Of a stretch of 64,000 bases of DNA, positions 1 through 64,000 are shown piece after piece. The notes under the pieces are model-generated. The model saw nothing but the letters and a program-made list of their open reading frames with translations, was not told the origin of the DNA and did not search any database. Made by a program: the position numbers and the translations under genes. Every line of letters starts with the position of its first letter. The stretch's first letter is position 1. Origin of the DNA: an uncultured Clostridia bacterium (lineage in GTDB: Bacteria > Bacillota > Clostridia > Lachnospirales > CAG-274); NCBI GenBank assembly GCA_947630475.1, contig CANRHR010000006.1, positions 86,870 to 150,869 of the forward strand. Reading direction: 5' to 3'.

Positions 1-1
1 T

Positions 2-988
2 GAAACAAAACTTCGCTCCGTAACCATAAATGGATATGTTTATCCCAATGTATCGGAAAGTACTCTCAATAAAACCTTGCCAAATCTTTCTATGATAACA
101 ATATTTACCTATGGCTTTACAGACGAGGGTGAGCTTATAGGAATATATGACGAAAACGTTATAAACAAAGCAAAACAATACAGCGTTGCTCCCATTATGC
201 TGATCTCTACCCTAAGCTCGGAGGGAGTTTTCAGCAACGAGCTTGCTCACACTCTTCTAAACAATCCCGATCTTCAGGATGTTCTTATAGATAATATACT
301 TCAAACCCTTTCGGAAAAAGGTTATTTTGGCCTTGATATCGATTTTGAATTTGTCCCTCAGCAGGATAAAGAGCTTTATTCAGATTTTATAGCCAAAATA
401 ACACAAAGGCTAAATGCCTCTGATTATCCTGTTATAGTTGCCCTTGCGCCAAAAACCTATGCCGAACAGCCCGGTCTTTTGTATGAAGCCCATGATTATG
501 CCGCCATCGGCGAAGCCGCAAACGCCGTTTTGATTATGACGTACGAATGGGGCTACACTTACGGGCCTCCAATGCCTGTAGCGCCTATAAATAAGGTAAG
601 AGAAGTTTTGGATTATGCCGTATCCGAAATAGAATCAAGCAAAATTTTTATGGGTATACCAAACTACGGTTACGACTGGACTCTTCCGTATATAAGAGGA
701 GAGAGCGCCGCAAAATCTCTTTCGCCCACCGAGGCGGTAAAGCTTGCCTCCGATTACGGAGCCGAAATAAAGTATGATCAGCTATGGCAAAGCCCCTATT
801 TTAATTATTATGATGAATACGGAAACGAGCATATTGTTTATTTTGAAGATGCCAGAAGCATATTTGCAAAGCTTTCACTTATAAATGAATATTCTTTAGC
901 AGGAGCAAGCTATTGGAACTTGATGAAATTTTTCCCGCAAAATTGGCTTGTTTTAAATTCAATGTATGATGTATATAAAATTTATTGA
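2..988 (+). CDS. GH18 spore peptidoglycan hydrolase, YaaH/SleL-like (5' partial)
   Basis: The frame is open to the left edge, so the start and any N-terminal LysM repeats lie outside the window; the TTG at 77 is internal and has no ribosome binding site. The visible part begins at the first strand of a glycoside hydrolase 18 barrel (GYVYPN) and carries the catalytic strand GLDIDFE near base 330, where the final Glu is the expected proton donor of the DxxDxDxE motif. Later strands (MTYEWG, GIPNYGYDW, GASYWNLM) match the YaaH/SleL group, whose members are N-acetylglucosaminidases that cleave cortex peptidoglycan during spore germination. Role in this organism is inferred. A GC-rich hairpin follows the stop. 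Confidence 0.85.
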   Translation, partial: ETKLRSVTINGYVYPNVSESTLNKTLPNLSMITIFTYGFTDEGELIGIYDENVINKAKQYSVAPIMLISTLSSEGVFSNELAHTLLNNPDLQDVLIDNILQTLSEKGYFGLDIDFEFVPQQDKELYSDFIAKITQRLNASDYPVIVALAPKTYAEQPGLLYEAHDYAAIGEAANAVLIMTYEWGYTYGPPMPVAPINKVREVLDYAVSEIESSKIFMGIPNYGYDWTLPYIRGESAAKSLSPTEAVKLASDYGAEIKYDQLWQSPYFNYYDEYGNEHIVYFEDARSIFAKLSLINEYSLAGASYWNLMKFFPQNWLVLNSMYDVYKIY

Positions 989-998
989 CACTTAAAAG

Positions 999-1021
999 GT
1001 CCGCGCCTTTAAGGCGTGGAC
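999..1021. terminator. Hairpin after the GH18 gene
   Basis: Nine-base arms GTCCGCGCC and GGCGTGGAC close a TTTAA loop (one G-T pair), eleven bases after the stop codon. No clear T-run follows, so termination is likely but not certain. Confidence 0.5.
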
Positions 1022-1024
1022 ACA

Positions 1025-1176
1025 GGCTGTCAAAAAAACCTGCTTTGAACAAGTAACTTAAAGCGTCGCAGACTTATAATCCACAGGCGGAATTTACTTC
1101 CGCCGAGGAAAACAGCGAATTTCAAGGGATTTTTAATCCTGATGGAACGAACTGTTTATACATCTGTTTTCGACAA
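1025..1176 (+). repeat. Structured dispersed element, family 1, copy A
   Basis: This copy starts GGCTGTCAA and shares long stretches with the copy near 10.2 kb, including CTTAAAGCGTCGCAGACTT and the GGCGGAA/TTCCGCC hairpin. A nested stem AAACAG/CTGTTT encloses the loop segment with GATGGAA. The terminal hairpin found in other copies is missing, but the TTTTCGACA end remains. It fills most of the intergenic space between the GH18 gene and the transporter operon. See the finding on covarying stems. Confidence 0.8.
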
Positions 1177-1285
1177 TTACTCTTCCATGAGTTTTATTAT
1201 TTTTAATCTTTATTTTTTATGTAAATTGTGTTAAACTATATAAGATAATTAATATTGAATAAATGTTGAATGGAGGAATATTTTA

Positions 1286-2197
1286 ATGAAGCTTAAAAAT
1301 TTGGCTCTGCTTTTTGCGGCAGGCGTTATGGCTTTATCTATGTCCGCCTGCGGCGCCAAAACAGACGAACAAAATGCGGCAGGCTCTCAAGAGATTTCTG
1401 AAAGCTCTCAGCAGGACGATTCTGCGGATACCCAAAAAGTTATTACAAACACAGAGGGTAAGCTTATTTGGGCAACAAACGCAGAATTTCCGCCTTATGA
1501 ATTTAGGGGCGATGACGGCAAAGTTACAGGAATAGATGCCGAAATAGCACAATATATCGGAGATCAGCTTGGCCTTGAGGTTGAAGTTGAAGATATGAAT
1601 TTTGATTCTATCGTTGCGGCTGTTCAAAGCGGAAAAGCTGACCTTGGCATAGCCGGCATGACTATTGAAGAGGACAGACTTGCAAGTGTTAATTTTTCAA
1701 TACCATATGTAAATGCAGGACAAGTTATAATTGTTAAAAATGATTCCGATATTAAATCCGCACAGGATCTTGCAAATAAAACAATAGGAGTTCAGCTTGG
1801 CACTACAGGTGATTCCTATGTTACAGACAATATCGAAAACTCAACCCCGGAGCGTTATAACAAAGGTTTTGAGGCTGTTCAGGCTCTTATACAGGATAAG
1901 GTTGATGCTGTTGTTATAGATGGAGAGCCTGCAAAATCTTATGTAAAAGCAAATGAAGGCGCTATTAAAATTCTTGACGAGCAGCTTACGGAAGAAGAAT
2001 ATGCAATTGCAGTAAACAAAGATAATGAATCTCTTTTAAATGCAGTTAATTCTATTCTTACAGAAATGAAAGACAATGGCAAAATAACCGAAATATCAAA
2101 CAAATATTTAAACAGCGGAGATACCGCCGACGAAGAAACCAATGAAGAAGCCAACGAAGAAACCGAAACACAAATAGAACAAACAGACGAAGAATAA
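1286..2197 (+). CDS. Polar amino-acid ABC transporter substrate-binding lipoprotein
   Basis: Family 3 extracellular solute-binding protein (PF00497 type), 303 aa. A lipoprotein signal peptide ends in the lipobox MSAC (Cys about residue 22), so the protein should be anchored outside the membrane. The mature domain has the expected openings: LIWATNAEFPPYEFRGDDG, GIDAEIA, ADLGIAGMTI, TIGVQLGTTGD. An acidic, Glu/Thr-rich tail of about 25 residues extends past the fold. GGAGGAAT lies just before the ATG. It is the first gene of a transporter cluster with a permease and an ATPase. The substrate (cystine, glutamine or another polar amino acid) cannot be read from the sequence. Confidence 0.93.
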   Translation: MKLKNLALLFAAGVMALSMSACGAKTDEQNAAGSQEISESSQQDDSADTQKVITNTEGKLIWATNAEFPPYEFRGDDGKVTGIDAEIAQYIGDQLGLEVEVEDMNFDSIVAAVQSGKADLGIAGMTIEEDRLASVNFSIPYVNAGQVIIVKNDSDIKSAQDLANKTIGVQLGTTGDSYVTDNIENSTPERYNKGFEAVQALIQDKVDAVVIDGEPAKSYVKANEGAIKILDEQLTEEEYAIAVNKDNESLLNAVNSILTEMKDNGKITEISNKYLNSGDTADEETNEEANEETETQIEQTDEE

Positions 2198-2247
2198 AAT
2201 TTATTAAGGTTAGCTTAAAGCTGTATTAATCAGCCGATTTAAGCAAG

Positions 2248-2290
2248 AGGTGCGGCAATGAAGTTAAATTTTTGTTGCCGTACCTTTTTT
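2248..2290 (+). terminator. Intercistronic terminator/attenuator
   Basis: Arms AGGTGCGGCAA and TTGCCGTACCT are followed by TTTTT between the binding-protein gene and the permease gene. Such a hairpin would let the binding protein be made in excess over the membrane components, as is common for this transporter class (inference). Confidence 0.75.
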
Positions 2291-2312
2291 ACTATACAAA
2301 AAGGAGTAAGCT

Positions 2313-3089
2313 ATGAATTGGTTTTACAATCTTGAAACTAAAATTATGCTGCTTAATCTTGAAGATTTTAAGGCAAGATTTATACTTAACTTTATTAAGA
2401 AAAACAGATGGCAGTATATAACAAGAGGATTAAGGCTCACTGTCGAAATTACAATTTTTGCCCTTATATTAGGTCTTATTTTGGGTTCTCTGGCGGCGGT
2501 TATACGTTCAAGCTACGATTTAACGCATACAAAAAAATGCTCGGGGCTAAGCCAAAAAATTTATCAGTTTATTTTAAGCGTTTTAAATATTATATGCAAA
2601 ATATACCTAACCGTTATAAGGGGTACTCCGAGCGTAGTTCAGCTTCTTATTATTTATTTTGTAATATTCGGAGATGTAGCCGTTGATAAAGTATTTGTCG
2701 CTGTTGTGGCATTTGGCATTAATTCGGGCGCTTACGTTGCTGAAATTATAAGAAGCGGAATTATGAGCGTAGACAAGGGTCAGTTTGAAGCCGGACGAAG
2801 CTTGGGCTTTGGTTATTTTTCCACTATGAGATACATAATACTTCCACAGGCGGTTAAAAACATTCTCCCTGCTTTGGGCAACGAATTTATTGTGCTTTTA
2901 AAGGAAACCTCCATATCGGGATATATTGCCCTTGAAGATCTGACAAAAGGAGCCGATATCATAAGAAGCCGCACATATGATGCTTTTATGCCTTTAATTG
3001 CAATAGCTCTCATTTATCTTGCAATGGTTATGCTTTTAAGCTGGGCGGTTGGAATCCTTGAAAGGAGATTGAGAAGAGATGAGCGATAG
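2313..3089 (+). CDS. Polar amino-acid ABC transporter permease, HisM/GlnP type
   Basis: A 258-aa integral membrane protein. After a 25-30 residue N-terminal cytosolic stretch, several hydrophobic helices follow, with [17 protein letters not shown] and the EAA-loop region [20 protein letters not shown], which docks on the ATPase. AAGGAG precedes the ATG. Its last 11 bases overlap the ATPase gene, so the two are translationally coupled. It forms the membrane channel for the substrate delivered by the upstream lipoprotein. Confidence 0.93.
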
Positions 3090-3819
3090 CCGAGCTTTGA
3101 TAGAGGTAAAAAATGTCGATAAAATTTTCGGCAAAACAAAGGCTCTTAACAATGTATCAGCCGAAATAAAAGAAGGTGAGGTCGTTGTTGTTGTAGGCCC
3201 TTCCGGATCGGGTAAAAGCACATTTTTAAGGTGTCTTAATCTGCTTGAAGAGCCTGATAAGGGGCAAATCTTTTTTGAGGGAACAGATATTACAGACCCA
3301 AAAAACAATATCAACAAACACAGGCAAAAGATGGGAATGGTATTTCAGCAATTTAATCTTTTTCCGCATATGACTATTTTAAAAAATCTCATTATAGCCC
3401 CTATGAAGCTTCAATCTGTAAGCCGTGCCGATGCCGAAAAATATGCTATGGAGCTTTTGGGCAGAGTAGGTCTTGCAGACAGAGCCGATGCGTATCCCAA
3501 CCAGTTAAGCGGCGGTCAAAAACAAAGAATAGCCATCGTCAGAGCACTGTGTATGAAGCCCGAGGTTATGCTTTTTGATGAGCCTACATCTGCTCTTGAT
3601 CCCGAGATGGTAGGAGAGGTTTTAGAGGTTATGAAAGCTCTTGCAAAAGAAAATATGACTATGGTTGTAGTTACCCATGAGATGGGCTTTGCAAGAGAGG
3701 TTGCAACAAGAGTTATATTTATGGAAAACGGCACTATTATCGAACAAAACAAGCCTGACGAATTTTTCGCCAGCCCAAAAACAGACAGGCTTAAAGAATT
3801 TTTGAATAAGGTTTTATAA
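3079..3819 (+). CDS. Polar amino-acid ABC transporter ATP-binding protein, GlnQ/HisP type
   Basis: A 246-aa ATPase with every ABC motif: Walker [10 protein letters not shown] (near residue 40), Q-loop [11 protein letters not shown], signature LSGGQKQR, Walker [13 protein letters not shown] and the switch His in VVTHEMGFA. Length and the [14 protein letters not shown] segment are typical of the polar amino-acid uptake group. It energises import by the preceding permease and binding protein. A strong terminator follows nine bases after the stop. Confidence 0.95.
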
Positions 3820-3827
3820 GCAAATCG

Positions 3828-3849
3828 AAAAAGCCCGTTAGGGCTTTTT
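3828..3849 (+). terminator. Rho-independent terminator of the amino-acid ABC operon
   Basis: AAAAAGCCC, a GTTA loop and GGGCTTTTT directly after the ATPase gene. A near-identical copy of this hairpin lies at 4038-4057 on the other side of the family 1 element (19 of 20 bases). Confidence 0.85.
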
Positions 3850-4035
3850 GACTGTCGAAAAAGTCCATTCGGACTTTTTCGAAGTTAAACAGATGAACAA
3901 AAGGCTCATTCCAGCGGCTTTAAAAGCCTTGAAACTCGCCTTTTCCCTCGGCGAAAATGCGATTTCCGCCTGCGGATTTGATGTATAGCTCCTAAAAACT
4001 TATAAGCTCAACAAAATTTAGGTTTATTGACAGTC
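3850..4035 (-). repeat. Structured dispersed element, family 1, copy D
   Basis: On the minus strand it starts GACTGTCAATAAA and ends in hairpin arms CGAAAAAGTCC/GGACTTTTTCG followed by GACAGTC, so the ends are 7-bp perfect inverted repeats. Inner features are the ATCCGCAGGCGGAAA stem and an AAAAGGC/GCCTTTT stem around an AAGGC/GCC hairpin. It lies between two convergent genes (transporter ATPase and sigK) and is flanked by duplicated terminator hairpins. Confidence 0.85.
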
Positions 4036-4037
4036 TG

Positions 4038-4057
4038 AAAGCCCGTTAGAGCTTTTT
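4038..4057. terminator. Second copy of the terminator hairpin
   Basis: AAAGCCCGTTAG then AGCTTTTT: one base different from 3830-3849. It lies about 30 bases past the stop of the convergent sigK gene and may serve it in reverse. Its near-identity to the upstream hairpin suggests a duplication caused by, or captured with, the repeat element. Confidence 0.6.
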
Positions 4058-4087
4058 CGACACTCAAACACAGATTAGCAATACCTT

Positions 4088-4768
4088 TCATCTAAAATCA
4101 TCCATAGCCTTATTCATTTTTGAGAGAGCCTTTTTTTCTATTCTTGAAACATAACTTCTTGATATTCCCATTTTTTTTGCAATCTCTCTTTGTGTTTGCT
4201 CCTCGCCTGTTTTTATTCCATATCTCATTTCTATTATTTCTCTTTCTCTTCCCTTAAGAACGCTTTGAAGCTTTTCATACATATTTTTTATTAAAAGCTT
4301 TTGGCTTACCTGCTCATCGACGTCGCTGCTTTCATCGGCTACCTTATCCTGAAGAGTTACTTCGTTTCCATCTTTATCAATCCCTACCGTATCCTGAAGA
4401 TAAAGATCATTTTGACGCTTTTTGCTTGAGCGAAGACTCATAAGGATTTCATTTTCTATACATCTGGCGGCATATGTGGCAAGCTTTGTTCCCTTTGTGC
4501 TTTTAAATGTCATTATAGCCTTAATAAGTCCGATCGTTCCTATAGAAATCAAATCTTCGCTGTCTTTGTTATAATTGGTATATTTTTTTACAATGTGAGC
4601 AACAAGACGTAAATTTCTTTCTATCAGTATGTTTTTAGCCTCTTCGCTTCCGTTTTGGAGCTGTTGTATATATTTTTCTTCCTCCTTGGCGGTTAAAGGC
4701 TTTGGAAATGAATTGACTTCGGAAATGTAAGAAAATAAAAAAAAGAAATGAAGCAGGGATAATAACAC
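4088..4768 (-). CDS. sigK: Sporulation sigma factor sigma-K
   Basis: A 226-aa sigma-70 family protein, the late mother-cell factor that directs coat and cortex gene transcription. Region 2 (NLRLVAHIVKKY, EDLISIGTIGLIKAI, GTKLATYAARCIENEIL) and region 4 (EEQTQREIAKKMGISRSYVSRIEKKAL) match SigK closely. The start is GTG: GGAGG lies seven bases before it, and the ATG two bases upstream is out of frame and quickly diverges. The hydrophobic N-terminus before SYISEVNSFPKPL is only about 12 residues, shorter than the 20-residue pro-sequence of the Bacillus protein. The gene is not split by a skin element. Confidence 0.93.
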   Translation of the reverse strand: MLLSLLHFFFLFSYISEVNSFPKPLTAKEEEKYIQQLQNGSEEAKNILIERNLRLVAHIVKKYTNYNKDSEDLISIGTIGLIKAIMTFKSTKGTKLATYAARCIENEILMSLRSSKKRQNDLYLQDTVGIDKDGNEVTLQDKVADESSDVDEQVSQKLLIKNMYEKLQSVLKGREREIIEMRYGIKTGEEQTQREIAKKMGISRSYVSRIEKKALSKMNKAMDDFR

Positions 4769-4871
4769 ATAAACACCTCCGACACATCATTTTATATAAT
4801 ATTTCATTCGAAAGTGATTTGTGCATGTATACAACATAAAAAACGTGTCGAAAAAAACATTCATTCTTTTT

Positions 4872-4990
4872 CGGCATCAGCCAAAAGTATAAAAGGTGAG
4901 TTCCATCGGGCTAAAAGCCCTTAAAACTCACCTTTTTTCGCCTAAGATTAATTTTGTCCGCCAACGCTAAACACTTATAACCCACAGGCC
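4872..4990 (-). repeat. Structured dispersed element, family 1, divergent copy E
   Basis: The minus strand reads AGGTGAGTT, then AAGGGCT/AGCCC, GATGGAA, and AACTCACCT: the nested double stem and GATGGAA loop of the other copies, but with a different outer stem sequence that still pairs. The GCGGAA hairpin is decayed. It sits just past the 3' end of the flavodiiron gene. Confidence 0.65.
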
Positions 4991-5000
4991 TTTTATATTA

Positions 5001-6182
5001 TTATTTTAAGCTTTCGGCAAAGCTTTTTCCAAACTCGCAGCAGCGCTTTTTCTGCTCATCGGATGGCTTAAACATTATTTTAAGCCCTGCAACCGGCACC
5101 TTAAATTTTAACTGTGAATATCTTCCCTCTATATTTGCAACAGCCTCTCCGCTCCAGCCATATGAGCCAAATGCGCCTGCGATGAGAGATTTGTTTATTG
5201 TAGGATTAAGAGATGTTAAAATTGCCCAAACAGGCGCAAGAGCATCATTTACAATCGTAGGAGAGCCAAGCAAAAGCCCCTTTGCCGTATAAATTTCATC
5301 CATAACGACAGATTTATCGGCGGTTTCAAGATCGAAAAGCTTAACTTCAAAGCCCTCTTGCTCAATCGCTTTGCTTATCTCCTGTGCCATTGCCTTGGTA
5401 TATCCGTATGCAGAAACATAGGCGATAACAACCTTATTTTCTTTTTTAACCTCAGACCAAGCTTCATAAAGATTTAAGTATTTATCTATATTCTTTCTCA
5501 AAACAGGCCCATGACCCGGGCATATTATTTCAGGGCTGAGTGCTCTTACCTTTGGAAGAGCTTTTAAAACATTATCTTTAAAAGGGCCCATTATGCAGTC
5601 AAAATAGTATTTGTATGCATCAATAAAATCACCCTCGATTTTGTCATTAAACACTTTTTCATCGCAGTAATGGCAGCCGAAAGAATCACAGGTAAACAAA
5701 ACCTTATCCTCTTCGGCATAAGTATACATAGAATCCGGCCAGTGAAGAAACGGCGCAGAAACAAATTTTAATGTTTTGCCGCCCAAATCAATGCTGTCGC
5801 CCTCTTTAACAATCATACTTTTAAAATCTTTGTTTGCTATTTCCTTTAAAAATTTTATGGCTGAAACAGAGCCTACAACGGTAACATTCGGTATTATATC
5901 GAGAAGAGCTTCCACCGAACCGGAATGATCCGGCTCTGTATGATTTACTATTATATAATCTATCTTTTCGACATCGGTTACTGTTTTTACTCTTTCCAAA
6001 AATTCATCAAAAAATTTATCCTTAGCTGTTTCTATAAGAGCTGTTTTTTCTGCGCCCTTTACTATATATGCATTGTATGTTGTGCCATAATCTGTATGCA
6101 TAACTATATCAAAGGTTCTTATATCAAAATCAAGAGAACCTACCCAAAAAATATTATTTTTTATTTCAAGTGAATTTTTCAT
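5001..6182 (-). CDS. fprA: Flavodiiron protein (A-type flavoprotein, O2/NO reductase)
   Basis: 393 aa, two domains. Residues 1-250 form a metallo-beta-lactamase-like domain with diiron ligands H81, E83, D85 and H86 in NHTEPDHSGS, further His in LHWPD, Asp in CDSFGCH and His in PGHGPV. Residues 255-393 are a flavodoxin domain binding FMN (AYVSAYGYTKAMA, LGSPTIVND, GSYGWSGEA). The family reduces O2 to water or NO to N2O in the cytoplasm of anaerobes. No rubredoxin domain is fused, so the electron donor must be separate. It is apparently monocistronic. Confidence 0.93.
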   Translation of the reverse strand: MKNSLEIKNNIFWVGSLDFDIRTFDIVMHTDYGTTYNAYIVKGAEKTALIETAKDKFFDEFLERVKTVTDVEKIDYIIVNHTEPDHSGSVEALLDIIPNVTVVGSVSAIKFLKEIANKDFKSMIVKEGDSIDLGGKTLKFVSAPFLHWPDSMYTYAEEDKVLFTCDSFGCHYCDEKVFNDKIEGDFIDAYKYYFDCIMGPFKDNVLKALPKVRALSPEIICPGHGPVLRKNIDKYLNLYEAWSEVKKENKVVIAYVSAYGYTKAMAQEISKAIEQEGFEVKLFDLETADKSVVMDEIYTAKGLLLGSPTIVNDALAPVWAILTSLNPTINKSLIAGAFGSYGWSGEAVANIEGRYSQLKFKVPVAGLKIMFKPSDEQKKRCCEFGKSFAESLK

Positions 6183-6291
6183 TTTAACCTCTCTTCCTGA
6201 TTTTAACTTTTAATAAAAGCCTTAATCATTATTTTTACAATATAAGGTCATTTTAATATTTTAAAATGAAAAAGTCAACAGTTGCATTTAT

Positions 6292-7410
6292 TTATCGACT
6301 GGAGCCTGCCGATTTGATTTTTACTTTTACATCCAAATCAAGCTTAGCCTGTTCAAATGCTTTTTGGGTATCCTCCTGCATATATAAATAATCTTTATAA
6401 TAATTTTTTCTCAGCATTTCGCCAAAGCCCAAAACATCGGCTTTATATTTTTTTTGGATAAGCTCAAATGCGCTTTGCGCTTCTTTTTTTATATTCTCTG
6501 CATATTCATCCTGCAAAATTTTATATTTATCGCTGTTTAAAAATACATTTTCCGATAGAGTATATTCTTCAATATTACCCTCTATATCAACAGTACAATT
6601 TAATATATAATTCCCCAAATCATTTTTATCAAGCTTAATATGTGAAGTTTTTTTTGTTATCTTAAGCGCTGTGTTGGTATCCTCAAACGGTATTGTTATC
6701 TCTCCCCCTGCGGGATAATTGCCAAGATATAAAAACCCTCTGCTTTGCTCTTCATTTAAAAAGCCTTCAAGCTCATAGTTTTTTAAAACAGCGATAGAGC
6801 TTATTTTAAGCTTTTCATCTTCATTTTTTATTATCGGCAAAACTGTATTGGAGGATTCCAAAAGCTGTTTAATAACGCCCTCCAAATCCTGCCTAAAGGT
6901 TATGCTCAGCGACTTTATATTATTTTTATAAAAATCGTTTATAAAAATGCCTGTCGGAATATTATTGTCAGTCTTTGCCGAATATATCTCATTGGCATAG
7001 CTGTCGGAACACATAATAATCAGCTTTCTGCTTATTTCTCTGTTTCTTTCAAGGGCATCTATCGTTTCTTTAAACAGCTTAGGATCCTTTATAACATCAT
7101 TTCCGATTATACATACCTTTGTATGGCCATAATAAAGCTTAGGCCCGGAATAAGAGTCTATTTCTCTCATAGCGGAGCTTACGGAAGACGATGCCGCCAG
7201 CTTTAAATTCTCTGCATTATCCTCATCTTTGCTCTCAAGCTCTTTGGGTATTTCCATAGAAAGCAAAAATTCGTCGTCCTGCCTGTCTATGCCCATAGAT
7301 ATAACAAGAGCCCTGTCCTCAAGCTCAATTTTATCATAACAGGCGGTTAAAATAACAGGAATAAGCAAATACAGCGCAAAAAGCTTAAAAAATTTATATC
7401 TCATCTTCAT
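6292..7410 (-). CDS. Spore germination receptor C subunit, Ger(x)C lipoprotein
   Basis: 372 aa. The N-terminus has a lipobox (ILTAC, Cys about residue 24) followed by YDKIELEDRALVISMGID, a hallmark of Ger(x)C lipoproteins. The family is anchored on the outer face of the spore inner membrane as part of the germinant receptor. It is the last gene of gerA-gerB-gerC; its start overlaps the gerB stop by 17 bases. GGGGTGA precedes the ATG; a second ATG two codons later is possible. Confidence 0.92.
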   Translation of the reverse strand: MKMRYKFFKLFALYLLIPVILTACYDKIELEDRALVISMGIDRQDDEFLLSMEIPKELESKDEDNAENLKLAASSSVSSAMREIDSYSGPKLYYGHTKVCIIGNDVIKDPKLFKETIDALERNREISRKLIIMCSDSYANEIYSAKTDNNIPTGIFINDFYKNNIKSLSITFRQDLEGVIKQLLESSNTVLPIIKNEDEKLKISSIAVLKNYELEGFLNEEQSRGFLYLGNYPAGGEITIPFEDTNTALKITKKTSHIKLDKNDLGNYILNCTVDIEGNIEEYTLSENVFLNSDKYKILQDEYAENIKKEAQSAFELIQKKYKADVLGFGEMLRKNYYKDYLYMQEDTQKAFEQAKLDLDVKVKIKSAGSSR

Positions 7411-8503
7411 TCACCCCTATGCCTTTTATTTTTGTTGCAATAAGCAGCACAATAGGAATTAAAAATGTATATATCCATCCTGTCCATACATTCATTTTAT
7501 CCAAAAAATAATAAAGCGATGATATATTTGGCGGTATAAATGAGATTATATAAACCAAAATAAGGCTTAAAACAATAAAAAAAGTATGGGTTCCTTTTTG
7601 TACAATATCCTTTAAAACAAGTGAAGAAAAAAACATACCCGCATTAATAATTATAAATATCGAAATTATCCAAAAGCTCATAATAAGAGCATCTTGTCTT
7701 TCTATAAAAGAGCCGGGCAAATCTATTGTATCCATTATTTCCAGCACGGGCCACATCTGATGCAGCATATCGAATATTCCAAACCTGGCTATGGTTAATG
7801 CTGTTATAACGCTTAAAATCATACCTGATAAAAAGACGCACAATATAATTCTTTTTCCTGCCTTTTGCTTATCCTTATTTAAATAGGGATAAGCAAGCAA
7901 AATAAATTCTATCGGCGAAAAGCTTAGACAGCTTATAAAAGCTGCCTTTAAAAGCTTTATTTTATCAGAGGCAAAAACAGGCTTAAGGTTTGAAAAATCA
8001 ACATCGGTTAAAGCAATTAAAAATACAAATATAAGAGGTATAAATACAACAAAAATTAATATTTCGGCAATTCTTCCCCTTGCCTCATAACCCTTGCTTG
8101 CGGCGTATGAGCCTAAAAGCAGCATACAAAGGCTTATAAGCCATATCGGGGTTTCAAAAAGCATAAGCTGCTTTATAATTTCTGAAAATATTCTAAGCTG
8201 CATAGACAATGCGGCAATTATTTTTAAAACAAGCCCCAAGCTTAACAGAGTGCCTATGGGATATGACAAAAGTTTTCTTGAATACCGTACAAAACCTTCT
8301 TCCGGAAACACAGAACAAAGCCTTGTTATCAAAAAAGCCGAAAAACAAGCCGGCAGAGTGCCTATTATTAAAGCAAGCCAGCCGTCCTGCCCTGCCGTTT
8401 CAGTCATTTTTCCGGGCAGAGAGGTTATTCCCATGCCAAAAATATCTAAAATCAAAAGAGTCTGAAGCTGTCTTACGGAAATTTTATTATTTGTTGAAAA
8501 CAT
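7394..8503 (-). CDS. Spore germination receptor B subunit (GerAB-type permease)
   Basis: 369 aa with about ten hydrophobic segments, of the amino-acid/polyamine transporter superfamily that includes GerAB/GerKB. It opens KISVRQLQTLLILDIFGMGITSLPG, the conserved family start. It is likely the germinant-binding subunit of the receptor in the spore inner membrane. AAGGAGAAG precedes the ATG; it lies 19 bases after gerA and overlaps gerC. The germinant is unknown. Confidence 0.92.
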   Translation of the reverse strand: MFSTNNKISVRQLQTLLILDIFGMGITSLPGKMTETAGQDGWLALIIGTLPACFSAFLITRLCSVFPEEGFVRYSRKLLSYPIGTLLSLGLVLKIIAALSMQLRIFSEIIKQLMLFETPIWLISLCMLLLGSYAASKGYEARGRIAEILIFVVFIPLIFVFLIALTDVDFSNLKPVFASDKIKLLKAAFISCLSFSPIEFILLAYPYLNKDKQKAGKRIILCVFLSGMILSVITALTIARFGIFDMLHQMWPVLEIMDTIDLPGSFIERQDALIMSFWIISIFIIINAGMFFSSLVLKDIVQKGTHTFFIVLSLILVYIISFIPPNISSLYYFLDKMNVWTGWIYTFLIPIVLLIATKIKGIGVNEDEI

Positions 8504-8522
8504 TTTCTTCTCCTTTACGTTT

Positions 8523-10031
8523 TTATGGCTTAATGCGCTTTTTAACTTTCATCCTTGTTCTTTGATTGGGATTTGAAAAAATAGGTCTTTTCTTCATAGC
8601 AAAGATAGGCAGCCTTAAAATTGTATCTTTCAGATCGGAATAATTACCCTCGGTTATCGATGTAAACGGAAAAAGATATGGTATTCCAAAGCTTTTAAGC
8701 GTTACAAGATGAATAAGCATAATCAGCATACCAAGCCAAAAGCCAAAAAGCCCAAGCAAAGACGAAAGAAATATAACAAGATATTTAGTAAGCCTATACC
8801 CCGAAACAAGAGCTATATTAGGTATGGCAAAAGAACATATTCCCGTCATCGAAATAATTATCACCACCAACGGGCTTACCAAGCCTGCATCAACAGCCGC
8901 CTGCCCTATAATTATCCCGCCTACTATGCCGAGAGTGCTTCCGACAGCGGCAGGAAGCCTTATTCCCGCTTCTCTGAGGGTTTCAAAGGCAAGCTCCATT
9001 AAAAGGATTTCCATAACGGCAGGTATAGGCACGGTTTGCCTTGCCAAAGACATTTTAAATATCAGCTCCATAGGTATCATAGACGGATGATACACAGCCG
9101 TGGCAATATACAGCCCCGGAAGACTCACTGCCAAAAAACCGGCAATATATCTTAAAATCCTCACAAAGCTCATTATTTCCCAACGCTGATAATAATCCTC
9201 CGCCGATTGATAAAAGCTCGCCAAAATCGCAGGCGCTATCAAAACAAACGGAGTATTATCCACAACAATGGCTATTCTGCCTTCCAATATTGCAGATGCC
9301 GCCTTATCCGGTCTTTCCGTCATCTGAAGCTGGGGAAAGGCGGACATCCAGTCATCTTCTATAAACTGTTCTATATATCCGCTGTCAAGCACAGCATCTA
9401 TATCTATTTTATCAAGCCTTTTTTCAAGCTCGTCTACAATTTCCTTTCTGGCGATATCTTCTATATACATAAGGGCAATGTCAGTTTTCGAGCGTTTTCC
9501 TATTTTAAGCTGCTTAACCTTAAGTCCTTTATCTCTTATTCTCCTCCTTATTAAAACAGTATTCACTCTTATTGTTTCTGTAAACGCCTCCTTAGAGCCT
9601 TGAACAACAACCTCTGTATCCGATTCCGATACGCTCCTTTTTGGAAAGCCCTTAGTAGAAACAATAAACGCTTCACTAAAGCCATCTATAAAAAGTAAAG
9701 TGTTGCCTGATAGAATCTCTACAACCGCAAGATCCATATCGTTTGTTTCTTTAAAATCAGCCGTTGTAAGAGCGCCGTTTTTAAGAGTATTGTATATTCC
9801 CGTTTTAATATCAGACGCCTTAGGCGGAACCTTTCTTACTTCCATCATAAGGCTGTCCATAATTGCGGTATCTATAAGAGCTCTGTTTGTCATATCATCA
9901 ACATATATAACATAAAGCCATACATCATTGTTAAGGCCCAGCGGAAATTTCCTTTTTACAATATCTCCGCAGTCTGAAAATATTTCTTCAAGATATTTAA
10001 TATTTTCATCTAAACTTTTATAAATATTCAA
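8523..10031 (-). CDS. Spore germination receptor A subunit (GerAA/GerKA type)
   Basis: 502 aa. The N-terminal 260 residues are hydrophilic; a membrane region follows with the family motifs EGRIAIVVDNTPFVLIAPA, FYQSAEDYYQRWE and PGLYIATAVYHPSMIP. The tail is basic. The start is TTG with GAGGTGAG just upstream. First gene of the receptor operon; all three subunits are intact, so the locus should encode a complete germinant receptor. Confidence 0.94.
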   Translation of the reverse strand: MNIYKSLDENIKYLEEIFSDCGDIVKRKFPLGLNNDVWLYVIYVDDMTNRALIDTAIMDSLMMEVRKVPPKASDIKTGIYNTLKNGALTTADFKETNDMDLAVVEILSGNTLLFIDGFSEAFIVSTKGFPKRSVSESDTEVVVQGSKEAFTETIRVNTVLIRRRIRDKGLKVKQLKIGKRSKTDIALMYIEDIARKEIVDELEKRLDKIDIDAVLDSGYIEQFIEDDWMSAFPQLQMTERPDKAASAILEGRIAIVVDNTPFVLIAPAILASFYQSAEDYYQRWEIMSFVRILRYIAGFLAVSLPGLYIATAVYHPSMIPMELIFKMSLARQTVPIPAVMEILLMELAFETLREAGIRLPAAVGSTLGIVGGIIIGQAAVDAGLVSPLVVIIISMTGICSFAIPNIALVSGYRLTKYLVIFLSSLLGLFGFWLGMLIMLIHLVTLKSFGIPYLFPFTSITEGNYSDLKDTILRLPIFAMKKRPIFSNPNQRTRMKVKKRIKP

Positions 10032-10072
10032 AATCTCACCTCTTTTAGCTTTTTGTAAAAACCGACAATAAC

Positions 10073-10151
10073 TTTAACCAACAAGTAAGTTCTCCGCCTC
10101 TTGGGCGGCGGATACTTAGCGTAAGCTGAGTATGAATATCATTAACTTGTT
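10073..10151 (+). repeat. Dispersed element, family 2, copy 1
   Basis: It begins TTTAACCAACAAGT and ends ATTAACTTGTT, so the ends can pair. Inside are a CCGCC/GGCGG hairpin and a palindrome ATACTTAGC/GCTGAGTAT, followed by the family core TATGAATATCATTAACTT. It lies upstream of gerA. Confidence 0.75.
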
Positions 10152-10196
10152 TTCCTAAATTTATATTGCATTATTTCAAAAAAATTATTCAAATAA

Positions 10197-10218
10197 AAAA
10201 AACCGTTAAAAACGGTTT
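10197..10218. terminator. Hairpin AAACCGTT/AACGGTTT
   Basis: AAACCGTT, AA and AACGGTTT form a small terminator-like hairpin. Its right half, AAAAACGGTTT, recurs at 10406-10416 on the far side of the adjacent repeat element. Confidence 0.5.
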
Positions 10219-10220
10219 CA

Positions 10221-10403
10221 GACTGTCAATAAATCCTATTTTGCTTAAGTAACTTAAAGCGTCGCAGACTTATAATCCGCAGGCGGAATTCACTTCCGCC
10301 GAGGAAAACAGCGAGTTTCAAGGGATTTTTAATCCCGATGGAATGAGCTGTTTATACATCTGTTTTCTCTCGAAAAAGTCCCGCAGGGACTTTTTCGACA
10401 CTC
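10221..10403 (+). repeat. Structured dispersed element, family 1, copy B (complete)
   Basis: The most complete copy: GACTGTCAATAAA at the left; hairpin GGCGGAA/TTCCGCC; nested stems AACAGC/GCTGTT and GGGATT/AATCCC with GATGGAA between them; terminal hairpin AAAAAGTCC/GGACTTTTT; right end GACACTC (6 of 7 complementary to the left end). It lies downstream of the trmB unit and upstream of gerA. An 11-bp direct repeat AAAAACGGTTT flanks it. Confidence 0.88.
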
Positions 10404-10428
10404 AAAAAAACGGTTTTTTTGTAACATT

Positions 10429-10566
10429 TTAATGTTTGGGCCTGCACTTTTCAAGCTCTTTCTCTATTTCGTTAAGCTTTTTTATCGCAACGCCAATATT
10501 TATTTTGCATTTATACGGTTTGTAAAGAATCTGCAAAAGCTTATTTTTTATGATGTAATTTTTCAT
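10429..10566 (-). CDS. Small basic protein, 45 aa, unknown
   Basis: ATG at 10566 to TAA at 10429, beginning 18 bases after the trmB stop on the same strand. The product starts MKNYIIKNKLLQILYK and ends in a Glu/Lys-rich helix (LNEIEKELEKCRPKH); it has two cysteines. Amino-acid composition looks protein-like, but the upstream ribosome binding site is weak (GCGAG). It may be a real downstream cistron of trmB or a chance frame. Confidence 0.4.
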   Translation of the reverse strand: MKNYIIKNKLLQILYKPYKCKINIGVAIKKLNEIEKELEKCRPKH

Positions 10567-10583
10567 ACAATAATCAACTCGCT

Positions 10584-11228
10584 TTATTTTTTATAATATG
10601 CTTCAAGTCTATAAATAGGCATGCCATTTGAAGAAAATTTTTCTTCATATTCTGTCATAACATTATCTTCAAAATTACTTTTATGCAGATCCAAACAAAT
10701 ATTTTTCATTCTCCAGCCATCTCTTGCTTCAAACTCGTTAAGTGAAAATTCAAAAAGCCCCCTGTCATCGGTTTTAAAATTTATTTCTCCTCCGTTTAAA
10801 AAAAGCTTTTCGTATATGCTTAAAAAATTGCTGTGAGTAAGTCTTCTTTTTGCCCATTTTTTTCTGGGCCATGGGTCGCAAAAATTTATATAAAGCCTTT
10901 GTGCTTCATTAGGCTCAAAAAATTGAAGAAGCTCGCTTACATCGGCACAAATAAATCTTAAATTATTATTTGTCTGCATCTGTCTGCTTTTTCTCAGGGC
11001 AAAAACTATAACAAGCCTTTGCTTTTCAACTGCGATATAATTAATATTGGGGTTTTTAATACTCATTGTTGAAATAAAACGTCCTTTGCCACATCCTATT
11101 TCAATATGAATAGGATTATCATTGCCAAAAAGCTCGTTCCATTTGCCCTTAAACTCATTTGGATTTTCAATAAGCTTATCGTTTATCTCAAACTCTTTAT
11201 CCGCCCATGGCTTTTTTCTTAAACGCAT
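10584..11228 (-). CDS. trmB: tRNA (guanine-N7-)-methyltransferase
   Basis: 214 aa, the usual length. It forms m7G46 in the variable loop of tRNAs using S-adenosylmethionine. The SAM-binding motif IHIEIGCGKGRFI is near residue 42; the TrmB signature NFCDPWPRKKWAKRRLTH, with the catalytic Asp, is near residue 123; the C-terminal FKTDDRGLFEFS and EEKFSSNGMPIY segments are conserved. It sits alone with a possible small ORF downstream. Confidence 0.95.
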   Translation of the reverse strand: MRLRKKPWADKEFEINDKLIENPNEFKGKWNELFGNDNPIHIEIGCGKGRFISTMSIKNPNINYIAVEKQRLVIVFALRKSRQMQTNNNLRFICADVSELLQFFEPNEAQRLYINFCDPWPRKKWAKRRLTHSNFLSIYEKLFLNGGEINFKTDDRGLFEFSLNEFEARDGWRMKNICLDLHKSNFEDNVMTEYEEKFSSNGMPIYRLEAYYKK

Positions 11229-11349
11229 TTTAAAAACTCCTTTTGAGATTTATCCTAAAAAATTATTATTTTATAAGCCGGCATTGCTGCCGATTATCGT
11301 TTTATCAAGCAAATTTATTATACTAAAATCAGACTTTTCTGTCAAATTT

Positions 11350-12462
11350 TCAGTCAACGTCCAAAAGCCAATAGCCCATATCGCCATTTTCAAGCTTTTT
11401 GCAGCTTTTTGGCATAAATCTGTCGAAGCCCTGCTTTTTTGCTTCGTCAGAGAAGCTTTCATCATATATTTCAGGCACGCCTATTATATATTCTCCATCA
11501 TTTTTTACGCCTAAAATAAGATGCTTATATTTTTTAAAGCAGCCGTTTATAAAAGGGCTGTTTAAATGACGCCAAAGCTTAGAGCTGACCGATGTTAATT
11601 CACAGGGTAAAATTTTATACCATTGTACGTCTGATTCCCAGTTTTCAAACGGCTTTATTTTTTTATTGTAATTTTTTATATAATCTATGCCATGAATACC
11701 TTTTCCTCTTACTATAGGCTTATCAGCCTCGGTCATAAGCGCATAATGTTCAAGCTCAAGCATATTTTGACGGAATTTTTCCAAAAATGAATCAAAATCC
11801 GCAATTTTTCCGTTTTTGTCTGTCAGCTTAAATTTTTCATCTTTAACATCATCCGAGGTATCCTTTTCGGTTTTACAATCATCCGGAGATAACAAATTAT
11901 CCGGTTTTTCATCAGAAGATAAATTATTTTTAAAATCTTGTTCATCTTCTTTTTGCTCCTCGCAATTAAAGGCTTCGCTTGTAATTTCGCTGTCTTTAGC
12001 GCTGTTTGTTTTATTATTCTCATATTCAGTCTTATTTGTATTATGTAATATCTTAAAATTATTTTTCCAAACAAAGTTTTCACCCGTAAAGCCTACTAAG
12101 GGGGCTGCAATTTCATCTATTCCATCTACAATAATTAATATTGCTGCTATGCTTTCTATCGTTGCGCCGCTTAAAAGCACATCATCCGGGTCAAATCCAA
12201 TGCTTAAATTTCCTTTCCCCCTGTCATCAATATTTATAAGACCGGCATTTATGCCAACTGAACCGTCAGCCTCAGCTTTAACAAGAATTATTCTGTATAA
12301 TACGCCCGGCTTAAGCCCCTGCGCAAAAATCATAAGCTTGCCGCTGTTATTTCTTATTTCTATAATACATCTGCCCATTGCCGGCCTTAAATCATAGCAA
12401 AAATCACCTCTGTCCTGCTTCAGGTCTATAAAAAGCCTGCTGTAGCTCCTTGAATAAATCAT
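11350..12462 (-). CDS. Unknown protein with acidic linker, 370 aa
   Basis: Not assigned to a known function. Residues 1-140 look beta-rich (RCIIEIRNNSGKLMIFAQGLKPGVLYRIILV). Residues 150-215 are a low-complexity Asp/Glu/Lys/Ser linker. The C-terminal 130 residues contain aromatic and Gly-rich patches (WYKILPCELTSVSSKLWRHL, HLILGVKNDGEYIIGVPEIY). No signal peptide or membrane segment is seen, so it is probably cytoplasmic. Its Shine-Dalgarno sequence (CGGAGG) is part of the 3' arm of the terminator hairpin of the preceding gene, which may limit translation. Confidence 0.75.
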   Translation of the reverse strand: MIYSRSYSRLFIDLKQDRGDFCYDLRPAMGRCIIEIRNNSGKLMIFAQGLKPGVLYRIILVKAEADGSVGINAGLINIDDRGKGNLSIGFDPDDVLLSGATIESIAAILIIVDGIDEIAAPLVGFTGENFVWKNNFKILHNTNKTEYENNKTNSAKDSEITSEAFNCEEQKEDEQDFKNNLSSDEKPDNLLSPDDCKTEKDTSDDVKDEKFKLTDKNGKIADFDSFLEKFRQNMLELEHYALMTEADKPIVRGKGIHGIDYIKNYNKKIKPFENWESDVQWYKILPCELTSVSSKLWRHLNSPFINGCFKKYKHLILGVKNDGEYIIGVPEIYDESFSDEAKKQGFDRFMPKSCKKLENGDMGYWLLDVD

Positions 12463-12467
12463 AAAAA

Positions 12468-12512
12468 CCTCCGGAATAAAGCTTTATATGAATATATGCT
12501 TTATTCCGAAGG
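12468..12512 (-). terminator. Terminator hairpin containing the next gene's Shine-Dalgarno
   Basis: Arms CCTTCGGAATAAAGC and GCTTTATTCCGGAGG (minus strand, 14 of 15 pairs) are followed by TTTTT and then ATG of the unknown gene. It serves as a rho-independent terminator for the SLH-CAP gene, and its closing arm includes GGAGG. Confidence 0.8.
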
Positions 12513-12527
12513 TTTATTCAATAATTA

Positions 12528-13745
12528 TTATCTTACATAAATAACGCACCATCTGCCGTTGTAATAGCCTATTCCCGCTCTTTCAAAGTTTGGCATCATC
12601 ATTTTATCATATTTATCGCTATTAGATTCCAAAATAGATATAACATCCTCACCTCGTGTAACTCCGCTTGCATTGAATTGATCGACAGCGGCATATTTTA
12701 CTCCCTTTTCAATAAGCATATTATCTATTGTGCCATATGTTGGGGAAACTATATCATCTATATTCTTTTCAGCCATTTCAACAGCCTTAAGCATTGCTAT
12801 TTCATTTAAATCGTCTTCTAATCTTAATGAATTGATTCCTTCTTCACTTCTTTTGTTGTTAATGCACTCTAAAAGCTCTTCAGCTTTCTGTTTATCAACG
12901 GTAATTGTTTCGCTGTCTGAGGATTCGTCATCAGAAGTTTTGTCATCTGACTTCGTTGTCTTTTCGGTTGTTGTTTTGTCGGTTTCAGTTGTTTGCTCAC
13001 TTGTTTGCTCGGTAATTGTTTCTGTGGTTATTTCGTCAGTTGTTGCTTCTGTAGTCTTTTCTGTGGTTTTCTCGGTTGTTGTTTCTTTGCCAACATTTTC
13101 AGAAGGTAAAGATATTCCCCCCTGCTTAATCGCAGCTTCATTAAATTCAGAGAGATTATTAAGCATTACAATTATTTCTGCTCTTGTTATATTGTTGTCT
13201 GCGCCAAACGTATTATCCGCATAGCCTTTGATAATACCTGCTCTGGCGCATCTTTCAATGCTGACAGATGCCCATGGCGGAAGTTCATCTTTAAAGCCGT
13301 AAAAATCATTTGTAAGAGGAGCGTCATATATAAGCTGAGATACAATTACTGCCGCTTCTGCTCTTGTAATATCTCCGTTGGGCTTGAAAGAAGCATCATT
13401 ATAGCCGCTGATAAGAGAGTTGCCTGCCAAAACTTCAACAGCATCTTTATATTTTGCGTCTATATTTGCTCCGTCTGTAAAGCTTTTTACGCTCTTAGTC
13501 TTGTTTTTGTCAATCTTATAGTTTTCAAGCTCTGACATATAAACCATATAAACAACTTCCTGACGAGAAGCATTATCATTGGGATAAAAAAGATTTCCTT
13601 CCTTAATATCAAGCCAGCCCTCGGCATTGGCATTTTCTATATATGTTTTTGCCCAATGATCATTACTGTCTTCAACGGAAGCAAGAGTATTCACTCCTAA
13701 GGCTGAAATTAAAACAGCCGACATAACTGCAATAATTTTTTTCAT
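12528..13745 (-). CDS. Surface protein with SLH repeats, Thr-rich linker and CAP-like domain
   Basis: 405 aa with a signal peptide (MKKIIAVMSAVLISALGVNTLA). Three S-layer homology repeats cover about residues 26-200, each with the ITRAE-type motif (NASRQEVVYMV, DITRAEAAVIV, NITRAEIIVML). A Thr/Glu-rich linker of repeated TTEKT/TTET units spans about 215-275. The last 115 residues resemble a CAP/SCP domain (LLECINNKRSEEGINSLRL, ERAGIGYYNGRWCVIYV). SLH repeats bind pyruvylated cell-wall polymer, so it should be displayed on the cell wall. The CAP function is unknown. Confidence 0.88.
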   Translation of the reverse strand: MKKIIAVMSAVLISALGVNTLASVEDSNDHWAKTYIENANAEGWLDIKEGNLFYPNDNASRQEVVYMVYMSELENYKIDKNKTKSVKSFTDGANIDAKYKDAVEVLAGNSLISGYNDASFKPNGDITRAEAAVIVSQLIYDAPLTNDFYGFKDELPPWASVSIERCARAGIIKGYADNTFGADNNITRAEIIVMLNNLSEFNEAAIKQGGISLPSENVGKETTTEKTTEKTTEATTDEITTETITEQTSEQTTETDKTTTEKTTKSDDKTSDDESSDSETITVDKQKAEELLECINNKRSEEGINSLRLEDDLNEIAMLKAVEMAEKNIDDIVSPTYGTIDNMLIEKGVKYAAVDQFNASGVTRGEDVISILESNSDKYDKMMMPNFERAGIGYYNGRWCVIYVR

Positions 13746-13784
13746 AATTTTAACCTCTCCTTTAATTTATGATGTTTTATCGTC

Positions 13785-14660
13785 TTAAAGCTGTTTTCCT
13801 ATTATTTCAGTTAATAACGCAAAGTCTTTTAAATTAAGCGTTTCTCCTCTTATTTTTTCATCAAAGCCGGCTTTTGCCAATATTTCGGCAATTTCTGCTT
13901 TATCAAAATTAAACTCTTTGCTGTTAAAAATACAGTTAAGCAAAGTTTTTCTTCTTTGTGAAAACGCCGCTTTAATAATCCTAAAGAAAAGCTCTTTGTC
14001 ATACACATCCACGGCAGGCTTATCAAACACCTTAAGCTGTATAAGTGCAGAATCCACGTTGGGCCTTGGCATAAAGCAATTTTGAGGAACATTCGCCGCA
14101 AGATATACCTCGCTGTAATACTGAACGGCAAGACTTAATGCACCGTAATCCTTTGAATTTGGCAAAGCCTTCATTCTGTATGCAACTTCCCTTTGAACCA
14201 TAACCGTAATGGTATCTATGGGAAGCCTTTCTTCAAGAAGCCCCATTATAATAGGAGTAGTTATATAATAAGGAAGATTGGCGGCAATTTTTATCTTTTG
14301 GGCATTATTTTCTTCTGCAATTTTTTTAATATCGGTTTTTAATATATCGTTGTTGATAATTTCAACATTATCAATGCCCTCTAAGGTTTCTTCCAAAATA
14401 GGTATTAAGGTTTTATCAATCTCAACCGCAATAACCTTTCCTGCCGAAGCAGCCAACGCCCTTGTAAGAGTACCGATTCCCGGCCCTACCTCTATAATGG
14501 TATCATTTTTTGTAAGTTCGGTGCAAGCTATAATTTTATCCAAAACCCTTTCATCAACAAGAAAATTTTGACCGAAACGCTTTTTAAAAATAAAGTCGTA
14601 TTTTTTTATTATTTCCTTTGTTTTGTATGCTAATGACGCTTCTATTTTCAGCCCTCCCAA
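13785..14660 (-). CDS. rsmA: 16S rRNA (adenine1518/1519-N6)-dimethyltransferase
   Basis: RsmA/KsgA, about 290 aa. It dimethylates two adjacent adenines near the 3' end of 16S rRNA. Motifs seen: KRFGQNFLVD, SAM-binding EVGPGIGTLT, AVEID, and catalytic NLPYYITTP. The start is uncertain: the TTG at 14660 is followed at once by GGGAGGG, which is more likely the ribosome binding site for a start a few codons later. By alignment with relatives the protein should start near IEASLAYKTKEI, where the only candidate codons are CTG (14651) or ATA (14645). Confidence 0.92.
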   Translation of the reverse strand: MGGLKIEASLAYKTKEIIKKYDFIFKKRFGQNFLVDERVLDKIIACTELTKNDTIIEVGPGIGTLTRALAASAGKVIAVEIDKTLIPILEETLEGIDNVEIINNDILKTDIKKIAEENNAQKIKIAANLPYYITTPIIMGLLEERLPIDTITVMVQREVAYRMKALPNSKDYGALSLAVQYYSEVYLAANVPQNCFMPRPNVDSALIQLKVFDKPAVDVYDKELFFRIIKAAFSQRRKTLLNCIFNSKEFNFDKAEIAEILAKAGFDEKIRGETLNLKDFALLTEIIGKQL

Positions 14661-14692
14661 TAATTATATTAACCGGCTTATCGTAAGCGCAA

Positions 14693-16528
14693 TTATTCAA
14701 CAGTTACGCTCTTTGCAAGGTTTCTGGGCTTATCAACATCATTGCCAAGCCCAAGCGCAACATAATAAGCAAAAAGCTGCTGGGGAATATTTGCCAAAAG
14801 CGGAGCAAGCATCCAATGGGTTCTCGGTATATAAAACACATCATCGGCATATTTTTCTATTTCTCTGTTGCCTTTCATAGCAATTGCAAGCACTTTCGCC
14901 CCTCTTGCCTTAACTTCTCTTATATTGCTTACGGTTTTTTCAAAAAGCTCCTCTTGAGTTACAACGCCTATAACCAATGTTGATTCTTCAATAAGGGCAA
15001 TAGGACCATGCTTTAATTCTCCGGCGGCATAAGGCTCCGAATGGAGATAAGCTATTTCCTTAAGCTTAAGGCTGCCCTCCATTGATACTATATAGTCAAG
15101 GCCTCTTCCTATATAAAACACATTTTTTGAATTAATGTATTTCTGCATAAACCTTTTTATGACCGGCGCTTTTGTAAGAATGTTGTTTACGAGCGAAGGA
15201 AGATTTTCCATTTCATTTTTTATGGTTAAAAACTCATCATGGCTGATTTTATCAAGCTCCATAGCTATATGAAGCGTCAATAAAAACATTGCCGTAACCT
15301 GAGCTGAAAATGCTTTTGTGGAAGCTACGGCAATTTCCGGCCCTGCCAAGGTATAAAGCACATCGTCGGCTTCTCTTGCTATACTGCTGCCCACAGCGTT
15401 TACAACCCCCAGCACTCTTGCTCCGTTTGCCTTGGCAAGACGCATAGCCGCAAGGGTATCCGCCGTTTCGCCTGATTGTGAAACAACTATCACAAGAGTC
15501 TTTTCGTCAATCAGCGGCTGCTTGTATCTAAATTCACTTGCAAGTTCACTGTTTACAGGTATCCTTGCAACCCTTTCTATAAGATATTTGCCTACAAGGC
15601 CGGCATAGTAAGCAGTGCCGCACGCAACTATATAAATTTGGCCAATATCCAAAAGCTCTTTTTTATCAAGCTTAATTGTATCAAGCTGAACGCCGGAGTC
15701 ATCCTCCTTAAATCTTCTGCTCAAATTTTCTTTAACAACCTTTGGCTGCTCAAAAATTTCTTTAAGCATAAAATGATCGTAGCCGCTCTTTTCAGCCGCT
15801 TCAATATCCCAATCCACCTTAAATACTTCTTTTTTTATCTCATTTTTGTTTTGATCAAAAATCTTTATCTCATCGGCAGTTAAAAGAGCAACCTCATTAT
15901 CATCTATAAGATATACATCTCTGGTATAATTGAGTATGGCAGGCATATCGGATGCTATAAAATTTTCTTCCTTTCCGATACCTATAACCAACGGGCTGTC
16001 CTTTCTTGCGGCAATGAGCTGATTTGGAAAATCTCTGCATATAATGCCCAAAGCATATGAGCCTTCTATTCTTTCGACAGTTTTAAACACCGCATCAAGA
16101 ATATCCATTCCGCTCTTATAATAATAATCTATAAGATGAGCGACGCTTTCCGTATCCGTTTCAGAAATAAAATTATAACCTTTTTGCTCAAGCTCTTCTT
16201 TAATTGCCATATAGTTTTCTATAATACCGTTATGAACAACGGCAATTTTTGAATCGTCACTAAACTGAGGGTGAGCGTTTCTGTAAGACGGTATACCATG
16301 CGTTGCCCATCTTGTATGCCCTATGCCAATCTTACCTTTAAGGGGGTTAACAAAAAGTTTATCCTGAAGATTTTGAATACGTCCTTTAGTTTTGCAGATT
16401 TTTATTTTGCCACAATCAAAAACAGCCACTCCGGCGGAATCATATCCTCTGTATTCAAGCTTTGAAAGGCCGTTTATCAAAATGGGAATAGCATTATTTT
16501 TACCTACATAACCCACAACACCACACAT
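14693..16528 (-). CDS. glmS: Glucosamine-fructose-6-phosphate aminotransferase (isomerizing)
   Basis: 611 aa, full length. It makes glucosamine-6-phosphate from fructose-6-phosphate and glutamine, the first step to UDP-GlcNAc for peptidoglycan. The N-terminal glutaminase domain begins MCGVVGYVG with the nucleophile Cys2, followed by LEYRGYDSAGVA and HTRWATHG. Two SIS sugar-isomerase domains follow (IVACGTAYYAGLVG, VSQSGETADTLAA, GRGLDYIVSMEGSLKLKEI), and the tail ends KPRNLAKSVTVE as usual. glmM lies upstream on the same strand. The 74-base gap has no room for a glmS ribozyme. Confidence 0.96.
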   Translation of the reverse strand: MCGVVGYVGKNNAIPILINGLSKLEYRGYDSAGVAVFDCGKIKICKTKGRIQNLQDKLFVNPLKGKIGIGHTRWATHGIPSYRNAHPQFSDDSKIAVVHNGIIENYMAIKEELEQKGYNFISETDTESVAHLIDYYYKSGMDILDAVFKTVERIEGSYALGIICRDFPNQLIAARKDSPLVIGIGKEENFIASDMPAILNYTRDVYLIDDNEVALLTADEIKIFDQNKNEIKKEVFKVDWDIEAAEKSGYDHFMLKEIFEQPKVVKENLSRRFKEDDSGVQLDTIKLDKKELLDIGQIYIVACGTAYYAGLVGKYLIERVARIPVNSELASEFRYKQPLIDEKTLVIVVSQSGETADTLAAMRLAKANGARVLGVVNAVGSSIAREADDVLYTLAGPEIAVASTKAFSAQVTAMFLLTLHIAMELDKISHDEFLTIKNEMENLPSLVNNILTKAPVIKRFMQKYINSKNVFYIGRGLDYIVSMEGSLKLKEIAYLHSEPYAAGELKHGPIALIEESTLVIGVVTQEELFEKTVSNIREVKARGAKVLAIAMKGNREIEKYADDVFYIPRTHWMLAPLLANIPQQLFAYYVALGLGNDVDKPRNLAKSVTVE

Positions 16529-16547
16529 ACTTTAAACCTCCTAAATC

Positions 16548-16605
16548 AAGTTAATGATATTCATCGCTTACGCCTCACAACCGACGGCTTATTATAAAGC
16601 CGTCA
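16548..16605 (-). repeat. Family 2 core plus hairpin between glmM and glmS
   Basis: On the minus strand a GACGGCTT/AAGCCGTC hairpin at the glmM stop is followed by GGCGTAAGCGATGAATATCATTAACTT, which ends in the family 2 core. There is no T-run after the hairpin, so glmM and glmS may still be co-transcribed. Confidence 0.65.
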
Positions 16606-17952
16606 GTTAAGCTCCTCTTCAATCAGTTTAGCAAGGCTTTGAGCCTCTCTAAGCAAAACATCCTTATCTCTGCCCTCGATCATAACTCTTACAATAGGCT
16701 CTGTACCGGAAGGACGTATTAAAACTCTGCCGTTTCCTTCAAATTTTTTTTCAAGCTTATCAATCTCCGCTTTTATAACAGGGTTAGAAAGGTAATCATT
16801 CTTCTTTTTGTTGTCAACCTCTGCATTTACAAGCACCTGAGGAAGAACTTCTATAATTTTTTTAAGCTCGGAAAGTTTTTTCCCTGTTTTTTTCATGATG
16901 CTTAAAAGCTGGATTGCCGTACATATTCCATCGCCTGTTGTATTATGCTCCAAAAATATTATATGCCCGGACTGTTCACCGCCAAGACATTCCCCGCCCT
17001 CAAGCATACGCTCAAGAACATAGCGATCGCCTACGTTAGTTTTTTCTATATTAATGCCTTTATCTCTGCCCATTATAAAAAGCCCCAAATTGCTCATAAC
17101 GGTAGCGACAACGGTATTATTTTTAAGCTTTCCAATCTCTTTAAGATAATTTGCACAGACAGCCATTATTTGATCGCCATCGACAATTTCTCCGTTTTCA
17201 TCAACCGCAAGGCATCTGTCGCCGTCACCGTCAAATGCTATTCCTACATCTGCTTTTATTTCTTTAACATATTCCACAAGGCTTTCCATATGAGTTGAGC
17301 CGCAGTTAAAATTTATGTTTGTTCCGTCAGGCTCTCTGTGTATGGCGTATATCTCGGCGCCAAGGGCATTTAACGTAAGCGGAGCCGCCTTATATGTCGC
17401 GCCGTTTGCACAGTCTATGGCTATTTTAAGGCCTTCAAGCTTAACATCGGTTGTAGATGAAAGAAATTTTACATAATCCTCAACGGCATTTTCAGATACC
17501 GTTTTTGTTCCTACCTCAACACCTATAGGACGTGGAAGCTCATCAGGCGCATCGTCCATAACCTTTTCAATTTCATACTCAAGCTCATCTCTGAGCTTAA
17601 AGCCACTGCTGTTAAAAAATTTTATCCCATTATCCTTAACGGGATTATGGCTTGCGCTTATAACGACACCGGCGTCGGCATTATATTCCCTAACCAAATG
17701 AGCCACAGCAGGGGTAGGTATAACGCCAAGGCATACAACCTGAGCGCCGACAGAACACATTCCTGCCGTAAGCGCCGCCTCAAGCATATCACCCGATATT
17801 CTCGTATCCATTCCGACGATAATTTTAGGTGCATGACATTTTTCTTTTGTTAACACATAAGCGCCTGCTCTTCCAAGCTTAAAAACCAGCTCCGGCGTAA
17901 GCTCGGTGTTTGCCACGCCCCTTACGCCATCTGTTCCGAAATATTTACCCAT
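16603..17952 (-). CDS. glmM: Phosphoglucosamine mutase
   Basis: 449 aa. It converts glucosamine-6-phosphate to glucosamine-1-phosphate, the step after GlmS. It starts MGKYFGTDGVRGVANTELT; the phosphoserine loop is VVISASHNPVKDNG (Ser about 102); the metal-binding loop is AFDGDGDRCLAVD; the sugar-binding loop is GGEQSGHI; the phosphate-binding loop is RPSGTEPIVRVM. All catalytic elements are intact. Its position upstream of glmS makes a two-gene amino-sugar unit. Confidence 0.96.
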   Translation of the reverse strand: MGKYFGTDGVRGVANTELTPELVFKLGRAGAYVLTKEKCHAPKIIVGMDTRISGDMLEAALTAGMCSVGAQVVCLGVIPTPAVAHLVREYNADAGVVISASHNPVKDNGIKFFNSSGFKLRDELEYEIEKVMDDAPDELPRPIGVEVGTKTVSENAVEDYVKFLSSTTDVKLEGLKIAIDCANGATYKAAPLTLNALGAEIYAIHREPDGTNINFNCGSTHMESLVEYVKEIKADVGIAFDGDGDRCLAVDENGEIVDGDQIMAVCANYLKEIGKLKNNTVVATVMSNLGLFIMGRDKGINIEKTNVGDRYVLERMLEGGECLGGEQSGHIIFLEHNTTGDGICTAIQLLSIMKKTGKKLSELKKIIEVLPQVLVNAEVDNKKKNDYLSNPVIKAEIDKLEKKFEGNGRVLIRPSGTEPIVRVMIEGRDKDVLLREAQSLAKLIEEELN

Positions 17953-18044
17953 TTATAAATCCTCCTAAAGAGCATTTTTTATTTTATCCATATTATTTTG
18001 CCGCAAAGCGGCTTATATTATATCCTATTATTTATGTAAAAAAG

Positions 18045-18065
18045 CGTGCCGACTTTATCGGCACG
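18045..18065 (-). terminator. Terminator of the ATP synthase operon
   Basis: Minus strand CGTGCCGA, TAAAG, TCGGCACG then GCTTTTTTAC: a stable hairpin followed by a T-run, about 105 bases after the atpC stop. Confidence 0.85.
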
Positions 18066-18075
18066 ATACAATTTT

Positions 18076-18135
18076 GAACTGCCCATCATCATAAGCTGTC
18101 GGGCTTGCCGATTAACAGACATAAGCGGGCAGTTC
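18076..18135 (-). repeat. 60-base stem-loop downstream of atpC
   Basis: Perfect 9-bp arms GAACTGCCC/GGGCAGTTC enclose an inner CTGT/ACAG stem. It lies between atpC and the operon terminator and could protect the mRNA 3' end. Not recognised as a known RNA. Confidence 0.55.
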
Positions 18136-18171
18136 CTTTTAAATATTTTTGAGGCAGCATTTTATTGTATC

Positions 18172-18576
18172 TTATTTTTCATTTTTACATTCAAGTCGTA
18201 TCAATGCCCTTCTGAGCGCAAGCTCAGCTCTCAAAATATCTATATCATCTCTGCCGCTTTTAATCCTGTCTTCGGCACGCTGCTTAGCCGCTCTTGCCCT
18301 TTCAACATCAATATCTTCAATCCACTCCGAAGCATCGGTAAGAAGAGTAACGCTTTCGGGAGTAACGCTGACAAAGCCTCCAAAAATCGTTGATTTTATC
18401 TCCTTGTCACCGTTTATTATTCTTAAAACGCCATAATCCAAGGTTGTTGTAAGGGGCTGATGAGAGGCAAGAATGCCGATATCACCTACAGATGTACGCA
18501 TAATCACCATTTCCGCTTCATCGTTGTAAAGCTCACCGGTGGGTGTAACAATACGCAAGCGAGTTTTTTTTGCCAT
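18172..18576 (-). CDS. atpC: F1Fo ATP synthase epsilon subunit
   Basis: 134 aa, last gene of the operon. N-terminal beta-sandwich (RLRIVTPTGELYNDEAEMVIMRTSVGDIGILASHQP) and C-terminal two-helix region (ERARAAKQRAEDRIK, LALRRALIRLE) as in the family. Epsilon forms part of the central stalk and can inhibit ATP hydrolysis. Confidence 0.95.
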   Translation of the reverse strand: MAKKTRLRIVTPTGELYNDEAEMVIMRTSVGDIGILASHQPLTTTLDYGVLRIINGDKEIKSTIFGGFVSVTPESVTLLTDASEWIEDIDVERARAAKQRAEDRIKSGRDDIDILRAELALRRALIRLECKNEK

Positions 18577-18595
18577 AACAAATCATTCCTTTCGC

Positions 18596-19993
<1,398 letters not shown>

Positions 19994-20004
19994 TCACTCC
20001 TTTT

Positions 20005-20868
20005 CTAATCATAAATACCGCTGCCGCTGACAATTTCGGTAATTTCCTGAGTAATTGCGCCTTGTCTTGCCCTATTATACATAAGGTTAAGATAATCTAT
20101 CATTTCAGATGCGTTTTCGGTAGCGGAATCCATAGCTGTCATTCTTGCCCCAAGTTCGCAAACTGAAGATTCAACCAAAGCGCCGAATATAACGGTATTT
20201 ACATATTTTGGAATAACATAATTGAGTACCGCCTCTTCATTAGGCTCATAAATTGTAAGAGCATGACTTTTGGCAGCGGCATTATCACTTTTAAATTCGT
20301 CAACGTCAACGGGAAGAATTTTTATAACCTTAGGCTCACTTGTAAGGGTAGAAATAAACTCGGTATAAGCAAGATAAACCTCATCAGCCTCGCCGCTTAA
20401 AAACAGCTCAAGCGCCTTGCCTGCAATCTTAGAGGCTGTTTCGTAGGATGGCTTTTCGGAAACTCCTGTATATGAATCAACAATGCTTTTATTTCTTGCC
20501 TTAAAATATTCCCTTGCCTTTGAGCCAACAGAAATGATTTTGGCGTCTTTTGAGGCATTTGCTCTTTCAAGCGCAGCCTTGCTTACATTAACATTATAGC
20601 CTCCGCAAAGGCCTCTGTCGCCTGCCAAAACAATAACTGCGCTGCTTTTAACCTCTCTGCGCTCAAGCAGCGGATGCTTAATTCCCTTTGAACCGCTGAG
20701 TATGTCGGCAATAGCCTTTCTTGTTTCGTTAAAGAAGGGGCGGGTATCGTTAAGCCTGTTTCTTGCCCTCGTAAGCTTAGAGCTTGCAACAAGATACATA
20801 GCTTTTGTAATCTGCTGGGTGCTATTGACACTTTTTATTCTGCGCTTAATATCACGCATTGACGCCAT
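20005..20868 (-). CDS. atpG: F1Fo ATP synthase gamma subunit
   Basis: 287 aa rotor shaft. N-terminal helix MRDIKRRIKSVNSTQQITKAM and C-terminal ARMTAMDSATENASEMIDYLNLMYNRARQ are the two conserved coiled-coil ends; the central domain has ITSDRGLCG-like VLAGDRGLCGGYN. Full length. Confidence 0.96.
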   Translation of the reverse strand: MASMRDIKRRIKSVNSTQQITKAMYLVASSKLTRARNRLNDTRPFFNETRKAIADILSGSKGIKHPLLERREVKSSAVIVLAGDRGLCGGYNVNVSKAALERANASKDAKIISVGSKAREYFKARNKSIVDSYTGVSEKPSYETASKIAGKALELFLSGEADEVYLAYTEFISTLTSEPKVIKILPVDVDEFKSDNAAAKSHALTIYEPNEEAVLNYVIPKYVNTVIFGALVESSVCELGARMTAMDSATENASEMIDYLNLMYNRARQGAITQEITEIVSGSGIYD

Positions 20869-20889
20869 AATATCACCTTTCCCTCTCTG

Positions 20890-22401
<1,512 letters not shown>

Positions 22402-22411
22402 TTACACTCCT

Positions 22412-22960
22412 TTACTGTACAAGCTGAATATCGGCAAGGCGCTTTTTAAGCTCGCTTATCTGCTTTTTGACGGTGCCGTCTATAACATGCCCGTCAACCA
22501 AAATGCGCACGCCTCCGATAAGCTCCGGATCGACACTTGCCTCGATATTAACCTGTTTATTTAAATTTTGTGACAATTTAACTTTTATTTCTTTAAGCTG
22601 ATTTTCGTTTAAAGGCTTTGCTGAGAAAACATAAGCTGTTGTTATACGTTTAAACTCTCTTACCTTATCGATAAAAATGCTTAATATTTCAATTAGCTCA
22701 GCTTCTCTGTTTTTTCTTAAAACAAGCTGAAGCAAACCTAAAATATCCTCACAAACGCTTTGCCCAAAAATTTTTTTAAGCATAGCTGATTTTTCTTCGA
22801 TACTTATCTGAGGATGATTTAAAACAACACGAAATTCTTCATTATTGATTATAGAGCCATAAACCACCTTAACCTCTTCGTCAAAACGGTCGATTTGATT
22901 TTTTTCCTGAGCCAGTTCAAAAAGAGCGTTGGCATATCTTCGGGCGATCAGCTTTGCCAT
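22412..22960 (-). CDS. atpH: F1Fo ATP synthase delta subunit
   Basis: 182 aa. N-terminal six-helix region (RRYANALFELAQEKNQID) and the C-terminal motif DPELIGGVRILVDGHVIDGTVKKQI typical of OSCP/delta. It links the peripheral stalk to the top of F1. It overlaps atpF by 13 bases. Confidence 0.95.
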   Translation of the reverse strand: MAKLIARRYANALFELAQEKNQIDRFDEEVKVVYGSIINNEEFRVVLNHPQISIEEKSAMLKKIFGQSVCEDILGLLQLVLRKNREAELIEILSIFIDKVREFKRITTAYVFSAKPLNENQLKEIKVKLSQNLNKQVNIEASVDPELIGGVRILVDGHVIDGTVKKQISELKKRLADIQLVQ

Positions 22961-23487
22961 TTAATTTCCCCCAAATCTGCGATTACCTCATCCACAAGCC
23001 TATTTTGTGTTGCCTCGTCCATTGATGACGCTATAAAGCGGCTTGCCATAAGAGAGGATACCTCTATAATTTGTTTTTTAATTTCATCCTTCGCCTTTTC
23101 CTGTTCTCTTTGAATATCAAGCATGGCTCTGTTTTTAATTGTTTCCGCTTCCCTTTTGGCATCGGAGATAATTTGCTGCTCTGTCTGTTTGCCTTGGCTG
23201 CGGGCATTGTCTAAAATTGCGTTACGTTCCTTTTCGATCTCGCTAAGCTTCATTTCATATTGGGCCTTAAGCTTTTGAGCATCTTCAAGCTGTGCCTTTG
23301 CTCCGTCTATCTGCTTTGCTATTTTTTCTTTTCTGTCCGCCAAAAACTTTTTAACGGGCTTATAAAGCAGTTTTGTAAGAATAAAGCACAAAACGGCAGT
23401 ATTAAAAAGCTGCCAGCAAAGCTGAATAATAAACTGCTTATCGAAATTCATCACGTACGCCAAGCCTTTTAAATAATTTGCGTCCAA
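22948..23487 (-). CDS. atpF: F1Fo ATP synthase b subunit
   Basis: 179 aa. One N-terminal membrane helix (LCWQLFNTAVLCFILTKLLY) followed by a long charged coiled coil (residues 45-150), as in peripheral-stalk b subunits. An alternative start lies at the Met before NFDKQF. Overlaps atpH. Confidence 0.94.
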   Translation of the reverse strand: MDANYLKGLAYVMNFDKQFIIQLCWQLFNTAVLCFILTKLLYKPVKKFLADRKEKIAKQIDGAKAQLEDAQKLKAQYEMKLSEIEKERNAILDNARSQGKQTEQQIISDAKREAETIKNRAMLDIQREQEKAKDEIKKQIIEVSSLMASRFIASSMDEATQNRLVDEVIADLGEIKWQS

Positions 23488-23527
23488 GGAATAAGCCTCC
23501 TTTCATTTATTCTGCCTTGTAGGATTA

Positions 23528-23878
<351 letters not shown>

Positions 23879-23884
23879 TTAGGC

Positions 23885-24559
23885 TTAATCGCCAATTTTA
23901 TCTTTTATAAATGTCATGCTTAACATAACAAATATAACCGTTTGGATACATCCGGCAAAGACATCAAAATAAATATGAAGCACACCGGGAATAGCAATCC
24001 TGAATATAGCGGGAAGGCTGTAAACCATACCCATAATTATGCTGCCGCCAAGAATATTTCCGAAAAGACGGAAGCTTAAAGATATTGGCGTTGCAATTTC
24101 GCTTATTATATTCATAGGAAGCATTATAGGTATAGGCTCTATATATCCTTTAAAATAGCTGCCTTTTTGCTTTAATATTCCCATAAAATGAATAAGCACA
24201 AAGGTTGAAAGAGCCAAGCAGGCTGTGGTGGCATAATCCGCCGTGGGCGGCCTAAAGCCAAGAAGTCCGCTTAAGTTTGAAATAAGAATAAAAACAAAGA
24301 CACCGAAAAACCAATTCGCAAAATACGAATATTTTTCTCCCATAGCGCTTATAACAAAATTATCCATACTTTCTATTACAAGCTCGATAACATTTTGGAC
24401 ACCGGAAGGCTTTTCGCTGAATTTTTTCAGTTGAAGCCTGGCAAGAAAAGCAATAATAATCAAAATTGCCATCAAAACCCATGTTGTTACTATTGTCTGA
24501 GTTATCCAAATCTCCTGTCCGAATATATGGATTATGCCATAAACATCAATTTCATTCAT
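23885..24559 (-). CDS. atpB: F1Fo ATP synthase a subunit
   Basis: 224 aa, about five to six membrane helices. The conserved helix with the essential Arg appears as ISLSFRLFGNILGG; the last helix region VFAGCIQTVIFVMLSMTFI is also typical. It forms the ion half-channels against the c ring. Confidence 0.95.
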   Translation of the reverse strand: MNEIDVYGIIHIFGQEIWITQTIVTTWVLMAILIIIAFLARLQLKKFSEKPSGVQNVIELVIESMDNFVISAMGEKYSYFANWFFGVFVFILISNLSGLLGFRPPTADYATTACLALSTFVLIHFMGILKQKGSYFKGYIEPIPIMLPMNIISEIATPISLSFRLFGNILGGSIIMGMVYSLPAIFRIAIPGVLHIYFDVFAGCIQTVIFVMLSMTFIKDKIGD

Positions 24560-24702
24560 TTAGGATATTCCTCCTTTCCTTATTGATAATACTTACAAGG
24601 CACAGCAAATATTTTTAAAACAACAGAGCAAATATAACGCTCCTAACAAAGCCGTTTTATAATTTACGGCAAAAACAGTTTTAAAAATTATTATTAATAA
24701 TA

Positions 24703-24761
24703 TTAGGGTGCATCTGAAAAACTTCTTACATTTATTGTAAGAACTTTCGGACACGCCCTAA
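24703..24761. repeat. 59-bp imperfect palindrome inside the ATP synthase operon
   Basis: Left arm starts TTAGGGTGCATCTGAAAAAC and right arm ends CGGACACGCCCTAA, with an inner perfect TTCTTACA/TGTAAGAA stem around TTTAT. It occupies the 280-base gap between the subunit I gene and atpB. It could be a processing or attenuation hairpin or the remnant of a small inserted element. Confidence 0.65.
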
Positions 24762-24841
24762 ATTGTGCTTGCCTTTAATTAGCTATGAATGTGTTAGATA
24801 TTGCGCCAAGCGGCGAAATAAGCAAAAAACATTCATTATAT

Positions 24842-25255
24842 TTAAGGCTGCTGTTTTTCGGCTTCCGCTCTTTTTTCAAGCTTTGCTGCGGCATGAACAG
24901 CCGGCCAAAGCGCTGCCAAGGCTAAAACCGTACCAAAAAGGCTTACCTTGGTATTAACGGCGGCAACGGCAACAACGGCTCCCGTCAAAATATATCTCAG
25001 CGTATAATGAAGCCTTGTATAATTAACAGCCTTTTCCTTTGGCATATCAACAGCCTTTTGCACTGTTTTTTCAAGCAGCATAATTTTTAGGACAGTAAAC
25101 GCCGTGCCAAAAATCATACCCAAAGTAAAGCTTAAAATATTCAATTTAAAAAAATCATTAAAAAATATTGCGGCAAATATACCGATTCCAAAAAAAATAA
25201 GGCTTACCGCTATATCCGACAAAATCAATCTTTTGCAGGTTTGAGATTTAAACAT
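24842..25255 (-). CDS. ATP synthase subunit I-like membrane protein
   Basis: 137 aa with four hydrophobic segments (LSDIAVSLIFFGIGIFAAIFF, ILSFTLGMIFGTAFTVL, YILTGAVVAVAAV, LFGTVLALAALWPAVHAAA) and a charged tail, as in AtpI-type proteins thought to help assemble the c ring. The start used is the ATG at 25255 because GGGTG lies seven bases before it; the longer frame starts with a TTG that overlaps this site. It lies upstream of atpB. Confidence 0.8.
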   Translation of the reverse strand: MFKSQTCKRLILSDIAVSLIFFGIGIFAAIFFNDFFKLNILSFTLGMIFGTAFTVLKIMLLEKTVQKAVDMPKEKAVNYTRLHYTLRYILTGAVVAVAAVNTKVSLFGTVLALAALWPAVHAAAKLEKRAEAEKQQP

Positions 25256-25286
25256 AAAAACACCCAATATTTTATAATTTTATAAA

Positions 25287-25493
25287 TTATTTACAATAAT
25301 CCTTTGTTATCATATACAATGTTCTGAATGAAGCGATAACGCCCATTATAATAAAAATTATAAGAAAAACAGGAGAACAGCCAAAAAATTTATCGATTAA
25401 AGAGCCGATAAAAACACTGATTAAAATAGGAACCAGCATAGATATCCCAATTTGAGTTAAAAGCCCCAATGCCTTTAAAATTTCTTTTCTCAA
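25287..25493 (-). CDS. AtpZ/AtpI family small membrane protein
   Basis: 68 aa with two hydrophobic helices (LGLLTQIGISMLVPILISVFIG and VFLIIFIIMGVIASFRTLYM) joined by IDKFFGCSP, the usual AtpZ/AtpI pattern. Start is TTG with GAGAGGTG eight bases upstream. First gene of the ATP synthase operon; family members are implicated in Mg2+/Ca2+ handling or ring assembly. Confidence 0.82.
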   Translation of the reverse strand: MRKEILKALGLLTQIGISMLVPILISVFIGSLIDKFFGCSPVFLIIFIIMGVIASFRTLYMITKDYCK

Positions 25494-25680
25494 ACTTAAA
25501 CACCTCTCTTTAAATCAGCAATATTGTCGACAAAATCAACCGTAAATTTTTAAATCCAAAAATATAAATTCATTATTTTGCACAAAACAATTTACTTTAT
25601 CATTTATATTATAAACTATTTTTTTTATAAATGCTATCCTTTTTTTTACGTTATTTACAATTATTTTTAAACCTGCCGAT

Positions 25681-25722
25681 AAGGCTCCGTTTCTTGGGCG
25701 GCAGACGCTTATCATAGATATA
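25681..25722 (+). repeat. Family 2 fragment
   Basis: CTCCGTTTCTTGGGCGGCAGACGCTTA resembles the left half of family 2 copy 1 (CTCCGCCTCTTGGGCGGCGGATACTTA). The core is not retained. It lies between the ATP synthase operon and the next terminator. Confidence 0.45.
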
Positions 25723-25762
25723 AACACGGGGTATACAAATAATAATAACGGTTTGGGCAAAT

Positions 25763-25825
25763 AAAAAGCGCCTTATCTGCATCAATTTATTAAGATTCAA
25801 TAAGCATTGTGCAGACAAAGCGCCT
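25763..25825 (-). terminator. Terminator of the lipoprotein gene
   Basis: Minus-strand arms GGCGCTTTGTCTGCA and TGCAGATAAGGCGC (imperfect) are followed by TTTTTATTT, 17 bases after the stop of the lipoprotein gene. Confidence 0.75.
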
Positions 25826-25841
25826 CAATCATAAATAAATA

Positions 25842-26516
25842 TTATGAAACAAGCCCATCTTTATTATAGGTTTCTGTTTTAAATTCGCTGCCGTTTGAAT
25901 TATCAACAATATGAACAGTCGCCTTTAAATCATCAAGAGCCACTTCGCTAAAGCTTTGATAGCTAAGGCATCTGTTTGCAAGGGTTTCAAATGAAATGTC
26001 AGTCTGCTCTTCATATTCAGCCTTGTCAACCTTTACTGTCATTTCTGTAAGATCATCGTTTAAAGTGATTTCCTTAATAAATGGATATTGGCTTTTTTCG
26101 CTTGAAAGCGTATCACAGTCTTCAAGCAAATCACTTTTAATTAATTCTATCTCCTTTTGCTGAGCCTCTCTGGTCATTGTGTAAACAACCTCAGAGCCGT
26201 TTACAACTGCCTTTGCGCCCATTGTGGCTGCCTGCTTATTTATTTCTTTTTCATCCAAATTGCTGAATGCTGAAGCAGGGAAAATAACTTGAACGGCATC
26301 TTCCTGCGGTATAACAACTTCAGTTTCTTCTTCTCCAACAGCAGCGCCGTCATTTAAAGCCTCTGATGAAAGCTCCTCAGCCTGCTCATCCTCACTTGAC
26401 GGTACTGCCGTACCTGTTTCAACAGGTATGTTGTTTTCCTTTCCATCATTGCCGCAGCCTGTTAAAGCTGACATAATCAAAACGCCGGCAAAAGCTGCTG
26501 TTAAAAATTTTTTCAT
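25842..26516 (-). CDS. Lipoprotein of unknown function
   Basis: 224 aa. Signal peptide with lipobox ALTGC (Cys about residue 21), then an acidic Glu/Ser-rich linker to about residue 75. The remainder (NGSEVVYTMTREAQQKEIELIK, NDDLTEMTVKVDKAEY) looks like a small alpha/beta domain and is not recognised. Monocistronic, with its own terminator. Probably anchored to the outer face of the membrane. Confidence 0.82.
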   Translation of the reverse strand: MKKFLTAAFAGVLIMSALTGCGNDGKENNIPVETGTAVPSSEDEQAEELSSEALNDGAAVGEEETEVVIPQEDAVQVIFPASAFSNLDEKEINKQAATMGAKAVVNGSEVVYTMTREAQQKEIELIKSDLLEDCDTLSSEKSQYPFIKEITLNDDLTEMTVKVDKAEYEEQTDISFETLANRCLSYQSFSEVALDDLKATVHIVDNSNGSEFKTETYNKDGLVS

Positions 26517-26839
26517 TTTTATTCCTCCTTAAAGTTTTCAGCATCTTTATTTGTTTACGCAATTAAATCCATCCTAAAAATTATCGGACAGCTTTTAAGC
26601 GCATATCCCGATTATAGCGGGAAATAGTTTTGTCTTAACCGATTAAGCGCTATTATCCGTTGTGAGCAGACATTCGCTTTTTATTTATCGGAAGCATATG
26701 TTAATTTTAAAAATGATACCTCATAGCGTTGGCTTAAATCATTTTTAATATTCAGCAAAAGCTTTAAACAAACCTACCGTTCTTATTATAATACATAATT
26801 TACATTTTTGGAAGAAATTATTAAAAATGAAATAATTTT
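26517..26839. other. Non-coding gap upstream of the lipoprotein gene
   Basis: No protein gene is seen. The stretch is AT-rich, with a hairpin AAAAATGAT/ATCATTTTT around 26710-26746 and a minus-strand TATAAT near 26785 without a convincing -35. It probably holds the leader or promoter of the lipoprotein gene. Confidence 0.4.
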
Positions 26840-26950
26840 TTTAACCAACATAAAAAACCTTGATTATCATTTATGCAGCGTAAACGCAGTATGAATATCA
26901 TTAACTTCGCTGTGAAAGCGGCGAATATGCGTCGGAATAAATCGGTTAAA
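26840..26950 (+). repeat. Dispersed element, family 2, copy 3 (complete)
   Basis: It starts TTTAACCAACA and ends ATCGGTTAAA, giving terminal inverted repeats. The core GTATGAATATCATTAACTT is identical to that of copy 1 at 10130-10148. It is 111 bp, between the trpD 3' end and the lipoprotein leader. Confidence 0.78.
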
Positions 26951-26976
26951 AATAAAATTTTCCGCCGAAACAATAT

Positions 26977-28011
26977 TTAACAATTTTTAAATCTGTTTGT
27001 AATTTCAATTGCTTTTTCAAGTTTTTCATATGCTTTGCCACTGTCTATTGTTTTTTCGGCAAGGCTTATTCCCTCGGCTATATCTTTTGCAGCATCGCCA
27101 ATATACAGGGCGGCGCCTGCATTTAAGCATACAATATCTCTTTTTGCTCCTTTTTCTTCGCCCTTTAATATTCTTTTTGTGATATCTGCATTAAATTTGC
27201 CGTCACCCCCCGAAAGATCTTCGGGCTTGCTTATATTCATGCCAAAATCTTTAGGATTTATAACATAGCTTATAATTTCATCGTCTTTTATCTCGCTGAC
27301 ATAAGTATCGGAAGTTGTCGTAATTTCATCCATACAATCTTTTCCGCTGAAAACCATGCCTCTTTTAACGCCAAGCATTTTCATAGCCTGGGCAAAAAGC
27401 TCAACAAGATCTTTGCTGAAAACGCCTATAACCTGTCTTTTGGCATTGCTCGGATTGGAAAGAGGGCCTAAAATATTAAATATCGAACGAATACCCATCT
27501 CTCGCCTTGCCTGCCCTACATTTTTCATGCTCTTTATAAAAACCTGAGCAAACATAAAGCCAAGACCTATTTCATCAACACACTTTTCAACCTCTTCATT
27601 TTCAAGCATTACATTAAGGCCAAGCTCTTCCAAAACATCTATAGAGCCGCTTTTTGAAGAAATAGCTCTGTTGCCGTGCTTGCATATATCAACGCCTGCG
27701 GCGGAAACAACAAAAGCTGACGTTGTGGAAATATTAAATGTATTTGTTCCGTCACCGCCTGTGCCCACCATATCCATATATTCTCTTGTTGTTTTAGGGC
27801 TTACATGCAGAGCCTTTTCTTTTAAAACCATTGCGCTTCCAACTATCTCGTTAAGAGTTTCGCCTTTCATTCTCAGCGCCGTAAGATAGCTGCCTATTTG
27901 TGCCTGAGAAGCTTCTGCTCCAAGCATTATTTCCATAACTGTTTTTGCTTCTTCTATTGTCAGATCTTCTCTTTTTACAACTTTTGCAATAGCTTCTTTC
28001 ATAGTTATCAT
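26977..28011 (-). CDS. trpD: Anthranilate phosphoribosyltransferase
   Basis: 344 aa. It joins anthranilate to PRPP in tryptophan synthesis. The PRPP loop MVGTGGDGTNTFNIST, the KHGNRAISSKSGS loop and the anthranilate-site segment GQARREMGIRSIFNILGPLSNP are intact, distinguishing it from pyrimidine phosphorylases. No other trp gene is next to it in this window; its neighbours are surface-protein and lipoprotein genes. Two in-frame ATGs occur (codons 1 and 4). Confidence 0.93.
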   Translation of the reverse strand: MITMKEAIAKVVKREDLTIEEAKTVMEIMLGAEASQAQIGSYLTALRMKGETLNEIVGSAMVLKEKALHVSPKTTREYMDMVGTGGDGTNTFNISTTSAFVVSAAGVDICKHGNRAISSKSGSIDVLEELGLNVMLENEEVEKCVDEIGLGFMFAQVFIKSMKNVGQARREMGIRSIFNILGPLSNPSNAKRQVIGVFSKDLVELFAQAMKMLGVKRGMVFSGKDCMDEITTTSDTYVSEIKDDEIISYVINPKDFGMNISKPEDLSGGDGKFNADITKRILKGEEKGAKRDIVCLNAGAALYIGDAAKDIAEGISLAEKTIDSGKAYEKLEKAIEITNRFKNC

Positions 28012-28082
28012 AATCTCAAGCCCTTTCTTAATTAATTTATTAGTTAATAACTTTTTGCCGATGAATGTTTATCGGCTGCAAA

Positions 28083-28121
28083 TTTTAAGGCAATACCGCA
28101 ATACACGGCATTACCTTAAAA
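28083..28121 (-). terminator. Terminator of the surface-protein operon
   Basis: Minus strand TTTTAAGGTAATGCCG and CGGTATTGCCTTAAAATTT form a long stem around TGTATTG, ten bases past the stop of the 1441-aa protein. Confidence 0.8.
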
Positions 28122-28130
28122 CCAAAAACT

Positions 28131-31100
28131 TTAATAATTGCTGTCCGCCAAAACGATATTTGTCATATAGAACAATTCGTTCAAACTCATAACATCTTTA
28201 GGCCTTACGCCGTTTGATGTATCAAAAAATCCCAAATCCGCCGCCTTAAGCAGTGAAATGCGATATATATCGCTTGCGGAGCCTATTTCGGAAGCGTATG
28301 AGCTTGATTCAAGCGGTGTATAATATGTTATCTGTCTGCCGGTTTTTGCTTCATAAAGCTTTATCAGAGCATTAACTGCCTGTTCACGGCTCACAACAGA
28401 GCCTGTTAAAAGTATTCCTTTTTTGCTTAAGGCATTATAATCCTCGGTTGATAAAGCTGAGCTTAACGCAACGTCCTTTCTGCCGGCAGCAATAGCCGCC
28501 GCAATATTATTAAACTGAACAACTGAAACCACGCCGTCCGGTTTATAACTTGTCATATCGGTTATATTAAGTCTGCTTGCAACGGAGCCTATGTTGCTGT
28601 TGGCAAGTGAATTAGCCTCGCCTGCGGCAAGAGGAGCCGCCGAAGCAATAACGGAATATGTGGCAAGCCTTGCGGATTCCGCATTATATGAGCCTGTCGC
28701 ATTATCATACGAAAATTCCAGCCTATTCCACAAATCAGATGTATTAGTATCATAATATAAACCAACATTGCTGTCAATTGAAGAATATCTGTTATCAAGC
28801 TTCATTGAAATGCCGAGATTTTCTCCCAAGGATTCCAAAATAGTTATATTGGTAGGCGTACTTACAGTTACAGAAACATTCTGTGGAGCTGAAAGATAGC
28901 CTTGATTGCTTGATAAAGCAGGCGTGCCTGATGGTTTTTCCGTTATAATTATTTTAACATCTGCGCCCAAGCCGTAATTGCTGATATTATCAAACTGCGC
29001 CGTATCCAAAAATCCGGGCTTAAATGTAAAGGTTGCATTGTTTGCCGTTACCTTAAGGCTTATTTTTCTTTCTTTAAAAGCTGTCATAACCGTATAAGGA
29101 ATGTCAACTATTCTTTGTTTAATCTCGCCGCCAAGATAGCTTGTTAAATCAAGCGGAAATACAAATACATTATTTGAGGCAAGTCTTGATATAAATCTTT
29201 GGTCAACAAGATTGTCGTCCATTCCGTCGGAATCTTCTTTATCAGAGCGAAAACGATAAGTAAGGCTTCTTGTCGGATAATCGTAAATTACCTCAAAGTC
29301 CTCATCGGGAAGCGGATAAAAATCGGGATTTTTATCTGAATTATATTCATCATCCGATGGCTCTGTATAGAGATTAACCGTATCGCTCCATTCGGATTCC
29401 GAAACATAAAATCTTTCCGCTGTGTTTGTTTTATTGCCTTTGTCTTCCGGCACAATAACCTCAACAGGATTTTCAAAATCATAATTATCCGCCATCTGAA
29501 GTATGTAGGAATACTCCTTAACAGAGCCGCCTTCACCATCCATACTTACAGTCAGTCTTGTCTTTACCCTAAAATAATAAACCTGATTGGGGTTAAGCTC
29601 GCTGAACATAACCATATAGCTGTTGTCAAAATTTTCATTATCCAAAACATTATAGCCGTCGCCGCTTTTATTTTCGGCTTCTTTATAAAGCTTATCTCCG
29701 TAAACCTTAAGCCATTCTACTATAAGATAGTCATAATTTGTGGCAATGTATTCTGTTGAATTTGCCGTATTGTATATCTTAAGATTTTCGGAGGACGCAG
29801 GGCCAAGGCCATCGGGAGCGTCCGGAGGAAGAAGCTCATCGGTTTCTATATAAATCGGGTTTGACCATTGCGAATATATCATATCGCCGTCATCACTTTG
29901 AGATATTGCCCTAAGCCATACATAATAGCCTGTTTGAGGGAAAAGATTTGTTACGGTGTAATGCAGGAAAATTCTTTCCTCTTCAACCTTTTCTATTCCG
30001 TTTTCCGCAATATCCTCGCTTGTTTTCACCAAAGCGGCTGAAGCGGGATCATCGAGAAGTATTTCGTTTACGGCAAGTTCATAGCTCATAGAAGAGCCTT
30101 GTTTTTCCCATTTTACCTCAAAAGAAACGTCATCATGCTCAACCTCTTGAAGAGTAGGCACAGTAGGCTGAACTTCAACAGCAGTTTCATCTGGAAGCGT
30201 TGTTCCTATAACATAAGTAGGATACGCCTGCTTTGTTCCATCGGAAAGTATTCTGTAAGGCCTTAAAATTATTACATAAGCCGTATTTTTTTCAAGCCCT
30301 GTTACCGCATATTCAAGGTATCCGCTTATGTTGGTTCCCGGCTCTATTTGGGTCCAGCCCTGATCTTCACTGTTTAAAAGGGTCTTAAGATATGTGATAT
30401 ATCCTCCCTCTTGATTTATGGAATTAAATGTAAGGCATTTAAGCTCATATTTTATATTTTCAGCCGAAAGATCGATTTCTCTAAGCTCAAGATTATTCGC
30501 GCTGTCCTCGTCAAGCCCAGCCGCTTTAAACAGCTCTCTTGCTTCGCCCTCATCTCTTGCGGAATATAGGCTGATAAGAGTATCATTATCCTCATCTATA
30601 TTATCCACGCCGTAAATGAGCTGAGAATCTCTCAGGCTCACTATGGAATACCAATCATCAGTCTGGCTGTCATATACCTCATACCATTTAGAATTCCATT
30701 CCACAGTAATCGAACTTTGATCGATTACCTTTTCGCCGTTTTCGTTTCTTTTTATTCTAAGCGGAGGCTTATTAAGGGATTGAGGAGATGAAATATCCTC
30801 ATCTGTCGGAACATAAACCGAAATATATACCGGCTCCGCCATTTTATCAACATCTTCGCAAGGCTTAATTGCAACAAGTTTGATATAATAAGTTTTGTTT
30901 TTTTCTATGCTTGCTGTTGTGTATCCTCCCTGACCGTCTGATGTGGCATATTGATTTAAAACTGTGTTATAACAGGGCAGATCTAAATTTTCATTTTCCG
31001 TAAGATTAAGATCCGCCGCCGGAACTCTTGAAAGCGCCTTTATGTTTAAATTAACATCATGTATGGCCTCAAGGGTATCAGCCACCCAAAGATCATAAAC

Positions 31101-32456
31101 AACATTTGTATCTACATAGGTTCCGTCCTCTCTTACAAAAGCTTCTTCATTTTCGTTGTAAGGAGATCTTACAAACGCCTCCCAATATACATCTAACGAA
31201 GCTCTGTTATTGCTTAAATCCACCCCAACATAAACATCGGGCTTATTAGGGGTTATATTAACCAGCGATGGATCGTAAACGGCAACCGCCGATTCAATAG
31301 GAGTATCTTTCCCATCAACATAAATCAAAAGTTTATAATATTTTTTTATTGTAGGCTTATCTATCTGCCAAGTATTTACATAAATTGCCTGAGGAGAAAA
31401 TATTGTACCTATTTTATTGCCTATATCGGTTTCGGAATCGCCATCATAAATTTCTATCCTGGAAATAGAACCTATTGTATTTGAAATTCCCCACCAATGG
31501 AGCTTAAGAAATTCTTTGCCGTCTTCATAAACCTCAAGAGGTATGGCAATACTTGCTTCATTTGTTCTGTATTCTTTATCTGTCATATATCTGAATGACA
31601 TTCTGTAAGTATCGTCGCCTATTGAAATATTTCTGTAACTCTGCCCTGTCAAGCTGAGATCTCTGACAGGGACGCTGTTATAAAGCGGCTCGACTTTTAC
31701 GGCGTAGTATTCGCCCTGTATAAGATTTTCATCGTAAATATCATAAGATAATATCTGAACGCCGTTTCTTGTGTTGTCTGTTCTTGTTCTTATAGCTTCA
31801 TCATCAATATTTATATCTTTATAGGTATTAAAAGCGGTTACTATGCTGCCGCCCCTTTGATAGTATATCCTATAACCGTTAAAAATATTTCTTCCCTTAT
31901 ACTGAGGGTTATCCCAATTAACGGTAAGAATATTTCCGGAACCGGATGCATTTACTTGGATATCCGTCATAAAAAGCACCTTTTCGGGATCATTGTTTTC
32001 ATAAGGAGCATTTTCCTTAACTGTTGTTGAATTTGGCAGTTCATATGTATGTTCATGGTGAGGCATAACTCTAAACTCGTATATACTGCCCGATGTAAGA
32101 GGTACCTGAGGATTAATAACAGCCGTAAGGACATTATTTCCGTCTATATCATCATATTCGGTATACTTGGTTTCGTTTGCGGTTGCATTAAGGCCCTCTA
32201 TGAGGTAGCCCGCAGGCTCATGGATATCTGCGCCGTTAAGCGCCTGAGGGTCCTCTGTTGTAGACCAGTTATTGGGATTATTCCAGCTTAAGCTTATTCT
32301 ATAATTTGTATCGCTTGTAGGAATAGAAGCAATTGTAAGGTTTGATATATGCCTTTGAAGGTTGGCAAATACCAAATTCGGCGGAAGCAGCGACGCTGAA
32401 ATCGAGCCTACAATGCAAACCGAAGCAAGCCTTTTTAATATTTTCTTTAATTTCAT
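28131..32456 (-). CDS. Giant Fn3-repeat surface protein, 1441 aa
   Basis: Signal peptide (about residues 1-31: LASVCIVGSISASLLPPNLVFA), then multiple fibronectin type III-like domains over residues 35-950, recognised by strands such as YRISLSWNNP, ILTVNWDNPQYKG, SITVEWNSKWY and VSFEVKWEKQG with Y-F/Y-x-V ends. A different beta-rich module (residues 1000-1300) follows, ending ARLATYSVIAS. The C-terminal 150 residues resemble degenerate SLH repeats (VVSREQAVNALIKLYEA, VRPKDVMSLNELFYM). Starts 12 bases after the upstream giant gene. Probably wall-attached; ligand unknown. Confidence 0.85.
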   Translation of the reverse strand: MKLKKILKRLASVCIVGSISASLLPPNLVFANLQRHISNLTIASIPTSDTNYRISLSWNNPNNWSTTEDPQALNGADIHEPAGYLIEGLNATANETKYTEYDDIDGNNVLTAVINPQVPLTSGSIYEFRVMPHHEHTYELPNSTTVKENAPYENNDPEKVLFMTDIQVNASGSGNILTVNWDNPQYKGRNIFNGYRIYYQRGGSIVTAFNTYKDINIDDEAIRTRTDNTRNGVQILSYDIYDENLIQGEYYAVKVEPLYNSVPVRDLSLTGQSYRNISIGDDTYRMSFRYMTDKEYRTNEASIAIPLEVYEDGKEFLKLHWWGISNTIGSISRIEIYDGDSETDIGNKIGTIFSPQAIYVNTWQIDKPTIKKYYKLLIYVDGKDTPIESAVAVYDPSLVNITPNKPDVYVGVDLSNNRASLDVYWEAFVRSPYNENEEAFVREDGTYVDTNVVYDLWVADTLEAIHDVNLNIKALSRVPAADLNLTENENLDLPCYNTVLNQYATSDGQGGYTTASIEKNKTYYIKLVAIKPCEDVDKMAEPVYISVYVPTDEDISSPQSLNKPPLRIKRNENGEKVIDQSSITVEWNSKWYEVYDSQTDDWYSIVSLRDSQLIYGVDNIDEDNDTLISLYSARDEGEARELFKAAGLDEDSANNLELREIDLSAENIKYELKCLTFNSINQEGGYITYLKTLLNSEDQGWTQIEPGTNISGYLEYAVTGLEKNTAYVIILRPYRILSDGTKQAYPTYVIGTTLPDETAVEVQPTVPTLQEVEHDDVSFEVKWEKQGSSMSYELAVNEILLDDPASAALVKTSEDIAENGIEKVEEERIFLHYTVTNLFPQTGYYVWLRAISQSDDGDMIYSQWSNPIYIETDELLPPDAPDGLGPASSENLKIYNTANSTEYIATNYDYLIVEWLKVYGDKLYKEAENKSGDGYNVLDNENFDNSYMVMFSELNPNQVYYFRVKTRLTVSMDGEGGSVKEYSYILQMADNYDFENPVEVIVPEDKGNKTNTAERFYVSESEWSDTVNLYTEPSDDEYNSDKNPDFYPLPDEDFEVIYDYPTRSLTYRFRSDKEDSDGMDDNLVDQRFISRLASNNVFVFPLDLTSYLGGEIKQRIVDIPYTVMTAFKERKISLKVTANNATFTFKPGFLDTAQFDNISNYGLGADVKIIITEKPSGTPALSSNQGYLSAPQNVSVTVSTPTNITILESLGENLGISMKLDNRYSSIDSNVGLYYDTNTSDLWNRLEFSYDNATGSYNAESARLATYSVIASAAPLAAGEANSLANSNIGSVASRLNITDMTSYKPDGVVSVVQFNNIAAAIAAGRKDVALSSALSTEDYNALSKKGILLTGSVVSREQAVNALIKLYEAKTGRQITYYTPLESSSYASEIGSASDIYRISLLKAADLGFFDTSNGVRPKDVMSLNELFYMTNIVLADSNY

Positions 32457-32468
32457 TCAATTGCCTCC

Positions 32469-35400
32469 TTATACAAGGTTGGCTTTTTCAGCCAACCTTG
32501 CAAGCATATTCAAAAACTCCTTAACGGTTATAGTGCCGTTGGGATTCATATTTGCATTGCTGTAAATGCCTGTTTCGAAAGCCGCCTGCACCGATTTTTT
32601 ATAAGCATTCGCAATGCCGTTAATCGCAGCAGTCAAGCCGTAATTTCTTATTTGAATGGTATCTATCTTTGTATTTGTTCTTATTTGGTATGCCATCATT
32701 GTAAAATGTACGGCCTCCTGAGCGGAAATATTTGTTTGCGAGCTTCTGCCCACAACGGATATTCCTTTGGATATTAAATAATTTTGAGGATCGTCAGTTT
32801 TTGCTGCTCCCGATATTCTGGCTATGCAGCCCAAAACTTCCGTTCTTGTAAGCGGTGCGTTAATGTTTATGCTTCCCTGCTTTCCAAGGTAGTCCTCAAG
32901 GCCGAATCTTGCCACAAGATTGGTTATAATTGTTCCGTCCTGTTCACCTGTTACTCCGGGTATTGTTATAACATAACCAGTAAAGGCATATATGCCGGGA
33001 TACAATGTATATATAGCCTTTCTTGCGCCGTAATCAGCTATATCCTGGCTTATCCATGAGCCGTTGTACTGTCTGTTTCCTTTAACGTTTTCATCCGCTG
33101 AAGCAGGATATGTAATTATCATATTGGCATGAAGAGTAAGAGAAACATAATTGCTCCTTGTTACCTTATCAAACTCATCATCAAGAGTTTTTTCAAAATT
33201 TCTCTTGTAAGTTTCTATTTTATCCTTAATAAGCTTAACAAACTCCTCGCTTGCTTCTTCTTCGCTTATAAGATCTTCAAGGTCGTCAAGAAGCTCTTCC
33301 ATGTCATCTTCATCAACAGATTTTTCTATAAGCTTTACAATCATTTCAGAATCCCATATGTTAGTATCCTTTTTACTTCCTACGGTTTCAACGGTAACGT
33401 TAACAACCGGACTTATTGGATTTTCATCGTTTATCTGATAAGATACATTATTGAAATCCGCCGTTATTTTAACATAATAATCTTTAACATCGTTTGTTTT
33501 AATCTTATCTTTAATATCTATTATTGCATCGTTAAATGTAGGATCGATACTCTTAGGGCCAAAGATAACTTCCATATCGCCATATTTTAATCTAAAGCCC
33601 TTATTTGCATTATATGCCTGCTCGATAGCGCTGCCCGGCAGATAATATGTTTTTTTCTGGCCGCCTATTCCATCCGCAAGATCGATAACTCCTTCGGGGG
33701 TTGAGGCAATAAGAGCGCTGAAAGGACCCGGACGATAAATTGCCGTTGTAACAACGTTTGTATCCTCAACAAGCCAATAAGGTTCTTTAATCAAATCATT
33801 AACAAGGTCTTTATAATGATCAACCCAAGAATTTTTTTCATGATTTTCATCATAATCATCTTGATCCATATTTGTTCTGTGAGAAACAACATTTGAATAT
33901 AATGAAGCATCATTCAAATTTTTATCAAAAAGCCTTAATTTTATCTGATAACGGCAGCCTGCTTCCAGGTTTTTGATTGTATAAAGGCAGGTCACGGTTC
34001 CATCTTCGGCTTCGGTATAGCTGAATCTGCTCATATCGATAGGCTCCGGCTCGCTCCATGCTTCGCCATCTTTTTTGATGGAATACTGAAGTTCAAATGT
34101 ATTGCCTACTCTATCCATATCGATATCTTTAAGTTTAAATCTTACGGCAACTTCAGACAATTTATCATAGTCTTCATCTAAGGCAACTTCCAAATCATAT
34201 GGGCCTTTAACGGGATCTGTGGTTAACGTAAGAGGAACCCAAACCGAATAAGCCATATCCCCTTTATCGGAAACTCTAACCGTCCTTATATAGTAAAAAT
34301 AAAGATGATTGGGTGAAAGGGTATTGTCTGTCAAAGTACCTATATCGTAATTTGAATTATCGTATGCAAATTCTTCAATGCTGTTTTCCTCTGAGGAAAA
34401 TCCGCTTCCTGTGTATGAATATGTATTTATTGCATCGGTTCTCAAGCCTTGCTTTTGGACATTCTCAGGAAGTTTTTGCCATGTTTCATCATAGCTTAAC
34501 TTGGATTTAATAAGAGAATCGTCCATTTTTTCGCCCATAAGCCTTATAAACTGATATTCGAGCTTTGAGCCTGAAGCCGGATCCGAAATCTCGTGAACAT
34601 TATCCCAAAACAGCTTTGCGGAGCTTTCCGTTATTTCGCTCTTATCAAAATTTGTCGGCGCCGGAGGATCATTTTCATCATCTTGGGGGCTTTCATCGTC
34701 ATTAAGCGTTGTTACAGAAACCATCTTGCAATAACTTGAGTTATCAAAACTTTCGTATTTATATTCTCCGTCGCTTTCATTGTACGGAAGCATAGTTGTT
34801 TCTGCTATTATATAGTAATCTTGGTTTTTATCCAATCCGCTCAACAGCATAACCTGATTTGATTCATCAGGCGTTTGAAGCACATTTTCAATTTTAGCTA
34901 TCTTTCCATCTCTCAATTCGCTTCTGAGATCTTTGCCGCTTGAATCGAGAGCTGAGGACAGATCAAGCCCGTTATCCGGAGTTTTGTCGCCGTAATCATA
35001 ACTGCGTATAAGATCTGCTATTTCGGCAGGCATATTTTGTCTGTCGGTATCATAGCTTATAAGATTATCCAACAGAGCTTTATCCTGAGAAATATATAAA
35101 TTATATTTAAGCGATTTTTCGCCTATGGAAAGACCAAACGGCTCAAGCATAGCCTTTATATAGCTGTACAAATCTGAATTTACGCTTACTCTTGTCAATG
35201 CTCTCCAGCTAAGCTCAAAGCTTGTTGTTTTTCTGTAATTTTCATCAATATTAAGCCCCTGAGGCTGAGGAAGCTCAAGGTCTACTATATCATCAAGCGT
35301 TATATCTATAGGCAGTGATGCCGCTGAAACATACTGGGTGTTTCCTATATGATATTCAGCGTGATTATTTATAAAATAAACGCTCGGATACAAAAATTGT

Positions 35401-37310
35401 TCTGTTTTTTCATCAACGCTTGAAACAGGGAATCTGAATGTAGCGCTTGCCAAAGTTGTTACATATTCATCACCGCTTATAACCTGACGTCTTTCGGTTA
35501 TATCATAAGCTTCAAGCGTTCCCTCGCCCTGCGTCATGGATGCGACCAACTCACCGTTGGCATCAAGGCTGAAATTAAGCGTAACTCTTGCAAATTTTTC
35601 TTCATTTTCGTCATAAGGCACATCGCCTTTATTAAATATATAATCAACATCAAGGCTTCCGCCGTTTCTTTTAACAAGGTTCTCCAAAACAGATTTATAT
35701 GCTACATCCCATTGCAGAGTAATTAGCATTTCCTTTTTTTCCGTATTTGGATCCTTAACTATAAACAGGCTTGTAACCTCAAGATTTTCCGGCGCACCGA
35801 TTATAATATCAGACTCATCGGGAGTAAATTTAAGAATCTGAGAAGTTGTTTTTATACTCACCGCGCCGGGTGTATTATCCGGAGGGGTAACCTCAAATTC
35901 CACCCTTAAGAATCTGGTTTTGTTGTTGATTGCATTTAAATCAACAGGGAGATAGATAGAAGATGCTCCCTTTGTTTTATCTTCATATTCAGCCCATTGT
36001 GACAAAGTTTCTGATGTAGAGCCTTGATAAACCGTATAAAAGCCCGAATATCCAACATATGGTTCTATTTTTATATAAAACTCATCGCTTGAGGTTGAAA
36101 CTATGCTAAACTCAGGATAGGTATATACCGTACCAAGAGCAAGCTCTGATGCCGTTGAAAGGAAGTCCTCTTCGTTAGGCTTATAAAGCGATATTTCCAC
36201 AGGATTATAAATAGTGCCTGCCTGAAGATTTTTAATATTGACATTTACTCTGTTTGACGCCACATCGGCAATAACCTCGGCATCGCTTGCGGTTGATATT
36301 GTTGTTTCCGAATTGATATCATCAGAATAAATATTGTCAATATTGATCTGCATTTTCTTTTTATCCGAATCATTGCTCAAATCAATAATAACAGATGTTT
36401 TATCATCATCATTTTTCATATCCGATATATCGGGATATTCATACTTGTATGTATCTTCATTCCAAACCCTAGGCATATCAAACGAAAGAACAAGCTCAGG
36501 CTCAAAGCCCGGGTTCTCTTCGGTAAGCGGCCTTTTTGTATGGTCTATGGGATTTGTCCTTTCGCCTGTCCTGTTGTTTGCATAAGGCGTTGAAGTGAAG
36601 GTGTCGGTATTTATTCCGGTAAAAATTTCAAGCTCTTCCGTCGTATCCACGGCGCTGCTTCCGGTAAGGGTCAAATCAAGTGAAATATCATAAATATTTC
36701 CTGTTCTTAATCCATCGGTAACAAAATAAAATAAGTTGCCGTTTCCTCCGATAACCCATTTAAATTTTACATTTCTGTTGTCAAATTTAAAACTGAAGCC
36801 TGTATTTTGAATAATATTGAAAGAAACTTCTTCAGCTTCTCCCGCTTCGTTGTAATTTACCCTAAAATTTTCATCGGCAACAGGATAAGATGTTGCATTA
36901 GGTTTTACATAATTTCCTGTTGCTGTGCTGTAAACCTGATAAACACTGTCGCTTACGTCGATATATTTTTTTTCGGCATAGTTATATACCTTATATGTAA
37001 CCGTTGCAACCTCAGATCTTTTTTCAACGGTAAAATCAACCCTTTTGTTATCGGTTATATTATAGCTTAATTCATATTTTCCGCCATCGAAAGAAATTCC
37101 GTTATTTACTCCGAAATCCCACCAAAAAAGCGCCTTATCATAATTAGAACCTCTTTCGGTAAGATTAAGCGAATCATCGAGTATCATATTTTTATCCCAC
37201 TCGAAAGTAAAGCCGGAGCCTTCTTCGGCATATGCATTATTAAAGCCAAAGCACAAAAAAGCATTGACAAGCATAATAACCGACAGAATTCTGGCTAAAA
37301 ATCTACTCAT
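32469..37310 (-). CDS. Giant Fn3-repeat surface protein, 1613 aa
   Basis: Signal peptide ending near NNAYA (about residue 28). Beta-rich repeats fill most of the protein, including Fn3-like domains (TSFELSWRAL, SSAKLFWDNVHE, GCRYQIKLRLF). A later module (about residues 1200-1480) ends ARKAIYTLYPGIYAFTGY, similar in layout to the downstream paralogue. The C-terminus has SLH-like units (APLTRTEVLGCIARIS, GTITVKEFLNMLARL). The two giant genes appear to form an operon with related architecture, suggesting two parts of one surface structure (inference). Confidence 0.85.
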   Translation of the reverse strand: MSRFLARILSVIMLVNAFLCFGFNNAYAEEGSGFTFEWDKNMILDDSLNLTERGSNYDKALFWWDFGVNNGISFDGGKYELSYNITDNKRVDFTVEKRSEVATVTYKVYNYAEKKYIDVSDSVYQVYSTATGNYVKPNATSYPVADENFRVNYNEAGEAEEVSFNIIQNTGFSFKFDNRNVKFKWVIGGNGNLFYFVTDGLRTGNIYDISLDLTLTGSSAVDTTEELEIFTGINTDTFTSTPYANNRTGERTNPIDHTKRPLTEENPGFEPELVLSFDMPRVWNEDTYKYEYPDISDMKNDDDKTSVIIDLSNDSDKKKMQINIDNIYSDDINSETTISTASDAEVIADVASNRVNVNIKNLQAGTIYNPVEISLYKPNEEDFLSTASELALGTVYTYPEFSIVSTSSDEFYIKIEPYVGYSGFYTVYQGSTSETLSQWAEYEDKTKGASSIYLPVDLNAINNKTRFLRVEFEVTPPDNTPGAVSIKTTSQILKFTPDESDIIIGAPENLEVTSLFIVKDPNTEKKEMLITLQWDVAYKSVLENLVKRNGGSLDVDYIFNKGDVPYDENEEKFARVTLNFSLDANGELVASMTQGEGTLEAYDITERRQVISGDEYVTTLASATFRFPVSSVDEKTEQFLYPSVYFINNHAEYHIGNTQYVSAASLPIDITLDDIVDLELPQPQGLNIDENYRKTTSFELSWRALTRVSVNSDLYSYIKAMLEPFGLSIGEKSLKYNLYISQDKALLDNLISYDTDRQNMPAEIADLIRSYDYGDKTPDNGLDLSSALDSSGKDLRSELRDGKIAKIENVLQTPDESNQVMLLSGLDKNQDYYIIAETTMLPYNESDGEYKYESFDNSSYCKMVSVTTLNDDESPQDDENDPPAPTNFDKSEITESSAKLFWDNVHEISDPASGSKLEYQFIRLMGEKMDDSLIKSKLSYDETWQKLPENVQKQGLRTDAINTYSYTGSGFSSEENSIEEFAYDNSNYDIGTLTDNTLSPNHLYFYYIRTVRVSDKGDMAYSVWVPLTLTTDPVKGPYDLEVALDEDYDKLSEVAVRFKLKDIDMDRVGNTFELQYSIKKDGEAWSEPEPIDMSRFSYTEAEDGTVTCLYTIKNLEAGCRYQIKLRLFDKNLNDASLYSNVVSHRTNMDQDDYDENHEKNSWVDHYKDLVNDLIKEPYWLVEDTNVVTTAIYRPGPFSALIASTPEGVIDLADGIGGQKKTYYLPGSAIEQAYNANKGFRLKYGDMEVIFGPKSIDPTFNDAIIDIKDKIKTNDVKDYYVKITADFNNVSYQINDENPISPVVNVTVETVGSKKDTNIWDSEMIVKLIEKSVDEDDMEELLDDLEDLISEEEASEEFVKLIKDKIETYKRNFEKTLDDEFDKVTRSNYVSLTLHANMIITYPASADENVKGNRQYNGSWISQDIADYGARKAIYTLYPGIYAFTGYVITIPGVTGEQDGTIITNLVARFGLEDYLGKQGSININAPLTRTEVLGCIARISGAAKTDDPQNYLISKGISVVGRSSQTNISAQEAVHFTMMAYQIRTNTKIDTIQIRNYGLTAAINGIANAYKKSVQAAFETGIYSNANMNPNGTITVKEFLNMLARLAEKANLV

Positions 37311-37504
37311 TACAAAACCTCCTTAAACATTTAATTTTAATTTCTCTTTAAGGCGCAAATAAGCGCCGCCTTAAGCAATGAGCAAAACTCAAAACATTGT
37401 TATTTACTATTATATCTCTAATTCTTCAAAATTAAAATAGGTTTATATTAAAATTTCTTTACAATTTTGTTGGGTTGTCAAAAAATTCATTTTTATTTTT
37501 AAAA

Positions 37505-37549
37505 TTTAACCGACAAGTCAATGATATTCGTACTCTGCTATACTTGCTT
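37505..37549 (-). repeat. Family 2 end fragment, copy 4
   Basis: The minus strand contains GTACGAATATCATTGACTT followed by GTCGGTTAAA, the right end of family 2. It abuts and partly overlaps the -35 region of the DUF1349 promoter. Confidence 0.65.
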
Positions 37550-37571
37550 ATCAATAAATATTTGTTATAAT
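37544..37571 (+). promoter_or_regulatory. Sigma-A-type promoter for the DUF1349 gene
   Basis: TTGCTT, 16-base spacer, TATAAT with an extended TG (TGTTATAAT), 39 bases upstream of the start codon. Confidence 0.65.
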
Positions 37572-37609
37572 AAATAATCAGATAAAACACAAAATTGGGA
37601 GGTTAGACT

Positions 37610-38215
37610 ATGTTTGATATTAACAAGCTTAAATGGATAAGAGAGCCTAAAGATTATAATATCGGCGCCGATAAAACAGTTATTATAACCAAGCCATACA
37701 CCGATTTATGGCAGAGAACTTATTATCATTTCAGAAACGACACTGCGCCGGTGCTTCAGATGAAAACATCCGAAAAATATTTTTCATTTACAGTAAAAAC
37801 CGAATTTGAAAGCAATTGGCGTTTTGACCAATGCGGCATTGTTATGTATCTTGACAGTGACAATTGGCTTAAATGCTCTGTTGAATATGAAAACGATAAA
37901 TTTCAGTATTTGGGAAGCGTTGTAACCAACAACGGATATTCAGATTGGGCAACGATTAAAATCGATGCTTGCGTTAAATCCATGTGGTACCGCTTAAGCC
38001 GAAGAGAATCTGATTTTTGCATTGAATATTCCGAAAATGGATCTGATTTTTCTCAAATGAGAATATGTCATATGTGGAACGCAGACAACGAAATCAGCTT
38101 TGGCATCTATGCGTGCAGCCCGGAAAATTCATCATTTAAAGCGGTATTTACAAATATGGACGTTACTGAATGTAAATGGCATGCCCACGATGGACAACAG
38201 CCCGATGAAAAATAG
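37610..38215 (+). CDS. DUF1349 family protein
   Basis: 201 aa, the usual family length; a concanavalin/laminin-G-like beta-sandwich. Family markers seen: LKWIREPKDY, ADKTVIITKPYTDLWQRTYYHF, DQCGIVMYLDSDNWLKCSVEYE and WYRLSRRESDFCIEYS. No signal peptide, so cytoplasmic. The biochemical role is not established, though carbohydrate binding or processing is often proposed from the fold. GGGAGG precedes the ATG. Confidence 0.88.
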   Translation: MFDINKLKWIREPKDYNIGADKTVIITKPYTDLWQRTYYHFRNDTAPVLQMKTSEKYFSFTVKTEFESNWRFDQCGIVMYLDSDNWLKCSVEYENDKFQYLGSVVTNNGYSDWATIKIDACVKSMWYRLSRRESDFCIEYSENGSDFSQMRICHMWNADNEISFGIYACSPENSSFKAVFTNMDVTECKWHAHDGQQPDEK

Positions 38216-38252
38216 TCACTTTGGCATCAAACAGTATTCTTCTGTTATATAA

Positions 38253-39542
38253 CTATTCGTTTATAAGTGAAATAATCCAGTTTATCCAACCTTTAACACT
38301 TGAAGAACGGCGTTTATATGTGCTCTCACTTTTTACTTGGCAAAGATTTGATTGTTTCATTATACCGATTATATCGTTTGTTGACGGCATTACGCCGGAT
38401 TGTAAATACAAGCGCAAAGAAGTATTGAAAACCTTGTGTGACAATATTCTGCCACAATACGCTAATTGACGCTGCTTAAAGCCTAAGTTCAATATGCGCT
38501 GCCCTGTTTCACTTATTGAATATATAGGTGTTCTGCTTTCTTTTTTCTTTTCAAGCAATCCTAAGTAACGGGCAGCATCGGTATAATAATTAGTTTGTCT
38601 TGCATCAAAATCATATCTTTGCGTTACATCGGTTCTGCTTAATTTTTGTACGCTGACAAGTTCACAAAGATTAATAACTCTTTCAAATTTATCTGCCTGA
38701 GGGAAAGGAATTTTAGGCTCATCAACAATAACAGCATTTTCTAAAACCGACTGAATATCAGACACAGAAATCGCCGTATCTTCAACAGAATAATTTCTTT
38801 GCTTTACTAATCGCAAAGAACTATAATTGTTAGGCTCATCAAATGCATATTCATACAGTCTGTAAATTCCATTGGAATAAACAAGAAAAACAGGTTTTAC
38901 AGGTTTTGTAATACGGCTTTGCCACACACGAAACGGATAATATAATTGTCTTATTAAAAAATCTTCTGAAAGATCTCTTTTTGCCTCAAATAAAGCCAAA
39001 GACGAAATGCCTTCATATGCTGCATCAATTTCAATCTGTGAATTATTTACGCTAACCCGACGAAGACGCCCTGTTTTTGTATCTCCGATATTAAACGAAA
39101 AAGCGCCGGAACTCATACGGCCCGAAACAGTAGCTAAAATATCGCTGTCTTCTATAAATTCGGCAATAATCCCCGAAGCAACCGCACAATTGAGCGCAAT
39201 TGCTTCACTTGATATATTATTGCTGTCTAAACTTTGAATATGGGCAGGTAAAGACACTCTTTTTATCGGCAAATCAGGTACTGTTTCAAATTTATGATAT
39301 GCGTCAAAATGCGATATAACATAATCGCCACGTGTTATTGGCAAAACAGCTAATTTATTATCTGCAAACAGCTTAGGCAAGTTAATAGTATGATCAAATT
39401 TTACCATTAAGCGAGGTTCTCTAAATTCTTTAATTTGTGAAGCAGAAATATTAAAAAAACCTTTGCTTTCAATATGACGTAAAATATCGTATTTGTTGAA
39501 TAATTGTTCCCATGCAGCATCATTCAAATTTGAATTACTCAT
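38253..39542 (-). CDS. Type II restriction endonuclease (PD-(D/E)xK)
   Basis: 429 aa from the ATG at 39542; the open frame extends to a GTG at 39575, but this ATG forms an ATGAGTAA junction with the methyltransferase stop. A nuclease core is visible: IEIDAAYEG (D173) and LALFEAKR (E186, K188). The C-terminal third (TQRYDFDARQTNYYTDAARYLGLLE, YSISETGQRILNLG) looks like winged-helix DNA-binding modules. It is coupled to a Dam-type methyltransferase, so it should cut the same unmethylated site. Specificity is not directly visible. Confidence 0.82.
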   Translation of the reverse strand: MSNSNLNDAAWEQLFNKYDILRHIESKGFFNISASQIKEFREPRLMVKFDHTINLPKLFADNKLAVLPITRGDYVISHFDAYHKFETVPDLPIKRVSLPAHIQSLDSNNISSEAIALNCAVASGIIAEFIEDSDILATVSGRMSSGAFSFNIGDTKTGRLRRVSVNNSQIEIDAAYEGISSLALFEAKRDLSEDFLIRQLYYPFRVWQSRITKPVKPVFLVYSNGIYRLYEYAFDEPNNYSSLRLVKQRNYSVEDTAISVSDIQSVLENAVIVDEPKIPFPQADKFERVINLCELVSVQKLSRTDVTQRYDFDARQTNYYTDAARYLGLLEKKKESRTPIYSISETGQRILNLGFKQRQLAYCGRILSHKVFNTSLRLYLQSGVMPSTNDIIGIMKQSNLCQVKSESTYKRRSSSVKGWINWIISLINE

Positions 39543-40371
39543 AATTTCTAACCACCACTTCATCAACGTCACCACGTTTGCCGGCTACAGAGTTTACGAC
39601 ACGTTTAGCCTTAACAACGGTTATATTGTAATTTGAATACTGCTCCATGATAAACGGTGTCGCAGAATTTGAAAGCATAAATTTTATGCCTCGCTTATCC
39701 AACTCATCACAGCATTGGCGCAAACGTATTTGTTCATTTTTTGAAAATCCGCCCTTTGAATAGCCTGTAAAATTTGAAGTTTCCGAAACCGGGTCATAGG
39801 GTGGGTCAAGGTAAACAAAAGTTCTCTTGTTTATAACCGCCAAAACCTCTGAATAATCCAGAGAAGAAAAATGAATTTCGGCAGCATTGAAATATGCGCT
39901 GACAGCACGCAGCACAGGCGCATTTACTATATTGGGATTACGATAATTTCCAAACGGAGAATTAAACTGTCCTGCATTGTTGACACGATAAAGACCATTA
40001 TAGCAAGTTTTATTTAAATACAAAATACGTGCCGCTTTTTCAACATCAGATAAAGATTGATATTTTTCCATATCTCTGTCCCACTCACGGACGGAATAAA
40101 AAAAATCAGATTCGTTTTTATAATTTTTTAATTCTTCTATAAGCTCATCAACACTTTTCTTAATAACATCATAAACACATATTAAATCTGCATTAATATC
40201 ATTAATATAGGCTATATTGGGCTGTAAATTAAAAAGCAGCGCTCCGCCGCCGACAAACGGCTCGCAATATGATGTTATTTTCTTTGGCAGCAGCGGCGAA
40301 AATATTTCTATAAGCTGTCTTTTGCCTCCTACCCATTTCAAAACAGGGGCAACAAGTTTATTTTTTTTCAT
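39535..40371 (-). CDS. DNA adenine N6-methyltransferase, D12/Dam class
   Basis: 278 aa. Motif X KWVGGKRQL, SAM-binding motif I FVGGGALLF, and catalytic motif IV DPPYDPVS are in the order of the D12 class (Dam, DpnM). LYLNKTCYNGLYRVNNAGQFNSPFG is the target-recognition stretch typical of GATC-type enzymes, so GATC specificity is likely but inferred. The stop overlaps the endonuclease start by eight bases. AAGGAAGGAG precedes the ATG. Confidence 0.92.
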   Translation of the reverse strand: MKKNKLVAPVLKWVGGKRQLIEIFSPLLPKKITSYCEPFVGGGALLFNLQPNIAYINDINADLICVYDVIKKSVDELIEELKNYKNESDFFYSVREWDRDMEKYQSLSDVEKAARILYLNKTCYNGLYRVNNAGQFNSPFGNYRNPNIVNAPVLRAVSAYFNAAEIHFSSLDYSEVLAVINKRTFVYLDPPYDPVSETSNFTGYSKGGFSKNEQIRLRQCCDELDKRGIKFMLSNSATPFIMEQYSNYNITVVKAKRVVNSVAGKRGDVDEVVVRNYE

Positions 40372-40501
40372 TATTAACGCAGCTCCTTCCTTAAAATCAT
40401 ATCAATACATAATATCTTATATCACAAGCAAGCAAAAAAAACAACAAAAACATTTAAGCTTTTGTAAAAAGCGCTTTATTATGTCTGCAAAAAAATAGCT
40501 G

Positions 40502-40530
40502 TTGCACATTATTTCAAGATATGCTATAAT
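40502..40530 (+). promoter_or_regulatory. Strong sigma-A-type promoter upstream of a terminator-bounded leader
   Basis: TTGCAC, 17-base spacer, TATAAT with extended TG (TGCTATAAT). It lies about 290 bases before the MATE gene; a terminator follows at 40619-40664. Confidence 0.7.
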
Positions 40531-40536
40531 TACATA

Positions 40537-40668
40537 GCTAAGATAAATGTTTTTATTTCGGCTTGTCAAGCCAATGTACATATTTCACAATAAACAAAGT
40601 CTTGCTTGTCGATAAATAAAAAACAAAGAGTTCGGATTTATTGCCGCTTCTCTTTGTTTTTATTTTTC
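40537..40668 (+). ncRNA. Candidate small RNA or attenuated leader
   Basis: Bounded by the promoter at 40502-40530 and a terminator hairpin AAAAACAAAGAG/CTCTTTGTTTTT followed by ATTTTT. No ORF of note lies inside. A GGCTT/AAGCC hairpin occurs near 40560. It could be a separate sRNA or a regulatory leader for the MATE exporter; no known riboswitch class was recognised. Confidence 0.45.
40619..40668 (+). terminator. Terminator in the MATE leader
   Basis: Twelve-base arms AAAAACAAAGAG and CTCTTTGTTTTT with an inner CGG/CCG stem, followed by ATTTTTC. Confidence 0.7.
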
Positions 40669-40692
40669 ATAAAACAACATTTCACATCATTC

Positions 40693-40790
40693 TTTAACCA
40701 ACTGCAAGTCCCCGCCTATACGGCAATAGGAGCAATCAATCAGGTTGGTTATTATTAGTACAAGCGTAGGCGAAGTACAAATACTTCAAT
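40693..40790 (+). repeat. Dispersed element, family 2, copy 7
   Basis: It opens TTTAACCAAC, which pairs with GTTGGTTA at 40744-40751, then continues with GTACAAGCGTAGGCGAAGTAC, the counterpart of the inner palindrome of copy 1. It occupies the region just upstream of the MATE ribosome binding site. Confidence 0.55.
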
Positions 40791-40820
40791 TCTTAAACAT
40801 CTTAAAAAAGGAGGACTATA

Positions 40821-42200
40821 ATGACAGAAACGACAAAAACACAAAATACAGAACAGGAAAATAAAATGGGTGTTATGCCTGTCAATAAGCTTCTGATAAC
40901 AATGTCGCTTCCTATGATGATATCCATGATTGTACAAGCATTATATAACATAGTGGATTCAATATTTGTTGCAAGGCTTGGCGAAAATGCCCTTACGGCT
41001 GTTTCTCTTGCTTTCCCTCTTCAAAATCTTATGATAGCCGTTGCCAGCGGAACGGGAGTAGGTATAAACGCAATGCTGTCCAAAAGCCTTGGCGAAAAAA
41101 GATTTGACAATGCCGACAGAGCTGCAAACAACGGAGTATTTTTAGCTTTTTTAAGCTTTATTGCCTTTGCTCTTATAGGCATAATATTTGCAAAACCATA
41201 TTTTATGACACAAACAACCGAAAAAGAAATTGTAGATTACGGCTGTCAATACATTTTAATATGCTGCGTATTATCAATAGGCATATTTGGGCAGATTACA
41301 TTTGAAAGACTTTTGCAGTCAACGGGCAAAACCTTCTTCACAATGATAACCCAAGGAACAGGAGCAATTATCAATCTTATTTTCGATCCTATTTTGATTT
41401 TCGGCCTTTTGGGCTTTCCCAAACTGGGAGTAAGCGGCGCCGCTCTTGCTACGGTATTTGGGCAAATAGTAGCTTTTATTATGGCGCTTATATTCAATAT
41501 TAAAATCAATAAAGAAATCCATTTGGGAATAAAACACTTTAAGCCAAATTTAAACACCATAAAAAGAATATATTCTGTAGGTATTCCGTCTATAATAATG
41601 ATGACAATAGCTTCTGTTATGGTATATGTTTTAAATCTCATACTTATGAGCTTTACCGCCACGGCAACTGCTGTTTTGGGCATATATTTCAAGCTCCAAA
41701 GCTTTATATTTATGCCTGTATTCGGCCTTAACAACGGTATTGTTCCGATTGTTTCGTATAACTTTGGCGCACAGCACAGAAAAAGAATTATTAAAACTCT
41801 CCGTCTTGGCGTTACATATGCGGTAAGCCTGATGATAATCGGTTTTATAATCTTCCAAACAATACCTGTTCAGCTTTTTGCATTGTTTGATGCTTCGCAG
41901 GATATGCTTGATATAGGAGTTCCCGCCTTAAAAATAATAAGCTTCAGCTTCCTTATGGCAGGCTTTTCAATAATATCAATAACTGTTTTTCAGTCTTTCG
42001 GCAGAGGTGTCACAAGCCTTATTATCTCTGTTGTAAGGCAGCTTGTTGTTTTGCTTCCGGCAGCTTACCTGCTTTCAAAAACAGGCCAGGTGCAAATGGT
42101 TTGGCTTGCCTTTCCGATAGCTGAAATCTCAGCCTTTGTTATGTGTATTGTATTTTTAAGAAAGCTTTATATTAAAGAAATAAAACCTATGCCGGAATAA
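40821..42200 (+). CDS. MATE family multidrug efflux transporter
   Basis: 459 aa, twelve hydrophobic segments. The MATE N-terminal pattern MPVNKLLITMSLPMMISMIVQALYN is followed by VDSIFVARLGENALTAVSLAFP, and the pattern is echoed in the second half (YSVGIPSIIMMTIASVMVY). Such proteins export cationic drugs or metabolites by Na+ or H+ antiport; Na+ would fit the sodium ATPase of this organism (inference). AAGGAGGAC lies before the ATG. The long leader carries a terminator. Confidence 0.93.
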   Translation: MTETTKTQNTEQENKMGVMPVNKLLITMSLPMMISMIVQALYNIVDSIFVARLGENALTAVSLAFPLQNLMIAVASGTGVGINAMLSKSLGEKRFDNADRAANNGVFLAFLSFIAFALIGIIFAKPYFMTQTTEKEIVDYGCQYILICCVLSIGIFGQITFERLLQSTGKTFFTMITQGTGAIINLIFDPILIFGLLGFPKLGVSGAALATVFGQIVAFIMALIFNIKINKEIHLGIKHFKPNLNTIKRIYSVGIPSIIMMTIASVMVYVLNLILMSFTATATAVLGIYFKLQSFIFMPVFGLNNGIVPIVSYNFGAQHRKRIIKTLRLGVTYAVSLMIIGFIIFQTIPVQLFALFDASQDMLDIGVPALKIISFSFLMAGFSIISITVFQSFGRGVTSLIISVVRQLVVLLPAAYLLSKTGQVQMVWLAFPIAEISAFVMCIVFLRKLYIKEIKPMPE

Positions 42201-42204
42201 TTCA

Positions 42205-42235
42205 AAAAGGCGCAAATGCTTAATTTGCGCCTTTT
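42205..42235. terminator. Bidirectional terminator between MATE and lipoprotein genes
   Basis: AAAAGGCGCAAA, TGCTTAA, TTTGCGCCTTTT: a perfect 12-bp stem with A and T tails, between convergent genes. Confidence 0.88.
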
Positions 42236-42239
42236 GCAT

Positions 42240-42887
42240 TTATTTGCAGCCCATAATAATTCCTATGACCTTTGCATCTTTTATTTCAAAATAAATATAT
42301 GCATTTGAATCCAATGCATTAAAATCTGATATATCCATTCCCTTTGGATATTTGTTTCTTACAACATTTCCGTCATTATCAACACTAAAATACAAAGCTA
42401 TAAACTTTGATTTGGAATCATCGGAAGAAAGGTTTGTATAAATCTCTTCACTCTTATCATCAAGGTCATAATTTTTTATTACATCCTCTTCATCGGAGCA
42501 AAGCTCATAATTTAAATAATCCAACCCTGTGGTGGAAATGCCCTTAACCGTCTGAACAGGTATAGGGTTTCCTCTGAAATAAATATATTTAACCTTGTTT
42601 TTGCCGTTTGCTTCCTGAAATTTTATGCTGAAACTGTTGAGCAAATCTTCTTGTGTATCATATGGAATCTGATCTTGATCCATATAAAGATTAACCAAAA
42701 GTTCTCCTATGCCCTGAGTAGAAAAAAGCGCAAGATCATCAGCGGAAAATGTTACCCTCTGTGATGTGTTTTCTGCGTTATCGGTGTTTTGTGTTTTATC
42801 AGTGTTTCCGCTCTTATCACAGGCGCAAAGCGCTATGCAAAAAACAACGGATATAACAATAAATACTTTTTTTATTATTTTTTTCAT
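42240..42887 (-). CDS. Lipoprotein of unknown function
   Basis: 215 aa. Signal peptide with lipobox ALCAC (Cys about residue 23), then an Asn/Asp/Thr-rich linker (NTDKTQNTDNAEN) and a C-terminal domain of about 160 residues (YIYFRGNPIPVQTVKGI, YIYFEIKDAKVIGIIMGCK) that is not recognised. It is 10 bases downstream of lysC on the same strand and could be co-transcribed with the lysC-hom-ACT cluster. Confidence 0.8.
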   Translation of the reverse strand: MKKIIKKVFIVISVVFCIALCACDKSGNTDKTQNTDNAENTSQRVTFSADDLALFSTQGIGELLVNLYMDQDQIPYDTQEDLLNSFSIKFQEANGKNKVKYIYFRGNPIPVQTVKGISTTGLDYLNYELCSDEEDVIKNYDLDDKSEEIYTNLSSDDSKSKFIALYFSVDNDGNVVRNKYPKGMDISDFNALDSNAYIYFEIKDAKVIGIIMGCK

Positions 42888-42897
42888 TTAAGCGCCC

Positions 42898-44121
42898 TCA
42901 ATCACCGAATGCATCGCTTTCAAACATAAATTTATCATGTATTGCATTTGCGGCAATATCCGCTTCTTTTTCATTTACCAATACAGAAATTTTGATCTCT
43001 GATGTTGATATCATATTAATATTTATATCGGCATTATACAACGCCTCAAACAAAAGAGCCGCAACGCCCGAATTTGTCGCCATTCCCGCGCCTACAACCG
43101 AAACCTTTGCCACATTGTCGTTATGGCTTATAGATTCACAGCCGATTTTTTGCTTGTTTTGCTCAAGTATTCTAAGCGCTTCATTAAGGTCGCATTTTGC
43201 AACGGTAAATGAAATATCCTTTTTATTGTCACGTCCTATAGACTGCAAAATAATATCAACGCTTATTTTATTTTTTGAAAGCAGAGAAAATATTTTAAAC
43301 GCAATACCCGGCTGATCGCTTAAGCCTATAACTGAGATTCTTGAAACATCTTTATCAACGGCAACGCCGCTTACAAACATTTTTTCCACGTTAGATTCCT
43401 CCTTAACTACTGTTCCCTCCGCATCGGTAAGGCTGGAGCGTACAACAAGATTTACATTGTATTTTTTTGCAAGCTCTACGGAACGATTATGAAGCACCTT
43501 TGCGCCCAATGTCGCAAGCTCCAGCATCTCGTCATAGCTAATCTCGTCAAGCTTCTTTGCCCCTTTTACTATTCTCGGATCCGCCGTGTAAACTCCGTCA
43601 ACATCGGTATAAATTTCGCACAAATCGGCATTAAGCTTTGCCGCAAGCGCAACGGCGGATGTATCTGAGCCGCCTCTTCCCAAAGTGGTTACATCGCCGT
43701 ATTTATTTACCCCCTGAAATCCTGTTACAATAACAATATTTTTCTTTTCAAGCTCGGTGTGGATCCTCTCGGTATTTATGTTTTTAATTCTTGCATTTGT
43801 ATAATTGGAAGAAGAATATATCTTTGCCTGATAAGCGTTTAAAGACACAGCCGGATAACCAAGCGAATGTATTGCCATTGCCATCAATGCCACAGACTGC
43901 TGTTCTCCTGTTGAGAGCAGCATATCCATTTCTCTTTTTGAAGCTTCCGGATTTATTTCGTCAGCCTTTTCAATAAGCTCATCGGTAGTATCGCCCTGTG
44001 CGGAAAGAACAACCACAACTTGATTGCCCTCTTTATAAGACTTTATTATCTTATTGGCAGCATTTTTAATCCTTTGAGCATCTGCAACAGATGTTCCGCC
44101 AAATTTCTTTACTATTAACAA
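42898..44121 (-). CDS. lysC: Aspartate kinase
   Basis: 407 aa. It phosphorylates aspartate, entering the lysine, threonine and methionine pathways. It starts MLIVKKFGGTSVADAQRI; the kinase domain has TLGRGGSDTSAVALAAKL and EIYTDVDGVYTADPRIV. Two ACT domains at about residues 265-400 (ISVIGLSDQPGIAFKIF, VSVVGAGMATNSGVAALLF) predict feedback control by lysine and/or threonine. No lysine riboswitch fits in the 68-base gap upstream. Confidence 0.95.
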   Translation of the reverse strand: MLIVKKFGGTSVADAQRIKNAANKIIKSYKEGNQVVVVLSAQGDTTDELIEKADEINPEASKREMDMLLSTGEQQSVALMAMAIHSLGYPAVSLNAYQAKIYSSSNYTNARIKNINTERIHTELEKKNIVIVTGFQGVNKYGDVTTLGRGGSDTSAVALAAKLNADLCEIYTDVDGVYTADPRIVKGAKKLDEISYDEMLELATLGAKVLHNRSVELAKKYNVNLVVRSSLTDAEGTVVKEESNVEKMFVSGVAVDKDVSRISVIGLSDQPGIAFKIFSLLSKNKISVDIILQSIGRDNKKDISFTVAKCDLNEALRILEQNKQKIGCESISHNDNVAKVSVVGAGMATNSGVAALLFEALYNADININMISTSEIKISVLVNEKEADIAANAIHDKFMFESDAFGD

Positions 44122-44189
44122 CTTTATTTCCTCCTTAATTATAACATTAAACGCATTAATTTGTCAAAAACCGAACCATATACCCTCAG

Positions 44190-45437
44190 CTAATTTTCAG
44201 CTCTTATTGCTCCCAAAACATTGCTTATTCCATCCTCGTTTAAAAGAGAGTTTATTTTTTTGTTTACATTTCTTTCTGTCTGTTTCGGGCTTATAAATGC
44301 AAATTCTCCGTTATCCTCTTCAAGCTCTGTTACAGCGACATCTCCGAATATTCGCATAACGGCATCCTTTGCCTTAGCTTTATCATTATATTCAACTCTT
44401 ATAAGCTTGCTTACGGAAATATCGTCTATACTTAATATATCAAGCTTATCCTCCTGCCAGCCGAATGTTATATCAGAGCCAAGGTTTTTAGCTTCATCTA
44501 TAATATCGCTTACAACGGCGCTTGCTGTCGGAAGCTTTCCCGCTCCCCTTCCGTAAAACATAACCTTATCAACCATATTTCCTTCCACAAGCACAGAATT
44601 AAAAACGTCATCTACGGTTGAAAGCGGATTCTTCTTATTTGTAATAACCGGACAAACCCTTGCCCAAACACCGTTATCGGTTTTTTCTGCGCACGCCAAA
44701 AGCTTAATCTTCCCGCCAAGCTTTTTGGCGTATTCGATATCGGTCTTTGAAATATTTGTTATGCCTTCAGTATAAATATCCTCATAATCAACCCTTTTGC
44801 CTGTAATTATAGAAGCAAGTATAGCTGTTTTTCGGCAGCTATCATAGCCCTCAACGTCATTTGTAGGGTCTTTTTCGGCATAACCCATAGACTGTGCCTG
44901 CTTTAAAACGTCATCATATTCAAGCCCTTCATCTGTCATCTTTGTAAGCATGTAATTAGTGGTTCCGTTTAATATACCGCTTATTTGCGTAATTTCATCC
45001 GCCGTAAGGCATTGATTTAAAGAACGCAGTATAGGAATACCGCCGCCAACACTTGCTTCAAAAAGAAAATTGGCTCCGTTTGCTTTGGCGGTTTTAATAA
45101 GCTCTGCTCCATAGGCGGCAACAAGCTCTTTATTGGAGGTGGTTACGCTTTTTCCGCTTTCAAGCGCCTTTTTTACAAAACTGTATGCAGGATTAAGCCC
45201 TCCCATAGATTCGGCTATAATCTTTACATCATCGTCTTTTAAAATTAAATCAAAATCATGCACTATAAGTTCCTGAACAGGCTGACCTTCAAAATCCCTA
45301 AGATCAAGAACATATTTAACCTTAATCTCTTCGCCCACTCTTTTTTTAATAATTTCTCGATTTCTCTCAAGTATTTCAACCACTCCGGAACCTACTGTGC
45401 CGTAGCCCAAAACAGCCGCATATACCATTTCACTCAC
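44190..45437 (-). CDS. hom: Homoserine dehydrogenase
   Basis: 415 aa. NAD(P)-dependent reduction of aspartate semialdehyde to homoserine. N-terminal AVLGYGTVGSGVVEIL is the nucleotide-binding fold; the catalytic region has GGGIPILRSLNQCL, GILNGTTNYMLTKM and YAEKDPTNDVEGYD. A C-terminal ACT-like domain (about residues 345-400) suggests threonine feedback. It overlaps the ACT-domain gene by four bases and lies 68 bases before lysC, so the three probably form an operon. Confidence 0.95.
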   Translation of the reverse strand: MSEMVYAAVLGYGTVGSGVVEILERNREIIKKRVGEEIKVKYVLDLRDFEGQPVQELIVHDFDLILKDDDVKIIAESMGGLNPAYSFVKKALESGKSVTTSNKELVAAYGAELIKTAKANGANFLFEASVGGGIPILRSLNQCLTADEITQISGILNGTTNYMLTKMTDEGLEYDDVLKQAQSMGYAEKDPTNDVEGYDSCRKTAILASIITGKRVDYEDIYTEGITNISKTDIEYAKKLGGKIKLLACAEKTDNGVWARVCPVITNKKNPLSTVDDVFNSVLVEGNMVDKVMFYGRGAGKLPTASAVVSDIIDEAKNLGSDITFGWQEDKLDILSIDDISVSKLIRVEYNDKAKAKDAVMRIFGDVAVTELEEDNGEFAFISPKQTERNVNKKINSLLNEDGISNVLGAIRAEN

Positions 45438-45877
45438 TCCCTTGCTATTATTTTAAGAGTTTTAACCCCTTTTATTTTTTCAAGACGCTCTATAAGAGCA
45501 TCAATATTGCTGTTGACGGCAACCGTTTCCATAGTTATTGTGACATTTGCCGTTTTGTTGATTGGTATTGTCTGATTAATTGTAAGAATATTAACGCCTT
45601 CCTGCGCTATATTGTTTAAAACATTGGATAAAAGACCCGGCGTATCATCAAGATTAAAGGCTATCGTTATTGTTTTTCCTCTTTTGTTTTCACCAAGCTC
45701 AAAAACAAAATCACGATATTTATAAAACGCGCTACGGCTTAAGCCCACAGAATTTACAGCCTGAAAAACACTCTGAGCCTCTCCGCTTTCAATAAGCCTT
45801 TTTGCCCTGACAACCTTAACAAAAACATCGGGCAGCGCCCTTTTGTCAACTATAAAAAATTCAGAATTGTCTTTCAT
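45434..45877 (-). CDS. ACT domain protein, UPF0735/PheB type
   Basis: 147 aa from the ATG at 45877, chosen because GGGAG lies seven bases before it and the product then starts MKDNSEFFIVDKRALPDVF as family members do; the open frame extends further up without support. N-terminal helical region includes GEAQSVFQAVNSVGLSRSAFYKYRDFVFE; an ACT domain follows (ITIAFNLDDTPGLLSNVL). It probably senses an amino acid and is in operon with hom, overlapping ATG/TGA-style. Exact role is unknown. Confidence 0.88.
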   Translation of the reverse strand: MKDNSEFFIVDKRALPDVFVKVVRAKRLIESGEAQSVFQAVNSVGLSRSAFYKYRDFVFELGENKRGKTITIAFNLDDTPGLLSNVLNNIAQEGVNILTINQTIPINKTANVTITMETVAVNSNIDALIERLEKIKGVKTLKIIARE

Positions 45878-45918
45878 ATTCTGTACTCCCGCTGTATACA
45901 CTTGTTCTTCACACAAGG

Positions 45919-45947
45919 AATATAACACATTATCCCATATTTTGCAA
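45919..45947 (-). promoter_or_regulatory. Sigma-A-type promoter of the ACT-hom-lysC operon
   Basis: Minus strand TTGCAA, 17-base spacer, TATATT with extended TG (TGTTATATT), about 40 bases before the ACT gene start. Confidence 0.65.
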
Positions 45948-46191
45948 TACCTACGTAAAAAAAATTCGCTTTAATTTTTTTCAAAATTTATATATACTGC
46001 CTTAAAACGGATTTTTTTAACAGTCTGAATAAAATTTATCGCTTTATACATTTTTATTTTGACATTTTTAATAAAAAAAATAAGCTTATAAGCTTAAAAT
46101 CTAAAATTAAACCAACTTGATGTATAAATTATGCACAAATTGCCAATAATCAAAAGTATAAAATATTTTCACTTTACAAGGAAAGTACTTT
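45948..46191. other. AT-rich divergent intergenic region
   Basis: No gene seen between the divergent promoters at 45919-45947 (minus) and 46192-46220 (plus). It contains the palindrome TAAGCTTATAAGCTTA near 46081 and AACAGTCTGAATAAA near 46019, which resembles the end of the family 1 element and may be a relic. Confidence 0.4.
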
Positions 46192-46220
46192 TTGAAAAAA
46201 AAAGTAAAATATGGTATAAT
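46192..46220 (+). promoter_or_regulatory. Sigma-A-type promoter of the CarD-like gene
   Basis: TTGAAA, 17-base spacer, extended TGGTATAAT. The start codon is 53 bases downstream with AAGGAGGAGA. Confidence 0.75.
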
Positions 46221-46272
46221 TACTGCATAAAAGCAATTAATAGGCAATTAATTTTTAAGAAAGGAGGAGATT

Positions 46273-46758
46273 ATGTTGTTTAACAAGGGGGATAAAGTCG
46301 TATATCCTATGTATGGCGCCGGAATTATTGAAGATATTGAAGAAAAAACCATAGACGGCAGCAAAAATTTGTACTATGTTTTGAAAATCCCCGTAGGCAA
46401 TTTAAAAATAATGATCTCAGCAAGCAAGGCGGATGCGCTGGGGCTTAGGGAGGTTTCCCCTTCGTCGGAAGTATTAAGCATAATAAACAACGCAAGCCCC
46501 ATATCCATGCCCGATAACTGGAATGTTCGCTACAAAGAAAATATGGAAAGAATAAAAAGCGGAGAGCTTAAGCAAGTTGTTCAAGTTTTTAAAACCCTTA
46601 TTTTCAGAGAAAGAAAAAAAAGTCTTTCAAGCGCAGAAAAAAAAATGCTGGGTACCACAAAGCAAATTATATTAAGCGAGATAATAATTTCTCATGATAT
46701 CGACAAGGCTCATGCCGAACAAATTTTGGAGGGAACAACAGCGCCCGCATCGGCATAA
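46273..46758 (+). CDS. CarD family transcription regulator
   Basis: 161 aa. The N-terminal 60 residues form a CarD/TRCF RNA-polymerase-interacting domain (LFNKGDKVVYPMYGAGIIEDIEEK, YYVLKIPVGNLKIMIS). The rest is helical and basic (IKSGELKQVVQVFKTLIFRERKKSLSSAEKKML), like the DNA-binding part of CdnL. Proteins of this family bind RNA polymerase beta and stabilise open promoter complexes. It has its own strong promoter. Confidence 0.9.
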   Translation: MLFNKGDKVVYPMYGAGIIEDIEEKTIDGSKNLYYVLKIPVGNLKIMISASKADALGLREVSPSSEVLSIINNASPISMPDNWNVRYKENMERIKSGELKQVVQVFKTLIFRERKKSLSSAEKKMLGTTKQIILSEIIISHDIDKAHAEQILEGTTAPASA

Positions 46759-46913
46759 AACATAATTAACAAAATCGAATATTAAACGTTATGCGTTATT
46801 GTAATATTGCAAAAATCCTCTTGGCTTAATGCCCGGGGGATTTTTTGGTATGTATAAAATTAAGCCGAGCCGAACAAAATTTTATAAAGGCAAATTATAA
46901 GGAGGACCAAATT

Positions 46914-48368
46914 ATGCCGATGGATTTTTTTGCCGTAATTATTCCCCTAATGTTTATGATAAATTTGTTTTTTTCATGTTTTATAATTTTTTTTGAAAGA
47001 AAAAATCCAAGCTCTGCGTGGTCGTGGATTATGGTAACGACATTTATTCCTATGCTGGGCTTTTTTATTTATCTCTTGCTTGGCTTTGAGGGAAGAAAAT
47101 ACAAAAGCTTTAAAACTAAGGCGGCTTCAGATGAAGCGGTTTATTCGGATTTTTATACCAAAAAAGATGATATTATTTACAAACAGATATCTTATTTAAA
47201 ATCTAAGCAAAAGCTTTTTAAGCTATGCGGAGGATTTTGGAGAGCTGCCGTTTTAAATATAATTTCCGCAGATGCGCCGCTGTCATCGCTTTACGGGCTT
47301 AAAATATATTCCGAAGGCAAAGAAAAATTTTCTGCATTGTTTGAGGATATAAAAAGAGCCGAAAACATAATACTTATTGAATATTATATAATACGAAGCG
47401 ATGAATTAGGCTTTGCCCTTAAAGAGCTTCTGATAAAAAAAGCCTCGGAGGGCGTAAAAATATATCTTTTATATGATGGCATGGGCTGCATCGGCTGCAA
47501 AAAGGGATTCTTTGATTTCGGAGAATACAAAAACATATATTCCGCCGTATTCCTGCCGCCAAAATTTATAAGAATAAATTACCGCTGTCACAGAAAAATA
47601 TGCATAATAGACTATAAAAAAGCCTATATAGGCGGCTTTAATATAGGCGTTGAATATATGGGAATATCCAAAAAATTTTCAAGCTGGCGTGACTGTCATA
47701 TAAGCTTTTTCGGCAGCGCCGTTGCGGACCTTGCGCTTAGGTTTATATGTGATTTTAATTTTTTCAGCGAAAAAAAACTATCTGTCGATGATATAAATAA
47801 TACAGCCAAACAAAATAATTCTTCACCGGTTCAGATAATTTCCGGAGGAGCCGACTGCAAAAGAGATAATATTTTAAATTGTTTTTTTCGCCTTATTTCG
47901 GCGGCGGAGGAATCCATACTTATACAAACCCCTTATTTTGTGCCTGATGAAAGTATTATAGAGGCCTTAAAAACAGCCGCCCTTTCGGGCGTAAGGGTGA
48001 AAATAATGATACCGTCTAAGCCCGATCACCCATTTGTATATTGGGCAAGTCTTTCTTATATAGGAGAGCTTTTGGAAACCGGCGCCGAATGTTACGGATA
48101 TGACGGCGGTTTTCTTCACTCCAAGCTTATAATATGCGATGAGTTTGCAGTTTCCGTAGGCACGGCAAATCTTGATATACGCTCTCTCAAGCTCAACTTT
48201 GAAACCTGCGCAGTAATATACGATAAGCAGTATGCCAAAGGGTTTGTTGAAGCTTTTAACTCTTCATTGGCAAAATGCAAAAAAATAACGGCGGAGGATT
48301 ATAAAAAACGTTCGCCGTTTGCAAAGGTTAAGGAAAGCGTGGCTAGGCTTATTTCGCCAATGCTTTAA
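46914..48368 (+). CDS. cls: Cardiolipin synthase
   Basis: 484 aa from the ATG at 46914, which has GGAGG eight bases upstream; the longer frame to 46845 lacks this. Two N-terminal membrane helices, then two phospholipase D HKD motifs: HRKICIIDYKKAYIGG and HSKLIICDEFAVSVGTANLD. It condenses two phosphatidylglycerols into cardiolipin at the membrane. The intervening region has QTPYFVPDESI and RDCHISFFG, usual for the family. Confidence 0.92.
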   Translation: MPMDFFAVIIPLMFMINLFFSCFIIFFERKNPSSAWSWIMVTTFIPMLGFFIYLLLGFEGRKYKSFKTKAASDEAVYSDFYTKKDDIIYKQISYLKSKQKLFKLCGGFWRAAVLNIISADAPLSSLYGLKIYSEGKEKFSALFEDIKRAENIILIEYYIIRSDELGFALKELLIKKASEGVKIYLLYDGMGCIGCKKGFFDFGEYKNIYSAVFLPPKFIRINYRCHRKICIIDYKKAYIGGFNIGVEYMGISKKFSSWRDCHISFFGSAVADLALRFICDFNFFSEKKLSVDDINNTAKQNNSSPVQIISGGADCKRDNILNCFFRLISAAEESILIQTPYFVPDESIIEALKTAALSGVRVKIMIPSKPDHPFVYWASLSYIGELLETGAECYGYDGGFLHSKLIICDEFAVSVGTANLDIRSLKLNFETCAVIYDKQYAKGFVEAFNSSLAKCKKITAEDYKKRSPFAKVKESVARLISPML

Positions 48369-48393
48369 AAATTAATTTATTAACAAAATCAAA

Positions 48394-48438
48394 ATGCAGG
48401 AAATAAAAATTTCCTGCATAAGAGCCGATAAAATCGGC
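48394..48438. terminator. Two hairpins between convergent cls and flagellin genes
   Basis: ATGCAGGAAA/TTTCCTGCAT around TAAAAA (48394-48419) and GCCGAT/ATCGGC (48424-48438). On the minus strand the first is followed by TTGATTTTG, so it can end the flagellin transcript. Confidence 0.7.
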
Positions 48439-48460
48439 AAAGAGCAATAACAATAAAATA

Positions 48461-49279
48461 TTAGCTTAAGAGCTGAAGCACAGACTGTGGAGCCTGATTT
48501 GCCTGAGCAAGCATAGAAACGGCAGCCTGATTGATAACGTTAGCTGAAGTGATATTAGTCATTTCCTTAGCCATATCGGCATCTTCAATTCTTGAGTTTG
48601 CTTGGCTTAAGTTCTCACTGGCAGTTTCAAGAGAATTGTTGGTGTATTCAAGCCTGTTCTGAAGGGCTCCCAATGTAGCTCTGTAGGTTGTTATTGTTTC
48701 AAGTGCGCCATCGCAAGTAGTAATCATATTATTAGCATTAGTCTGATTTTTAACATCGCCGGATAAACCAATTCCTGTCTTGTCAATTTTTTCCAATTTA
48801 AGATCAATAGTTTGAGTTGCATTTGCTCCAACATGGAATTTAAGAGTTGTGGCATCATCACTCAATTTAAGTTTATTAAACTCAGCTCTTCCTGCCATAG
48901 AGTCAATTTCACTCATCAAATCTTGAACTTCTTTATCAATCTTCTCTCTGTCCTTTGAAACATTACTGTCGGTAGCGCTTTGAACAGCAAGCTCTCTGAT
49001 TCTTTGAACCATATTATCTATTTCGGCAACATATCCCTCAGCTGTCTGAACCAAAGAAGTCGCATCCTGCGCATTTTTGGAAGCCATATCAAGACCTCTG
49101 ATTTGAGCCTTCATTTTTTCGCTGATAGCCAAGCCTGCCGCATCATCAGCCGCTGAGTTGATTTTCTTGCCGCTTGATAATCTCTTGCTTGCCTTATCCT
49201 GCTTGTTTCCTACTGCCCTTAAGTTTCTGTTTGAATTTAAAGCCCTTGCGTTTGTGTTAATTACTGTTGAACTACTCAT
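48461..49279 (-). CDS. Flagellin
   Basis: 272 aa, short: mainly the conserved D0/D1 helices with a brief central region (about 140-185). N-terminus VINTNARALNSNRNL and KRLSSGKKINSAADDAAGLAISEKM; C-terminus ASENLSQANSRIEDADMAKEM and the SVLQLLS end are classic. It is exported by the flagellar type III system and polymerises into the filament. GGAGGGA precedes the ATG. The 5' leader holds two GGA motifs placed as CsrA sites, and csrA is the next gene upstream. Confidence 0.95.
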   Translation of the reverse strand: MSSSTVINTNARALNSNRNLRAVGNKQDKASKRLSSGKKINSAADDAAGLAISEKMKAQIRGLDMASKNAQDATSLVQTAEGYVAEIDNMVQRIRELAVQSATDSNVSKDREKIDKEVQDLMSEIDSMAGRAEFNKLKLSDDATTLKFHVGANATQTIDLKLEKIDKTGIGLSGDVKNQTNANNMITTCDGALETITTYRATLGALQNRLEYTNNSLETASENLSQANSRIEDADMAKEMTNITSANVINQAAVSMLAQANQAPQSVLQLLS

Positions 49280-49285
49280 AATAAA

Positions 49286-49324
49286 TCCCTCCGTTGATTA
49301 AATTTTACGCAAATCCGTTTGCGT
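49286..49324 (-). promoter_or_regulatory. Candidate CsrA-binding leader of the flagellin mRNA
   Basis: A perfect hairpin ACGCAAA/TTTGCGT presents a CGGA loop (49307-49324). The Shine-Dalgarno itself, AACGGAGGGAT (49286-49294), holds two more GGA motifs. This matches the arrangement known for the Bacillus hag leader, where CsrA bridges an upstream hairpin and the Shine-Dalgarno. Confidence 0.7.
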
Positions 49325-49374
49325 TTTTTGTTTTTATATAATAACCCTAGCTTTTGCCAAGGATATTAACTTAA

Positions 49375-49632
49375 TTAAATATTTTTAATCTTAGGCTTTT
49401 TGTATCTGCCCTTCATTTTTCTTACCCTTTTAAGCTCCTCGGCGGCAGCCGAATCATTTTCAGCCATTCGTTCAAGATTCTTTTCATACACTTTAGAACG
49501 CACCACAGGTACTTCTTTAGGCACTTCTATAGACAGCCTTATACTGTCGGACCTTAAGCTGCTTGTATACTTAACAAAAACATCATCACCTATCTTTATA
49601 TATTCTCCTTCCTTGACTGTAAGCGTAAGCAT
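49375..49632 (-). CDS. csrA: CsrA translational regulator with C-terminal extension
   Basis: 85 aa; the first 55 match CsrA (LTLTVKEGEYIKIGDDVFVKY, LSIEVPKEVPVVRSKVYEK) and a basic tail of about 25 residues (RVRKMKGRYKKPKIKN) is extra. The RNA-contact Arg near position 44 of other CsrA proteins is kept (VVRSK) while the usual Arg at 6-7 is Val-Lys. It should bind GGA motifs in mRNA leaders. It lies 95 bases upstream of flagellin, its likely target. AAGGAGGAA precedes the ATG. No fliW is in the window. Confidence 0.87.
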   Translation of the reverse strand: MLTLTVKEGEYIKIGDDVFVKYTSSLRSDSIRLSIEVPKEVPVVRSKVYEKNLERMAENDSAAAEELKRVRKMKGRYKKPKIKNI

Positions 49633-49693
49633 AAAAATTCCTCCTTGAAAAATTGTTTAAAATATAAGATGATAATATTGTGGGAGCGTACAA

Positions 49694-49721
49694 ATGTAAC
49701 AATTTATAATGAATGTTACAT
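49694..49721. repeat. 28-bp inverted repeat, left site of the recombinase segment
   Basis: ATGTAACAAT, TTATAATG, AATGTTACAT: two inverted arms around a short centre. It matches the reverse complement of 50430-50457 at 26 of 28 positions, and the central TATAAT is identical. It lies between csrA and the recombinase gene. Confidence 0.85.
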
Positions 49722-49742
49722 TATTCAAGGAGGAACTTAATA

Positions 49743-50318
49743 ATGAAAACAGACCCTATAAAAAGTAAAAAAGATTTGAACAGACTTAAGCTTTATTTTG
49801 AGAAAAAAGGCAATATGCGTGACCTTGCGCTGATTGTGATAAGCGTAAACACGGGATTAAGATGCAGCGATATATTGGAGCTGAGATGGGAAGATGTGTA
49901 TGAATTTGATACAAAAAAATTTAAAGCCTACATTCACATTGTTGAAAAGAAAACAAAAAAAATTATTAAAATAAAGATGAATAAGGCTGTTATAGACTGC
50001 CTAAAAAAGCTTAAAGCCTATTACGGAAAAATACAAAAAGATGGGGTTTTGTTTAAAAGCCAGAAAGGAAAAAACAAAGCGATAAGCAGAATACAGATGT
50101 ACAGAATTTTAAAGCAGGCGGCAAAGCTTTTAAAGATACAGGGAAACATAGCCTGTCATTCCTTGAGGAAAACATTTGGCTACAACGCCTTTAAAAAGGG
50201 CGTTGCGCCTGCCGTTATTATGGAGCTTTTCAATCATTCGTCGTATGCCGTAACAAGACGATATTTAGGCATAGACCAAGATGAAAAGGATAAGGTTTTT
50301 ATGTCGCTTAATTTGTAG
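49743..50318 (+). CDS. Tyrosine recombinase, FimB/RecV-size
   Basis: 191 aa from the ATG at 49743, which has AAGGAGG nine bases upstream. It is a catalytic domain without the usual N-terminal arm. Catalytic residues are present: Arg in NTGLRCSDIL, Lys in the EKKTKKI hairpin, His and Arg in ACHSLRKTFG, His in LFNHSSYAV and the nucleophile Tyr in RRYLG. This size is typical of FimB/FimE and of Clostridioides RecV, which flip promoter segments controlling surface structures. It lies within a pair of 28-bp inverted repeats, between csrA and nagA. Confidence 0.88.
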   Translation: MKTDPIKSKKDLNRLKLYFEKKGNMRDLALIVISVNTGLRCSDILELRWEDVYEFDTKKFKAYIHIVEKKTKKIIKIKMNKAVIDCLKKLKAYYGKIQKDGVLFKSQKGKNKAISRIQMYRILKQAAKLLKIQGNIACHSLRKTFGYNAFKKGVAPAVIMELFNHSSYAVTRRYLGIDQDEKDKVFMSLNL

Positions 50319-50384
50319 TGTTTGGCTATGCTTTATTTGTATGCAAAAAATAAAAAAATTTTTTAAAAATTTTAAAAATAGGCG

Positions 50385-50414
50385 TTAAGTTTTTTTCGAT
50401 AATGACGATATAAT
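50385..50414 (+). promoter_or_regulatory. Candidate outward promoter inside the recombinase segment
   Basis: TTAAGT, 18-base spacer, TATAAT, pointing out through the right inverted repeat. In the present orientation it faces two hairpins and the convergent nagA gene. After inversion it would point into csrA. Confidence 0.45.
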
Positions 50415-50429
50415 AAGTGTAAGGCAAAA

Positions 50430-50457
50430 ATGTAACATTTATTATAGATTGTTACAT
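50430..50457. repeat. 28-bp inverted repeat, right site of the recombinase segment
   Basis: Plus strand ATGTAACATT, TATTATAG, ATTGTTACAT; the reverse complement matches 49694-49721 with two mismatches. The same two outer arms are present. Confidence 0.85.
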
Positions 50458-50474
50458 TTTTTTATTTTTATTAT

Positions 50475-50537
50475 AAAGCCACCGAAAAACCGATGGCTTT
50501 AGTATGCCTAAAAAAGTTCAAACAGAACTTTTAGGCA
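50475..50537 (-). terminator. Two terminator hairpins downstream of nagA
   Basis: Hairpins AAAGCCACCG/CGATGGCTTT (50475-50500) and TGCCTAAAA/TTTTAGGCA (50505-50537). They end nagA transcription and would also block transcripts coming from the recombinase segment. Confidence 0.7.
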
Positions 50538-50578
50538 GTATATTTTTCCAATTACAAAATTTATATTCATCTGTAAGG

Positions 50579-51721
50579 CTAAATCATCATTCCGTTTTTA
50601 AAAACATATTTAACATTTAAATCGTCATCACCTATAAAAAAATCCGCCGCTTTATTTTCTTTAATGCTGCCTATGATATTGTCCGCTCCTATTGCGGCGG
50701 CAGGATTTATGCTTGCCATATTAACTGCATCGCATATGTCCGCACCTGCCTTTATCATATTTTTTATGCCGTCTGTTAATTTTAAAACGCTTCCTGCTAT
50801 GGTTGAATCTATGCTTCTTGCCTGTGAGCCTTTAACATAAATTATTTTATCCGAAAATAAATACTCTCCGTCGGAAAGCCCTCCGGCGCTTATACAGTCG
50901 CTTACAATTATAATCTTATTTTTGCCCTTGCATCTTAATATAAGCTTAAGAGCCGTTAAATCCGTATGAACAAGATCGGCTATTATCTCGCAAAATATCC
51001 GCTCATCCGTTAAAACAGCGCCCAATATTCCGCTGTTTCTGTGCTCAAATGCTTTCATGGCGTTAAAAGTGTGTATGGCTGTATCTGCCCCGGCGGCTAT
51101 TGCCGCTTCTGTATGCAGGCTGTCGGCTCCGCTGTGGCCTATTGCCGCCTTAACGTTATATTCTTTTAAAAGCTCTATAATTTTTGGAGAATTTTCATAC
51201 TCAGGCGCTATTGCTATCCTGCTTATTACAGATGAAAAACTGTCTAACAGCGCTTTTATTTCGTCATAATCCAAATCTTTTATATAGCTTTTGTTATGTA
51301 TGCCGCAAAATTTTTTGCTTATATACGGTCCCTCAAGAAAGCAGCCTAAAATACGGCTTAATTTTAATTTGTCCGTTTTGCCGCTTTTTATTTTTTCAAT
51401 ATCTTTAAGCACGGCTTTCATTTTGTCGGGGCTTGAGGTTATAAGGGTCGGACAAAAAGCAGTTATTCCCTCTTTAAGCTTTTTTTCGGCAAGATTTAAT
51501 ATATCTTTCTCCCCGTTCATAACATCGAGGCCATATCCGCCGTGAATATGAATATCCACAAGGCCGGGATATAAATTTAAATCCGAAAAATCATAATCGG
51601 GCTTAAGATCGGCTCTCGAATCGTATATTTTGGCTATGATTCCATTTTGCGTTAAAACGGCTCCGTTTTCTGTTATGCCATTTTCGGTAAATATTTTTTT
51701 TGCAAATATTATATTTTTCAT
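50579..51721 (-). CDS. nagA: N-acetylglucosamine-6-phosphate deacetylase
   Basis: 380 aa from the ATG at 51721, which has CGGAGG upstream; the longer frame has no such site. It deacetylates GlcNAc-6-P in amino-sugar recycling. Amidohydrolase features: PGLVDIHIHGGYGLDVMNG near residue 58, metal-ligand Glu in FLEGPYI, His in IGHSGAD and HTFNAM, and catalytic Asp in VSDCISAGG. nagB is not adjacent. Confidence 0.93.
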   Translation of the reverse strand: MKNIIFAKKIFTENGITENGAVLTQNGIIAKIYDSRADLKPDYDFSDLNLYPGLVDIHIHGGYGLDVMNGEKDILNLAEKKLKEGITAFCPTLITSSPDKMKAVLKDIEKIKSGKTDKLKLSRILGCFLEGPYISKKFCGIHNKSYIKDLDYDEIKALLDSFSSVISRIAIAPEYENSPKIIELLKEYNVKAAIGHSGADSLHTEAAIAAGADTAIHTFNAMKAFEHRNSGILGAVLTDERIFCEIIADLVHTDLTALKLILRCKGKNKIIIVSDCISAGGLSDGEYLFSDKIIYVKGSQARSIDSTIAGSVLKLTDGIKNMIKAGADICDAVNMASINPAAAIGADNIIGSIKENKAADFFIGDDDLNVKYVFKNGMMI

Positions 51722-51809
51722 AAAAACCTCCGTAATAAAACACAATTTTGCGGTTATAATATAAGCATATCAAAAAAATAATGTTTTTTGACAGCTTGAA
51801 TTAAATATG

Positions 51810-51838
51810 TTGAATTTTTATTTATTATATAATATAAT
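51810..51838 (+). promoter_or_regulatory. Sigma-A-type promoter for tmRNA
   Basis: TTGAAT, 17-base spacer, TATAAT, about 95 bases before the mature 5' end of tmRNA; the leader would be removed by RNase P. Confidence 0.65.
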
Positions 51839-51888
51839 ATAAGTCTAAGACAATTTTATTTTTAATGGTTTGTTTATAAATTGTTATT

Positions 51889-51930
51889 TACGAATACTTG
51901 GCGTAAGCAAAGTATAAATATCATTAACTA
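51889..51930 (+). repeat. Family 2 copy 5, abutting tmRNA
   Basis: A palindrome ACTTGGC/GCAAAGT followed by AGTATAAATATCATTAACTA, the family 2 core with three changes. It ends two bases before tmRNA position 1, within the precursor leader. Confidence 0.65.
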
Positions 51931-51931
51931 T

Positions 51932-52286
51932 GGGGATGTAATGGTTTCGACGGGGATTTTGAAAGCAGAGTAAGCCATTCGCAGTCGGCGCCTGCGTATA
52001 AAGCCGAAAACTTTAAAAAATAAACGACGAAAATAATTTCGCATACGCAGCCTAATTTTAGGCTGCCGTCGGCGCTTGGTTTCCCGCAGCCAAGCACACC
52101 GGCGTCGACTTTTGCGGGGCACTTTATATACAAAGCTTTGAGTATATAAAAGATTTATGAAGCTACCCGACTTTTAAGCCTGCCGCTTGACGTCTTAGAA
52201 GGGGAATTTTAAATAAGCGGCTATGATGGAAGAAAGCTTTGCCGACTGATCTTCGGACAGGAGTTCGATTCTCCTCATCTCCACTA
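51932..52286 (+). ncRNA. ssrA: tmRNA
   Basis: The 5' end GGGGATGTAATGGTTTCGAC and the 3' end with GGAGTTCGATTCTCC and CATCTCCA form the tRNA-like domain; acceptor arms GGGGATG/CATCTCC pair fully with one G-U. Pseudoknot-like stems lie in between. The tag frame near 52023 reads NDENNFAYAA then stop, typical of a proteolysis tag; the codon before it is ATA, not the usual Ala codon, so the resume residue is uncertain. The genome has CTA instead of CCA after the discriminator, so the tail must be repaired or added. It releases stalled ribosomes together with SmpB. Confidence 0.96.
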
Positions 52287-52295
52287 AAATTTTAA

Positions 52296-52319
52296 GAGCG
52301 TGCCGAAAACGGCACGCTC
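52296..52319 (+). terminator. Hairpin after tmRNA
   Basis: GAGCGTGCCG, AAAA, CGGCACGCTC: a perfect 10-bp stem just after tmRNA. No T-run follows. Confidence 0.7.
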
Positions 52320-52449
52320 AGCTGTTAAACGGCAAGCAATGCCGTAAACAAACCGTAGGTTATGAATGATGCATTTTGCCGGCCTTATTAAGGAATGAAG
52401 CCTGTTAATTGAGTATATTATATATAATAAAAACAAATTGGAGATTTAT

Positions 52450-53478
52450 ATGCTCTCTGACAATAAAGGCTTTAAAACAGGTTTTATCTTTATGGGCACC
52501 GTTCTTGGGGCTGGGTTTGCCTCGGGGCAGGAAATAATGCGCTTTTTCTGCCGATATGGCTTTATGGGGCTTTTGGGTATCTTTTTTGCGGCAATGATGT
52601 TTTTTTTGACAGGATACGGCATATTAAAAATTACATATATAAACGATACAAAAAACAGCGGAGAATTTCTCCATTTTATTATGGGGAAAAAGCCGGCTGC
52701 AGCTTTTGATTTTATATCGTTTGCATTTTTGCTTTTAATGCTTGCCGCTATGCTTGCAGGCGGAGCGGAAGCAATAAAAAGCCTTGTGGGAATAAACTCA
52801 AAAAGCGCCTCGCTTATTCTTGCTTTTTTAATATTTTTTGTTTTTATAAGCGGCAATGAAAGTATAGGCAAAATAAATACGATACTGTGTCCCGCATTAA
52901 TTTTATCAAGCGTTATTCTTTCTGCCTGCATAACGTCAAATGATAAATCCGGCTTTAACTATCTTTCCTTTAAAGGGACAAACGAAAAAGGGGCTTTTTT
53001 ATCTGCCTTTGTTTATGTAAGCTTTAATATTATAACAGCGCTGCCCGTACTGTGTTCATCATCTGCGGCAAAAAACAAAGCCTCCGCCCTAAAGGCAGCT
53101 TTAACAGGCTCTTTGGGGCTTTTGGCAATAGCTTTGTTTTTATATATGTGTATGTCAAGAAAATTTGATGCCCTTTGCCAAAACCCTATCCCCATGCTTG
53201 TTTTATCCAAACAAGTTGGAAGTATATTTTGTGCCGTTTATTTTTTCCTATTTTTCGGCGCAGTTTTCACAACCGCCATCGGCTGCGGCTTTGGCATTTT
53301 AAACCGACTTAACGGCTTTGGCATAAACTCAATAAGCTGTGTTATTATAATGATTACATCGGCTCTTATTCTTTCTCAGCTTGGCTTTTCACGGCTGGTA
53401 TCGGATATTTACCCTGTTTTCGGCTTTATTGGTGCAGTTGAAATTTTTTGTATCATTAAAAAAGCTTTTTTCGACTGA
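52450..53478 (+). CDS. YkvI family membrane transporter
   Basis: 342 aa from the ATG at 52450 with GGAG seven bases upstream; the longer frame's TTG overlaps this site. About ten membrane helices. FMGTVLGAGFASGQEIMRFF is the N-terminal hallmark of YkvI-type proteins, distant relatives of the APC/NSS transporters; an internal repeat of FFGAVFTTAIGCGFG type lies in the second half. Substrate is unknown. Confidence 0.85.
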   Translation: MLSDNKGFKTGFIFMGTVLGAGFASGQEIMRFFCRYGFMGLLGIFFAAMMFFLTGYGILKITYINDTKNSGEFLHFIMGKKPAAAFDFISFAFLLLMLAAMLAGGAEAIKSLVGINSKSASLILAFLIFFVFISGNESIGKINTILCPALILSSVILSACITSNDKSGFNYLSFKGTNEKGAFLSAFVYVSFNIITALPVLCSSSAAKNKASALKAALTGSLGLLAIALFLYMCMSRKFDALCQNPIPMLVLSKQVGSIFCAVYFFLFFGAVFTTAIGCGFGILNRLNGFGINSISCVIIMITSALILSQLGFSRLVSDIYPVFGFIGAVEIFCIIKKAFFD

Positions 53479-53615
53479 CAGGCATCTGAACACGGCTTTT
53501 GCCGGGCTTAAAAGCTTTTTATGCCTACTGATACGATAAGTATACGCCGCCTAATAGGATTATATTTACATAAACAACGCCCTGCAAAAAGCAGGTTTTT
53601 ATGGGAGATTTACCG

Positions 53616-54908
53616 ATGAATACAAAAAAAGCCGTTATAATTTTTCTGATTTTGGCAGTTACCGCATTTGCCGTTTATGAATATGTTTTTCAGAATATGA
53701 ATGGGTTTAAAAGAGATTCCGATTTTAGAATAAGCTATGACATAACCGGCAAATCTGATTTTTATGTATATAATAAAAAGGTATTTTATTTAACAAACGA
53801 TGGTATTCAGCTTTTTGACCAAAACGGCAAAAATTTATGGAGCGATACTTTTAATATGTCATCTCCTGTTATGATAACAGACAGCGGAATCGTTGCCGTT
53901 ATGGAAAAAAACGGAAGAACCGTAAGGCTTTACAAAGAAAACGGCCCTGTTTCCACAATAGATTCGGATAATCCTATAATATCCGCTTCCGTCAACAGCA
54001 TAGGGAACTTATGTGTTATAACAAAATCGGAAACATATTATCTAAATGTTTACAACCAAAACGGCGAAAAAATATTCGATGGCAATTTTGCCGCCTCCGA
54101 TGGGCTTCCTTTGTGCTCGGATATTTCCGATGACGGTAAAATTTTATCCGTTTGCTTTTTGGATATAAACGATATAAACCTAAAATCAAGGGTTTGCTTT
54201 TATTATATAGGCGAAACCAACCTAGAGCATGATACGGACAGCGATTATATGTTTGCTTCATACATTGAGGAAGACTCTGTTGTAGGGGTTTTAAGCTTTA
54301 TGGAAAATAACTGTGTAGCCGTGCTTTCAGACAATGAATTAAGCATAATAAGCCTTAATCCCACGGCATCTGAAAAATACAAGCAAAATTTAAAATATGA
54401 ATTTGCCAATCAGATAACAGCCGCCGATCTGTCTAATAAAAGAATCGTCGCAATAGCGCTTGGCGAAGCCGGTTTAAACTCAAAAAATCCTTTAAAATCT
54501 CATACCGTAAAGCTATTTAACTGCAAAGGATCGGAAATAGGCTCTTATGAAGCCGAAAAAAATATAGACGCTCTTAAAACAAGCGGAAACAATGTTCTTA
54601 TTTCTATGGGAAGAGCATTTGCGGCAATAGATTACAAAGGTTCGCTTATATGGGAATACAAAGCGATACAGGATATTAAAGATATATTCTTTCTTTCTTC
54701 GGCAGAAAACATACTTCTTGTAAGTATAAATGAAGCCGTAAGCGTTAATATTAACTCAATAAAAAGCAATGAAAATCTGCCGGAGCTTAACAATCAGGAA
54801 GAAAGCTCCGAAAATCAAAGCGAACAACCTCCGGAAGAAGAGCCTGTTTCTCAAAGCGATGAAGTTTCCTCAGCCGAACAGCAAAGTGAGTCTGTTGCCA
54901 ACGAGTAA
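53616..54908 (+). CDS. Membrane-anchored beta-propeller-like protein
   Basis: 430 aa from the ATG at 53616 (GGGAG upstream). One N-terminal membrane helix (AVIIFLILAVTAFAVYEYVF), then repeated blades such as FYLTNDGIQLFDQNGKNLW, VCVIT-type strands and AIDYKGSLIWEYKAI, resembling PQQ/WD-like propellers in the DUF5711 group. The last 50 residues are Glu/Ser/Gln-rich. Located outside the membrane by topology. It lies upstream of a CvpA-like gene; function unknown. Confidence 0.75.
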   Translation: MNTKKAVIIFLILAVTAFAVYEYVFQNMNGFKRDSDFRISYDITGKSDFYVYNKKVFYLTNDGIQLFDQNGKNLWSDTFNMSSPVMITDSGIVAVMEKNGRTVRLYKENGPVSTIDSDNPIISASVNSIGNLCVITKSETYYLNVYNQNGEKIFDGNFAASDGLPLCSDISDDGKILSVCFLDINDINLKSRVCFYYIGETNLEHDTDSDYMFASYIEEDSVVGVLSFMENNCVAVLSDNELSIISLNPTASEKYKQNLKYEFANQITAADLSNKRIVAIALGEAGLNSKNPLKSHTVKLFNCKGSEIGSYEAEKNIDALKTSGNNVLISMGRAFAAIDYKGSLIWEYKAIQDIKDIFFLSSAENILLVSINEAVSVNINSIKSNENLPELNNQEESSENQSEQPPEEEPVSQSDEVSSAEQQSESVANE

Positions 54909-54955
54909 ATTTCTTACCTCTACGGCGGTGGTTGATAAGTATATGAGGTGATATT

Positions 54956-55666
54956 TTGCAAAACAATTTAATTGGCTTTAATATTTCGGATATAGCAGTA
55001 ATTGCCGTAATTGCCGTCTGTATCTATATTTCCTCAAAAAAGGGTATAATAAAAAGCTTTATAGGAATAGGCTATAAAGCGGCTGCTTTAATTTTATCAA
55101 GATTTTTATATCCTTATATATCAAAAATACTGATAGCCTCTCCATTTTATGACAGCCTTAGGCTTCAAATTATGCAAAGGCTTAACATAGGCTCCGTTTT
55201 ATCATCCGAGAGCCAAAAGCTTGAAGCCGATATAATAGGCTCTCTTAATCTTCCTCAAATGTTTAAGTCTGCTCTGTTGGAAAACAATAATTCCGTTACC
55301 TACAGCTTCCTCAAGGCTTCGGGCATAGAAGAATATATAGGCGGTTATATAGCTATGATAATAATTAATATTTTATGTGTTATTTCAATTTATATTATTA
55401 TAGGCATAATTTTAAGGCTTTGCTTTAAAACTTTAAGAATATTTTCAAAACTTCCTATAATCAAAACGGCTGACAGGCTTGGCGGCGCTGCTTTGGGCTT
55501 TTGCTTGGGTACGCTTACAATATGGGTAATAATGGCATTTATAAGTTTATTTTTAACTCAGCCCCAATTTTATGCCGTATCACAAAACATTGCAAACTCT
55601 TTGATTGCGGTTAAATTTTATGAAACGGACATTATTTTAAATATGATAAATAAAATTATTTTTTAA
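54956..55666 (+). CDS. CvpA family membrane protein
   Basis: 236 aa with about four hydrophobic segments: ISDIAVIAVIAVCIYISSKKG (the CvpA opening), GYKAAALILSRFLYPYI, MIIINILCVISIYIIIGIIL and GFCLGTLTIWVIMAFISLF. The start is TTG with GAGGTGA upstream. It lies 47 bases after the propeller gene, likely co-transcribed. CvpA proteins are linked to envelope homeostasis; the exact activity is unknown. Confidence 0.78.
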   Translation: MQNNLIGFNISDIAVIAVIAVCIYISSKKGIIKSFIGIGYKAAALILSRFLYPYISKILIASPFYDSLRLQIMQRLNIGSVLSSESQKLEADIIGSLNLPQMFKSALLENNNSVTYSFLKASGIEEYIGGYIAMIIINILCVISIYIIIGIILRLCFKTLRIFSKLPIIKTADRLGGAALGFCLGTLTIWVIMAFISLFLTQPQFYAVSQNIANSLIAVKFYETDIILNMINKIIF

Positions 55667-55738
55667 CCAATAAGTAAATCTTACGCTTTTCTTAGGCGGC
55701 TACTTTGCCGAAAGCCAAGTAAGCAAGATATTGACAAG
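55662..55738 (+). repeat. Family 2-like element, copy 6
   Basis: TTTTAACCAATAAGTAAATC overlaps the CvpA stop codon, followed by imperfect GGCGG and AAGCAAGATATTGAC segments. It resembles the left end and the decayed core of family 2. Confidence 0.45.
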
Positions 55739-55754
55739 CCTTAGAGGAACAAAA

Positions 55755-56405
55755 ATGGAAATTAAAGAATATAAAACCGTCAACGGTTTTGCTTCGGCGC
55801 AAATAACAGAAAAAAAATCAAGATTTATAGCAAATGCCGCCAATGCCGAAAATGAAGAGCAGGCACGTGAATTTATTGCCTGTATAAAGAAAAAATATTA
55901 TGACGCAAGGCACAACTGCTATGCTTATATAGTCGGCGAAAACGGCGAATGTCAAAAATTCAGCGATGACGGCGAGCCTGCCTCTACGGCGGGAAAGCCT
56001 ATTTTTGATGTTTTAAAGGGCTGCTGCCTTACAAATACCGTTGTGGTTGTTACAAGATATTTTGGAGGAATACTGCTTGGCACGGGAGGCCTTGTAAGGG
56101 CATACGGCAAAAGCGCAAGGCTTGCCGTTGAAAGCGCCGGCATTGCGCAAATGATGCTTATCAGAGAAGTTTTAATAAAATGTGATTATTCTCTTTTGGG
56201 AAAGCTTCAGTATGAAATATCGCAAAAAGGTCATATCATAAACGATATAATTTATACAGATAAAGCTGAACTTACAGTAATTTGCAAATATGACGAAGCG
56301 GAAAGCTTTGCAAAAAATATAATAAACACAACCAACACTGCCGCCGAATGTTTTATTAAAGAAAAGCGTTTTGTGAAAATTGTTGACGGAAAAATTATAC
56401 AGTGA
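55755..56405 (+). CDS. YigZ/IMPACT family protein
   Basis: 216 aa from the ATG at 55755 (AGAGGAAC upstream); the earlier in-frame ATG lacks a ribosome binding site. The IMPACT N-terminal domain has KKSRFIANAANAENEEQA, YDARHNCYAYIVG, FSDDGEPASTAGKP and TRYFGGILLGTGGLVRAYG. A C-terminal DUF1949-like ferredoxin fold follows. Members are linked to translation or RNA metabolism; the role is not settled. Confidence 0.92.
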   Translation: MEIKEYKTVNGFASAQITEKKSRFIANAANAENEEQAREFIACIKKKYYDARHNCYAYIVGENGECQKFSDDGEPASTAGKPIFDVLKGCCLTNTVVVVTRYFGGILLGTGGLVRAYGKSARLAVESAGIAQMMLIREVLIKCDYSLLGKLQYEISQKGHIINDIIYTDKAELTVICKYDEAESFAKNIINTTNTAAECFIKEKRFVKIVDGKIIQ

Positions 56406-56471
56406 TAAAATATTCAAGCACGACAAAACCACGATTTACTTAAAAATATTATAATTTTAGGAGGGATAAAA

Positions 56472-57197
56472 ATGTCAGGACATTCAAAATTTGCAAATAT
56501 AAAACATAAAAAAGAAAAAAACGATGCGGCAAAAGGAAAAATATTTACAATACTCGGCAGAGAGCTTGCCGTTGCAGTTAAATCCGGCGGAGCAGACCCC
56601 GCAAGCAACTCAAGGCTCAGAGACGCCATAGCTAAGGCAAAAAGCAATAATATGCCAAATGACACCATAGAAAGAAGCATTAAAAAAGCAGCCGGAAACC
56701 TTGATGGAGTCAATTACGAATCTATAACCTACGAAGGCTATGGTCCAAAAGGAGTAGCAATTATAGTTGAAGCGCTTACAGACAACAAAAACAGAACCGC
56801 CGCAAATGTAAGAAGCGCCTTTACAAAGGGCGGCGGAAATATGGGAACAACAGGCTGCGTAAACTTTATGTTTGATGAAAAAGGCCAGATTATGATTGAA
56901 AAAAACGATGAGCTTAACGGCGAAGCCCTCGAAGAAACAGCCATAGAAGCCGGTGCGGAGGATATTAACGAAGAAGATGACGGATTTGAGATAATAACAA
57001 GCCCTGATGATTTTTCCGCCGTAAGAGAAGCTATCGAATCAGCAGGCTTTCCGATTGCGGAAGCCGGCATTAATATGATTGCCCAAACCTATACCGAGCT
57101 TAGCGACCCGGAGGATATTAAAAAAATGAACAGGCTTCTTGATCTGCTTGATGATGACGATGATGTTAAAAATGTTTATCATAACTGGGACGAATAA
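56472..57197 (+). CDS. yebC: YebC/PmpR family translation or transcription factor
   Basis: 241 aa, typical length. It begins [18 protein letters not shown]; further family blocks are [33 protein letters not shown] and [20 protein letters not shown]. Members were described as DNA-binding regulators and more recently as factors helping ribosomes at proline stretches. AGGAGGGA precedes the ATG. A family 1 repeat follows the gene. Confidence 0.95.
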
Positions 57198-57209
57198 TTT
57201 TATACATTT

Positions 57210-57372
57210 TTGTTGAGTTTATAAGTTTTTAAAAGCATCGCAGACTAAAATCCGCAGGACGAGCTTTGCCCGTCCGAGGAAAACAGCGAATTTCAAGGGG
57301 CTGAAAGCCCCGATGGAATGAGCTGTTTATACCTCTGTTTCACTTCGAAAAAGTCCGAATGGACTTTTTCGC
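57210..57372 (+). repeat. Structured dispersed element, family 1, copy C
   Basis: Shares TTGTTGAG, TTATAAGTTTTT, ATCCGCAGG, GAGGAAAACAGCGAATTTCAA, GATGGAATGAGCTGTTTATAC and the terminal GAAAAAGTCC/GGACTTTTTC hairpin with other copies. Here the first hairpin is GGACG/CGTCC rather than GGCGGAA/TTCCGCC, and the inner one is GGGGCT/AGCCCC. It lies between the convergent yebC and fbp genes. Confidence 0.85.
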
Positions 57373-57374
57373 TA

Positions 57375-57402
57375 CTAAGACTCCCGAAGGCGGGAGTCTT
57401 AG
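57375..57402. terminator. Terminator of fbp
   Basis: ACTAAGACTCCC and GGGAGTCTTAGT form a 12-bp stem 13 bases past the fbp stop. It borders the family 1 element. Confidence 0.75.
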
Positions 57403-57414
57403 TAGGCGATAAAA

Positions 57415-59400
57415 TCAAACATCGGCGCCTTTATTCTTTTCTTTGATTATGCCGCTTTTATAAGCCACAACAAGCTCTTCAAGATCATTTATTCTTTCTT
57501 TAATTTCACTTCCCACATCGGTTGAAGATACCATTTTCCTGCCGGAATCCTGCTCCAGTGATGTCGTTGAAGAAATGATATCCTTTTCCTCTTCCACAGC
57601 TTCTTTTATTGATGAAAACGGCTCATGAGAAGCTAAAACTAGCCCTCTTGAATTATAAATCAACGTATAACCGGCAATCCCGGTAACTTTTTGATATGCC
57701 TTTGCAAAACCGCCGTCTATAACCAACAGCTTTCCGTTTGCCTTAACGGGGCTTTCCCCTTTAACTACCTTAACGGGAACATGACCGTTTATTATATGTG
57801 AATTTGCCGGATTAAGCCCAAATTCTTTGAGTATCTCTATACACTTCTGCTCACTGTTTCTAAGCTCATAATATGGATTTTTAACTTCTTCATGAAGCGA
57901 CGGCTCATCTATAAAATATCTTTCAAAGGTAGTCATTTTATTTTTTCCATAAAGAGGAGAATCAGGCCCGCACCAAAGATACCACATATAATCAAGCCCT
58001 TTCTGCCTCTCCCTTGAGCCATACGGCGCAAAATAGCCTTGTCTTACAACAGAATCAAGCTTTTCATAAAGGCCCTTTCCCTTATATTTTACAGAATCTA
58101 TCTCAACTTCTTTCATTGTGCCGTCATCGTTTAACGGAACGCAGCCATGCAAAAGAAGATTTGAATTGAATATTTTATGCATACTTCCCTTGTTAAGCAA
58201 AAACCTTACATGATTATGAAGTCTTTGGCTGTTTATAAAACTGTAGCGTATCTTCTCCATTACTTCTTCCTCTTCGGCGGTAAGCTCGAAGGGATTTTCA
58301 GGATCTATTGTGGGGAAAAACGTATCGCTTAGCTTATATGTATTTCCGTCCAAAGTTATTGTCATATTTTCATAATCTATTTTATCAAGCAAAATTCTCT
58401 GCTGCATATTAAACTCCGGATTTCTCATTATTACCTGAGCTTCAAGCTTAAACTGCATAATAGTTATAGCTTTATGCATTTTAGCTATTAATGAAAGCTC
58501 TTTTTCGGTTATATCCGTTTTATCTTTATCAAATGAAAACCCTTTACATTCATCATCACTGTAAAGCTCCATCGCAAATGTGGCAAGAGGAACAAGATTA
58601 ATGCCATACGCTTCCTCTATTGTATTAAGATTGCAGTATCTGGCTGAAATCCTTATAACATTGCATATGCAGGCATCGCTTCCGCTTGCCGCACCCATCC
58701 ACGAAATATCGTGATTTCCCCACTGAACGTCGACACTGTGATAATTTGACAAAACATCCATTATTTTATCGGCTCCATCTCCCCTGTCGTAAATATCGCC
58801 TATTACATGAAGATGATCTATAGCCAAAATCTGGATTACCTCTGAAATTGCGACAATAAAATTATCCGACATATCCAAACGAACTATTGTATTTATAATT
58901 TCACTGTAATATTCATGCTTATGCAGCCTGTCGATATCCTCGTGTATAAGCTCCTCCAAAATATATTCAAACTCTTTGGGAAGAGATTTCCTCACCTTTG
59001 AGCGTGAATATTTTGAGCAAACCCTTTTGCATATTTGAACAAGACGGAACAAATTTATTTTATACCAATCGTTCATATCTTTTATGTTTCTTTTAACAGC
59101 CTTAAGCTTAAGCTCCGGATAGTAAATTAATGTTGCGAGATTTTTTTTGTCATTTTCCATAAGGGTTGCCCCAAAGATCTCTTCGATATAATCCTTTATA
59201 ACGCCGCTTGCATTTTTCAATACATGATTAAACGCCTCATATTCTCCATGAATATCCGAAACAAAATGCTCTGTTCCTTTGGGAAGGTTTAAGGTTGCCT
59301 TTAAATTGATGATCTCCATACAGGCGGAATTTATAGTGGGATAACTCCTTGAAAGAAGCTTTAAATATTTAATATTTTCATTTTCCGAATCCATATACAT
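57415..59400 (-). CDS. fbp: Fructose-1,6-bisphosphatase, class III
   Basis: 661 aa, the length of Firmicutes class III enzymes, unrelated to the short class I type. It hydrolyses fructose-1,6-bisphosphate in gluconeogenesis. Metallophosphoesterase motifs: HFVSDIHGEYEAFNHVL, HVIGDIYDRGDGADKIMD, VQWGNHDISWMGA, and C-terminal INGHVPVKVVKGE. Monocistronic, divergent from recX. Confidence 0.95.
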   Translation of the reverse strand: MYMDSENENIKYLKLLSRSYPTINSACMEIINLKATLNLPKGTEHFVSDIHGEYEAFNHVLKNASGVIKDYIEEIFGATLMENDKKNLATLIYYPELKLKAVKRNIKDMNDWYKINLFRLVQICKRVCSKYSRSKVRKSLPKEFEYILEELIHEDIDRLHKHEYYSEIINTIVRLDMSDNFIVAISEVIQILAIDHLHVIGDIYDRGDGADKIMDVLSNYHSVDVQWGNHDISWMGAASGSDACICNVIRISARYCNLNTIEEAYGINLVPLATFAMELYSDDECKGFSFDKDKTDITEKELSLIAKMHKAITIMQFKLEAQVIMRNPEFNMQQRILLDKIDYENMTITLDGNTYKLSDTFFPTIDPENPFELTAEEEEVMEKIRYSFINSQRLHNHVRFLLNKGSMHKIFNSNLLLHGCVPLNDDGTMKEVEIDSVKYKGKGLYEKLDSVVRQGYFAPYGSRERQKGLDYMWYLWCGPDSPLYGKNKMTTFERYFIDEPSLHEEVKNPYYELRNSEQKCIEILKEFGLNPANSHIINGHVPVKVVKGESPVKANGKLLVIDGGFAKAYQKVTGIAGYTLIYNSRGLVLASHEPFSSIKEAVEEEKDIISSTTSLEQDSGRKMVSSTDVGSEIKERINDLEELVVAYKSGIIKEKNKGADV

Positions 59401-59491
59401 TATTGCCCTCCTTTATTAAAATATCATCAGCTTTACATAAACCGCATGAGTTGTTGTATTAATTATAGCCCTTATATTTGAAGTTTGCAAA

Positions 59492-59520
59492 TTGATTTTT
59501 TTATCATATAATTGTATAAT
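59492..59520 (+). promoter_or_regulatory. Sigma-A-type promoter of recX
   Basis: TTGATT, 17-base spacer, TATAAT, 70 bases before recX. Confidence 0.68.
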
Positions 59521-59589
59521 ATATTTAGTATAAACTATTTGCAGTTTTGCCTAAAAATTATGATATATGCTTTGCAAAGAGGTGCTTAA

Positions 59590-60231
59590 ATGAAAATAAC
59601 CGATATTCAAAAACAAAAGAAAAACAGCTCGAGATATTCGGTTTTTATTGACAAAGCTTTTGCTTTTGGGCTTGAAGACATTGATATATATAATTTTCAT
59701 CTTAAGGTTGGCGATGAAATAAGCAAAGAAAAATACGATCTTATAATCGAAACAAGCGTCTTTTCGAGCGCAAAAAATACAGCTTTAAGATTTTTGGGAT
59801 ATAAGGCAAGGACGGAAAAGGAAATTTATAAAAAACTTTCCAAACAGGAATATCCTGAGCAGATTATTAAAAAAACCATAAAATTTTTAAAAAGCTACAA
59901 TTACATAAACGATGAAAAATATGCCTTGGCATATATAAAAGACGGATTCAGCTTAAAAGGCTTAGGATTGAAAAGGCTTGCTTATGAGCTTAAGATAAAG
60001 GGCGTGGACACAGCCATAACAGAAAAAGCTATGCAGAGCTTTAAAAACAAAATAAACGAAAAAGACAAAGCTGCCGAACTTTTAAGAAAAAAATTAAAAA
60101 ACGAATTAAAAACAGGATTAAAACCCGATTATAAGCTTAAACAAAGGCTTTATGGATTCCTTTCAAGAAAAGGGTATTCATATTCGGATATAAAATATGC
60201 TTTTAACAAAGTTTTACAGGAGGATTTTTAA
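59590..60231 (+). CDS. recX: Regulatory protein RecX
   Basis: 213 aa. The helical repeats of RecX are seen at ALRFLGYKARTEKEIYKKLSK, YNYINDEKYALAYIKD and LKRLAYELKIKGVD. It binds RecA filaments and modulates recombination. recA is not adjacent. The TAA shares its last base with the ATG of the next gene, so the two are translationally coupled. The ribosome binding site is AGAGGTG. Confidence 0.9.
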   Translation: MKITDIQKQKKNSSRYSVFIDKAFAFGLEDIDIYNFHLKVGDEISKEKYDLIIETSVFSSAKNTALRFLGYKARTEKEIYKKLSKQEYPEQIIKKTIKFLKSYNYINDEKYALAYIKDGFSLKGLGLKRLAYELKIKGVDTAITEKAMQSFKNKINEKDKAAELLRKKLKNELKTGLKPDYKLKQRLYGFLSRKGYSYSDIKYAFNKVLQEDF

Positions 60232-61820
60232 TGCTAAATGACGAATATATGACAAAGCTAAGAAGAAAGCTTTATCTTGCAAGCGAAGGACACGATTATT
60301 TAAACATTCTGTTGATAAGTGAAAGACTTTTAAGGATTTACAGCGAAAATAAAATAACCTCAGGCCCGGATTATACAAGCGATATGTACAGAGTGGGAAC
60401 CGCTCTTTTAAAATCCGGAAGAACAGACAAAGCCTTTACTATTCTTGATATAGCAAACAATTCCGCAGATTCCATATCGGGCGAAGAAAGTCTTAAAATT
60501 AAAATCTGCAACAATCTTGCAATATGCTATATAAACAGAAATGACCCAAAAAAAGCGTATGAACAGCTTGATAAGGCGCTTAAGCTCAAAAAACTTGTAA
60601 GCGGAGAAATGGGCGAAGAATATACGGATCTTCTAACCAACACAGGCAGCGTCCTTTTTGATTTGGAGGATTACGACAAAGCCATTTACTATCACTTTAA
60701 AGCTCTTAACAGAAGAAAAGAAAAAAATCTGGATTTGGCGGATAATCTTAATATGCTGGGCTATGATTTTGAGGCAAAAGGAGAAACGGAAAACGCAGTA
60801 AACTATCTTGAGCAGGCGCTTGAAATAATTAAAAAAATCCGTGGCGCCAATTCAAACGATTATATAGCAAATGTATATTATCTTGCCTGTCTTTTCGATA
60901 AAAGCGAACAGCCCGAAAAAGCTCTGCGCTATTACGAAATTGTTGTTGAAAAAATAAAGGAAACCTCAAAGCAGGAACATCCCTATTATGCGGAAACGCT
61001 TGGCAAAATGGCAAATGTATGCGTAAAGCTTGAAAACTATCAAAGGGCGCTTATGCTCAGCCTTAAAGCGTCAACAATAGTTAAAAAAGCTATGGGTGAA
61101 AATCATATATATTATGCAAACTCCATAAGAGCCACAGCGGATATTTACGCCAAAACAAACGATTATGAAAGAGCAGTTTCGTTATACAACGAAGAAACCG
61201 CCCTTAAGAAAAAAATACTGGGCATTAAAAACGATGTTGCCATAAAATCATTTATCCACCTATCCGATGTTTATATTAAATGCGACTGCTTAGACAAAGC
61301 TTGGGATGTTTGCCAAAATCTGCTTAAAGAAGTGGATACCGAAAATGTAATGTATTTTGAATGTCTTTTGGCTTTTGCCAGGGTATGCTCCGTAAAAGAA
61401 GACGCTGAAATGCTTTACCAAATTTATGATAAAGTTGAAAAAATAAAGGCTGAGCTTAGTTTTGACGATATGCTGGATCTTGCTTTTGAAAACGACAGCG
61501 CCGAAAACGTCTTTACAATTTCCCGCAAAAGAGAAGCTACCGTTATAGACGCAAGTCTTATGGAAGAAGATGAAAATGACGAAGATGAAGAAGATGACCC
61601 TGATGCGTTGACAGATGAAGATTTTGCTATTTTGGATGATCTGAATAATATACTAGAAGCTCTTGAGCTTGACGATGATGAAAAAGATTCGGAAAACACC
61701 GATGAAACGGCTGAAAATATATCCGATGACGAATCAAGCGTAAGCCAAGATGAAATCTCCGGCAGCGAGGAATTTTATGAACAAGAAAATTTAGACGATT
61801 TTTTCGGCTTTGACGAGTAA
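60231..61820 (+). CDS. Tetratricopeptide-repeat protein with acidic tail
   Basis: 529 aa, no signal peptide. About eight TPR units run from residue 15 to 410, including the kinesin-light-chain-like blocks ENAVNYLEQALEIIKKIRGA and YERAVSLYNEETALKKKILG. The last 85 residues are almost wholly Asp/Glu/Ser (DEDEEDDPDALTDEDFAIL). It is a scaffold-type protein; partners are unknown. Coupling to recX suggests only co-expression. AGGAGG lies eight bases before the ATG. Confidence 0.85.
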   Translation: MLNDEYMTKLRRKLYLASEGHDYLNILLISERLLRIYSENKITSGPDYTSDMYRVGTALLKSGRTDKAFTILDIANNSADSISGEESLKIKICNNLAICYINRNDPKKAYEQLDKALKLKKLVSGEMGEEYTDLLTNTGSVLFDLEDYDKAIYYHFKALNRRKEKNLDLADNLNMLGYDFEAKGETENAVNYLEQALEIIKKIRGANSNDYIANVYYLACLFDKSEQPEKALRYYEIVVEKIKETSKQEHPYYAETLGKMANVCVKLENYQRALMLSLKASTIVKKAMGENHIYYANSIRATADIYAKTNDYERAVSLYNEETALKKKILGIKNDVAIKSFIHLSDVYIKCDCLDKAWDVCQNLLKEVDTENVMYFECLLAFARVCSVKEDAEMLYQIYDKVEKIKAELSFDDMLDLAFENDSAENVFTISRKREATVIDASLMEEDENDEDEEDDPDALTDEDFAILDDLNNILEALELDDDEKDSENTDETAENISDDESSVSQDEISGSEEFYEQENLDDFFGFDE

Positions 61821-61880
61821 GTTATATTTTTAACTTTTTCTGCATATAGTGGCATAAATAAATAAAGGAAATTTTGCCAA

Positions 61881-62570
61881 ATGAAATATATACTTATAAC
61901 CCCAAACAGAGAAAGCAATATATTAAGCCTTAACGAGGCATATATAAAGCCTATCGCAGAATACGGGCTGACGCCGGTTATAAGCGGATATTTTTCGGAT
62001 GCAGCCAATTATATAGATGATGTAATTGGCATTTTATTGTCAGGCGGCGGTGATCTCGGCAAAAACCTGCTCGATGAGCCAATACACAGCGCAGCAAAAA
62101 ACATAGATGATGAAAGGGATTTATTTGAAGCGAAAATTATCAAATCAGCATTTGAAAAAAGAATCCCTATTTTAGGAATATGCAGAGGCGCACAGGTTTT
62201 AAATTCAACATTCGGCGGAAAACTTAAACAGGATACGCCAAATCATGTTCAAAACCTGCCAAGGCATAAAGCATCACATGATATATATATAAAAAGCGGA
62301 ACAAAACTTTATGAAATAATCGGAAAAAATCAAATAAAGGTTAACTCCTTTCATCATCAATGCATACTTAAAGCTGCGCCATTTTTTGAAATATCGGCAA
62401 TTTCGCAGGATAATATTACAGAAGCTATAGAATGCAGTTTAAATAACTATTTTTGCATGGGCATACAATGGCACCCCGAAGCTATGACAAATGAATATTC
62501 AAAAAGAATTTTTAAAGCCTTTTTGGATAATTGCGCCGAATATCAAGCCGTAAATTGCCGTCATTTTTAA
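61881..62570 (+). CDS. Class I glutamine amidotransferase-like hydrolase, PuuD/peptidase C26 family
   Basis: 229 aa. The nucleophile elbow is LGICRGAQVLNSTFGGKLKQD (Cys about residue 100); the catalytic His and Glu lie in GIQWHPEAM; VNSFHHQCI is the family's substrate-side block. Relatives hydrolyse gamma-glutamyl-GABA or similar amides. No polyamine pathway gene is nearby, so the substrate is open. Confidence 0.88.
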   Translation: MKYILITPNRESNILSLNEAYIKPIAEYGLTPVISGYFSDAANYIDDVIGILLSGGGDLGKNLLDEPIHSAAKNIDDERDLFEAKIIKSAFEKRIPILGICRGAQVLNSTFGGKLKQDTPNHVQNLPRHKASHDIYIKSGTKLYEIIGKNQIKVNSFHHQCILKAAPFFEISAISQDNITEAIECSLNNYFCMGIQWHPEAMTNEYSKRIFKAFLDNCAEYQAVNCRHF

Positions 62571-62584
62571 AGGAGATTATTTAA

Positions 62585-63448
62585 TTGATTGAATTAAGTT
62601 TTATAACCGAAAAATTAAAGCTGATAAAGGATCTTAACTGGCTTTTCTCACTTGGCGAAAAGCTGCTGTCTTGTTTTATTGTAATAATACTGGGTACGGT
62701 TTTAATAAAAATATCAAAACCGATAATAAGGCGTGCATTTAAGGTAAGCCCTCGTTTAAACGAAAGAAAAAGCAGCACTCTTTCAACTGTATGCGAAAGT
62801 ATTTTTAAATATATTATTTATTTCTTTATATTCTGTCATATACTTACCAAATTCGGAATAGACGTAACATCGCTTATAGCGGTTGCCGGAGTCGGAAGCG
62901 TTGCGCTTGCCTTTGGCGCCCAAAATCTTGTTCAGGATCTTCTTGCCGGAGTTTTTATACTTATGGAAGATCAATTTGGCATAGGCGATTTTATTAATAT
63001 AGATACCCTAAGCGGAACGGTGGAAAGCATAGGAATAAGAACCACACGATTAAGAAGCGCCGATGGAAATCTTCATATTATACCAAACGGTCAGATTAAA
63101 ATTGTCACAAATATGTCTAAGGGATTTAACAGGGCTGTTGTGGATATTTTGATACCGCATAACGAAAATGTGGATAAAATAATCGATATCCTGAAAGATG
63201 AGCTTAAAAATATTTACAGCAAAGGTTTAATAAACGGTCTTATTAAAGAGCCTGAAGTTTTGGGCATAAACGCATTTTCGGAAAACGGTGTTGAAATAAG
63301 AATCTCGGCTGATACCAAAATAGGAGAAAATTGGACGATAGAAAGAGAGCTTCGCAGAATTATAAAAAACAGATTGGATAAAGAATCTGTAGGAAAGCCA
63401 TATCCGCACGAAATTATTCACATTGTAAAAAATACAAAGGAGGAATAA
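62585..63448 (+). CDS. Small-conductance mechanosensitive channel, MscS family
   Basis: 287 aa. Three membrane helices; the pore helix TM3 region VAGVGSVALAFGAQNLVQDLLAGVFILMEDQ is Gly/Ala-rich as expected, followed by the beta domain (GIGDFINIDTLSGTVESIGIRTTRLR, IPNGQI). It opens on membrane tension to release solutes in osmotic downshock. Start is TTG with AAGGAG eight bases upstream. Confidence 0.93.
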   Translation: MIELSFITEKLKLIKDLNWLFSLGEKLLSCFIVIILGTVLIKISKPIIRRAFKVSPRLNERKSSTLSTVCESIFKYIIYFFIFCHILTKFGIDVTSLIAVAGVGSVALAFGAQNLVQDLLAGVFILMEDQFGIGDFINIDTLSGTVESIGIRTTRLRSADGNLHIIPNGQIKIVTNMSKGFNRAVVDILIPHNENVDKIIDILKDELKNIYSKGLINGLIKEPEVLGINAFSENGVEIRISADTKIGENWTIERELRRIIKNRLDKESVGKPYPHEIIHIVKNTKEE

Positions 63449-63450
63449 AA

Positions 63451-63648
63451 ATGGATTTTCAGGTAGGAGATATCGTTTATATGAAAAAAGCTCACCCCTG
63501 CGGAAGCCATGAATGGGAAATACTTAGAATTGGGGTGGATTTTAGAATAAAATGTGGCGGCTGCGGCCATTTGGTTATGCTGCCAAGGGTTAAATTTGAA
63601 AAAGCAGCCAAAAAAATTATTAAAAAGGCATCTGAAGCTTCACAATAA
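63451..63648 (+). CDS. DUF951 family protein
   Basis: 65 aa. FQVGDIVYMKKAHPCGSHEWEI and FRIKCGGCGHLVMLPR define the family; the Cys-Gly pairs suggest a small beta-barrel, perhaps metal-binding or nucleic-acid-binding. It starts two bases after the channel gene and is co-transcribed with it. Function unknown. Confidence 0.9.
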   Translation: MDFQVGDIVYMKKAHPCGSHEWEILRIGVDFRIKCGGCGHLVMLPRVKFEKAAKKIIKKASEASQ

Positions 63649-63664
63649 GCATAGTCAAAATTTG

Positions 63665-63693
63665 TTGAAAAATACAAATTTATGTGTTAAAAT
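63665..63693 (+). promoter_or_regulatory. Promoter of the small toxin mRNA
   Basis: TTGAAA, 17-base spacer, TAAAAT with extended TG. The stretch from -35 through the spacer recurs at 63978-64000. Confidence 0.65.
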
Positions 63694-63723
63694 TAATATT
63701 GGCAGTTGTTGCAGGGTGTGTTG

Positions 63724-63752
63724 ACCTCCTATGTCTTAAGGCAGAGGGGGTG
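63724..63752 (+). promoter_or_regulatory. Sequestered Shine-Dalgarno of the toxin mRNA
   Basis: ACCTCC at 63724-63729 can pair with GGGGGT at 63746-63751, masking the ribosome binding site AGAGGGGGTGA. This is a common feature of type I toxin mRNAs. Confidence 0.55.
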
Positions 63753-63758
63753 ATTGAT

Positions 63759-63839
63759 ATGAGTACATATGAAATTATTATTGTAATTTTAACTATAATA
63801 GAAATCATATTACGTATTATCGAAATTACAAAAAAATAA
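63759..63839 (+). CDS. Small hydrophobic peptide, holin-like type I toxin candidate
   Basis: 26 aa, starting MSTYEIIIVILTII and ending IEITKK: a single membrane helix with a basic C-terminus, like the holin-like toxins of Firmicutes, many of which open MSTYE or MSTFE. GAGGGGGTGA lies eight bases upstream. The mRNA has a structured leader, a terminator just past the stop, and an antisense promoter beyond it. Predicted to damage the membrane if overproduced (inference). Confidence 0.65.
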   Translation: MSTYEIIIVILTIIEIILRIIEITKK

Positions 63840-63877
63840 CAGCCCTGCTTTTGACCGAGTAATGGACTGTTATTTTT
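63833..63877. terminator. Bidirectional terminator between toxin and antisense RNA
   Basis: AAAATAACAGCCC and GGACTGTTATTTTT form a stem that overlaps the toxin stop codon, with T-runs on both strands. Confidence 0.75.
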
Positions 63878-63919
63878 CAGTTTAATTAGGTCAACCACCT
63901 TAGTGGCAACTGCTTTCTT
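63833..63919 (-). ncRNA. Candidate antisense antitoxin RNA
   Basis: Bounded by the minus-strand promoter at 63926-63954 and the shared terminator. About 87 nt, overlapping the 3' end of the toxin transcript. Its 5' part (GCAGTTGCC, GGTTGACCT) resembles the toxin leader (GCAGTTGTT, GTTGACCT). Confidence 0.55.
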
Positions 63920-63925
63920 TATATT

Positions 63926-63954
63926 AATATAGCATATATCAAGCTGAAAGTCAA
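63926..63954 (-). promoter_or_regulatory. Antisense promoter
   Basis: Minus strand TTGACT, 17-base spacer, TATATT. Confidence 0.65.
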
Positions 63955-63975
63955 ACTGATTTTTAGCTTTTTTAT

Positions 63976-64000
63976 TGTTGAAAAATGTAAATTTATGTGT
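63976..64000 (+). repeat. Second copy of the toxin promoter, cut by the window edge
   Basis: TTGTTGAAAAAT then AAATTTATGTGT matches 63663-63687 except for two adjacent bases. The -10 would begin just outside the window. Confidence 0.7.

Follow-up and report, generated by a model that had tools for sequence, protein, structure and literature searches.

The FimB and FimE proteins of Escherichia coli are tyrosine recombinases of about 190–200 amino acids which act by promoter inversion. The fim recombinase genes are described as adjoining the inverted segment, not as lying inside it (PMC2784873). In Salmonella, the recombinase gene hin is reported to lie within the inverted DNA (PMC2784873), and the H segment, which is about 1 kb long with 26-bp inverted sites, has a promoter that switches flagellin expression (PMC3798978). 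The RecV flagellar switch of Clostridioides difficile is a 154-bp segment with 21-bp repeats and controls the flgB operon. This segment is described as having no promoter inside and as acting after transcription initiation (PMC5386303), with Rho stopping the OFF transcripts (PMC7446863). cwpV, a working switch of the same species that is ON in about 5% of cells, was proposed to have an intrinsic terminator at the repeat junction in the OFF orientation only; its promoter is placed outside the 195-bp segment, and recV is described as not nearby (PMC2784873). Among invertons of a gut community, group 139 comprises 33 members, 32 of them from Clostridia, and is associated with a group of tyrosine recombinases; words starting with "flagell" are absent from the main text of that paper (PMC11892184).

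The DNA analysed here is a 64,000-nucleotide stretch (the window) from an uncultured Clostridia bacterium of the order Lachnospirales. In it, a segment of 764 bp (positions 49694–50457) holds a recombinase gene between two 28-bp inverted sites and adjoins a csrA-like gene and a flagellin gene. The segment is probably a self-carried DNA inversion switch for csrA and flagellin, predicted to be flipped by its own tyrosine recombinase. As judged from sequence, the locus is a Hin-like flagellin switch with a tyrosine recombinase, whose flipping we infer by comparison between loci. It shares with Salmonella Hin a recombinase gene inside the inverting segment, a promoter (here recognized by its motif, likewise inside) and flagellin as the target, here a presumed one. 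Hin is a serine recombinase, whereas the enzyme of the window is a tyrosine recombinase of family PF00589; further differences are that the promoter is sigma-28-like, that csrA belongs to the presumed target operon, that there are several cassettes, and that the distal site resembles a terminator.

The original prediction had drawn analogies with both RecV and fim. The RecV flagellar switch is alike in its tyrosine recombinase, inverted repeats and flagellar target, but the analogy was rejected, since the RecV segment is given as promoterless and acts after initiation (PMC5386303), with its recombinase elsewhere, whereas recombinase and promoter motif both lie inside the segment of the window. 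Moreover, the RecV repeats have no shared core, while the site arms in this genome are all alike. The fim analogy holds for the size of the tyrosine recombinase and for promoter inversion; however, the recombinase lies inside the segment, and its scores against the FimB and FimE subfamilies (PRK09870 and PRK09871), 35.4 and 45.1 bits, are far below the NCBIfam cut-offs of 221 and 222. Likeness to cwpV lies in the terminator predicted for the OFF orientation and in being mostly OFF, and likeness to group 139 in being a Clostridia inverton linked to a tyrosine recombinase (PMC11892184). In a literature search that covered titles and the beginnings of abstracts, with subscription papers mostly outside it, the design was undescribed among the matches listed.

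The segment, its recombinase and its promoter

The features of the locus are collected in Table 1. As had been predicted, the recombinase gene lies inside the two sites and the central TATAAT is identical in both.

Table 1. Features of the segment and its surroundings (positions in the window)
Feature	Position	Strand	Remarks
Flagellin gene, presumed target	48461..49279	-	272 aa; PF00669 and PF00700
Hairpin in the flagellin leader, loop CGGA; CsrA-binding site by prediction	49307..49324	-	fold z only -1.4 against shuffles
csrA-like gene, first gene of presumed target operon	49375..49632	-	PF02599, 57.9 bits
csrA-side recombination site	49694..49721	+	28 bp; arms 11 + core TATAAT + 11
Tyrosine recombinase gene, inside segment	49743..50318	+	191 aa; PF00589 E 1.8e-26; catalytic residues; fold
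Predicted sigma-28-type promoter	50385..50411	+	TTAAG-N14-GACGATAT; points away from csrA (OFF)
Distal site hairpin and outside T-rich run, predicted terminator in OFF	50426..50473	+	
Distal recombination site	50430..50457	-	inverted copy, 26/28
Two further hairpins past distal site	50474..50541	+	z -5.8

The identity of the two sites falls to 22/28 in direct register. Two site matches with no more than three mismatches are present in the window, against none expected from shuffles, and six in the whole genome, against none for the reversed-pattern control. This genome (G000) comprises 2.18 Mb in 48 contigs, and the window is part of contig C6. It encodes four recombinases of this type, on C6 (the window), C5 (C5a, 100% identical, and C5b, 66%) and C13 (81%); two more matches at 21–29% identity are other integrases. 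The exact-arm pattern ATGTAACA-N12-TGTTACAT yielded ten distinct sites, or five pairs, genome-wide and none with the reversed-pattern control. Eight of the ten lie in four csrA-flagellin loci and the other two in cassettes at the ends of contig C23. Across the four complete segments the inverted-register identity is 26, 28, 28 and 28 of 28, compared with 20–24 in direct register, so that each is flanked by inverted sites as in a phase-variation inversion switch. The site arms are alike across the cassettes of this genome. The six-base cores between the 11-base arms are TATAAT in C6 and C5a, TATAAC in C13 and TAATGA in C5b; they are equal within each locus and different between groups of loci, which is the pattern that a strand-exchange overlap would give.

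The catalytic residues R-K-H-R-H-Y are complete in the window recombinase and conserved in 58–59 of 59 sequences, which together with the fold marks it as a site-specific recombinase of the kind found in phase-variation switches. The paralogs form one clade (support 100/100), and comparison of C6 with C13 (dN 0.105, dS 0.833) points to purifying selection.

The original prediction had placed a promoter of the form TTAAGT-N18-TATAAT in the segment. An outward-pointing candidate is indeed present, but those hexamers are not conserved: the sigma-70 reading was abandoned as TATAAT varies among the paralogs (TATATA in C5b, TATATT in C13), whereas GTTAAG...GACGATAT is kept in all four complete segments. 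The conserved element is likely a sigma-28-like promoter, as predicted from its near, though inexact (TAAG, final T), match to the sigma-28 (FliA/SigD) consensus TAAA / MCGATAa given for Butyrivibrio fibrisolvens (PMC3720852). A FliA gene is encoded in the genome (269.9 bits, cut-off 189.6). TTAAG-N13..17-GACGATAT occurs seven times genome-wide and its reversed control not at all; a looser scan with TTAA-N14..16-GMCGATA was too noisy (42 matches against 22 in the control) and was replaced by this tighter motif. The seven places are the four cassettes, the left end of C23 (C23L), a flagellin on C10 without a cassette and one place on C3.

The C10 locus (L145, G000:C10:51279-51914) comprises a flagellin with the same sigma-28-like promoter, and no csrA, recombinase or site was seen there; it looks like a cassette minus its switch, or a fixed ancestor. 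The copy on C3 (G000:C3:177974-178000, L147) lies upstream of a gene which by eye is membrane-acyltransferase-like.

Inversion of the window segment in silico places the motif 107 nt upstream of csrA, which bears out the earlier suggestion that a flip would aim the promoter at csrA and flagellin. It had also been stated that no clear promoter precedes csrA in the present orientation. A weak sigma-70-like match is found there (GTTACA-N17-TATTAT, 9/12), although such matches hardly exceed chance (10 found, 6.0 +/- 2.5 in shuffles).

Paralogous cassettes and their orientation

All four complete segments adjoin a csrA-like gene and a flagellin. The fifth exact-arm site pair lies near both ends of contig C23, each of which runs into a partial cassette: the left end holds a recombinase end, promoter motif and site, and the right end (C23R) a site and promoter end. 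The genome thus contains at least six cassettes, four complete and two partial. Contig C25, which ends just upstream of a flagellin, may be the missing partner of a partial cassette.

Three complete segments, those of the window, C5a and C13, have the motif directed away from csrA (OFF). In C5b the promoter end faces csrA, with the motif 135 nt upstream of it (ON). C23L and C23R were scored OFF by flank homology, as csrA is missing at those contig ends. A flank of about 160 bp is common to the non-csrA side of C5b and to C23L and C23R (C23R is without 24 bases of it); it joins the recombinase-start end in C5b and the promoter end in C23L and C23R, with the break at the site. This end swap is the best evidence that such segments flip. 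Like the two orientations themselves, it was observed by comparing paralogous loci, not within the single locus of the window.

Seven flagellin-like genes were found in the genome, some of them without a cassette. With at least six cassettes, this makes a choice among flagellins likelier than an on/off switch of the whole flagellum; of the flagellar switch first proposed, the switch itself agrees with both orientations being present among paralogs, while its whole-flagellum scope does not fare as well.

Between C5a and C6 there are 4 differences in the 708 bases of the segment, compared with 17 in 258 for csrA (Fisher test p 2.4e-7) and 127 in 330 for mid-flagellin. The recombinase dS of 0.018, against 0.265 for csrA, suggests that the segment was recently exchanged or converted between the two loci. 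The csrA-flagellin spacer is identical (0/95 differ), so constraint outside genes exists too. Several near-identical copies and this possible exchange would also suit a small mobile element, with the inverted sites as its ends and a recombinase that carries the segment from place to place or swaps it. Such an element is nonetheless very unlikely: each complete copy sits at the same place beside csrA and flagellin and none elsewhere, the flanks are paralogous, and a promoter is conserved inside. An insertion sequence or transposon was likewise discarded; copies at unrelated places were not found, and the flank of C23 resembles that of C5b.

The distal site and the presumed target genes

By the inversion reading, the tyrosine recombinase would flip the DNA between the two sites. 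In the present, OFF orientation the promoter would face the distal site, where a hairpin and the T-run outside it would end transcription at once; in the ON orientation no T-run would stand behind the site, and csrA and flagellin would be transcribed. Terminators beyond the distal site had been part of the original prediction, and a hairpin with T-run at the site and two further hairpins are indeed predicted there. Farther along the window lies a tmRNA gene (51932-52284, + strand) with the tag peptide DENNFAYAA.

The distal and csrA-side junctions were compared at 17 loci that have both sites and csrA nearby, four in this genome and 13 in family f6 (see below). All 17 have the larger T-run distally (on average 6.3 T in the best 8, versus 2.1 at the csrA side), and 15 have the stronger hairpin there as well (-19.5 versus -12.5 kcal/mol on average). 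In the other two, the window and C5a, the csrA-side hairpin is slightly stronger and the T-run alone differs. It is therefore predicted from these junctions that transcription from the promoter halts at the recombination site in OFF and continues through it in ON. The terminator-like distal site could also mean that the palindromes are terminators or operators only and that the recombinase acts elsewhere. This is highly improbable: the sites match in inverted and not in direct register, the shared flank swaps ends exactly at the site, and small segments next to related recombinases in other genomes are bounded by sites of this kind too.

The product of the csrA-like gene is above the Pfam cut-off (57.9 bits against 27), but it does not reach the cut-off of the NCBIfam csrA equivalog TIGR00202 (40.9 against 70.1). 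The protein is predicted to hold back flagellin translation by binding a hairpin with a GGA in the leader. Such a hairpin, with CGGA or TGGA in the loop and a stem that varies in sequence without losing its pairing, is present in the flagellin leaders of C6, C5a, C13 and C5b, which also carry another GGA at the ribosome-binding site. The hairpin resembles the leader of Bacillus subtilis hag, which is bound by CsrA. Of the other leaders in the genome, that on C10 is similar, that on C25 is truncated where its contig stops, and at the C6b flagellin the hairpin is missing. A fifth csrA-like gene lies at C4:27973, downstream of a gene that by eye is fliW-like. Secreted-looking proteins with long Ser/Asp/Glu-rich repeats adjoin the C5b and C25 flagellins (L015:3043-4803; L139).

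Relatives in other genomes

Among 97 genomes from the family and the order, 36, this one included, encode a related recombinase (E <= 1e-20), and 55 regions around these genes were fetched, many of them cut by contig ends. By our own profiles, a flagellin was near the relative in only two of these regions, both from genus g33, one of them also with csrA. The exact-arm pattern is absent from 47 other genomes of the window's family and present in 12 of 295 genomes of the order, this one included. Where inverted site pairs occur in other genomes, the segments are 162–203 bp and the visible recombinase lies just outside, L090 excepted. These small switches (for example G001, G069, G091 and G051) belong to the same clade and share the 28/29-bp kind of site and a related recombinase, but their neighbours are other than flagellin except in G069. 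In G069, from another family, a classic small switch is directed towards a flagellin and two csrA-like genes and carries a sigma-28 motif, the only such match among 17 segments of other genomes (0.019 expected per segment). Among named genomes only two distant relative loci were found, and among viral contigs one. For a housekeeping protein, the closest named organisms among the 120 relatives listed are Candidatus Metalachnospira and Anaerotignum, at 64%.

A class-wide search of 391 genomes gave six with E <= 1e-40 and led to G176 of family f6. In G176 the architecture of the window occurs twice: at one locus the inverted sites around the recombinase match at 30/30, and at the other they are degenerate and were recognized by eye. 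Lachnospiraceae, Butyrivibrio and Blautia MAGs are among the named relatives of the f6 recombinase, whose own record carries the label Bacteroidales bacterium. A search of 397 genomes of f6 then recovered 28 recombinase loci in 26 genomes (E <= 1e-50), and 20 of these have csrA and/or flagellin in their 1.5-kb flanks (19 csrA, one flagellin only). By script, the recombinase lies inside inverted repeats in 14 of the 28 loci: 13 were flagged, and L208 was counted with them although a stray match hid its flag. The site pairs are perfect over the matched length in nine of the 14, as they are in three of the four complete copies in this genome, and sites differ between loci. Of the 20 csrA/flagellin loci, 17 allowed the promoter to be located, L198, L211 and L215 being unreadable for orientation; in all 17 it points away from csrA. 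Thirteen calls were made by pattern, which also matched in or near genes (L198, L210, L212, L219), and four by eye (L201, L206, L209, L212), the latter from a -10 of the CGAAATAT type or from a weaker -35. L214 and L218 differ in having the promoter at the start end of the recombinase.

The original prediction had looked to related genomes for the inverted orientation. It was found in C5b among the paralogs, but not in the 17 f6 loci or in G069. Overall, 23 of 24 orientations are OFF (f6 17/17, this genome 5/6, G069), with p 3e-6 against a 1:1 ratio for loci that are not independent. This speaks against a freely flipping switch and means that the switch is strongly OFF-biased or rarely flipping. 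It would also fit a former or nearly frozen switch, with rare inversion on an evolutionary scale, in which OFF is kept and the flagellin is silent or uses another promoter. The window's sites have diverged by two of 28 bases, and in one relative, the csrA-flagellin locus L211 (G954), the recombinase has an internal TAA stop, possibly a locked switch. A frozen switch is nevertheless unlikely, given that the recombinases are under purifying selection and most site pairs are perfect (three of four here, nine of 14 in f6); moreover, cwpV works although it, too, is described as mostly OFF (PMC2784873).

The preferred reading remains an inversion switch that is OFF-biased or rarely flips. Its extension to many cassettes is tentative, and we hold it as possible rather than probable. 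Each flagellin would have its own recombinase, sigma-28 promoter and CsrA brake; nearly all would be held OFF at a site doubling as a terminator, with one ON, and segments would be swapped or converted between loci of the same core. Immune responses and phages both have flagellin as a major target, and a self-contained switch that recurs in two families of the order would account for how such bacteria could choose among their flagellins. The design would combine a recombinase, near-identical arms, locus-specific cores, a flagellar-sigma promoter and a site that doubles as OFF terminator, and would be a second solution, with other recombinase chemistry, to the problem that Hin solves in Salmonella. 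If the many-cassette reading is true, this would be a common means of flagellar variation among the group's motile anaerobes.

L090 (G070) is the only one of the 55 regions with a recombinase-site-like inverted repeat on both flanks of the recombinase, one arm being degenerate. The imperfect repeats are about 800 bp apart, and flagellin was not found nearby; it is possibly a further case of a recombinase inside its segment. In family f1, three small switches (L065, L074, L078) carry a perfect TTGACA-N17-TATAAT instead of the sigma-28 motif, and they adjoin the recombinase. In L065 and L074 the recombinase, which may lie within the switched operon, is followed by a large secreted-looking protein.
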